The notes beneath the pieces were generated by a model. It did no database searches and was not told the origin of the DNA. It saw only the letters and a program-made list of their open reading frames with translations. The position numbers and the translations under genes are program-made. From a virus, in IMG/VR virus record IMGVR_UViG_3300029319_000235, positions 1 through 33,389 of that record: 33,389 nt of DNA, one strand, 5' to 3'. Positions 1-33,389 of this stretch are shown piece by piece (within the stretch, counting starts at the first letter, position 1; every line of letters starts with the position of its first letter).

Positions 1-98
1 AAGTACACGCAGTCATCAACACTGCGGAAATACATATCATTGCTAGTGAGCCGCTTATCCTCACCAACACCTACATACACAAACAGCAAGAACACATG
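1..98. repeat. Terminal direct repeat, left copy
   Basis: The first 98 bases are identical to 33290-33387. The next base differs (G at 99, A at 33388) and the one after matches again. A coding frame is continuous through the join, so this reflects either circular closure by the assembler or true terminal redundancy. The short length is typical of an assembly overlap, while T7-type phages usually have longer repeats. The sequence cannot decide between these. Confidence 0.95.
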
Positions 99-104
99 GA
101 TCAT
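1..104 (-). CDS. Small secreted or membrane-anchored two-cysteine protein, 5' part (continues at the window's right end)
   Basis: This is the start of a 62-residue protein that crosses the contig join. It begins at ATG 104, overlaps the TGA of the upstream gene as ATGA, runs to base 1 and continues at 33289 down to 33205. Residues 1-13 are hydrophobic (MIHVFLLFVYVGV), like a signal peptide or membrane anchor. The rest is soluble, with cysteines at 32 and 50. Its layout resembles the 58-residue product at 32395-32571. Function is unknown. Its place beside holin-like genes suggests a lysis or envelope role, which is inference only. The base that differs between the two contig ends is the third base of Ile2 and is silent. 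Confidence 0.75.
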   Translation of the reverse strand, partial: MIHVFLLFVYVGVGEDKRLTSNDMYFRSVDDCVY

Positions 105-271
105 CCATTAACAATGATCCCTACAAGTAACAGGATTGTTGTGCCAGCGGTGCCGATCATTATATGTTCGATGCGCTTGATACGCAGGATGGTTTCTTTC
201 CAGCGTTCAGCGCACACCGCCTCATGTGTATCTATCTGGGCCTGTACAGATGCGGCTGTAGGTTTGCTCAT
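101..271 (-). CDS. XhlA-like holin or haemolysin-type small membrane protein
   Basis: This 56-residue protein starts at ATG 271, one base after the fibre stop codon. Residues 1-36 form a charged amphipathic helix (QAQIDTHEAVCAERWKE and RIKRIEH). Residues 37-54 are one hydrophobic transmembrane segment (IMIGTAGTTILLLVGII), followed by a very short tail. A short N-terminal coiled coil with a single C-terminal membrane segment is the layout of the XhlA family, which acts with holins in lysis. The neighbouring genes on the late strand include further small membrane proteins and the endolysin. The assignment rests on architecture and position, so another small membrane protein is possible. Confidence 0.6.
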   Translation of the reverse strand: MSKPTAASVQAQIDTHEAVCAERWKETILRIKRIEHIMIGTAGTTILLLVGIIVNG

Positions 272-272
272 T

Positions 273-2966
273 TTAACAAGCCATCAAGACACACGGCACG
301 AGATACGAACCGTCGTCGTATGTGTGTGAAACTGTGGTGCTAGTGACTTTTGCAATCGTCTTGCTGCGAACAATGTCATCGCCCTGCGGCTTGGCAGTGC
401 CGTCACCGGCTGACATCAGCAGGTCACCCCGTGCTACTGTCGTGCCTTGTGCAATGCGGATGACCATATCGCCTGTCATCGCTAGATGAAAATCTTCAAA
501 GTCATCATCATCGTCGTCCCACGCTACAAAAACCCCGGCGACGTCTATATCACCTTCAGTGTCGGAAACCTTTGTATGATTTAGTTGCTCATTATCTTCT
601 GTATGCGCTGCTCTACGAACATCTCCGACAGATACACCATCTGGTAATTCGTCATCCTCTGTCCAAAGCAAGTCATCATGCGACCAGACAATCATCTCAT
701 CTAGGTTAGACATAACAGTGCCTTTAAGAAGAGTGGACGGCCTACTGCCGTCTGTAAGGCGTGAGAAACGCGCTAAGTGTCCACCGTTAAAGGATACTGT
801 AGTGCCGCTGACTGTAATGGTTCCTTCAGTGGTGTCAGCTTGCCTGAATTGCATCAGGGTTCCGTCATTACTATTCCGGTTTATGAGTAGAGGAACAGAG
901 GTGTCAGCCCCAAAAAAGCTGTTGCTGTTTCGCGCAAAAACACATCCAGTGCCTGTTTGGTCTGCTGATGTCTTGCCAACCAAAAGCGCCTGACCAGTGA
1001 AAAATGACACAGCACTTGTGCTTAACTTAACGGTGTTATTTCCACCTGCATCGTAAAGAGCAATCTCAGCATGGTTGCTGCCATTGTACTCAAACAGGTG
1101 CAAAGCATCTGTATCAGAGGAGTTTTGGAGCCGTACTCCGTCGCCTTTAACGTGCAGGGTGTTTGATGGATTGTCATCACCGATGCCGACTTTGCCGTCT
1201 TGAGTTATTCTGACCCTCTCTGTCGCACCATCAGAGCCATCAGTGTTGGTTTCAAACACCAGCGCAGTGTCATTGCCGCCAGCACGGTCAGCAACAATTG
1301 CAGCAACCTCACGGTCTGAGCCAGCGTCAGTAGTACGCTTAAATTGAATACGAGCCTCATCACCAGAGGTGTTGGTTGCTTGGTGAATAACGAGGGCGTT
1401 AAACTCGCCTGTGGAGGATGTTTCAGCCGCGACAGTGCCAGTTACGTCAATGCCGGAGGAGGTGGTGGCGAGTTTCAGGTCGCCGCTATATCTTAAATTA
1501 CTTGCGCCACTATCGTTAAATTCTGCGTAAGATGTGCCGTCTGATGCTTTCAACTGTATTTGTGTGCCGCGAATTAAAAGATTGCCTGTCCCCTGCTCAT
1601 CAATGTAACTGTTATTTGTATCGTGATAAATCTGCAAGTCATTGCCAGCACCAAACACGGCCTTGTCGTTGTCGCCGAAGGTCAAATCCGTTGAGGACAA
1701 CGCAACAACCCCCGTACCATTCGGCGCGAGGTTGATGTTGCCGTTCGTGTCGGTGGACGAAATGGTGTTCCCATTGATGTTGATGTTGTCAACATCCAGA
1801 TCGGTATTGATGACGACTGTGCCGGTGCCATCGGGGAATATGTTGATGTCGCGGCTTGATGTGCTGACAATCGAATTAGTCTGGACATCAAGGTTGCCGC
1901 CAAGCTGCGGGGTGGTGTCAGCAACAATGTTCGGTGATGCAGCTTGCCAAGCCGAGCCGTTCCAGATGTAAAGCTCGTTGTCGCCTGTGTCGAAATACAA
2001 ATCACCAGTTGTCAGCGCGTCCCCGTCATTGTCCACACTCGGGGCCGATGACTTGGCACCGAGGTAGATGTCATCAAAGGCATCAAAAGATGCCGCCGCA
2101 GACGCAGCAGAAGCCGCCGCAGCAGTAGCGCTTGAGGCACTAGCAGTCGCTGAATTTGCACTATTTGTAGCCTGAGTCGAGGCCGTTGAGGCGCTAGTAG
2201 AGGCGTTGCTGGCTGACGTTGACGCCGCTGACGCGCTGGAAGCCGCAGCCGTGGCTGATGACGCCGCCGCTGTGGCACTTGTAGCCGCTGCCGCAGCATC
2301 CACAATTAGATCGTACTTGGCGCTGTTAGCGTTAGTGGTAAGCGGCTGTGCGCCAGAGCTTGTATGCGCAGCGTTGACGATGAAGATATTGTTGGTGCTG
2401 GTATCTTTGACCAGATCACGCACCTCATAAGCAGTCGATGCAGCCCAGTTGCCACGGAAGGTGCCAATCTCTTGTGTAACTTGGATCTCACCGCTGCTGT
2501 CAAAGGCAAGGATCTTGTTCGCACGGTCAGTTGCCCCAACAGTAAACTCTGTTGAAGTCATTGTATTCGTTCTAGAAATCTTGATAGCGCGGTCTAGTTC
2601 TTCTTGCTGTTCTTGCGCAAGGAAGGTCAGCTTGTCCAGCGCGTCTTCATGAGTGGCGGCAGGAAACGGATCGTTAGCTACATAGTCTGTGGTTTGTGTT
2701 TGCGCAGATGTGCGGCGCAACACAACAGTTTCACCGCTGGCCGGTATGTTACCGCTGGTGAAAACTACGTTGCCGCCAGATGCGTTGCCGACATTTGTAA
2801 CCGTGTAGTGAGTAGTCTTGGTCTTAACAGTTTCAGTGCCTGTCGCATCTGTACGGATGATAACCGTGATATCGTCATCATCAAATATCTTGAAGCCGTA
2901 AGCAAAGGTGTCATTAGAACCATTGCCAGAATAGCTGTTCTTGGTAGTGGTGCTGCTAACCGTCAT
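273..2966 (-). CDS. Tail fibre protein with T7 gp17-type N-terminus
   Basis: 897 residues. Residues 1-150 match the T7 tail-fibre N-terminal domain that fixes the fibre to the tail: they open MTVSSTTTKNSYSGNGS, a motif-like TDYVANDPFPAATHEDALDKL lies near 115-135, and a helix ending in ELDRAIKIS follows. Residues about 225-300 are a nearly pure Ala/Ser/Thr stretch, probably a coiled shaft. The middle carries beta-rich repeats such as NININGNTISSTDTNGNINL and LQIYHDTNNSYIDEQGTGNL, common in marine phage fibres. The C-terminus contains an acidic run (DDDDDDFEDF) and ends SYLVPCVLMAC. This ending recurs in marine phage fibres and may be a trimerisation or receptor-binding tip. The protein would bind the host surface. 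It closes the structural gene block. Confidence 0.9.
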   Translation of the reverse strand: MTVSSTTTKNSYSGNGSNDTFAYGFKIFDDDDITVIIRTDATGTETVKTKTTHYTVTNVGNASGGNVVFTSGNIPASGETVVLRRTSAQTQTTDYVANDPFPAATHEDALDKLTFLAQEQQEELDRAIKISRTNTMTSTEFTVGATDRANKILAFDSSGEIQVTQEIGTFRGNWAASTAYEVRDLVKDTSTNNIFIVNAAHTSSGAQPLTTNANSAKYDLIVDAAAAATSATAAASSATAAASSASAASTSASNASTSASTASTQATNSANSATASASSATAAAASAASAAASFDAFDDIYLGAKSSAPSVDNDGDALTTGDLYFDTGDNELYIWNGSAWQAASPNIVADTTPQLGGNLDVQTNSIVSTSSRDINIFPDGTGTVVINTDLDVDNININGNTISSTDTNGNINLAPNGTGVVALSSTDLTFGDNDKAVFGAGNDLQIYHDTNNSYIDEQGTGNLLIRGTQIQLKASDGTSYAEFNDSGASNLRYSGDLKLATTSSGIDVTGTVAAETSSTGEFNALVIHQATNTSGDEARIQFKRTTDAGSDREVAAIVADRAGGNDTALVFETNTDGSDGATERVRITQDGKVGIGDDNPSNTLHVKGDGVRLQNSSDTDALHLFEYNGSNHAEIALYDAGGNNTVKLSTSAVSFFTGQALLVGKTSADQTGTGCVFARNSNSFFGADTSVPLLINRNSNDGTLMQFRQADTTEGTITVSGTTVSFNGGHLARFSRLTDGSRPSTLLKGTVMSNLDEMIVWSHDDLLWTEDDELPDGVSVGDVRRAAHTEDNEQLNHTKVSDTEGDIDVAGVFVAWDDDDDDFEDFHLAMTGDMVIRIAQGTTVARGDLLMSAGDGTAKPQGDDIVRSKTIAKVTSTTVSHTYDDGSYLVPCVLMAC

Positions 2967-3020
2967 GTCTTTGCTCCAATCTGCCTAAATGTAACAGAAA
3001 ACACAGTTTCGCGGAAGTCG

Positions 3021-5681
3021 TCAGGAACCAAGCGCATATCTGCTTGGTGAATAGTAAAACTCTTGATCATTTTCTTTACGCATACGCCTTTCCATCCGAC
3101 GCAAGAAACCAGGGTTTGTCTTCTCCATCAGGCCGTAGATAAACAGGTAATCGACTGCCGCCTTTGTATAAAACAGGTTAAGGCCTGGAGTGTGGCTAGT
3201 TATGAAGCGTGTGGCATTCTTTGTCACAGCGTCCATATCACCGGCCAAAACATTGGAATATATCCGTGCAATGTCGTCGATAGAACCAAATGTAGGGCCA
3301 AGCGCAGTTTGTGTCAGGCTCTGACCATACTTGTTGTATTCGCCAAACAGGAAATCACCATAGATGCCAGCGCCACCACCCTGCACAAATGCCTTACTCA
3401 GCAGCTTAGGATTGAGGTAGTAGTCCTCACTAAACACCTCCATAGGCTCCTTGCCCTTTAGGATCTCTTTGAGGGACACTGACAGGTAGCCCATCATCGT
3501 GGTGCCGACCATCATCTGTGCGATGCCAAAGACACCGCTCCTGCTGCTGCCGCCACGTTGTTTGCCCACATAGTAAGCGCCGGTCAAACCCTTGGAGATA
3601 TAGGTGATTGGGAAGCCTTTTAACTGCATGATTGCACGCAGCGCCTCACCCAGAATGGTGCCACGCTCTGTACCCAAGTTCATAATCGCACGTTCTTTAG
3701 CGCCTGGTGTCGGGATGGCGCTGTCTGCGGCATCGGTTAGGTAGGTAGAAAGCCGCGTTGACAAATCGTCACGGTACTTCTCTTTCATGGCCTCTGTGGC
3801 TTTTTTGAGCTTACGCTTGCGCGTTGCGTTAGCGCGGTTCAGTGCAGCTTGCTCAATAAATTCATCAGGGATGGTTTCGACTGCTTTGGGGGTTAGGTAG
3901 TTTACGCCATCAACAGACTTTTGCTCCATACGTTGCATCAAAGCCCAATCGGTTGCGTCAAAACCGTACCGCTCTAGGTTGAGGCGGGTACGCTCCGGCA
4001 CCTCTTCAAAGGCTTTGGACGAGTAGTTGGCAAGATCCGCAGAGATCATGCGTGCAAGGCCGACCTTCTGCGCATTGTTCCACCACACCATGCCGTTCAA
4101 TCGAAAGTAGGTCTGGTGCGCCTTAGCAATCATGCCTGGGCCACTGTCATTAGCGCCAAACCTAGCGTGTACGTCGCCCAGCATATTTTCAACGCCGACA
4201 CTCAGCAGATACGCCAACTGACGTTGCTCATCCTTGCCGTAACGTCCAAAGATGTCGCGGAAGGCGATGGCGTAAGAGCCAAAGATGCCGCGATCTGTGC
4301 GCGTATTGATGAAGTGCGCCTTGGTGGCGATATCGCCAAACGACGAAATCGTTGCCATGCCCAGCTTGGACATGTTCTGGATCATGCGCCAGCCAGCAGC
4401 AATACCGGCAAAGTCCGCGCCAAACATCACAGGCCGTCCTGCGCCTCTTGCGCGGGTAGTACCATCAAGTTCTGCAAACTGCCGCTGTAGCGCCTTCTCA
4501 CGACGGTTGATCTTATCTAGTTTTGTAGGGTCGCCCTTAGCCGCTTTCTTCATGTCGTCAACGACACGCTTAAACATGGACTCTGGGTTGGTGCCGAACC
4601 GCTCCATAAGCCCGATAGCTTGTGCATCATGCGATATGCCGTTGATTACAGCCTCTGCAAAGCTCTGACGACTGTATTTCTTGGCATACTCAAACGCTGC
4701 CTTGCCTGTCTCAAAGTGCAGAACCCTGCCTTGGCTGAGTTTCTTGGCAAGGTTTGCTGGCCCTGTGAAAGATGTCAGTGGATCAATAGCGCCATCGTCG
4801 CCTCTGACTGCATCAACCTTCTGATGCTGCCCAGACACAAGATTGTCGTAGATATCACCAAGGAACATCTCCTCGGTGTACTGCACCTTTTGCATCTTGC
4901 CGTCGATCAAACGCTCTGTAGTCGCTGGCTTGTTCTCAAACGTGCGGCGGGACAGACGACCTGGCTCCATCATAAACTGCACCCAATCGTTCTTGGCTGC
5001 TGCGATCTCTGCCTCTGTTTTAGCGCCAGCACGCATCAAAATGGGGTCATGCGCCTGACGCACAACGTAGTTCTTCAACTCGCCGATCATGGCACCCATG
5101 CGGTTTTTGCGCTTGAGTAGGCGTTTTTGTACCTTCTGCACGATCTCTGCGATTGCCAGTGCCTCCTCTGCACCAGCCTCGCCAAGCCTGTTCTGACGGA
5201 AACTGTCAGCGTCAAACATGGCCTCATAGATCAGGGGCTCAAGTTCTTTGCTCTGAAACAGCTTGTCCAACTTTTGCTCACGCAAAGCAGCGGCAAGCTC
5301 ACCAGCATATTGCAGCATGATGCCTTGCTGGCGTGCGTCTACGCTGTCCAAGCCAGCCTGTGCGTAACGGTAGTCACCGACCATGATGGCAGACAGAGCG
5401 GTAGTTGGGTCATCAGGCGCAGAGTTTATAAAACGCATAAGATCTGCATACGCCTTGGCGTTGAGGATGCGATTGCGCTTTTGCATGACAGCATTGATAC
5501 GCGCTTGCTTTGCAATCTGTGCCGCCAGATTGAAAATATCTAGTTCTTCGCCAGCCTCTGCGTTCTCTACACGCTTGAACAGGCGTTCATTAAGAACCTC
5601 AATGATCTCTTCTGCTTCTTCATCCAGCAGGTTGATGCCAGCCCTTTTGGCTGCTTCCATTACTGCATCTACACAACTCAT
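3021..5681 (-). CDS. Large internal virion / DNA ejection protein (886 aa)
   Basis: The gene overlaps its upstream neighbour by 4 bases (ATGA), so translation is probably coupled. The protein is mostly helical and charged in the first 450 residues. Its C-terminal 250 residues hold several Gly/aromatic-rich, weakly hydrophobic segments (around GIAQMMVGTTMMGYLSVSL and AVDYLFIYGLMEKTNPGF). Size, composition and position between a gp15-like protein and the tail fibre fit the inner core proteins that T7-type podoviruses eject into the cell envelope to carry DNA across. I see no transglycosylase motif. Assignment is by position and architecture, because I do not recognise a named domain. Confidence 0.7.
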   Translation of the reverse strand: MSCVDAVMEAAKRAGINLLDEEAEEIIEVLNERLFKRVENAEAGEELDIFNLAAQIAKQARINAVMQKRNRILNAKAYADLMRFINSAPDDPTTALSAIMVGDYRYAQAGLDSVDARQQGIMLQYAGELAAALREQKLDKLFQSKELEPLIYEAMFDADSFRQNRLGEAGAEEALAIAEIVQKVQKRLLKRKNRMGAMIGELKNYVVRQAHDPILMRAGAKTEAEIAAAKNDWVQFMMEPGRLSRRTFENKPATTERLIDGKMQKVQYTEEMFLGDIYDNLVSGQHQKVDAVRGDDGAIDPLTSFTGPANLAKKLSQGRVLHFETGKAAFEYAKKYSRQSFAEAVINGISHDAQAIGLMERFGTNPESMFKRVVDDMKKAAKGDPTKLDKINRREKALQRQFAELDGTTRARGAGRPVMFGADFAGIAAGWRMIQNMSKLGMATISSFGDIATKAHFINTRTDRGIFGSYAIAFRDIFGRYGKDEQRQLAYLLSVGVENMLGDVHARFGANDSGPGMIAKAHQTYFRLNGMVWWNNAQKVGLARMISADLANYSSKAFEEVPERTRLNLERYGFDATDWALMQRMEQKSVDGVNYLTPKAVETIPDEFIEQAALNRANATRKRKLKKATEAMKEKYRDDLSTRLSTYLTDAADSAIPTPGAKERAIMNLGTERGTILGEALRAIMQLKGFPITYISKGLTGAYYVGKQRGGSSRSGVFGIAQMMVGTTMMGYLSVSLKEILKGKEPMEVFSEDYYLNPKLLSKAFVQGGGAGIYGDFLFGEYNKYGQSLTQTALGPTFGSIDDIARIYSNVLAGDMDAVTKNATRFITSHTPGLNLFYTKAAVDYLFIYGLMEKTNPGFLRRMERRMRKENDQEFYYSPSRYALGS

Positions 5682-7438
5682 CTGCCTGGATCTCCTATCA
5701 GACAGTTAGCACCAGCCCTGCTGACTTCCTCGTAACCATCTGCCTTGGTTTGCAGTTCATCAACCTCTGCCAAAGATCTTTTGATGTCCGCTGGCAGGAT
5801 TGCTTGCACATCATCAGATGCCAAGTCTTCCATGAGTATTTCGTTCTCTGCTTCAATCTCAGCAGGGTCAGGATCATCAAGCTCTGTTGTTTCCTGCTTG
5901 ATCTCTTGCACAGCCTCACGATGCTCACCTAAACGCCCCAGACCATCACCCTGCATGGTGGCTGCATCAGCCTCATTTTGGGCTTGCTGTGTAGTCACGC
6001 GGCCATCCTGCACATCGACCATATCGCCGGCCTCTTGTGTGGCAGACTCTAGTTCGTTGATGCGTGCGGTAATCTCACCAAGTCTTGTTGCCTCTGCCGC
6101 TTTGACGCGCGGCTTGGCAAGCCCTTCTTTTTCTGCGCGTTCCAACACCTTCTTCTGTATGTCAGCGGCCTCTTTGCGCAACTTAGCTATCTCACTTGCG
6201 TCTGCACCGCTGATGTCTGGCGCCGCAGGTTTTTCAACAGTTTCACCAGCCCTGCGGCGCTTTTCGATCTTGAGAGCAGCCAAGTTGCTTTGATGCGCCT
6301 CAAGAGAACCTAGCCTTGCGGTATCCACATCCCCTGCTTCAATGTCGGCTATCAATCTTTCTGTAGATTCCAAAATGCTGTCGAGGGCCGCGTCCTCTAG
6401 CGTGGAGATTTCAAACTCTTCACGGCCACTGAAAGGGTCAACATACTCGTAGTCTTCGTCAAACGGCGACTTGCTGCGCAGATCACTGGCGTCGATGGTT
6501 TTTTCCTGACCATCTGCTGTGCGTACAGTGATATCACCGTTGTCATCTACATCCAGCACCTCCACCTCTACAGGGGTGCCGTCTGTTTGATACACAATCT
6601 TCTTCTCGCTGATAGCCGCATCAGCCGCCTCAGTGCGAGACTGCACGCTTTCTTCTATAGGAGAGAGGTTGACCTCTTCGTCGTTCATAACCTGCTTGAT
6701 AGAAATGCGCTGCGCTTGATCTGCTTCTACAGCCTTCAAGCGTGCCAAGCGCCTTTGCCGTGTGTAACGACCAAATGAGGATATGCCGCCTGTCAAAGCA
6801 TTGATGCTACCGCCAAGCCCCGCACCCACAGCCACATTCATGAAGCTGTCCATCAGGCTGTAGTCACGGTCTTGTTCTGCAACAGCCGCGCCAATGACAA
6901 CAGGTTCAATGACTGCGGCACCGATAGCGCCGTCTACAACGCCAGTAGCAATCTTGGAGCGACCAGCGCCATAGCGTGCAGAAAGGCTGGCAAACCGTGC
7001 AGCACCGACAGATGGGATGAACACAGATGCAATGTTGAGTGGGTCAGCAAAACTGCCAATGATACCTACACCAAACTGTGCAGCACCTAAACCAATGCCG
7101 CCCTTGGAGCGGCTAAGTGTGGATTGGAAGTCTGCGCGTTCATCATATCGGTCAGCCAGCAACGTAGCCAAACCTGTGGTAATGCCCTCATCTCCGACCT
7201 CAATGCCTGGTCTGTAGAAATCGCTGCGCCGCCACTCCTCTTGGCTGATAGTACGTCCCTCACGCCCAGATCCTAGCTTCTGTTCAGCCAGACGATCCAA
7301 GGCATTGAGAGGGTTGTAGTACAGTGTTTCGTCAAGCGTAGCACCTAGAACATCCAGCGTGCCGGCCTTCGCAAAGTCGTGATACTGATTGCGCAGGTTA
7401 GGGTCGTCTTGTTGCTCTTGATAGTAGATATCAACCAT
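5678..7438 (-). CDS. Internal virion / DNA ejection protein (586 aa)
   Basis: The protein opens MVDIYYQEQQDDPNLRNQ. Residues 120-215 form a Gly/Ala-rich weakly hydrophobic block (GIGLGAAQFGVGIIGSFADP, AIGAAVIEPVVIGAAVAEQ, FMNVAVGAGLGGSINALTGG) that could insert in membranes. The C-terminal half is highly charged and probably coiled coil (residues about 340-560). ATG 7438 shares its A with the preceding stop (TAATG), and the stop overlaps the 886-residue gene. The pair 586 + 886 could correspond to one long gp16-like ejection protein in relatives, but that is inference. Confidence 0.65.
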   Translation of the reverse strand: MVDIYYQEQQDDPNLRNQYHDFAKAGTLDVLGATLDETLYYNPLNALDRLAEQKLGSGREGRTISQEEWRRSDFYRPGIEVGDEGITTGLATLLADRYDERADFQSTLSRSKGGIGLGAAQFGVGIIGSFADPLNIASVFIPSVGAARFASLSARYGAGRSKIATGVVDGAIGAAVIEPVVIGAAVAEQDRDYSLMDSFMNVAVGAGLGGSINALTGGISSFGRYTRQRRLARLKAVEADQAQRISIKQVMNDEEVNLSPIEESVQSRTEAADAAISEKKIVYQTDGTPVEVEVLDVDDNGDITVRTADGQEKTIDASDLRSKSPFDEDYEYVDPFSGREEFEISTLEDAALDSILESTERLIADIEAGDVDTARLGSLEAHQSNLAALKIEKRRRAGETVEKPAAPDISGADASEIAKLRKEAADIQKKVLERAEKEGLAKPRVKAAEATRLGEITARINELESATQEAGDMVDVQDGRVTTQQAQNEADAATMQGDGLGRLGEHREAVQEIKQETTELDDPDPAEIEAENEILMEDLASDDVQAILPADIKRSLAEVDELQTKADGYEEVSRAGANCLIGDPGR

Positions 7439-10161
7439 TAGAACAGCGGCCCTTCAGCAAACGTCAACTCTTTCCATTTTTCCAAAGTGGTAATCTTGGT
7501 CAATGTCGCTGGGTCTACTGCATAACCCATCCTGACCAACTCTCTTCTTCTGGCATCCATATTCATAGCTTTGAACGATTGGAACCTCGTAGCAACATCT
7601 GCCAAGGTGTCCATTGTAGTGAATACAAACCCACCAAACGCACCCTCAACATCCTCTTGATCTTTCAACTGCACGAGGTTGCCAAGCTGATCTACCATGA
7701 AGACGCCTCGATTATCCACGGTGGTGCGCCAAGTGCCTCGTTGTGAGAGATCGTTAAAGTATTCATTCACACGATCTTCATACGCAAAATCAGTCTCACC
7801 CTCTAATTTCGGTGGAGCAGCTACAACAGACCTGAGATATTCTGGGCTTTTGCTAATAGAAAACTGAAGCATCTCAGTCATGTCAGGATAAATAACATCA
7901 TAAGACGCATCGAACCGCACTTGACTGTCATTCACAGCGTCAAAGCGATACTGGTTGCCTATAACCGCTTCATACGCGACTTCTACTGCTCTTTCTGGCG
8001 TTAGGGTTTTATCTTTTTTCAGCAATAGATAAGATGCTGTGTTGAAAACCAACTCTTCCATTTCAGCAGGATGTTTGTCGCGTCCCTTTTGGACTCCCCC
8101 GCCAATTACATCATCTACAACGACAGCGCCAAGCACACTGCTTCTGTAGTCTGACATAAGTTCGCTAACCTCTAGGCGTAACTCTTCACGGACTGTGGTT
8201 CCTAACCCGCCATCCGCAAGACTTTTTTTCGCTTGGGCAACAAATTCTTCTTGGTTGCCAAGAAAAATTGCTTTGGAGTAGACATTTGCCTCTCCCAAAC
8301 TTGCCATCACGTTTTCAGCCAATGTGATTTGATTGGTGCTGACCATGTGGCGCAAGACACGGTTTCTATTTTCTCCAAATCCTTCAAAAAAACCGTTAAG
8401 TATTGTTGCCTTCTGATCGTATGTCTCAGCTTGGTCATAGCTATTACGGAACGCAGTGATGGTGTTGTTATCAGTGATGCGGATGTCAGCCTCTGGCACA
8501 CCCATCTTACGTTGCAGTGCAATCATCTCTGCGGCATTTATCTGTGACGCATCAGTGATTTTGTTGCGGCGCATGTAGTAACCAACAAAATCTTCGTCAC
8601 GTTGTTTTTTGGACTCTGCCAAACGCTTGGTTAGTATTGTGTAAGCCTTCAAACCTTTAGCGTCTGTCGCGTCAGCAGCGGCAGCAGCCAACGCCTTTGC
8701 CTGATCTTCTGGCGATGCAAACTCAATCTCTTTGAAGATAGTAGACGCTTCTACAGTTGCCCCCAAAGTCAGGCGATATGCAGCACGTTCAGTAAGAGCA
8801 TCTGCACTCGTGTACAAGGCGTCAATTTGGCTTTGTGTTGTTAAGTCTTCCGGCAACATCACGCCATCTTGACGTTGTACTTTGGCAAACAGATCAGACT
8901 CCAAGACTTGCGCCTCGTTCAACACACGCGGCTTACGCTCACGGATCTCTGTGTCGATGACTGACTCCAGCGCCTCTCTGCCGGCAAACGTATCAATACT
9001 GGAAAACAGGGTAAATTGACCGTTCTCTTGCTTGGTCATGTCCTGCTTCATGTTTTGCAGTTCTGCGAGGGACTTGTCCTGCACCATGCTCTTGGCTGTG
9101 GTGAGGACAGTATCAAGAAGCTCACGCTCCTCATTCTCGACAAACGCATCAAACTTATCGGCGAGAGCGGACACAAAGTTAGCGTCGGCACCGGCAAACG
9201 GTATCGTAATTGTCTCGTTATCACGCTCAACAATGATAGACTGCACATCGCGGGTGCGCAGTTGCCTAGCAATGTCTGTGATCTCTTCTGCTGTCGGGTT
9301 CAGAACACGCAACTCATCAAGCACAGCGTCTTCAACATTTTGTGTGATTTCTCTGCGCCGCCCCAAGATGCTGTTTTCTAGCGTAGCGCGGGTGCCAGCG
9401 TTCAAGCCTACATCTGCGGCCAAAGCCTTTTCTTGCGCATCTAGTGCGGCAAAGCTGTCAGCGTTGGCAATGCCGCTGCTGTAAAACCTGCGCCGCATCT
9501 CCTGACGGAATGAACCTTTGTTGCCAGATATAGGCTGACCAAGCCTTCTGGCTTCATCATACTTTGCTTCTCCGGCTGCGATATGCCCATTCAGTTCTTC
9601 AATGGAAGACGCCTGACCAGCGAGGCTAAGATACCCATCAATCATGCCATCTTTGGCAAGACCGCCGTTTACCTGCTCCCTGCCAAACGCAGACTTTTTG
9701 ATGTTGGCAACCTGCGGGGCCATGTTTTTCTGAACGGCACCGATCAGCTTGTTTCTTTGCGCCTCATCAATGTCAGTGCGGGTTTTGATCTCGTTGATGA
9801 TGGGGTTCTGTACACTGCCGATTAGCCCCTGCGCCGCCAGTTCCATGTCGCTTTCAGTAGTATTGAGCGAGTAGGTAGTGGACTCATTCATAATCCGCGT
9901 GGCGTATTCGTCAGCCAGACGGTTGGTTGTTTCCTTCTTGCGCTGGACTTGGAAATCAAACTCCATCTTCTGCCGCGCATTTTCAAACTGCATCGCGTTC
10001 TTGGCATATTCTGTGCCAGCCCTGCCAACAGCTTCGCCAGCACGCACCAATGCTTGCCCAGGCGCTTCAAAGGCAGCAGTTGGCGCTTGCGGCCCCAGAC
10101 GACCTGTCGCCAGATCAACGGTGGTGCCTCGGCCTTCTGCGTACAATGGGATTCTGGGCAT
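7438..10161 (-). CDS. Internal virion protein, gp15-like (907 aa)
   Basis: The protein starts MPRIPLYAEGRGTTVDLATG and then has long charged helices with no membrane segment. The opening and the predicted helical solenoid are usual for podoviral internal virion proteins that build the periplasmic part of the ejection channel. It is the third of four consecutive ejection-type genes, after gp13- and gp14-like products and before the 586 and 886 residue proteins. No enzymatic motif is visible. Family assignment is by gene order and overall form. Confidence 0.65.
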   Translation of the reverse strand: MPRIPLYAEGRGTTVDLATGRLGPQAPTAAFEAPGQALVRAGEAVGRAGTEYAKNAMQFENARQKMEFDFQVQRKKETTNRLADEYATRIMNESTTYSLNTTESDMELAAQGLIGSVQNPIINEIKTRTDIDEAQRNKLIGAVQKNMAPQVANIKKSAFGREQVNGGLAKDGMIDGYLSLAGQASSIEELNGHIAAGEAKYDEARRLGQPISGNKGSFRQEMRRRFYSSGIANADSFAALDAQEKALAADVGLNAGTRATLENSILGRRREITQNVEDAVLDELRVLNPTAEEITDIARQLRTRDVQSIIVERDNETITIPFAGADANFVSALADKFDAFVENEERELLDTVLTTAKSMVQDKSLAELQNMKQDMTKQENGQFTLFSSIDTFAGREALESVIDTEIRERKPRVLNEAQVLESDLFAKVQRQDGVMLPEDLTTQSQIDALYTSADALTERAAYRLTLGATVEASTIFKEIEFASPEDQAKALAAAAADATDAKGLKAYTILTKRLAESKKQRDEDFVGYYMRRNKITDASQINAAEMIALQRKMGVPEADIRITDNNTITAFRNSYDQAETYDQKATILNGFFEGFGENRNRVLRHMVSTNQITLAENVMASLGEANVYSKAIFLGNQEEFVAQAKKSLADGGLGTTVREELRLEVSELMSDYRSSVLGAVVVDDVIGGGVQKGRDKHPAEMEELVFNTASYLLLKKDKTLTPERAVEVAYEAVIGNQYRFDAVNDSQVRFDASYDVIYPDMTEMLQFSISKSPEYLRSVVAAPPKLEGETDFAYEDRVNEYFNDLSQRGTWRTTVDNRGVFMVDQLGNLVQLKDQEDVEGAFGGFVFTTMDTLADVATRFQSFKAMNMDARRRELVRMGYAVDPATLTKITTLEKWKELTFAEGPLF

Positions 10162-10174
10162 CGCTAACTCGTTT

Positions 10175-10690
10175 CTAAGCTGTCTGCGTCAAGGTCTGCT
10201 GTCTGTATTGTTGCTGCAACGCAAAGAAATCTTGCTGTTGCTGGATACCGGCGAAAGAACTTGCGCCATTCAACAGGCTTACATAAGACGCGGTTCTGAA
10301 GCTGGATGCGCGTGCGTTGCCAACAGCGCGGATCATGGCTGCTTCGGCCAAAGCGTTGGCTTGCTCAATGTCAGCGGCGTACTGAATTTTCAGCGCATCA
10401 CGTTCCATAGCAAAGTAGCTGTCGGCCAAAGCAAGGTATGGACTGCCCGACATTTCAATCCCAGAGGCAGCGGTAGCCACGGTTTGAGAAGCGGTGAGGC
10501 GATCATTTGAACGACGCAGGTTAGCTTCTTGTTCAGTCTTCGCACGCTGCAAAAGTATAGCTTCGTTTTCGCGCACCTTTGCGTTGTACGCTGCGGTTTG
10601 CCGTGCAGCACGCGCTGATGCTTGGTTGCCCTTGAACCCAAGAAATGCGCTGGCTGCTGAAGCCCCTGCTGCAATCGTCATTGGATCCAT
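10175..10690 (-). CDS. Internal virion protein, gp14-like
   Basis: 171 residues. The N-terminus is a short hydrophobic/Gly-Ala segment (MTIAAGASAASAFLGFKGNQ), followed by one long Ala/Gln-rich amphipathic helix with many charged residues, ending in a Gln-rich tail (QQQQDFFALQQQYRQQ). This is the usual form of gp14-type core proteins, which form the outer-membrane part of the ejection apparatus in T7. The ATG shares one base with the stop of the upstream gene (TAATG). The function is a position- and architecture-based inference. Confidence 0.65.
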   Translation of the reverse strand: MDPMTIAAGASAASAFLGFKGNQASARAARQTAAYNAKVRENEAILLQRAKTEQEANLRRSNDRLTASQTVATAASGIEMSGSPYLALADSYFAMERDALKIQYAADIEQANALAEAAMIRAVGNARASSFRTASYVSLLNGASSFAGIQQQQDFFALQQQYRQQTLTQTA

Positions 10691-11112
10691 TACATCACCC
10701 TTGCATAACGATAGTAATCTGAGCCATCAGGCCCATATTTCCTCATTATACCCTCATTTTGAAAACCAAGCCATTCTGCGAACCTCTTAGCCTTTGCATC
10801 TCTTACTGCGATGCTGGCCTGGATACGCTGGTACCTATACTCTTCCTGCATGTGATCGAACATGTTGACCGTGTGCCGCGCTACAGTTCTAGGCCGCGCA
10901 AACGCTTCCTTACCTAGAAGCAACCACGCCTCACCCACGCCCTGCCATATGTTGTGTACGCCACCGATGCCAAGCACAACATCTTCCTCAAAAAGTGTGT
11001 AGCCCCTAATATCCTTATGCTCAACTAATGCTTTGCGACCATCCTCAGAAAGATCAAACATTAACTTGATGTGCTGAACATGCTCTTGTGCAAACGGCAA
11101 AAATCTAAGCAT
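10690..11112 (-). CDS. GNAT-fold protein, T7 gp13-like
   Basis: About 140 residues from ATG 11112 (a TTG lies one codon further upstream). The order of strands and helices is that of a GNAT acetyltransferase: an N-terminal helix, a strand pair around YTLFEEDVVLGIGGVHN, a central strand plus helix (EAWLLLGKEAFARPRTVARH), and a late segment ASIAVRDAKAKRFAEWLGF that resembles the acyl-CoA-binding C-terminal half. Podoviruses carry such proteins between tail tube B and gp14-like genes, as T7 gp13 does, where they help assemble the internal core. I cannot see whether catalytic activity is kept. Confidence 0.65.
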   Translation of the reverse strand: MLRFLPFAQEHVQHIKLMFDLSEDGRKALVEHKDIRGYTLFEEDVVLGIGGVHNIWQGVGEAWLLLGKEAFARPRTVARHTVNMFDHMQEEYRYQRIQASIAVRDAKAKRFAEWLGFQNEGIMRKYGPDGSDYYRYARVM

Positions 11113-13516
11113 CAAACGTGTTAGACCTTCTCATAATTGCAAGAATAGTCATGGGTAGAGGTTGGGACTGTTGAATCACCACCCGCGCATCATTGTCGTA
11201 ACCAGATGGAAACGAGATCTCTTTGTCGCCGGTAAACATAGGCACCGCCACATCCATTGCCATGCTGCTATCACGAAACGGTATGCGGTCAAGATTGTTA
11301 GTATCGGGGCCGACCTCTGCACCTACGCTGTTAAGGAAGCGTGCCGTAACACCGTGAATACGTTTGATCTTGCCCTGCGAGATGCCGTCATCTGCACCAC
11401 CTTCCAGACGTAGCGTTTCAACCAGCGAGTTATAGCTGTACCCGATATGCACCTTACCGGCGCTACGATCCAGCGTGATTTTGCCGCCACTAACTGTTTT
11501 GTCAGCGTGCGCGGAGCCGTCAGCCAGAACCTGTACCGTCTCTCCCTCAAGATGGTTGAGGCCGCTAATGGACGTTGTATCTGAGCCGCTGTAGGTCAAA
11601 CCGCTATCAAGAAAAAACGCATCTTCGATGTCAGAGCCAAAGTCGATTGGCTTCAGATAACAGATGTGGCGCACAGTAGAACTATTGATCGTTCTTTTCA
11701 CAGATACATACACCTGATCTTCTGCACCGCTGGGGATAGATGTGATGCTCTCTACCACGCCACTATCGCCTAGTGGGTGCTGGTGCCAACCTACAGCGCC
11801 ATTGGCGCGATCATAGGTCAGCCCTACGAGGGTGCCATCACTGTGGACAAACCAGAGGATAAGTTCCGGTTCTTGCTGCCAAACCATGTCTGTAAGACCA
11901 CCACTAGCCACATGCTCTGCCAGAATAGTCAGATCAACGCCCAGCAAGCCATCTGTGTCCAAGTCAAACGTGATCTCTTTGACCCGCTCCCCGCCCTTCT
12001 GGATAAGGATGGTACTGTTGCCAGCACGCAGCGGACGGATCTCTGAAGAACCAAAAGTAGTTTCACGCAGGACGTTGACGTTGGTCGGGGTGACAGGCTC
12101 ACTGCCAGCGCCGCCTGACAACGTAAACTCAGAGCTTGTAGTCAGGATTTGAAGGAACCGCGCAGGAAGCAGGTGATTGATGACGTTGACGCGATCTGAC
12201 GCAATGGTGATGTTGATGGCATCATCATCGTCTGTGCCAGGTGTATGGTTCTCAAAGTCAGCACTCTTGGAGCCAAAGATAGTCTGTGGCTGACCTGTGG
12301 TGCCAGCAAAGTACAAACGCTCTTCGTAGAACGCCACAGCCTTGGGAAACTTTTGATCTCCCCCAAAAGCACCCAAAGACCAGCGAATGTTGGCGTTACT
12401 TGAACCAACAGCACTATCAGGCAGGCGAGAATTACCAAACTGGTCTTCATGCACATCTGCCGTAACGACGGTAGAGCTTGTGAAGCCTGTTATCTTCACA
12501 TGACCATGTGCGTCATGCAGATACTCCCAATCAATATTGCCGTAGGTTTCTGTGCCTGTCAGATGCACAGGCGGCGTGTTGTTTGATGTTTGTGTGCTGC
12601 CAGTAACCTGCTTGTAAACATGCCCAGCATTACGCACCGTTACATTGTTTGCATAGCTTGTGCTTGCCGCCCACGCATCATGCTCAATCTCAAGTATCTC
12701 ACGGAACCTAATCAACCGCCCGACATCGGCGCTTTCAAACAAAGCTGCGGATGCTGTGATTGTAATACCAGTGCCAGTTGCCGCAGAGGCATATAATGTG
12801 GTTGTCGTGGTGTTTTCGTCTAAATATGGGCCATCAATAAAGTCGATATCAGTTAGCGTAAAGCTGGTAGCTGTAGTGCGTGTTAGCTTGGCTGGTTCAT
12901 GGTTTTTGTGAGCGATGAACAACACATCCGCAGACTGCACATGGTTTAGCTCAAAGATCTCTGTGACCGAATAGGTGGTGGTTACCTCTACAATCTTACC
13001 AACGGTGCCGCCGCTGCTATATGCGTCAAAGCCTGTGCCGTCGATGCCAGACAACTCAAAGGTGTTGGTGGTCTTGTTGGCTACCGTAAACTCGCGGTTG
13101 TTTAGCTGCGTCATGCCGGTGACGCTTCCAATAAACACCCTGTCACCGTTACTCAAACCGTGAGAGGCCGCAGTTACAACCACAGGGTTTGCCTGAGTAG
13201 CTGCCGTGATGTTTGTAGTGGCCTCTGTTAAGATGCCGCCGTCTTTGAAGAATCGAATGTAGTTAGCGCCAAACTCAAGCACATACGCTTGCTCGTCGCT
13301 GAACTCAAAGTTCACCAATCTGATCTTGCCACCATCTTTAGAGGCACCTGCAAAGTACGAGCCAGGGCGGCGTGTGATGCCACCTGCCGGAAAGCTAACC
13401 ATGTTGGTAAGTTGCTTTGCCGCTTCGTTGTACTTTTGTAGATCTATACGACCTTCAAGACGAGGCGAAAACTCTCCGGCGCGAAAGTTAGTTATGATAG
13501 TTGAAACACGCGCCAT
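11105..13516 (-). CDS. Tail tubular protein B / tail nozzle (803 aa)
   Basis: The opening MARVSTIITNFRAGEFSPRL followed by EGRIDLQKYNEAAKQLTNM is characteristic of large podoviral nozzle proteins (T7 gp12 position). The rest is beta-rich with Thr/Gly/Asp-rich repeats, and segments such as PKAVAFYEERLYFAGTTGQ and TIFGSKSADF occur in the same family. It extends the tail tube and holds the fibres. It follows the tail tube A gene directly and overlaps the gp13-like gene by 8 bases. I am confident of the family, less of the exact equivalence to T7 gp12. Confidence 0.85.
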   Translation of the reverse strand: MARVSTIITNFRAGEFSPRLEGRIDLQKYNEAAKQLTNMVSFPAGGITRRPGSYFAGASKDGGKIRLVNFEFSDEQAYVLEFGANYIRFFKDGGILTEATTNITAATQANPVVVTAASHGLSNGDRVFIGSVTGMTQLNNREFTVANKTTNTFELSGIDGTGFDAYSSGGTVGKIVEVTTTYSVTEIFELNHVQSADVLFIAHKNHEPAKLTRTTATSFTLTDIDFIDGPYLDENTTTTTLYASAATGTGITITASAALFESADVGRLIRFREILEIEHDAWAASTSYANNVTVRNAGHVYKQVTGSTQTSNNTPPVHLTGTETYGNIDWEYLHDAHGHVKITGFTSSTVVTADVHEDQFGNSRLPDSAVGSSNANIRWSLGAFGGDQKFPKAVAFYEERLYFAGTTGQPQTIFGSKSADFENHTPGTDDDDAINITIASDRVNVINHLLPARFLQILTTSSEFTLSGGAGSEPVTPTNVNVLRETTFGSSEIRPLRAGNSTILIQKGGERVKEITFDLDTDGLLGVDLTILAEHVASGGLTDMVWQQEPELILWFVHSDGTLVGLTYDRANGAVGWHQHPLGDSGVVESITSIPSGAEDQVYVSVKRTINSSTVRHICYLKPIDFGSDIEDAFFLDSGLTYSGSDTTSISGLNHLEGETVQVLADGSAHADKTVSGGKITLDRSAGKVHIGYSYNSLVETLRLEGGADDGISQGKIKRIHGVTARFLNSVGAEVGPDTNNLDRIPFRDSSMAMDVAVPMFTGDKEISFPSGYDNDARVVIQQSQPLPMTILAIMRRSNTFDA

Positions 13517-13517
13517 A

Positions 13518-14114
13518 TTAGAACCTGACGTTTAAGAAATCATCTGCCTGTATCTGGTCTGGGAAGCCTTCCATTGCGTCCATGCCACGCGCTTCCTTTA
13601 AACGGTCTTCATAAAGGGCTAAAATGGCCTGTGAGACGCCGTTGCTGCCTGTAATGGCATATGCAGTCTCTCCAGCCAAACGGTGCGCTATGGCGCTTGA
13701 AAGCAGCGTATCAAACTGTTCTGTGTCTGTGATGCGTGCAATGTAGGTAATCTTGCAGGTGCTTTCGTTACTCAGGATCTTGCGACCTTCAATTTTGAAC
13801 ATGACGTTGCTGTCGTATGCAGCCAGTTCATTATCGACGCCAGTGTTCCAGAAAGACAAAACTCGCAAGCAATACGGGTCTGTTGGCAACGTAAACTGAT
13901 GATTAAAACCAAAGGCAGGAGCCACGCTGTCTTTCGCTAACTCTTTGCGAGTAATAGCACAGTTCCAAGGATGCGCACGCAGAACGTGATCCCTGACAGT
14001 TTCAAAGCGCCTGTTACACAGACGCGCCTCTTTCGAGTTTTCGGTGAGTGATGTAATGGTTGCTGCACCCAGCAGATCCATAGCTTCGTTACAGATATCA
14101 ACGACAGACGGCAT
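13518..14114 (-). CDS. Tail tubular protein A / head-tail adaptor (gp11-like)
   Basis: 198 residues from ATG 14114, chosen because AGAGG lies 7 bases before it. An in-frame start further upstream has no such support. The product begins MPSVVDICNEAMDLLGAATI and contains NRRFETVRDHVLRAHPWNCA, the hallmark of gp11-type adaptors. These form the ring that joins the portal to the tail nozzle. The gene lies directly before the nozzle gene, with one base between stop and start. A strong hairpin (14130-14155) separates it from the capsid genes upstream. Confidence 0.85.
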   Translation of the reverse strand: MPSVVDICNEAMDLLGAATITSLTENSKEARLCNRRFETVRDHVLRAHPWNCAITRKELAKDSVAPAFGFNHQFTLPTDPYCLRVLSFWNTGVDNELAAYDSNVMFKIEGRKILSNESTCKITYIARITDTEQFDTLLSSAIAHRLAGETAYAITGSNGVSQAILALYEDRLKEARGMDAMEGFPDQIQADDFLNVRF

Positions 14115-14129
14115 CGCACACCTCTCAAT

Positions 14130-14155
14130 GGAAAGAAGGGGCGGCAAACCGCCCC
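14130..14155 (-). terminator. Hairpin after the capsid genes (terminator or attenuator)
   Basis: On the minus strand a perfect 7-bp GC stem (GGGGCGG / CCGCCCC) with a 4-base loop is followed by TTCTTTCC. It lies in the 48-bp gap between the head and tail genes. The weak T tract suggests partial read-through, which would give more capsid than tail message. Confidence 0.7.
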
Positions 14156-14162
14156 CTCAATG

Positions 14163-14645
14163 TTAGTTCACAACGTAGTGAATGATGAACGACATGTCGC
14201 CGCCAGTTCCACCAGTTGCATTGAAGGTCACCGCTACATAGTAGTAGCCGCCTGGGTCAGACGATGCGCCTGCGTTTTCCCAAAGCTGTGCGCCGATAGT
14301 GTTAATATCAGCAGCTTCAGTGCGCAAATCTGCAACCGCAGTCGTACCATCAGCAACAGAAGTGGCGTAGAAATCTTCATCTACGACAGTTCCGTCAGTC
14401 TGATACAGGCCCACGTTGAAGGTACAGCTACCGCCCAAAGAGTCTGCTGCCACTGAAAGTGCAGTGATAGACGCATTGGAAGGCAGAGGTGCCAGCATCA
14501 CGATATCATCGTCAGTGCTGTCACCAGCCGCCAAGGCGATTGTACCCTGTGCAACGCGCAGTACACCGTGAAGCTCATGCGCGTCACTGAATACCTGCGG
14601 GGATGCTTCAAAGTTAGCAACCAGAGTCGAGTTCTTCGTAGTCAT
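14163..14645 (-). CDS. Probable head decoration or other minor structural protein
   Basis: 160 residues, acidic and beta-rich, with no cysteine cluster or membrane segment. It starts MTTKNSTLVANFEASPQVF and ends in aromatic beta strands (GGYYYVAVTFNATGG). It follows the major capsid gene directly and precedes a hairpin that separates head from tail genes. Position and composition suggest a capsid-decorating protein made in quantity. I do not recognise the family from sequence alone, so the function is inferred. Confidence 0.5.
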   Translation of the reverse strand: MTTKNSTLVANFEASPQVFSDAHELHGVLRVAQGTIALAAGDSTDDDIVMLAPLPSNASITALSVAADSLGGSCTFNVGLYQTDGTVVDEDFYATSVADGTTAVADLRTEAADINTIGAQLWENAGASSDPGGYYYVAVTFNATGGTGGDMSFIIHYVVN

Positions 14646-14660
14646 AGCTTACCTCTCCTC

Positions 14661-15539
14661 TTAGTCAGGGGTTTCGTCACAGAAGATCTGCACAACCTTG
14701 TCTTCCTCCATGCGCACCGCTCCGATGCTCATGCAGTAGTAGACCTGAGTTGCGTACCCCTTGTCGGCGCGTTCATCAATCCGTGCATTGATGTCTTTGC
14801 CAATACCAAGGGTCAGACCGTCCTCTGCCCAAGCGAAACACTTACGAATATCGTTAGAGTCCACAGACAGACGGTTAGACATGATGAATTGGAAGCCCAT
14901 AAAGGTATCCAGTTCACCTTGGACGAGAGCCTTCACAGTGTTGAAGTCGCTGCTGGTGACAGTGGTGTCGCCAAGAAGATCTTCAATCTGCTTCGGGCCT
15001 ACCGCAATGTAGCGCGGGATCGACGGATCAACATCGTTGAGATCCATCTTGCGCTTTGCTTCACGCAGCTTGGCAAGAGTCAGACCGTCGTTGGACGATG
15101 CAGAACCTACCGAGTTTGCTGTTGCGTCAAGCGATGCGCTACCAGAACCAGTTTCGCCAGTGCTGGCGGCACCAGTTGCGGCAGTGATGATGACATCATC
15201 CATTGCACGACCCATTGCTGCGGCAGCAGCGCGTGCATAGGAAGAGGTCGGATCGATGAGCATACGCACCTTATCCTGATCGTCTACGAGATCTGCGTAC
15301 TCATAGTCCGCAAGGCTCAGACGACGCCGGTCGTGGGGTGTGTCCATCTGGGGGGTATCGGCATGGCGGCTGGTGCGCAGGGCAGCAGTAGCCGAACCGA
15401 TCTGGTCGATGAAGGCATTTTTACCAACAACATTCTCAACGCGAACCGCATCACGCAGACGAGAACCCATCTGCTGTGAAAGCATCTGCACGTTTGCAGA
15501 ATACTGTTGCACAAATGCCGTAGTTACTTGAGTAGACAT
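14661..15539 (-). CDS. Major capsid protein
   Basis: 292 residues. N-terminal MSTQVTTAFVQQYSANVQML then SQQMGSRLRDAVRVE is the typical start of HK97-fold podoviral capsid proteins of the Phage_capsid_2 type. The central part has DDQDKVRMLIDPTSSYARAA and AMGRAMDDVIITAATG, the spine helix and surrounding region. The P-loop side carries YIAVGPKQIEDLLGD and the C-terminal part FQFIMSNRL. It lies downstream of a scaffold gene and upstream of a decoration-type gene. It forms the icosahedral shell. Confidence 0.9.
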   Translation of the reverse strand: MSTQVTTAFVQQYSANVQMLSQQMGSRLRDAVRVENVVGKNAFIDQIGSATAALRTSRHADTPQMDTPHDRRRLSLADYEYADLVDDQDKVRMLIDPTSSYARAAAAAMGRAMDDVIITAATGAASTGETGSGSASLDATANSVGSASSNDGLTLAKLREAKRKMDLNDVDPSIPRYIAVGPKQIEDLLGDTTVTSSDFNTVKALVQGELDTFMGFQFIMSNRLSVDSNDIRKCFAWAEDGLTLGIGKDINARIDERADKGYATQVYYCMSIGAVRMEEDKVVQIFCDETPD

Positions 15540-15560
15540 CAGCCTACCTCCTTACTACAG

Positions 15561-15797
15561 TTACATTTTGGCGATTTGCGGTGTGCTACCCTTGCGGACA
15601 CTCCTGGCCTTTTTGGCCGGCGTCGGGCCTCCGTCTTTCCGGCTGTCAGCAGGACGACTTTCATCGCTACCCTGCGTCACCCAATCATAGTACATTTGTG
15701 CCATGTGGGCTGGATTCATAATATCACGTTGAGTGCCAAACTCAATCGCTATCCTAAGACACTCTAAACGTAGCTCAATCCGCTCCTCATCTGTCAT
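15561..15797 (-). CDS. Small hypothetical protein between scaffold and capsid
   Basis: 78 residues. The first 45 are helical and acidic (MTDEERIELRLECLRIAIEF), with an aromatic patch (HMAQMYYDWVTQ). The last 35 are Lys/Arg/Pro/Ser-rich and probably disordered. It overlaps the end of the scaffold gene by 11 bases, so it is translated with it. Small genes at this place occur in related podoviruses, but I know no assigned role. Confidence 0.6.
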   Translation of the reverse strand: MTDEERIELRLECLRIAIEFGTQRDIMNPAHMAQMYYDWVTQGSDESRPADSRKDGGPTPAKKARSVRKGSTPQIAKM

Positions 15798-16632
15798 GGA
15801 TCATGCTCATCAGTTCTTGCATATGATTGATGGCATTTTGCCGCGCAGTTACATTCTTGGTGTCCCAATACGCATGGCTCTTATCATTCATAATTGCGTC
15901 GATCTCTGCCTGTGCTTGCTTGGGTGTCATTGCATAATTTGCAGATGCGCCGTCAATGCTATCTTCACTGGTCACGGTAGACTTGAACTCTGCCATAGCC
16001 GCGAAAGCCTTGATGAAAGCAGGATGGTTGCCAACCAAGGTGCCGTCTGACAACTGCATATCAAGGATGTCATTACCGGCAAACTCACGCGCTGCACTAG
16101 ACGCTGCGTTGATTTTAGCATCGTAACTGTTGCCCCATTCACGACGCAGTTCAGCTTCAGTGCTTGCCGCCTGATCTGAAGCCATTTGCTGCAACTGTTC
16201 AGCAGAGTTGGATACGGTAGAACGGTAGTATTCCAACACGCCCTGTGCTTGTTGTGGCGTAAGGCGCAGTTTGTGGGCTATATCTGAGTATTCTTGTGCC
16301 ACATCTTCTGTGATGATGTTACCGTCTGCCTTGATCTCGTAGCCTTCTGGTGCCTCTGGGCGACCAAGCCGGCCATAAATATTGTCGAGATCTTCGTCTG
16401 TTGGGTTGATGGGCAGCGGGATCTTCTCCGAGCCAATCAATCTTTGTGCATTGACGTATGAACGCGCTAGGTTTTCAACATCCTTGATAGGCCCAAAACT
16501 AGGGTGTTCGCGGATGTCCTCCGGTATCATGGTCAAGAAGTCGTTACCAGACCCGCCTTGCGCTACCTCTGCCGGTGTTTCCATCGGCGCAGCATCAGGC
16601 TGGGCTACCTGTTCAGCTACTTGTTCTGACAT
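15787..16632 (-). CDS. Capsid scaffolding protein
   Basis: 281 residues, acidic, Gln/Ala/Glu-rich and largely helical. It opens with a disordered segment (MSEQVAEQVAQPDAAPMETP) and then has the recurrent phage scaffold motif IREHPSFGPIKDVENLARSY, followed by GRPEAPEGYEIK. The C-terminus is helical and charged (AIMNDKSHAYWDTKN). Scaffolds guide capsid protein into procapsids and leave before packaging. Location between portal and capsid genes agrees. Confidence 0.85.
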   Translation of the reverse strand: MSEQVAEQVAQPDAAPMETPAEVAQGGSGNDFLTMIPEDIREHPSFGPIKDVENLARSYVNAQRLIGSEKIPLPINPTDEDLDNIYGRLGRPEAPEGYEIKADGNIITEDVAQEYSDIAHKLRLTPQQAQGVLEYYRSTVSNSAEQLQQMASDQAASTEAELRREWGNSYDAKINAASSAAREFAGNDILDMQLSDGTLVGNHPAFIKAFAAMAEFKSTVTSEDSIDGASANYAMTPKQAQAEIDAIMNDKSHAYWDTKNVTARQNAINHMQELMSMIHDR

Positions 16633-16836
16633 TTAGTCCTCACTCATCATGTTGTGGATATGAAGGATTACTGCACGTTTGCCTTCTTCAAACGCTGTGG
16701 CATTTGCATCTCCCGCCACATAGCTTGAAGCACGCCAGTTACAGCGTGCCTCAAGATCTCGTAGTATTTGTTCGCCGGCGTGTTCACTAAAAACGCCCTT
16801 ATACATCTCTCGCAGCTTCTTAATTTCCACCGCCAT
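16633..16836 (-). CDS. Bbp19-like small phage protein
   Basis: 67 residues from ATG 16836 (a GTG lies one codon upstream). It contains the pattern VFSEHAGEQILRDLEARC followed by an acidic stretch and TAFEEGKRAVILHIHNM. This is the Bbp19-like domain, a small helical protein encoded beside the portal in many podoviruses. Its role is not established. It overlaps the end of the portal gene by 17 bases. Confidence 0.75.
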   Translation of the reverse strand: MAVEIKKLREMYKGVFSEHAGEQILRDLEARCNWRASSYVAGDANATAFEEGKRAVILHIHNMMSED

Positions 16837-18418
16837 CACTTACCATCCTCACTGCTTGTGCGGCCTGTGCAGCCGTATAAACGTCCTCTGTGTCCTGCTG
16901 ACGCTCCAGTTCTGCTTGTTGTGCGGCAGCACGCTGCTGGCGCTGCTGATCGACTTGCGCTTGTGGCAACAGTACGTCTTTCGGCACACCCAGAGAGTCT
17001 ACAACGTGATTGACCAGCCCATCTGGGTTGAGGTGGTCGCCAACTGGCAGCGACTGTGCAAGGGGCAGAAGTATCTCCAGAGCCTTCATCGTGCCATTCA
17101 GACTGCTGGACTTCTGTGCGCGTGCCAGTGGCGATACATATTCGATATCTACGTCCCTGCCTTGCAGCATCTCTGGCGGCACCGCAAGCATGTCATTGCG
17201 CAGCATAAGCGCAAAAACACGGTCAATCATGGGACGCAACATCTCATTCATCAGACGCCCCAGAACCGGCCCTATGACGCGCATACGCTCTTCTTGGCGC
17301 TGCACTACCTCTGTGGCTGTCATGTTAGGCGTGGCGGCTGACAAAAGCTGATCTACATAAAACGCAGAGCGGATTGCACCACGGCGCTGTTCTTCCATCT
17401 GCAAGCCGATAGGAATGTTTGCGCCGGTGTTGAGTGGTGTAATGGTATCCCTTGTGCCACTTCTGAAGAAATTGAGGCCACCTGGCTGCGTGCGGATGGG
17501 GAGAAGGAATCCGTCATCAGGAACAAGTAGTGGAGGATCTATTTGTTTCTGGGCAGCTTGGATGATGGTTTTTGACATCAAGTTGATCATCTTAACATCA
17601 GGCAACGCCACCATCGCAGGTGACCGTCCCATTACCTCTCCAGTTGCCTTGAGGAAGCGCGGGACAATGTATGGAAACTCTTGGAAGCCGCTGATCGCTA
17701 CCGGCATCTTGGTTTCCATACAAATATAGACTGACGCAAACGGCATGTTCTTGTTGTCGCGCTTCGTGGGATCACGATCATCTCGCGGCAGAACAGCGTG
17801 CAGCAGCGTTACCTCTTCATCTGGCTTCTTCTCAAATGTGCGCTGGATAAACTTGCCTACGTTCTCCAGCCCAAAGCGTTGCACAGCTTGCCGTGCAGGG
17901 ATCTTGTACTTACGAAACACGGTATCGACCAAGCCAAACTGGTCTTCCGCAACGTAAAACTCAGAAATGTGGCGCGTGCTGAACCGCAGGTTCTCCCCAT
18001 CCATCTCTACAAACATACAGCCGGTGCCAAAGACAACGAGATCCACATACAGTTCGTGTACCTCAGTCTCAAAGTTTGACTGATTGAACGCCCTGATCAT
18101 GCGCTTGCTGCTGTCTTCTAGCCAACGCTGCACCATGTCATCACGGCCAATGTCAGGATCTTTCATCGCAAGGTGGAACCACGGCGTAGCGCCACTGGTC
18201 AGCATCCCATGCAATGAGGCAGACAAAAGATCTACAGCCTGAAGCGCGGTGCCGTCATAGATAAGCTCCATGCGCTTTTCGCCACGAGAACGCTTTTTAA
18301 CAACGTCTGCTTTCCGTGGCAGCATGTAGTCAGCAAGTTCCTGATAATGTGTATCCCAATTATCTCGACGGCTTTCGAGATAATCAAAACGAGCAACAAG
18401 TTCTTTGATGGGATCCAT
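16820..18418 (-). CDS. Portal (head-tail connector) protein
   Basis: About 532 residues from ATG 18418, with AGGTGG six bases before it. A GTG three codons upstream is an alternative start. Recognisable T7 gp8-type portal features include RRDNWDTHYQELADYMLPRK near the start, LLSASLHGMLTSGATPWFHL, the wing region DLVVFGTGCMFVEMD, and ATEVVQRQEERMRVIGPVLG in the stem and crown region. The dodecameric portal sits at one capsid vertex, binds the terminase during packaging and later the gp11-like adaptor. The C-terminus is Gln/Ala-rich (QVDQQRQQRAAAQQAELERQ). Confidence 0.93.
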   Translation of the reverse strand: MDPIKELVARFDYLESRRDNWDTHYQELADYMLPRKADVVKKRSRGEKRMELIYDGTALQAVDLLSASLHGMLTSGATPWFHLAMKDPDIGRDDMVQRWLEDSSKRMIRAFNQSNFETEVHELYVDLVVFGTGCMFVEMDGENLRFSTRHISEFYVAEDQFGLVDTVFRKYKIPARQAVQRFGLENVGKFIQRTFEKKPDEEVTLLHAVLPRDDRDPTKRDNKNMPFASVYICMETKMPVAISGFQEFPYIVPRFLKATGEVMGRSPAMVALPDVKMINLMSKTIIQAAQKQIDPPLLVPDDGFLLPIRTQPGGLNFFRSGTRDTITPLNTGANIPIGLQMEEQRRGAIRSAFYVDQLLSAATPNMTATEVVQRQEERMRVIGPVLGRLMNEMLRPMIDRVFALMLRNDMLAVPPEMLQGRDVDIEYVSPLARAQKSSSLNGTMKALEILLPLAQSLPVGDHLNPDGLVNHVVDSLGVPKDVLLPQAQVDQQRQQRAAAQQAELERQQDTEDVYTAAQAAQAVRMVSDGGGN

Positions 18419-18427
18419 ATCAGCCAC

Positions 18428-18637
18428 CTAGCCTAGTAGTGTCGGGGTTTGTCCTGTTACTGACTCTTCTTCCAAGGCACCAGCTACGATAGTAGAACCA
18501 CGCCCCTTACGCTTGCCTGTAGCTTGACGCAGAGCTTCAGCAGCCAGTGCATCCGCACGCTCGAAATCAGTTTTTGCAGGCGGCTCTGGCGGTGGCGGCG
18601 GGGGCGGCATCGAAACCTTTGGCGTCAAAAAAGACAT
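18428..18637 (-). CDS. Proline-rich small protein upstream of portal
   Basis: 69 residues with a start supported by AGGAGAG five bases before ATG 18637. Residues 9-21 are a proline run (MPPPPPPPEPPAK), followed by a short Ala-rich helix and a basic GKRKGRGS patch. Such short Pro-rich products are common just before portal genes in marine podoviruses. No function is known to me. It might bind the portal or terminase, which is speculation. Confidence 0.7.
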   Translation of the reverse strand: MSFLTPKVSMPPPPPPPEPPAKTDFERADALAAEALRQATGKRKGRGSTIVAGALEEESVTGQTPTLLG

Positions 18638-18646
18638 TCAACTCTC

Positions 18647-19477
18647 CTATGTGCGATTAAAACCGCCAGAACCAGGTTGTGTTGCTCTTGAGCCGCGCAA
18701 CAGAACTCCATAGCCTGTCTCAAATGAACCGGCACCACCAACACGAGTGCCGCGTGTTCTGCGCTTTTTCGCTGTGCCACGGCCTCTTCCTAGAATAGTT
18801 TGCTCTTCTTCATCGTCTTCCTGGTCGTCGATCACAGGAGCTTGTGGCTGTTCGGCTCTTTCCTCACTTGGATCTACTGGAGGGATTGCAGGTGGGATGT
18901 TACCACCAAAATCTTCATCATCTGCATCAACCACGCCCTGAGTCGTGAATGACCCACCTTCAGTCAACTGGAAGAGAGGATCTGCTGTACCCTCTTCAAG
19001 CCGCCTTTTTTGATTTTTGAGGTTCATGATTGAGATCGGGTTAATAGCCGTTTTCAGTTTATCATCAATGATTTCAAGAGCCATCTTACGTTTTTCAGCA
19101 CGAGGATCTTGGCGTGTAGTGATCGTGCCATCAGGCTCAACGGTTGGCACCGCACGCGCAGCGATAACAGTTTCAAGCTCTTCTTGTCTTGACGCCTGTT
19201 GTCGCTCTATGCCCTTGGCCGTCAAAACACCACGGCCCTTGCTGTCTCTGATAATTGTGCCGCGCCTCTCACCTTCTTTGGGGGTTTCACGCACATAAGA
19301 CGCATCGCCGCTCACAAAACCAGCGCGACTTAGACGCTCTTCTTCACGCTTACGCACACCTGGCAACGGTCTGCGGGTGTCTGTGCGCTGCCCCGCTGCT
19401 TTGCCCCTAATAAAATCACCAGACCTTGTTGGGCGTTCATCTGAACCGCCGCCACCGTTACCGCCGCCGGAACCCAT
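18647..19477 (-). CDS. Disordered charged protein, unknown function
   Basis: About 276 residues. ATG 19477 is preferred because AAGGAG lies 8 bases before it. The frame is open further upstream without a ribosome site. The product starts with a Gly run (MGSGGGNGGGGSDERP), is rich in Arg, Glu, Asp, Gly and Pro throughout, and has an acidic patch (DDQEDDEEEQTILGRG) followed by a basic one (RGTAKKRRTRGTR). It appears intrinsically disordered. It lies in the packaging-portal block, and nothing in the sequence reveals its role. Confidence 0.65.
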   Translation of the reverse strand: MGSGGGNGGGGSDERPTRSGDFIRGKAAGQRTDTRRPLPGVRKREEERLSRAGFVSGDASYVRETPKEGERRGTIIRDSKGRGVLTAKGIERQQASRQEELETVIAARAVPTVEPDGTITTRQDPRAEKRKMALEIIDDKLKTAINPISIMNLKNQKRRLEEGTADPLFQLTEGGSFTTQGVVDADDEDFGGNIPPAIPPVDPSEERAEQPQAPVIDDQEDDEEEQTILGRGRGTAKKRRTRGTRVGGAGSFETGYGVLLRGSRATQPGSGGFNRT

Positions 19478-19478
19478 A

Positions 19479-19895
19479 TCAATTCTCCTTGAGCTTGTGA
19501 AAGCCGATTTTGCCTGTTTCAGTACGCAACCAATAGCAGTCAATATAACCCATTTCTATAAATGTGTCTTTCAAATATCTGAAACCGGCTCTGGTACTCT
19601 GAAAACCACCGAAAGCAATAAAATCAATAATCCAAGGGCTGTCGCCGCAGCCACGAAAGCCAGATGGCGGGAACTTGCCGGTGCGCACATAGGTGTCGAT
19701 GTGGTGCATCTCAGGAAAAGCCCATGTTGCGAACACATATGGGAAGCCTGTTTCATCTTCGATGATGAGGTAGTTACCTAAAGCCAACGGCGGCTCAACA
19801 AACTCTTTGATGTCCTGATCACTATAGTCTTGGTGATAATGACTGACTGTCATCATCGCCGTAGCTGTCTTGTAGTGGTGCAGGTCAACTATCAT
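19479..19895 (-). CDS. HlyC-like toxin-activating lysine acyltransferase-fold protein
   Basis: 138 residues, overlapping the terminase stop by 4 bases (ATGA). The central part follows the RTX-toxin acyltransferase (HlyC) pattern: YLIIEDETGFPYVFATWAF corresponds to the HlyC strand pair ending in CSWA, and CGDSPWIIDFIAFGG corresponds to the HlyC segment with GDR-W-ID-IAPFG that includes its catalytic aspartate. The end (LRTETGKIGFHK) also aligns in layout. HlyC enzymes transfer fatty acids to toxin lysines. A phage version between terminase and portal might acylate a virion or host protein, but activity is unproven. The likeness is from memory of the family. Confidence 0.6.
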   Translation of the reverse strand: MIVDLHHYKTATAMMTVSHYHQDYSDQDIKEFVEPPLALGNYLIIEDETGFPYVFATWAFPEMHHIDTYVRTGKFPPSGFRGCGDSPWIIDFIAFGGFQSTRAGFRYLKDTFIEMGYIDCYWLRTETGKIGFHKLKEN

Positions 19896-21178
19896 AGCGT
19901 AAACGGATTGTAGTCGTTCATTGCCATCTGTTGCGGAGGCTTTGTGAGATTTTGTTTATTCTCCAGCCCAACAGCCAAATACCTAAACGCATCCGCAGCA
20001 TGGCTCGTGAAGTCATGGCGCGGGTGATCTCTGAAAACTTTTTTGCGTTCATCCCATTCCTGCCTGTACTGCCGTAGCATCTCTACGCCATCATTACACT
20101 TATCTCTGTCAAAAAAGCATTTTGGCATCATCATGCGTGCAGCATTGATGCCGTCAGCTACTTTCATTTTAGGGATAACACGGAAGCGGATGCCGAGACT
20201 AAACGCGGTCTCAAGCCGTGACTTGCCGCTACCTAGCTCTCTTACTTCGATATCGTGCGGAGCGAGGTGATCACCGTAGTGATAATCTTTCTGACGCAAG
20301 ACTTCAGCGTAGTGATCCAGCCCAACACCACCATTCTCGTAGTAGTCAATGATGTTGATAGAGCCGCCACGGAAGACTTGAGCAAACCATATAGCTGTCG
20401 AGTCATTTATACCCAGATCCCAGGCTGTATGCACAGGATAAGCAGGATCATACGGAACCCTTGTAATTCTTCCAGCATCATCGGCATCAGCCAGCAGTTT
20501 TCCATAGTAGGCACCAATGATAGCAGCAGTGAACGAACATTCATACTCTTGCTCGTATTGCTCTGGCGTCATCTGTGCCTTTGCCGCCTCAAGTTCCTCT
20601 GCCTTCACCAGACCGCTTTCAGAGGCTTTGACGGTCTTGTGGTACCATTGGTCAGAGCCATTGGCCGTTTCAGCCTTGGCTTGCTCCAATAGATCAAAAA
20701 AATGATTATGTCCGGCTGGGGTGCCTAGAAATACAGCCGCACCCTCTCTGTCGGACAGTGCCGGCCTTACAACCTCCCCCCATACCCTTGGGTTCTGCAT
20801 CCCAAACTCATCGAACACACACAGATCCAGATAGATACCACGCAAGCTGTCAGGGTTTTCAGCAGAAAGCAGCATCAACCTGCCGCCATTAGGAAAGTCT
20901 ACACGCAGTTCAGTTTCATTAAAGTTCACACCAGGGATCACAGACGCATAATACTTCACATAATCCCACGCGATACGCTTGGCTTGCGTAAAAGTAGGCG
21001 CAACAAACGCCACTCTGGGGCGTGGAAGTTCACAAGTAAGGGCGTGCTTAATAAGATGATTAACAGCCCAGACCGTCTTGCCAAACCTGCGGTGCATCAC
21101 AAGCACGTTCCAACGACGCACGTTGCTGTGCATCTCTGCCTGTAATTCTCTAGGCTTGTAAGGGATCTTAACCTGCAC
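19892..21178 (-). CDS. terL: Terminase large subunit
   Basis: About 428 residues. I prefer GTG 21178, with GGAG seven bases before it and the family-like opening VQVKIPYKPREL. A GTG at 21214 is also open. Walker A is HRRFGKT (residues 29-35 from this start). Walker B is LDLCVFDEF near 116-124. The motif FLGTPAG follows near 150. The C-terminal RNase H-like nuclease shows AWDLGINDSTAIWF and HDFTSHAADAFRYLAVG, each giving conserved acidic residues. It translocates and cuts genomic DNA at the portal. It overlaps the small-subunit gene. Confidence 0.95.
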   Translation of the reverse strand: MQVKIPYKPRELQAEMHSNVRRWNVLVMHRRFGKTVWAVNHLIKHALTCELPRPRVAFVAPTFTQAKRIAWDYVKYYASVIPGVNFNETELRVDFPNGGRLMLLSAENPDSLRGIYLDLCVFDEFGMQNPRVWGEVVRPALSDREGAAVFLGTPAGHNHFFDLLEQAKAETANGSDQWYHKTVKASESGLVKAEELEAAKAQMTPEQYEQEYECSFTAAIIGAYYGKLLADADDAGRITRVPYDPAYPVHTAWDLGINDSTAIWFAQVFRGGSINIIDYYENGGVGLDHYAEVLRQKDYHYGDHLAPHDIEVRELGSGKSRLETAFSLGIRFRVIPKMKVADGINAARMMMPKCFFDRDKCNDGVEMLRQYRQEWDERKKVFRDHPRHDFTSHAADAFRYLAVGLENKQNLTKPPQQMAMNDYNPFTL

Positions 21179-21557
21179 TATCGCTCTCCCAAACGATACG
21201 CACCGTGCCGTCACTTACCTCTACACCAGCACGGTTCTTAACATCACCATACTGATCCGGCATGACCTTGCCCACCTTCCACCGAACATGAAGGGCATAG
21301 TCCCTCAGAACATTAGGATCATACTTCTTCTGGCCGGTAAGCTGCTGCTGATACATAACCTCGACATCCTCCAATGCCTTCTCCGCACTCTGCTGCTGCG
21401 CAGTGCGAATGAGATTACTTAACTCAGCATCCTCCCCCATCTTCTTATACAGCACTGACCTGCTGATCCGCGCCTCTTTGCAAGCACTCACAAGGCTATG
21501 ACCTTGCATCACCAACTCAGCAACGCTCTCTGCCTTGCTCTGCGTTAGCCTAGCCAT
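21168..21557 (-). CDS. terS: Terminase small subunit
   Basis: 129 residues from ATG 21557, fixed by AGGAGG four bases before it. The N-terminal 60 residues form a helix-turn-helix (AELVMQGHSLVSACKEARIS, then RSVLYKKMGED), and a coiled-coil oligomerisation helix follows (SAEKALEDVEVMYQQQLTG). The C-terminal segment DYALHVRWKVGKVMPDQYGD is typical of terminase small subunits. It would recognise the packaging site and recruit the large subunit. It is the first gene of the late minus-strand operon, next to the non-coding divergence region. Confidence 0.85.
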   Translation of the reverse strand: MARLTQSKAESVAELVMQGHSLVSACKEARISRSVLYKKMGEDAELSNLIRTAQQQSAEKALEDVEVMYQQQLTGQKKYDPNVLRDYALHVRWKVGKVMPDQYGDVKNRAGVEVSDGTVRIVWESDSAG

Positions 21558-21832
21558 GTTTCCTCCTGGCTGTGTGTGGGTATGGGCCAATTAACACATA
21601 TACAGCTCGGCCCCTCGTCGCGGGGTGGCCGACCTTTGCAACACCCCCGCCACCCTGCCGTGCCGTCGTTTCCCTGCCGCATTGCGTCGCTGGCATCGTT
21701 GCGCCGGCATTGCCGCGCGTCTTTGTCTGTGCTGTGCGTGTTTTCAGATAGTCGCAACCCCACAAAGCCAAGCGATAGCAACGGATAAATCCCTGATCCG
21801 CTATGCTGTCCTATATATATGTGTCGGTGCTT

Positions 21833-21851
21833 TGCTGTGCTGTGCTGTGCT
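21833..21851 (+). repeat. Short tandem repeat, 5-bp unit TGCTG
   Basis: The unit TGCTG occurs nearly four times in a row (TGCTGTGCTGTGCTGTGCT). It lies between an AT-rich patch and the early promoter-like box. It may be an iteron-like protein-binding site or simple slippage. Confidence 0.8.
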
Positions 21852-21881
21852 AAGAACATTTCTTTGAATATCATTTTTCTT

Positions 21882-21911
21882 GTTGACAGTCTATATAACC
21901 ATCGGTTAACA
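21882..21911 (+). promoter_or_regulatory. Candidate early promoter
   Basis: A perfect -35 box TTGACA (21883-21888) precedes the first early gene by 60 bases. At 17-bp spacing the -10 position reads TTAACA, a poor match, so activation or a non-canonical -10 is possible. GTTGAC and GTTAAC flank the spacer. The same GTTGAC box recurs at 24067 and 25892. Confidence 0.5.
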
Positions 21912-21933
21912 AGGAATCACTAGCAACCCGAAC

Positions 21934-21943
21934 AAAGGATCAA
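21934..21943 (+). promoter_or_regulatory. Repeated early ribosome-binding leader, copy 1
   Basis: AAAGGATCAA lies exactly 4 bases before ATG 21948. The identical decamer at identical spacing precedes the genes at 22270 and 22584. Confidence 0.85.
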
Positions 21944-21947
21944 GGCA

Positions 21948-22232
21948 ATGAACATTCCAGCCATTCAAAACAAAGCCGAAGCGCAAGGCATCATCGAAGC
22001 GTTGCACGGCATGGCAGACAACTACCATGACATGCACAACCCGATGTTTGGTGAGGATCAAGAGATTGGCGTGTCGGCTTATGAATGTATCCAAGAGGAC
22101 ATTGGCGTAATCATCTCAGACATTGAAGCCGCCACGGCCTTCCCGCTTGTTCTGTCACTTCACACAGCGGCAGAGGATCTATTCATTATTGCGCATGAGC
22201 AATATCACGATGACCCTTCCCTCTGGGATTAA
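21948..22232 (+). CDS. Early hypothetical protein, 94 aa
   Basis: First gene of the plus-strand early operon, with the shared AAAGGATCAA leader. The product is acidic and helical (MNIPAIQNKAEAQGIIEALH) and has no membrane segment. It contains MADNYHDMHNPMFGEDQEIG and ends EQYHDDPSLWD. I recognise no domain. As the first early gene it is a candidate host-takeover or anti-defence protein, but nothing in the sequence shows this. Confidence 0.7.
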   Translation: MNIPAIQNKAEAQGIIEALHGMADNYHDMHNPMFGEDQEIGVSAYECIQEDIGVIISDIEAATAFPLVLSLHTAAEDLFIIAHEQYHDDPSLWD

Positions 22233-22255
22233 GTCATCACCTGGTAATCATAAAC

Positions 22256-22265
22256 AAAGGATCAA
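22256..22265 (+). promoter_or_regulatory. Repeated early ribosome-binding leader, copy 2
   Basis: AAAGGATCAA, 4 bases before ATG 22270. This leader fixes the start of the 69-residue gene, whose frame is open much further upstream. Confidence 0.85.
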
Positions 22266-22269
22266 AGCC

Positions 22270-22479
22270 ATGAATAAGGTTCATATCTCAATCAAGAAAC
22301 AATGCACCGTCTTTAAGGTTCGCGAGGTGCCGTTCCGGTTCGTAGTCGTACTCAATCAAGACATTGAAAAACACGGCGCGGTGACTGCCATTCGCAACAT
22401 GGCAAAACAGGCGGCGGATATTAATTGCGGTAGTGTTGCCAATCATCGAAACATCATAGCAGACATGCTGGAAGGCTGA
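22270..22479 (+). CDS. Early hypothetical protein, 69 aa
   Basis: Small basic protein starting MNKVHISIKKQCTVFKVREV and containing EKHGAVTAIRNMAKQAADIN. A strand-rich first half and a helical second half are likely. No family recognised. The open frame extends upstream to 22123, but the shared leader and the end of the previous gene place the start at 22270. The stop codon lies inside the outer helix of the hammerhead ribozyme, so the 3' end of this message would be set by self-cleavage 38 bases later. Confidence 0.7.
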   Translation: MNKVHISIKKQCTVFKVREVPFRFVVVLNQDIEKHGAVTAIRNMAKQAADINCGSVANHRNIIADMLEG

Positions 22480-22560
22480 TTAGGCCGAAACATGGCGCGG
22501 CACCGTCGCGCTATGTCTGCCGGTATCGCCGGCACTGATGAGGCCCGAACTGCCATCAGC
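22475..22560 (+). ncRNA. Type II hammerhead self-cleaving ribozyme
   Basis: Every core position is present in order. Stem II 3' strand GGCC (22483-22486) is followed by G12 A13 A14 at 22487-22489 and A15.1 at 22490. Stem III has 9 bp (22491-22499 with 22507-22515, one G-U), then U16.1 (22516) and cleavage base C17 (22517). Stem I has 6 bp (22518-22523 with 22529-22534) and loop TATCG. CTGATGA (22535-22541) supplies C3 to A9, and stem II closes with GGCC (22542-22545). Beyond an internal loop, GCTGAT (22475-22480) pairs with ATCAGC (22555-22560). Loop I bases UCG could pair with CGA at 22546-22548, a plausible tertiary contact. Cleavage after 22517 would separate the 69-residue gene from the 241-residue gene. 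Confidence 0.93.
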
Positions 22561-22569
22561 AATCAAGAA

Positions 22570-22579
22570 AAAGGATCAA
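22570..22579 (+). promoter_or_regulatory. Repeated early ribosome-binding leader, copy 3
   Basis: AAAGGATCAA, 4 bases before ATG 22584. It follows the hammerhead by ten bases, so after self-cleavage it sits in a 66-base leader. Confidence 0.85.
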
Positions 22580-22583
22580 ACCA

Positions 22584-23309
22584 ATGAACACAGCAAATCT
22601 TATCCACACCATGCTCACCACTAGCACCGGCACCCATATGCTCGACAGCGGCGGTGATAATGGCAGACATTGGCAGAGAAACCAGAGCAAGTCCCTTGCG
22701 GACTTTAACGCAGAACCAGAGGCGGTTCTAGAGTGGTACTGCAAGCGCGATGATGCCGGCAATATCATAGAGGCAAGCCCAGAGGTCACGGTTTCGCTTT
22801 TCCATAAACTGACAAGCGGCGTCATATGGCAGGACGATTACTGCCGCGAGTTTAACGCCATGCCCTGCGATGATTGGCGCGGCGATTACTACGGCACCAG
22901 CTCAGAACAAAGCGAATGGCTAGACATGCGCGGCTTTGTGCAACCGCATGGCAGTGACGGCTGGAACACTTACAACTGGGATAACAATTTTTCGCAGGTG
23001 ATACAGGGCCACAACTTAGAGCTAGAAGGCGAGCATTATGTCCTGATCCAGGTTCACAACGGCGCTGATGTTCGCGGCGGTTATACCGATGCCAAGTTGT
23101 TTAGGCTCAACGATTACGCAGAGCATCATATAGTCCTCACCGATGACTGCATGTTTTGGGTTGAGGACGCAGAGGGCGAGGAAGTCACCCTTGATTGGCA
23201 CGGTGAATGGATAGCGGACGGCACCTGCGCCTGTGATGAGGACTTTCTAGCCTTTGCCAAGGCTTGCGACGGCAAGGCCGTTACAGGCTGCCAAAACAAC
23301 GATTTTTAA
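22584..23309 (+). CDS. Early hypothetical protein, 241 aa
   Basis: Acidic, aromatic-rich soluble protein. The N-terminal segment HMLDSGGDNGRHWQRNQ and the central NTYNWDNNFSQVIQG are motifs I recall from phage hypothetical proteins, but no function is known to me. Strands and many Trp/Tyr/Asp residues suggest a compact beta fold, and the C-terminus has a short Cys pair (CACDE). Its message would start just after the hammerhead cleavage site. It is the largest of the leader-sharing early genes, so probably a main early product. Confidence 0.75.
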   Translation: MNTANLIHTMLTTSTGTHMLDSGGDNGRHWQRNQSKSLADFNAEPEAVLEWYCKRDDAGNIIEASPEVTVSLFHKLTSGVIWQDDYCREFNAMPCDDWRGDYYGTSSEQSEWLDMRGFVQPHGSDGWNTYNWDNNFSQVIQGHNLELEGEHYVLIQVHNGADVRGGYTDAKLFRLNDYAEHHIVLTDDCMFWVEDAEGEEVTLDWHGEWIADGTCACDEDFLAFAKACDGKAVTGCQNNDF

Positions 23310-23320
23310 GGGGGGCTGTG

Positions 23321-23443
23321 ATGAACAAAGAAGTTTTGTTTTGGCTGCGCGAGATATTCGCCACCGTTCTATTCTTCCTTGCAATGGCGCTTGTCTGCGT
23401 CCTGATGGTTCTGGTTTTTCCAGATCCGACACTGTGGAATTAA
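23321..23443 (+). CDS. Single-pass membrane peptide, 40 aa
   Basis: A short gene read directly from the sequence: ATG 23321 to TAA 23441-23443. Residues 1-11 are polar (MNKEVLFWLRE). Residues 12-33 are one long hydrophobic segment (IFATVLFFLAMALVCVLMVL), and the end is FPDPTLWN. A G-run just upstream could serve as ribosome site. Early phage membrane peptides often affect superinfection or host membrane functions. No specific role can be assigned. Confidence 0.6.
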   Translation: MNKEVLFWLREIFATVLFFLAMALVCVLMVLVFPDPTLWN

Positions 23444-23450
23444 ACGCAAA

Positions 23451-23486
23451 AATGGCGGGGGAAAGGATCAGCAAACCCCCGCCATT
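23451..23486 (+). terminator. Strong hairpin with leader motif in the loop
   Basis: A perfect 11-bp stem (AATGGCGGGGG with CCCCCGCCATT) encloses a 14-base loop that contains AAAGGATCA, the early ribosome-binding motif, without a following start codon. No T tract follows, so intrinsic termination would be inefficient. It may instead stabilise the message, attenuate it, or act as a protein-binding RNA element before the XRE gene. Confidence 0.6.
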
Positions 23487-23507
23487 CACTAGCAAAGGGA
23501 ATGTAAC

Positions 23508-23717
23508 ATGACGGCAGAACAATTCAAAGCCGAAAGGCTGCGCCTTGGCATCACACAAAAAGAGATGGCAACCCGCATAGGCGTGAGCTTACAAGCCATA
23601 TGGTACTACGAAACAGGCAAGCGCAAGGTGCCAGAACCTGTCGCGCTATTGCTGCACTCTCAGCGGCTATATCACAAGCTGCTAGCAGAGAAAGAGCAAG
23701 GCAATGGATCAGCATAG
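23508..23717 (+). CDS. XRE-family helix-turn-helix regulator
   Basis: 69 residues. A Cro/CI-type HTH occupies about residues 4-50: FKAERLRLGITQKEMATRIG is helices 1-2, and VSLQAIWYYETGKRKVPEP is the recognition helix and following turn. No dimerisation domain is present. AAAGGGA lies 7 bases before ATG 23508. It follows the 11-bp hairpin, suggesting its own level of control. It may govern the early promoter boxes with GTTGAC, but the target is unknown. Confidence 0.85.
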   Translation: MTAEQFKAERLRLGITQKEMATRIGVSLQAIWYYETGKRKVPEPVALLLHSQRLYHKLLAEKEQGNGSA

Positions 23718-23898
23718 ACCTGACATGTTCTATTATCTCATGGACGGCCTGGAGCTAAAACTGGGCCACCTACTAGCAGAGAAAGAGCTAGGGTCTATTG
23801 ATGAACAAGAGTTGGACAGGCTGTGCTTCATCCACGACGCTTGCGTGATGTTTCTCAATCAAAATCTAGGTGATGCAGAGAAAGGGGGCGGCGCATAG
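23704..23898 (+). CDS. Small hypothetical protein, 64 aa
   Basis: The gene overlaps the XRE gene by 14 bases and ends inside a GC-rich terminator-like hairpin. The product is acidic and helical (MDQHRPDMFYYLMDGLELKL), with the repeated phrase LLAEKE shared with the C-terminus of the preceding XRE protein. No family is recognised. Coupling suggests it works with the regulator, for example as a partner, but this is inference. Confidence 0.65.
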   Translation: MDQHRPDMFYYLMDGLELKLGHLLAEKELGSIDEQELDRLCFIHDACVMFLNQNLGDAEKGGGA

Positions 23899-23907
23899 CC
23901 GCCCCTT
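23885..23907 (+). terminator. Terminator-like hairpin at the end of the first early gene block
   Basis: An 8-bp perfect GC stem (GGGGCGGC with GCCGCCCC) and a 5-base loop containing the TAG stop of the 64-residue gene. Only TT follows, but a 7-T tract occurs at 23956-23962 after weaker repeats. Together they probably end transcription before the opposing minus-strand cassette. Confidence 0.6.
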
Positions 23908-24129
23908 AGCAATGCTGCGCGGCAAAGCATGCTATGCAATGCACTCAGCCATGCCTTTTTTTATATATAGAAAAAGGAAAGCATGTTTGCATTGCTCTGC
24001 TTTCTTGGCAATGCGCCGTATGCTGCGCGGCTATGCTAGGAAGAATCCTTAAATATCATGAATCGTGTTGACTGGCAACCCTGCTAAAATATTCCATTAT
24101 TCATGTACTAGGGGGGGAATATTGGAATA
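23899..24129. other. 231-bp non-coding gap with a second copy of the promoter module
   Basis: No gene is visible. The gap has many GC-type repeats (GCTGCGCGGC at about 23914 and 24022, several ATGC/GCAT words), a T7 tract with TATATATAG, and then the AATATCAT - GTTGAC module described separately. Its order (AT-rich patch, short repeats ending CTATGCTA, AATATCAT, GTTGAC) mirrors the gap at 21810-21890. Confidence 0.6.
24030..24079 (+). repeat. Diverged second copy of the early promoter module
   Basis: GCTATGCTAGGAAG..CCTTAAATATCAT....GTGTTGAC aligns with 21845-21887 (GCTGTGCTAAGAA...CTTTGAATATCAT....TTGTTGAC) at roughly three quarters identity by eye. It ends in an imperfect palindrome GTTGACTGGCAAC (24067-24079). 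It points into the minus-strand cassette with no plus-strand gene directly behind it. Confidence 0.55.
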
Positions 24130-24130
24130 T
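24089..24130 (-). terminator. Possible terminator of the methyltransferase-nuclease cassette
   Basis: An 8-bp inverted repeat (TGGAATAT at 24123-24130 and ATATTCCA at 24089-24096) immediately follows the nuclease stop on the minus strand and is followed there by TTTTAGC. The stem is AT-rich and the loop long (26 bases), so it is a weak candidate. Confidence 0.4.
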
Positions 24131-24516
24131 CAAAAAGGGATAGCCTCGCGTGCTATGTAGAACCATGTCGGCAGAGAAACGAGAACCGTTGCATCGGTGC
24201 CGGTAAACTCAGGGTTTACATGGCGTAGATACAGCTTACACACCGGATCGTGCCGGTCATATTTGTAAATCAAAAGAGGGTGCAATTCACCGGCAGCGTT
24301 TACAGCTTGATGCCACCAAGCGTCTGCGCCGCCATGTGGCCCTGTCGCGTAGCGTTTACATTCGATTGACCAGTAAGGGATCAGGATATCGGCGCCGCCC
24401 TTGTCCTGGTATTGAGAGAGGTTGCGCCGCACGTTCTCGTAACCTAGGTGGTCTTTGATCTCATTGACACACCATCTTTCAAAGGCAGAGCCTTTGCTAC
24501 GCTGCATCTTGCCCAC
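24130..24516 (-). CDS. PD-(D/E)XK nuclease (Hjc-like resolvase type)
   Basis: 128 residues from GTG 24516 (ATG 24507 is an alternative). A conserved Glu is in SKGSAFERWCVNEIKDHLGY. The active-site core is QDKGGADILIPYWSIECKRY, giving D and E-x-K, followed by DAWWHQAVNAAGELHPLLIY, where the Trp-Trp-x-Gln helix is usual in phage Hjc-like nucleases. Such enzymes cut branched DNA. Next to a methyltransferase it could alternatively be a restriction nuclease. The gene overlaps the methyltransferase by 20 bases and is last in the inverted cassette. Confidence 0.75.
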   Translation of the reverse strand: MGKMQRSKGSAFERWCVNEIKDHLGYENVRRNLSQYQDKGGADILIPYWSIECKRYATGPHGGADAWWHQAVNAAGELHPLLIYKYDRHDPVCKLYLRHVNPEFTGTDATVLVSLPTWFYIAREAIPF

Positions 24517-25519
24517 GATCTGCTTCCCTTATGGCGTAAAGAATACGCGCCGCCACTTGCGGCACAATGCTATTTCCTAGCTGTCTAAGTCGGTGTACCC
24601 GACCGGGTACCCCATGAGATACTCGACAAACTCTGGGTTCAGACTGCCACGTTGCCACTCCTCCGGCGTATTGCCTCTGATGTCTGGATGATTGCCCAAC
24701 TGCCTTTGCATCTTGCCGTTGGGTGTCCCCGCTGCATCCTCGTTTGCTGTCGGCGTCGGCCACATTTTCACGCTGTCCGCTGCCGATGGCGTGGCCCACA
24801 TCTGAGGCTCCCCGCTCCGCTGCGTCTCCTCGTCCGGCCAAAACTTTACGAACCGATCCAAGCTCACGCTTTTGCCTGTCAGCGGGTTTACTGCCTCGCT
24901 GCTGGTGCTGTTCCGCTCGATGTGATCGCTGGCTGTCGGCGTTGGGATCATGATGCGCGGCTTGCCCCAGCTTCCCGCGTCCCGATCTCGCATTGATGGT
25001 GCCATTTGATTCGCCTGAGCTGTCGGCGTGTGCAACAATCCAGCAGCGGTCTCGTCTGTGCGGGGCATCTGCGGCGACAGCCGGTATAACGTAGCACCGG
25101 CTGGAGTAGCCTGCGCCTTCCAAGTCAGATAGCACCGTGTCGAGGCCCATAGTGATGTGGCCAGCAACATTTTCTCCAATGACCCAGCGGGGCCGCACAG
25201 CTTTGATAACCCTAAGCATTTCCGGCCAGAGATGTCGGTCATCTTGATCGCCTCTGCGCTTCCCGGCTGTCGAGAAAGGCTGGCAGGGGTATCCCCCTGT
25301 GATGATGTCAACCAATCCTCTAAATCTATCTGCGTCATCTGCAAGCTCCCTGATATCCCCGATGATCTCTGTGTCAGGCCAATGCTTGCGCAAAACCTTC
25401 TGTGCGTGTTCGTCATATTCGCAGAACGCGACAGTCTCATAGCCGCCAACCAGCTTCTCGCCAGCGTAGCTAAACCCCCCAATGCCGGCAAACAGGTCAA
25501 GCATCCGCAAGGGTTTCAC
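24497..25519 (-). CDS. dcm: C5-cytosine DNA methyltransferase
   Basis: 340 residues from GTG 25519. Motif I LDLFAGIGGFSYAG (7-20), motif IV GGYPCQPFS with catalytic Cys79, motif VI GENVAGH (115-121), motif VIII APHRRDRCWIVAHA (152-165) and motif X LRQLGNSIVPQVA near 311-323 are all present, so the enzyme should transfer methyl from S-adenosylmethionine to C5 of cytosine. The target-recognition region (about 165-300) is unusual: hydrophilic, low in hydrophobics and with recurring words HADS, NADS, DADS. The same DNA carries a second open frame. The start overlaps the zinc-finger gene. Likely roles are protection against host restriction or modification within an R-M-like cassette. Confidence 0.93.
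   Translation of the reverse strand: MKPLRMLDLFAGIGGFSYAGEKLVGGYETVAFCEYDEHAQKVLRKHWPDTEIIGDIRELADDADRFRGLVDIITGGYPCQPFSTAGKRRGDQDDRHLWPEMLRVIKAVRPRWVIGENVAGHITMGLDTVLSDLEGAGYSSRCYVIPAVAADAPHRRDRCWIVAHADSSGESNGTINARSGRGKLGQAAHHDPNADSQRSHRAEQHQQRGSKPADRQKRELGSVRKVLAGRGDAAERGASDVGHAIGSGQRENVADADSKRGCSGDTQRQDAKAVGQSSRHQRQYAGGVATWQSEPRVCRVSHGVPGRVHRLRQLGNSIVPQVAARILYAIREADRGQDAA
24577..25242 (-). CDS. Candidate overlapping gene inside dcm (+1 frame)
   Basis: The frame is open for 307 codons (25500-24577) within the 340-codon dcm gene. Its first codon there is TTG, but ATG 25242 has AGAGG eight bases before it and would give 221 residues. The product has protein-like, repeated phrases: STRCYLTWKAQATPAGATLY, LSPQMPRTDETAAGLL, then HTPTA, PTPTASD, ATPSA, WPTPTANEDA, and an end EFVEYLMGYPVGYTDLDS. 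I recall very similar phrases in database proteins near phage cytosine methylases. The PTPTA repeats use the same DNA as the ADS words of Dcm. Whether it is translated, or a trace of dual-frame constraint, is open. Confidence 0.4.
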   Translation of the reverse strand: MTDISGRKCLGLSKLCGPAGSLEKMLLATSLWASTRCYLTWKAQATPAGATLYRLSPQMPRTDETAAGLLHTPTAQANQMAPSMRDRDAGSWGKPRIMIPTPTASDHIERNSTSSEAVNPLTGKSVSLDRFVKFWPDEETQRSGEPQMWATPSAADSVKMWPTPTANEDAAGTPNGKMQRQLGNHPDIRGNTPEEWQRGSLNPEFVEYLMGYPVGYTDLDS

Positions 25520-25704
25520 TTCAATGCACCCTGTCCGTCGATGTCACCCTCAGAGAAGTATTCCTTTTCCTGTAGGTAAAACTCACCGCTGCCGTCACAC
25601 TCCCAGCAAATGTCCGGCACAACGTCGCCCTCATCCCAACTAGATGCTACACGCACCCATCCAGAGCCATCACATTTGTGACATTTTTTCGGTAAAAAAG
25701 TCAT
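25516..25704 (-). CDS. Small DnaJ-type zinc-finger protein
   Basis: 62 residues with two CxxCxGxG motifs, CHKCDGSGW (8-16) and CWECDGSGE (33-41), which match one zinc-binding unit of the DnaJ cysteine-rich domain. No J domain is present. The C-terminal 20 residues are acidic. The gene overlaps both the XRE gene (35 bases) and dcm (4 bases, GTGA-type), so all are translated together. Phages often carry such lone zinc-finger proteins, and the role is unknown. Confidence 0.8.
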   Translation of the reverse strand: MTFLPKKCHKCDGSGWVRVASSWDEGDVVPDICWECDGSGEFYLQEKEYFSEGDIDGQGALK

Positions 25705-25873
25705 TGGGTTTCACCTGTCCTTCCGTTGCCAGAAATATCCGGCGCATGGTTTCTGCCGATGGATATCTGTTGCCATCGACAATCCTACAGATAGCCGCGC
25801 GACTCATGTTGCAGCGTCGCGCAAACTTGGCCTGGCTAATCTTCTTCGCTTTTAGATACTCAGATAAGGTCAT
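25670..25873 (-). CDS. XRE-family regulator leading the methyltransferase cassette
   Basis: 67 residues. An HTH covers about residues 3-45: YLKAKKISQAKFARRCNMSR, then AAICRIVDGNRYPSAETMRR, the usual XRE spacing. It is the first gene of the minus-strand cassette, and a perfect inverted repeat lies 19 bases before its start, between it and the divergent plus-strand operon. A short HTH protein before a methyltransferase and a nuclease resembles controller (C) proteins of restriction-modification systems. A phage Cro-like role is equally possible. Confidence 0.8.
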   Translation of the reverse strand: MTLSEYLKAKKISQAKFARRCNMSRAAICRIVDGNRYPSAETMRRIFLATEGQVKPNDFFTEKMSQM

Positions 25874-25891
25874 ATTTTTTTCTACAATATT

Positions 25892-25908
25892 GTTGACACG
25901 CGGTCAAC
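25892..25908. promoter_or_regulatory. Operator palindrome overlapping a -35 box
   Basis: Perfect 6-bp arms GTTGAC and GTCAAC are separated by ACGCG. The left arm contains a TTGACA -35 box reading towards the plus-strand operon (ATG 25962). At 17-18 bp spacing the -10 position is CGATAG or GATAGA, a weak match. Position between divergent genes suggests binding by the adjacent XRE regulator. Confidence 0.7.
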
Positions 25909-25961
25909 CGACATGCGATAGAGGGGATAGTAACACAAAGAAAAGCACAAGGAAGCACACA

Positions 25962-26855
25962 ATGCCTCATGAAACACCAGCCTACCGGCAAGAGTTTGGC
26001 GCAGCGCACGACAGTGCATCTGGTGCCACACAGGACAAGTGGGAGTTTGTTCTCAAGCTCTACTGTCGCCATCTTGGAGTGAAGCTGCCAATGGCGGCAA
26101 GGCCGTGGTGTGGGATCGTGGTGCAGGATGGTGCCAATCTCATTCTTGGGCTGGACAAGTATCAGCCGATGGTCGGCCAGCAGGATGGCATGGATCAGGC
26201 CAAGGCTATCGCTCAGACGATGGAGCGGTACAACAGCTATCAGCCGCGCAAGTGGGATGGTGACAAGGACGCCGAGGAGTTTGAGGCGTTCAAAGACTAC
26301 ATTCCAGATATGATTTTACACGCGGTTGAAGGCGTGCGTGAGCGGTTCAAGACCGCCAACATGATTGAAGGCGAGTATCAACGCTGGCTGGAAGAGCCGC
26401 GCCTTGATGTGCCTATCATGCTTTATCAAGATTATTCCGGCGGCGGCATCCAGTGTGATCTGAAAGCCAAGCCGCCCCTGCGCAACCCACCAAAGAAGGA
26501 CGGCACCCGCTCGTGGCGCGTACCCAAGGTGGAAGGCATCACGCCCACAGCGCAGCAACAAATTCAGCAAGCTGTCTACAACAAAGCAACTGGTGAGCCA
26601 CCGTCACTGCTGTATGTCAGTGCGTCCGGTTATTACATAGCCGACGCCGACAACTGTGACTTGCTCAAGCCAGAGGCTTTGGAGAAGGCATACGCTGAAG
26701 CAGTGCGGTCATGGCAGATCAGTCAAAACCTGCTGAAAGCCGCAAACGGATCATGGCGCAACTTGGCTGGCCTTGTTCAGCCAGACTTCAATGAGATCGC
26801 AAGGCGTCATGGCCCATCAATCGTAGACGTAGCCAACCAATTATGGAGGTTTTAA
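25962..26855 (+). CDS. RecB/Cas4-type PD-(D/E)XK exonuclease (putative)
   Basis: 297 residues from ATG 25962. The frame is open further upstream, but that part lies over the opposing XRE gene. The N-terminal half is helical (ATQDKWEFVLKLYCRHLGVK; KAIAQTMERYNSY). A candidate active site is E138 in MIEGEYQRW, D150 or D157, and the D-x-K strand IQCDLKAK (164-170), followed by a Gln-rich helix TPTAQQQIQQAVYNKATG that fits the RecB motif Q-x3-Y. Such nucleases produce single strands for annealing proteins, and an annealing protein and SSB are encoded downstream. The family call is moderate because the DxK strand is atypical. Confidence 0.6.
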   Translation: MPHETPAYRQEFGAAHDSASGATQDKWEFVLKLYCRHLGVKLPMAARPWCGIVVQDGANLILGLDKYQPMVGQQDGMDQAKAIAQTMERYNSYQPRKWDGDKDAEEFEAFKDYIPDMILHAVEGVRERFKTANMIEGEYQRWLEEPRLDVPIMLYQDYSGGGIQCDLKAKPPLRNPPKKDGTRSWRVPKVEGITPTAQQQIQQAVYNKATGEPPSLLYVSASGYYIADADNCDLLKPEALEKAYAEAVRSWQISQNLLKAANGSWRNLAGLVQPDFNEIARRHGPSIVDVANQLWRF

Positions 26856-27097
26856 TGGCACGCAAAGCAAACCCTGTGAGCATTAGTTTCACAAAGGAAG
26901 AACTGATGGCCGGCATAAAGATGGCTGAGTTTGAGGTCGTCGGATCGGCAGAACACATTCATTACGCCCTGATGCAGCCAAAGGAGGGCAAGATCTCAAC
27001 AAATGATCTGCGTGGATACCGCGATGCGATTGACTACTACGTCAAGGTGCGCGGTGCGTATGAGCGTAAGTTTGGGGAGATTAAAGATGCTGACTGA
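26855..27097 (+). CDS. Small hypothetical protein, 80 aa
   Basis: ATG 26855 is chosen because GGAGG lies five bases before it. The in-frame ATG at 26843 has none, and the preceding stop overlaps by one base (TAATG). The product is MARKANPVSISFTKEELMAG followed by a helix and DLRGYRDAIDYYVKVRGAYE. It is charged and helical, with no recognised domain. Position behind the nuclease suggests an accessory DNA function, unproven. Confidence 0.7.
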   Translation: MARKANPVSISFTKEELMAGIKMAEFEVVGSAEHIHYALMQPKEGKISTNDLRGYRDAIDYYVKVRGAYERKFGEIKDAD

Positions 27098-27401
27098 TAC
27101 TCCCGCCTACAAGCTGGTGCGCAGGGATGACCCTGCCACCAGCCACGACGCCGCAGAAAGCATCGACGCGACAGCGATGGAAAGCGTAGTAGCCGATGCA
27201 ATCTGGGAGTTTGGTGCAGCAGGTGCGATTGCTGATCAAGTCTGCAATGCCCTGCCGCATCACCGATATAACTCAGTGACGCCGCGTTTCAAAGCCCTAA
27301 AAGAAAAGGGCATCATCATCACCGATGGCACCAAGAGAAAGGGTGCGTCAGGCCGCAGCCAGATGGTCATGTGGCACAAGGAGTTCTACCATGCACAGTG
27401 A
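27087..27401 (+). CDS. Winged-helix DNA-binding protein
   Basis: 104 residues from ATG 27087. The frame is open upstream, but this start overlaps the previous gene by 11 bases in normal operon style. The recurrent phage opening RRDDPATSHDAAESID is followed by a winged helix: AIWEFGAAGAIADQVCNAL, HRYNSVTPRFKALKEKGIII and a wing TDGTKRKGASGRSQMVMW. Related proteins are frequent in phage early regions near recombination genes. The exact role is not known. Confidence 0.75.
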   Translation: MLTDTPAYKLVRRDDPATSHDAAESIDATAMESVVADAIWEFGAAGAIADQVCNALPHHRYNSVTPRFKALKEKGIIITDGTKRKGASGRSQMVMWHKEFYHAQ

Positions 27402-27603
27402 GCCTGTTGATATCGGCACGCCGTATGTGACCCGCGAGGACATGCAGGACAGCATCAACGAGTTGTTCCTGCGTGTCGATCACCTGCAACGCACCGTTGA
27501 TCGCAATGACGAAAAGATAGCTGATATGGAGAGGAGTTTGGCACTGTTTGTCCATCTAATCTCTGATAAGTTAGGAGTTTCCCAAGGAGGCACGAATGAA
27601 TAG
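27391..27603 (+). CDS. Small coiled-coil protein, 70 aa
   Basis: ATG 27391 with AAGGAG eight bases before it. The frame is also open upstream. Residues 15-60 form an amphipathic coiled coil (REDMQDSINELFLRVDHLQR, then TVDRNDEKIADMERSLALF) similar in form to SlyX-like proteins. No catalytic motif. It overlaps both neighbours. Function unknown. Confidence 0.65.
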   Translation: MHSEPVDIGTPYVTREDMQDSINELFLRVDHLQRTVDRNDEKIADMERSLALFVHLISDKLGVSQGGTNE

Positions 27604-28087
27604 CTATATGACAAGCGCCTATTATGTTGGCGCAATCGTGGTGGCAAACGTAGGCTTCACCTACATCCCCATGATCCCACTACCAGGCGGCGAGATGTTC
27701 GCACCGATGAGCTTGCTTGTTGGCTTTGTGTTTGTCTTGAGAGACTTTGCGCAGCGTGACTTGGGACACAAAGTATTCATCCCGATGACGATAGGTTTGG
27801 TTCTGAGTTACCTGCTTGCAGATCCATTCGTCGCCTTTGCCAGTGCGGTAGCCTTTGCCATCAGCGAACTGGTTGATTGGGCTGTCTACACCTACAGCGG
27901 CAAGCCCATCAAGGAGCGTATCCTAATCTCATCAGCCGTCAGTACACCGGCAGACAGTGCTGTGTTCATGCTCATGCTTGGCTTCTTTAGCTGGTATGGG
28001 TTCGTCGTCATGGTGGTCAGCAAAATGCTTGGCGCCTTAGCTGTTTACTACATGCTGAAAAGGAAAAGTGATGCGTCATACATATAA
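27596..28087 (+). CDS. VUT/YhhQ-family queuosine-precursor transporter
   Basis: 163 residues with about six hydrophobic segments (7-27, 36-49, 61-75, 79-98, 120-135, 136-154). Signature segments of the VUT family are VFVLRDFAQRDLGHKVFIPM (46-64), SELVDWAVYTYSGKPIKER (90-108) and SSAVSTPADSAVF (112-124). Cellular YhhQ imports the 7-deazaguanines preQ0 and preQ1. GGAGG lies five bases before ATG 27596. Downstream, with overlaps, are a small unknown gene and a DpdA-like transglycosylase, so imported base probably feeds DNA modification. It is somewhat shorter than E. coli YhhQ (about 220 residues). Confidence 0.85.
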   Translation: MNSYMTSAYYVGAIVVANVGFTYIPMIPLPGGEMFAPMSLLVGFVFVLRDFAQRDLGHKVFIPMTIGLVLSYLLADPFVAFASAVAFAISELVDWAVYTYSGKPIKERILISSAVSTPADSAVFMLMLGFFSWYGFVVMVVSKMLGALAVYYMLKRKSDASYI

Positions 28088-28322
28088 CGTAAGTTTCGCA
28101 CGTTTGTGTCCTGTCGATGGTAGCACCATTCGTTATCTTTTGGAGTTGCGTTCACATCGCAAAGTCTTAGTCGAAGACATTCAAGCAGCTTGCGTTGGCG
28201 ATCATCAGCCAATCTTCCAAGAGGACTTGGCGGCTTTTCTTTCTGAGACATTCGTGTTTGAGAGTGGGCAACTGCAAGGTACTCATAACACGGTGCAAAT
28301 AGTATCAGAGTGGCATCCGTAA
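28071..28322 (+). CDS. Small protein of the 7-deazaguanine module, unknown function
   Basis: 83 residues from ATG 28071, overlapping the transporter gene by 17 bases. Its stop shares a base with the next start (TAATG). It starts MRHTYNVSFARLCPVDGSTI, with a strand pair through RYLLELRSHRKVLVEDIQAA, a helix EDLAAFLSETF and a final strand NTVQIVSEW. The strand-strand-helix-helix-strand order is reminiscent of half a tunnelling (T) fold as in QueD or QueF, but I see neither the zinc histidines nor the QueF catalytic set. The tight coupling with transporter and transglycosylase suggests a role in the same pathway. Confidence 0.6.
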   Translation: MRHTYNVSFARLCPVDGSTIRYLLELRSHRKVLVEDIQAACVGDHQPIFQEDLAAFLSETFVFESGQLQGTHNTVQIVSEWHP

Positions 28323-29011
28323 TGATCCACTACCACGGCACACCGCTGACCCCGAAAGCAATGCTGTATCGCATGGCTGGCAAGCACTTCTGTGTAAGTT
28401 TTGCGAACCCTGCACAGGCCAAAACTTGCATGGAGATAGGGCAGTCAATCATGTGGGACAACGGCGCTTTCACAACCTACACACAGGGCAAGCAGCTTGA
28501 TCGCACTAAACTGTACGCTTGGCTGGAGGACAAGGTGGCACACCCGCATTGGGCTGTGATCCCTGATGTGATTGGCGGTGATGAAGAACAGCAGAGAGAT
28601 TTGCTTTCTGAATGGCCGTTTGGGCCTGAGTTTGGCGCACCTGTCTGGCACATGGCTATGTCGTTTGACTACCTCATGTATCTGACAGACCACTATGGCA
28701 AGGTGTGCTTTGGCTCCAGCGGTGAATACTGGAATGTCGGATCAGACGCTTGGTGTTCAAGAGCCGACGCGGCTTTCAACAAGCTGGCGCAAAAACACCG
28801 GAGAATGCCGTGGATACACATGCTTAGAGGCTTGTCACTTGGTGGTGAACGATGGCCGTTTGCCAGCGCCGACAGTGTGAATGTGGCACGCAACTTCAAG
28901 GACTACGACAGGTGTCCAGAAAAGATGGCTCGAAAAATTGATGGCATCCAAACACCATTGTTTTGGGAGCCGCATCCTGTGCAACAATCAATGTTCGGGA
29001 GAACAGCATGA
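28322..29011 (+). CDS. dpdA: DpdA-like DNA transglycosylase (7-deazaguanine insertion)
   Basis: 229 residues. It resembles the short phage branch of tRNA-guanine transglycosylase-like proteins: IHYHGTPLTP (2-11), HFCVSFANP (22-30), MWDNGAF (44-50, with an Asp placed like that of the TGT DSGGF motif), AVIPDVIGGD (78-87, second acidic site), GSSGEYWNVGS (131-141) and IHMLRGLSL (165-173). DpdA enzymes exchange guanine in DNA for a 7-deazaguanine such as preQ0 or preQ1. The zinc-binding Cys cluster of tRNA-TGTs is absent. No preQ0 synthesis genes (folE, queC, queD, queE) are seen, which fits a salvage route through the adjacent transporter. Modified guanine would protect phage DNA from restriction. 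Confidence 0.8.
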   Translation: MIHYHGTPLTPKAMLYRMAGKHFCVSFANPAQAKTCMEIGQSIMWDNGAFTTYTQGKQLDRTKLYAWLEDKVAHPHWAVIPDVIGGDEEQQRDLLSEWPFGPEFGAPVWHMAMSFDYLMYLTDHYGKVCFGSSGEYWNVGSDAWCSRADAAFNKLAQKHRRMPWIHMLRGLSLGGERWPFASADSVNVARNFKDYDRCPEKMARKIDGIQTPLFWEPHPVQQSMFGRTA

Positions 29012-29628
29012 CAGACTTGAAAGAGACTATGGCTCTTGTCGCTGAGTTGAACGCTAGTCATGGCGTTACCCAGCGTGGGGGCAAGAAGTACACCCAGGTG
29101 GTGCATCGAATGGAAGCGTTCCGCAAGATGCATGGCACCGACTTTGGGGTGGACACACATATCTTGGTGGATGACGGCCAGCGTGTCGTGGTCAAAGCCA
29201 AGATCCTCAACATGGACGGCGCTGTGATTGGTGCCGGCATGGCAGAAGAGATCAGGGGACAGGGCAACGTCAACAAGACAAGCGCCTTGGAGAACTGTGA
29301 GACATCTGCCATTGGCCGCGCCTTGGCATCGCTGGGCCTAGCTGGCGGTGAGTATGCGTCAGCAAACGAGATGGATGGCGTAGGGAGAAAGGAAGAAGCT
29401 ATCGCCAGCCTACCGCCGGCAAAGGAGCCGTCGCCTAACCTGTTGGAGTTGCAGCAGCAAGCGACAGATTACCTGCCGCAGTTTGACATGAAGCAGATCA
29501 CAGACTGGATGAACGCAGAGTTCACAAAGAAGTGGATGGACATTGCGAACAAAGAGTTTCCTGAGATCTTCCAAGACATCAAAGCAAAATGCCAAGCACG
29601 CATGAAGGAGCTTAAATCGGATGGCTAG
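29008..29628 (+). CDS. ERF-type single-strand annealing recombinase
   Basis: 206 residues from ATG 29008 (ATGA overlap with dpdA). The core DGAVIGAGMAEEIRGQGNVN then KTSALENCETSAIGRALASL and GLAGGEYASANEM is characteristic of phage ERF-like/Rad52-type annealing proteins. The C-terminal third is a linker and a helical domain (QFDMKQITDWMNAEFTKKWM). It would bind single strands made by the upstream nuclease and anneal homologous DNA, helping replication and concatemer formation. It overlaps the SSB-like gene by 8 bases. Confidence 0.85.
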   Translation: MTDLKETMALVAELNASHGVTQRGGKKYTQVVHRMEAFRKMHGTDFGVDTHILVDDGQRVVVKAKILNMDGAVIGAGMAEEIRGQGNVNKTSALENCETSAIGRALASLGLAGGEYASANEMDGVGRKEEAIASLPPAKEPSPNLLELQQQATDYLPQFDMKQITDWMNAEFTKKWMDIANKEFPEIFQDIKAKCQARMKELKSDG

Positions 29629-29968
29629 ACGCTATGAGACAATCACTTACATCAAGCTGTTCCCCAATACTGAGGGGAAGAGCAAGGCACAGTATAGCAA
29701 CGGCAACTGGCAACCTTATTCAGCGGAGCAAAAAACTCCTGCGGATCTTATCTTCCGAGAAGGTCAGCGCCACCAAGTTAGCCTGTTCCCCAACGAGGAC
29801 GGTACTATCTCTATTCGTATCTCACGAGTTACTGAATACGAGGGTGAGGACAGTATCTCTGACGGCATATCGCAGCCAGCCATGAAGCCAATCGGCGCCG
29901 CGATTAGCCACAAGTATTCCGCTCCACAACCAAAGGCAGAGGACGATGACCCAGACATCCCCTTCTAA
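29621..29968 (+). CDS. SSB-like protein with acidic C-terminal tip
   Basis: 115 residues. The body is beta-rich (TITYIKLFPNTEGKSKAQYS; GQRHQVSLFPNEDGTISIRI), followed by a flexible linker. The protein ends EDDDPDIPF, the classical SSB tip that recruits host repair and replication proteins. AAGGAG lies ten bases before ATG 29621. The body is not a textbook OB-fold by eye, so the SSB call rests on the tip and the place after the annealing protein. The start of the next gene lies within the tip codons. Confidence 0.75.
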   Translation: MARRYETITYIKLFPNTEGKSKAQYSNGNWQPYSAEQKTPADLIFREGQRHQVSLFPNEDGTISIRISRVTEYEGEDSISDGISQPAMKPIGAAISHKYSAPQPKAEDDDPDIPF

Positions 29969-30167
29969 GGCGCTTCTAAGCCCTCGTGAGGCGTCCTTGG
30001 TGCTGTTTGGCACCGATAGTAAGTCTCAGGTCAACATGCTGCGCACGATGCTCCATAGGGGCATTATCAAAGGCAAGCGTTTAGGTGGCCGCTGGTACAT
30101 CACAATGCGTGAAATCGAAAGGATCACAGATGGTGAAGCCGACCTTCCTGATTATCCCAAGAAATGA
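29946..30167 (+). CDS. Excisionase/MerR-like helix-turn-helix protein
   Basis: 73 residues. LLSPREASLVLFGTDSKSQV followed by LRTMLHRGIIKGKRLGGRWY and ITMREIERI is the pattern of small winged HTH proteins of the excisionase/HTH_17 type: a helix pair, then a basic wing with the GRWYI strand. No integrase is in the genome, so an excisionase role is unlikely and a transcription regulator is more probable. The start lies in the end of the SSB-like gene. Confidence 0.75.
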   Translation: MTQTSPSKALLSPREASLVLFGTDSKSQVNMLRTMLHRGIIKGKRLGGRWYITMREIERITDGEADLPDYPKK

Positions 30168-30351
30168 TGGGGTGGTTGTGAGCCTAGATGGCGTGTGCCA
30201 TGTCAAACAAATGGATGCAACGCAGATGCTGGATCTTGCCCTGCGTTGCCTCAATGCCGGATTGGAGATGAAGCGTGAAGAAGAGAAAGCAGCAAAAGAC
30301 TGTGAGGGTCAGTCGCCCATTTCATTGCGCGAGGTGTCAGAAGGTCTGTGA
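30130..30351 (+). CDS. Small hypothetical protein, 73 aa
   Basis: ATG 30130 follows AAAGGA (30118-30123), part of a fourth near copy of the early leader (AAAGGATCAC). It overlaps the HTH gene by 38 bases. The product starts MVKPTFLIIPRNDGVVVSLD, with a strand-rich first half and a helical, charged second half (LRCLNAGLEMKREEEKAAKD). No recognised family. Confidence 0.6.
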   Translation: MVKPTFLIIPRNDGVVVSLDGVCHVKQMDATQMLDLALRCLNAGLEMKREEEKAAKDCEGQSPISLREVSEGL

Positions 30352-30430
30352 TTACACCCAGCACAACTGGGTTTCCCTTGCTACCGGCGAGGATATCTGT
30401 TGGGATTGCTACACAGGGGGGAGAAACTAG
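30275..30430 (+). CDS. Small zinc-binding protein, 51 aa, last early gene
   Basis: I read this gene directly from the sequence: GTG 30275 to TAG 30428-30430, overlapping the preceding gene by 77 bases in another frame, with GGAG seven bases before the start. The first 15 residues are basic (KKRKQQKTVRVSR). The rest has HCARCQKVC (17-25) and ICWDCY (41-46), two Cys pairs suited to bind one zinc. The stop codon touches the terminator stem. The large overlap lowers certainty, but the cysteine pattern is hard to explain otherwise. Confidence 0.55.
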   Translation: MKKRKQQKTVRVSRPFHCARCQKVCDYTQHNWVSLATGEDICWDCYTGGRN

Positions 30431-30452
30431 GGGGGTTATGCCCCCCTTTTTT
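30430..30452 (+). terminator. Intrinsic terminator between converging operons
   Basis: GGGGGG (30430-30435), a 5-base loop TTATG, CCCCCC (30441-30446) and six T (30447-30452). The stem starts in the TAG of the last early gene, and the T tract touches the TAA of the last late gene (30451-30453). It is a strong terminator for the plus strand. The minus strand lacks a T tract here. Confidence 0.9.
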
Positions 30453-30570
30453 ATTTCATGCGCTTCTTAGGTTGCTTTTTACGCAAGCGCGGGTTTGACA
30501 TCTTTGGTTTCATCTTGGCACCTTTCTTCATTCCGGCACCGGCCTTCATCTTCCCATAGTGTCCTGGCAT
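30451..30570 (-). CDS. Lys/Met-rich basic peptide, 39 aa, last late gene
   Basis: ATG 30570 to TAA 30451. The ATG shares one base with the preceding stop (TAATG). The product, MPGHYGKMKAGAGMKKGAKM onward to KKRMK, is extremely basic with no hydrophobic core. Similar peptides occur in marine podoviruses. It may be packaged with DNA or bind RNA, but no function is known. Confidence 0.65.
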   Translation of the reverse strand: MPGHYGKMKAGAGMKKGAKMKPKMSNPRLRKKQPKKRMK

Positions 30571-30878
30571 TATTTCTTCCCCTTCTTGGCTTTGTTGCGT
30601 TTGGAGATAGCTGCCGCCTTCTTCCTTGCGTCAGCCTTGCTGCTTGCACCCCATGCGCGGAGTGAAAGTAGTAAGCGCGTTGGTTTGCCATTCTTTCGCT
30701 CTGGCCCCCTCATGTTTCCCATGCGTGCTAGAAAGCTGGCCCTGCGTGGGTTATCCCCACTCTTCACAGGACGCTTGAGGTTCATGCCCTGCCGCTTGGC
30801 AGAAGCCCTGCCCTTGCGGTTCAATCCGCCACGAGGGTTCTTGCCTTCCTTGCGCTGCCATGCCGGTGTCTTAGGCAT
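30570..30878 (-). CDS. DUF6321-like basic protein
   Basis: 102 residues. The phrases PAWQRKEGKNPRGGLNRKGR, RPVKSGDNPRRASFLARMGN and NGKPTRLLLSLRAWGASSKA match a conserved family I know from cyanophages and other marine phages (DUF6321, from memory). The protein is strongly basic throughout and ends in a Lys run. It overlaps the endolysin gene by 8 bases. The function is not established. Confidence 0.75.
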   Translation of the reverse strand: MPKTPAWQRKEGKNPRGGLNRKGRASAKRQGMNLKRPVKSGDNPRRASFLARMGNMRGPERKNGKPTRLLLSLRAWGASSKADARKKAAAISKRNKAKKGKK

Positions 30879-31320
30879 CAGACAAAGCCCTCATGCGCTT
30901 GACGAGCCGCTTGGCTCTGTTGGGAACCTGATCATGCCAGCGGCTGTCCACCATCTCGTCTGCCGCACGCTGCCAATCGCGTGCATCGACGCCGGCCTTC
31001 ATACCCTTAAATTTAGAGAGGCGCGGGTAACCGAGGTTGAAGCACATATTGGCAATGACTAATTGCGCTTCTTCTGGCAGATCATCAAAGTCATCATAGA
31101 GGCGCTTGCAGTCTTCCAGCGTGACGGCAATGTCGAGGGCAAAGACCTGACGAACACGCTCATCAGACACAGGTGTGCCAACAGGTTCACCGTGTTCAGG
31201 GTCATCCTCACGCACCAAATGGCCTATCCCAAACGTAGGTAGGCCAAGGTGATCAAGGTATATTTCTAGCTTGCATCCTTCGTCGTCAGCAAGCTCTTCG
31301 CGTAGCTTATCCTTGTTCAT
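30871..31320 (-). CDS. Endolysin, T4-type lysozyme (GH24)
   Basis: 149 residues. The catalytic triad spacing equals T4 lysozyme: Glu14, Asp23 and Thr29 in DEGCKLEIYLDHLGLPTFGIGH. Later conserved segments are ANMCFNLGYPRLSKFKGM and the C-terminal DSRWHDQVPNRAKRLVKRM. It cleaves the glycan chain of peptidoglycan at the end of infection. No signal peptide is visible, so it needs a holin. Candidate holins lie upstream in the same operon. The start overlaps the previous gene (ATGA). Confidence 0.93.
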   Translation of the reverse strand: MNKDKLREELADDEGCKLEIYLDHLGLPTFGIGHLVREDDPEHGEPVGTPVSDERVRQVFALDIAVTLEDCKRLYDDFDDLPEEAQLVIANMCFNLGYPRLSKFKGMKAGVDARDWQRAADEMVDSRWHDQVPNRAKRLVKRMRALSDA

Positions 31321-31448
31321 GCGCGTGCTTTCTTTTTCTTCCCTTTGTTCCCACGCAGCTTGGCAAAATCAGCACCAGTGATCTTGTTGCGTGGCGCAGC
31401 AACCCTTGCAAGTTTCTTTTGCTTGGGAGAATATTTCTTACCAGGCAT
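31317..31448 (-). CDS. Basic small protein, 43 aa
   Basis: ATG 31448 (ATG 31451 directly before it is also possible), with AGGAG just upstream. The product is MPGKKYSPKQKKLARVAAPR then NKITGADFAKLRGNKGKKKK. The phrase ITGADFAKLR recurs in small proteins of pelagiphages and cyanophages (memory). It overlaps both neighbours by a few bases. Function unknown. Confidence 0.65.
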   Translation of the reverse strand: MPGKKYSPKQKKLARVAAPRNKITGADFAKLRGNKGKKKKARA

Positions 31449-31582
31449 CATGCTCTCCTTTTGCGCTTGGTTTTCTTCAACATGGACTCAAGCGTTTTGG
31501 CCTGACCAGCGTGCGCTTTTGAGGCACCGCGCAGCTTCTTAGCCACCTTTTTAATCTTGGCTTTTTGCCGCTTGCCAATCAT
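31448..31582 (-). CDS. Basic small protein, 44 aa
   Basis: ATG 31582 to TGA 31448. The product MIGKRQKAKIKKVAKKLRGA then SKAHAGQAKTLESMLKKTK is a lysine-rich amphipathic helix. The start overlaps the upstream stop as ATGA. No recognised family. Coupled translation in the basic-protein block supports that it is real. Confidence 0.6.
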   Translation of the reverse strand: MIGKRQKAKIKKVAKKLRGASKAHAGQAKTLESMLKKTKRKRRA

Positions 31583-31842
31583 GCCCTACCCCTCTTCTTG
31601 GTTGCTTTTTTGGCTGTAGGCTTTTTCTTCTTGCGGATTAAGTCAGCGTCAGCCTTGCGTGCGCCGCCCTTGCCGGTAGCAAAACTGCGCACCCTGCCAG
31701 CAGCCCACTGATGCGCGGAAACCTTGGGCCTACTGCCGCTGCTGTAGTAGGCACCCAGCCCCCTTTGATAGACTTTGCTGAGTGTAGACTTAGATATGCC
31801 TGACGACTTGGAATATTTGGCAATGGTCGCGGCTTTGCTCAT
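31579..31842 (-). CDS. DUF5824-like basic protein
   Basis: 87 residues. The core LGAYYSSGSRPKVSAHQWAA then GRVRSFATGKGGARKADADL is the DUF5824 signature as I recall it from marine phage genomes. The C-terminus is a Lys/Arg run (KKKKPTAKKATKKRGRA). Function is not known, though the protein is frequent in marine tailed phages. It overlaps both neighbours by 4 bases. Confidence 0.8.
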   Translation of the reverse strand: MSKAATIAKYSKSSGISKSTLSKVYQRGLGAYYSSGSRPKVSAHQWAAGRVRSFATGKGGARKADADLIRKKKKPTAKKATKKRGRA

Positions 31843-32021
31843 CCTCGGCTCCTCTGCTTGCTAATCCTGTTCATCATGGCCGGCGTCAGCTTGCCCTGCT
31901 TGTACAGGCGGCGCGTGCGCTTGATCTCTGCCTCACGTTTCTTGGGGTTCTTGGCACCGCGCACATATTTCTTGGGAACACCGCCCTTTGTCTTGGGAAC
32001 AGACTTGAACTTGCGCTTCAT
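31839..32021 (-). CDS. Basic small protein, 60 aa
   Basis: MKRKFKSVPKTKGGVPKKYV then RGAKNPKKREAEIKRTRRLY and an end MMNRISKQRSRG. It is highly basic with one predicted helix. Proteins with the PKKYV..G and EIKRT..LYK pattern occur in marine phages (memory), with no assigned role. It overlaps the holin gene by 4 bases, which points to coordinated late expression. Confidence 0.7.
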   Translation of the reverse strand: MKRKFKSVPKTKGGVPKKYVRGAKNPKKREAEIKRTRRLYKQGKLTPAMMNRISKQRSRG

Positions 32022-32395
32022 TTCTTCAGCCCCTTGATGCCTCTCAGACCGAATGATGCAGCAATACTAGCATACATTGCCCATTGGAACCAATCAGGGG
32101 TGGATTCCAGCACCGCAAAGCCTTGGTCAACATAGGGTTGCATGGGCGGGATGAAGCACATGCCTATGATAACTATAAATAAAATCGTCCAGGCTTCGTC
32201 CTTCCAGCTATCCTTGCTGGCCTCGGCCATTATCTTTTCCCAGCCAGCTTCATGCGTGGCGGCAACCTTCATCACCTCTGCCTCGGCCTCTGCCTTGGCA
32301 ACCTTGACCCTAGACTGTGCTGCCTTCTCTTCTGCCTTACCCTTGAGCCAGCCGCCGGCAAGTTCAGCAATGGCGGGTATCAATGCCTGTATCAT
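32018..32395 (-). CDS. Holin of the 3-TM gene-transfer-agent type
   Basis: 125 residues from ATG 32395 (one base shared with the upstream stop). The N-terminus IQALIPAIAELAGGWLKG is a weak membrane segment, then a charged Ala/Glu/Lys helix. SWKDEAWTILFIVIIGMCFI and DWFQWAMYASIAASFGLRGI form two C-terminal membrane segments. W-KDE before the second segment and the FGL-RG ending are typical of the GTA_holin_3TM family. It would permeabilise the inner membrane for the endolysin encoded downstream. Confidence 0.8.
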   Translation of the reverse strand: MIQALIPAIAELAGGWLKGKAEEKAAQSRVKVAKAEAEAEVMKVAATHEAGWEKIMAEASKDSWKDEAWTILFIVIIGMCFIPPMQPYVDQGFAVLESTPDWFQWAMYASIAASFGLRGIKGLKK

Positions 32396-32571
32396 CAGTA
32401 GTCCACCCTTATACACATCATCTCTTGGTTGTCCTGACGCTCTATGTCTTGCTCAATCTTGATGGCTTTAGAATGGCATTTCTCAAGCGTATCAGCGTCG
32501 ATCAAAGGCGAAACCGTGTACTGGAACGGCGACACGGCAGTCACCAGTATAACCACCCAGACAGTGTTCAC
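32395..32571 (-). CDS. Small secreted or anchored protein, 58 aa
   Basis: Read directly: GTG 32571, overlapping the upstream TGA as GTGA, to TGA 32395. Residues 1-13 are hydrophobic (MNTVWVVILVTAV). The rest is soluble, with cysteines at 32 and 53. Layout (hydrophobic start, two Cys about 20 apart, end with acidic/basic residues) resembles the 62-residue product at the contig join, 0.6 kb away, and the two may be distant paralogues. Position beside the holin suggests the lysis block, perhaps a spanin-like or superinfection-exclusion role. Confidence 0.6.
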   Translation of the reverse strand: MNTVWVVILVTAVSPFQYTVSPLIDADTLEKCHSKAIKIEQDIERQDNQEMMCIRVDY

Positions 32572-32777
32572 TTCTCAGATCCCAGCCAAACAGCGAAAGC
32601 GCCGGTCATGGCACCGGTGACGGTCGCTGTCAGCGCGGTGGCCTGTGAGGTCATCGCGTCGGGCGGCAACGACATAAACCATTCGATGACGCGGATGTAC
32701 ATGAACGTCATCACAAACATCATTAGGCGCGGCAAAATCTTCCACGCCAGAAAGCGTTCCATCGTTACTTCCATCAC
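32568..32777 (-). CDS. Small two-TM membrane protein (holin-like)
   Basis: Up to 69 residues. Starts at 32777, 32774 and 32762 are all ATG in frame. Segment 1 (ILPRLMMFVMTFMYIRVIEW) and segment 2 (ATALTATVTGAMTGAFAVWL) are hydrophobic, with a short polar loop between. The ending GAFAVWLGSEK is common in small holin-like proteins of marine phages. It may be a class II holin or antiholin paired with the 3-TM protein. Confidence 0.65.
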   Translation of the reverse strand: MMEVTMERFLAWKILPRLMMFVMTFMYIRVIEWFMSLPPDAMTSQATALTATVTGAMTGAFAVWLGSEK

Positions 32778-33205
32778 AACCTCCCTTGATGGTGCAGGAT
32801 CAGAGCCACTATGGCCCCAAGTATTGCAAGGATGAGTAAGATAAACACAGCAATGATAGTGCCTTCAACAATCTTCTTGCGTCGATGCGCAGCAGCAATC
32901 TCAGCCTCACGCCTAGCTACTCTGGCTTTGGCTTGGAAACGCTGCCAGTCGTGCCAGAGGCCAGGACGGCCTAAGATGATCATCATTTGCTTGAGTTCGT
33001 CTTCTTTTTGACGGATCTGTTCCAGAGCCATAAACTCTTCCAGATCAGAGCCGTTGCCCTTCTTAGCGGCTTTGGCTTGCAGCTTCTCTTTGGCACCCAC
33101 AAACTCTGCGATTGCGTTGCCAGCAGCGGCTATCTCTTTACCGTTGGATACAGCTTGCTTGATAACTGCAAAGGCGGCATTGGCTGCGGCGAGTTCAGCA
33201 AGCAT
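32774..33205 (-). CDS. Membrane-anchored helical protein of marine phage type, 143 aa
   Basis: The product starts MLAELAAANAAFAVIKQAVS, has a Lys/Ala linker (KEKLQAKAAKKGNGSDLEEF), then ALEQIRQKEDELKQMMIILG and RPGLWHDWQRFQAKARVARR, and ends with one strong membrane segment (IIAVFILLILAILGAIVALI). I recall close relatives in cyanophages and other marine phages, annotated hypothetical. A long helix with one C-terminal anchor could span the inner membrane in lysis or superinfection control, but the role is unknown. It overlaps both neighbours. Confidence 0.75.
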   Translation of the reverse strand: MLAELAAANAAFAVIKQAVSNGKEIAAAGNAIAEFVGAKEKLQAKAAKKGNGSDLEEFMALEQIRQKEDELKQMMIILGRPGLWHDWQRFQAKARVARREAEIAAAHRRKKIVEGTIIAVFILLILAILGAIVALILHHQGRL

Positions 33206-33389
33206 CAGTAAGTCCTCACATCTTTATCTACCAGCTTTGGCAGACAATAAGCAGTGATGTTGTGGCCTTGTTTGTGCAACCTCTGGGCAAAGTACACGCA
33301 GTCATCAACACTGCGGAAATACATATCATTGCTAGTGAGCCGCTTATCCTCACCAACACCTACATACACAAACAGCAAGAACACATGAA
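33205..33389 (-). CDS. Small two-cysteine protein, 3' part (continues from 1-104)
   Basis: This is the remainder of the 62-residue gene that starts at 104. The window ends 4 bases short of its ATG in this copy. The sequence DMYFRSVDDCVYFAQRLHKQ then GHNITAYCLPKLVDKDVRTY ends at TGA 33205-33207, which overlaps the ATG of the next gene by one base (TGATG). The intact frame across the join is the main evidence that the two contig ends belong together. Confidence 0.75.
   Translation of the reverse strand, partial: HVFLLFVYVGVGEDKRLTSNDMYFRSVDDCVYFAQRLHKQGHNITAYCLPKLVDKDVRTY
33290..33387. repeat. Terminal direct repeat, right copy
   Basis: Identical to 1-98. Removing one copy gives a unique genome length of about 33.29 kb. 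The contig continues two bases (AA) beyond the exact repeat, of which the first differs from the left copy (GA). Confidence 0.95.

Follow-up and report, generated by a model that had tools for sequence, protein, structure and literature searches.

A type II hammerhead ribozyme at a phage gene boundary and a conserved downstream partner of its catalytic core

What hammerhead ribozymes do for phages has been an open question since 2011, when type II hammerheads were described in arrays flanking prophage genes (Perreault et al., PMC3088659). That study shows the prophage hammerheads to cleave both in vitro and inside E. coli, and it already proposes message processing as their role. According to PMC10085705, it is still unknown why bacterial ribozymes associate with phage-related and other genes. 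Here, the question is raised by an IMG/VR virus fragment of a marine phage (the window, by which we mean the whole stretch of 33,389 bases analysed), which contains a complete type II hammerhead at 22483-22545 on the plus strand, followed by a short strand, the anti-core, that is complementary to the catalytic core. The features of the locus are as follows.

22270-22479, plus strand: small upstream open reading frame, 69 residues, TGA stop, no Pfam family
22475-22480, plus strand: upstream GCTGAT copy that can pair with ATCAGC at 22555-22560, a window-specific competitor for the anti-core
22483-22545, plus strand: type II hammerhead ribozyme, stem II to stem II (sequence, RF02276 match, covariation)
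22483-22486, plus strand: 3' strand of the permuted stem II helix, GGCC, partner of 22542-22545
22487-22489, plus strand: core bases G12, A13 and A14
22490-22516, plus strand: stem III hairpin, including the A15.1-U16.1 pair (22490/22516); strands 22490-22499 and 22507-22516
22517, plus strand: C17, with predicted cleavage at 22517/22518, inferred from its place in the hammerhead consensus
22518-22534, plus strand: stem I hairpin, would-be 5' end of the downstream message; strands 22518-22523 and 22529-22534
22535-22541, plus strand: core CUGAUGA (C3 to A9), N7 being U22539
22542-22545, plus strand: 5' strand of stem II, GGCC, paired with 22483-22486
22555-22559, plus strand: anti-core AUCAG, exact complement of core CUGAU at 22535-22539
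22571-22577, plus strand: ribosome-site-like AAGGATC before the next gene; a similar AAGGATCA leader occurs in relatives
22584-23309, plus strand: downstream gene, 241 residues, PHROG 11344

The ribozyme is built as a first-pass annotation of this DNA had described it. Re-reading of the sequence found all core bases at the positions given there, stems I, II and III likewise, and the RF02276 match and the structure both confirmed a permutation open at stem II. The predicted cut would leave a leader of 66 nt (22518-22583), again as annotated. The Rfam search proposed as a check returned RF02276 (Hammerhead_II) as the sole credible match, with the consensus core and stems (27.8 bits, E 6.6e-4 in 241 nt, whole model 1-66), and the hit at 22483-22545 was the only one to this model in the entire record at E up to 10. 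Because 27.8 bits falls short of the RF02276 gathering score of 37, a standard Rfam scan of the window lists nothing. The gathering score is a curator's threshold and no defining biochemical feature, and most relatives of the window ribozyme also score below it. The RF02276 model or its cut-off misses most phage type II hammerheads; in 15 loci, the gathering score finds just 4 of many.

A strict structural scanner, in which the core CTGANGA...GAAA and stems I, II and III were all required, found a single site in the window, with none comparable in 300 dinucleotide-shuffled windows, both strands included. Since the scanner itself required the stems, the fair evidence in the wider set comes from IMG/VR stretches found by the core pattern alone: both hairpins form in 86 of 106 distinct stretches, compared with 5 of 2120 shuffled inserts. 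Stem sequences across the wider hammerhead set are almost completely different. The annotation had also looked to covariation among homologues, and in 14 near relatives the 19 pairs are kept without exception (260 cells, 100% paired), six of them with double changes, such as the C-G to U-A change in stem II of relative L237; when the partners are slid by 1-3 columns, pairing falls to 27-46%. A Blast search of named phages with the DNA of the ribozyme gave short chance-level matches only. The strict-core scanner had no match in PaP3, HTVC010P, or parts of Erythrobacter phage vB_EliS-L02 and MedPE-SWcel-C56, and the published ribozyme of PaP3 has a variant core that would escape this scanner.

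In the window, 3 nt separate the end of the upstream frame's TGA stop from stem II, and the next ATG lies 38 nt after stem II. This placement between a stop codon and the ribosome site of the next gene had been noted before, and it is systematic across hammerheads. Gene context was counted for 202 hammerheads with enough flank, using ORFs of 40 or more codons. An ORF stop falls within -30 to +12 nt of the hammerhead start in 178 of the 202 (18% at random positions), and an SD sequence with an ATG is found within 120 nt downstream in 177 of the 202 (27% at random), the median distance from stem II to the ATG being 24 nt. In the commonest layout (82 of the 178), the stop ends exactly at stem II (37) or one base into it (45), as in TAA followed directly by GGCC or TAG overlapping GGCC. 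Position -1 before stem II is an A in 220 of 225 hammerheads.

The phage resembles HTVC010P-type podoviruses, its portal being ~60% identical to those of Pelagibacter phages. In the window family, the ribozyme stays in one early gene island between homologues of the genes at 21948 and 23508, the latter likely encoding an HTH regulator; that the genes directly beside the ribozyme are early, as annotated, is plausible. No sigma-70-like promoters were found near this island. The adjoining genes are exchanged across the family: in relatives L004-L009 the ribozyme follows, instead of preceding, the gene for the 241-residue protein, and other relatives have other neighbours. We therefore rejected a tie to this gene, and the annotation's idea that its expression in particular is regulated is unsupported, because the adjoining genes are not conserved. 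Elsewhere in the window, at 27596-29011, a YhhQ/Vut_1-like transporter gene (PF02592, slightly under the cut-off) adjoins a queuine tRNA-ribosyltransferase-like gene (phrog_887), a pair that looks like a 7-deazaguanine DNA modification set, and a C5-cytosine DNA methylase gene (PF00145) at 24497-25519 on the minus strand lies in the early region, opposite in strand to its neighbours.

Some phages contain several copies: among the matches listed, L024 has eight hammerheads, L116 four and L185 several. The eight type II hammerheads of L024 (889-5156) share one strand of a 4.3-kb stretch, most of them placed immediately between short genes, and are without an anti-core among the matches listed. 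Six type II hammerheads on one strand were also found in a 5-kb stretch (L260, 1112-6214) of the planctomycete Singulisphaera sp. GP187, two of them with U17 instead of C17.

The ATCAGC downstream of stem II had been annotated as one strand of an outer 6-bp helix (22475-22480/22555-22560) that continues stem II. This helix can form in the window, but it is no conserved part of the ribozyme: an upstream CTGAN copy is present in 5 of 119 tail-selected relatives, and a conserved stem II extension was rejected for the family. Across relatives, ATCAGC is instead the conserved partner of the catalytic core. In the window, the pairing of CUGAU with AUCAG is aided by GGC at 22542-22544 with GCC at 22552-22554.

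Because the remaining core bases are fixed, only N7 can covary with the anti-core. We scanned for matches with all 16 combinations of N7 and its partner allowed, and the matches were structure-checked. Among the matches listed, the partner of T7 is A in 64, G in 13, T in 4 and C in none, and the partner of C7 is G in 33, C in 3, and A and T in one each. Where the anti-core begins 0-1 nt after stem II, N7 is paired in 73 of the 73 matches listed (46 U-A, 25 C-G, 2 U.G). At the level of clusters of related ribozymes, which were built by k-mer similarity and not from a tree, Watson-Crick pairs make up 73 of 93 among the matches listed, compared with a mean of 44.8 and at most 61 in 20,000 shuffles. 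A replication scan with other stem I lengths gave, again by clusters, C-G in 17 of 17 together with T-A in 17, T.G in 5 and mismatch in 2 (Fisher p 2.5e-6). The first anti-core base exceeds shuffles by 0.78 bit in its mutual information with N7, and the next position reaches 0.14; the partner base informs on N7 and little on other positions, loop I included.

The window's own ribozyme family is matched at N7 and its partner in 16 of 16 members (12 T-A and 4 C-G). L101 and L222 share the same flanks and differ by exactly the N7/partner double change, and L192 and L222 contain the window's 45-nt ribozyme letter for letter, but with C7 and GUCAG (CTGACGA...GTCAG). An 8-nt insertion, not seen in relatives, places the window's anti-core 9 nt after stem II instead of 0-1 nt. 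Taken together, these comparisons demonstrate, at the level of sequence, the anti-core pairing, the ribozyme fold and the placement at gene boundaries.

The anti-core was first noticed in 22 of 102 distinct hammerheads. Among 225 hammerheads gathered without regard to the tail, it is present in 49 (~22%; 22 of 91 in set A and 26 of 118 in set B, for both of which the stem II sequence was fixed, and 1 of 16 in genomes), while other 5-mers of the same letters average ~1.4 per set of roughly 100. Since ~78% of these unbiased type II copies lack an anti-core, it is not essential to the ribozyme. Type II hammerheads without an anti-core had no excess of core pairing over shuffled tails (0.436 vs 0.455), and a general hiding of the core in all type II hammerheads was rejected. 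In L272 and L261, anti-core pairing is seen at longer range across an inserted hairpin, which suggests that the 0-14 nt rule for the anti-core undercounts. The only genome-collection matches with an anti-core are two hammerheads ~340 nt apart on a Rhodobacteraceae MAG contig (L257, 212-608), a pair that may lead to a host.

The active fold and the anti-core fold exclude each other. We propose, with confidence that is evenly balanced, that the hammerhead severs the phage message at the junction of two reading frames and that the anti-core provides it with a conserved one-way latch. The RNA would cleave after C17 as soon as its core strand and stem II are transcribed, and hammerhead chemistry would give 5'-OH and 2',3'-cyclic phosphate ends. 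The upstream message would then end in the stem III hairpin with the cyclic phosphate, just behind its stop codon. The downstream fragment, having lost its partner strands, would refold with CUGAU paired to AUCAG; because of this pairing, the new message would start with a 5'-OH and the stem I hairpin, directly followed by the anti-core hairpin and, a short way on, the ribosome site. Such refolding would prevent religation and shield the 5' end. That cleavage occurs in vivo and in this order, and that the latch serves to protect, is what we infer. In folding calculations, the 3' cleavage product has a mean P(anti-core) of 0.99 (0.92 in the window). The window's GCTGAT copy, which few relatives share, could occupy the anti-core until cleavage carries GCTGAT off.

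It is possible, though less probable, that the anti-core acts earlier, as an OFF switch that sequesters the core in the uncut message, which would stay whole until the core is freed, cleavage being conditional. Release could come, for example, from a protein, from a ribosome at the start site nearby or from the one that terminates upstream; the anti-core is indeed close to the ribosome site, and a stop codon lies at the edge of the ribozyme. The folding energies of the precursor also agree with such a switch. Across 110 anti-core ribozymes, the median gap between the two secondary structures is 0.5 kcal/mol and RNAfold of the precursor with its tail gives a mean P(anti-core) of 0.85 vs 0.11 for stem II, and the window has -31.7 kcal/mol for the active fold, -36.9 with the outer helix added and -32.9 for the anti-core fold, but such energies ignore tertiary contacts and so cannot decide between latch and OFF switch. 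That the precursor with its tail often prefers the anti-core counts against the latch and fits the OFF switch equally. On the other hand, neither a conserved sensor nor a third element was found. Furthermore, the core and stem II emerge before the anti-core, with a P(stem II) of 0.99 in the window just before the anti-core emerges, so cleavage may win over trapping. We favour the one-way latch over the OFF switch because stem II is already available when transcription reaches the anti-core and because the cleavage product has no alternative.

We consider it improbable that the element is a plain constitutive splitter of the message, as proposed in 2011 for prophage hammerheads, with the tail as a by-product or a mild tuning of the fold. 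The placement between genes, the several copies per phage and the lack of an anti-core in most type II copies are consistent with this explanation, as is the reported cleavage of prophage arrays (PMC3088659), but the N7/partner double changes recur, and selection on the anti-core pairing is therefore needed. Cutting of the early message, as the first-pass annotation had it, is the natural reading of a type II hammerhead at a gene boundary; a constitutive cut is not the whole story, because ATCAGC is conserved as the partner of the catalytic core.

The tail could also be the known partner of loop I in a pseudoknot that speeds type II hammerheads, an explanation that we regard as very unlikely. 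The type II consensus in PMC3088659 does pair loop I with the tail right after stem II, and a possible 3-bp helix, UCG at 22526-22528 with CGA at 22546-22548, can be picked out by eye in the window. However, this CGA sits in the 8-nt stretch missing from relatives, UCAG is constant while loop I varies widely, and the variable tail base tracks N7 and not loop I, which mostly refutes the pseudoknot; the four or more loop I-tail pairs that such a pseudoknot calls for were not found, the window offering its 3-bp candidate only. Least likely of all, and hardly credible, is a decayed or inactive hammerhead remnant, as the sub-threshold Rfam score could suggest, given that the core bases are all intact, the stems are kept via double changes, and most relatives likewise score under the gathering score.

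In viroids, hammerheads are hidden by alternative folding of the monomer. The principle, a core inactivated by other base pairs, is the same here, but viroids are rod-like circular RNAs, whereas the anti-core forms a compact 5-bp hairpin adjoining the ribozyme in the message of a DNA phage. The RF02276 type II hammerheads, as PMC3088659 describes them, have the same core, three stems and stem II opening, and also lie between phage genes with several copies per phage. The hammerheads analysed here differ from that description, so far as it is available, by an anti-core covarying with N7, which is absent from it, by a stop codon fused to the ribozyme edge, and by scores mostly below the Rfam cut-off. 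The pseudoknot of loop I with the 3' tail in PMC3088659 also uses the nucleotides directly after stem II; it supports activity, whereas the pairing of the present tail with the catalytic core excludes activity. We found no description of the anti-core in the open-access literature, and an earlier one may exist elsewhere. The ribozyme at the gene boundary is thus of a kind known since 2011, and the downstream anti-core is the new part.

The one "free" core base has a conserved partner, which indicates that a second fold of this strand is under selection in phages. Double mutants of N7 and its partner could separate message processing, protection of the new end, and switching, and the anti-core motif provides a search rule for hammerheads missed by the Rfam cut-off. 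More tentatively, the hammerhead with its anti-core may be a widespread phage message element, a tuned two-state switch whose cutting between genes would depend on translation or on some other signal in the course of infection.
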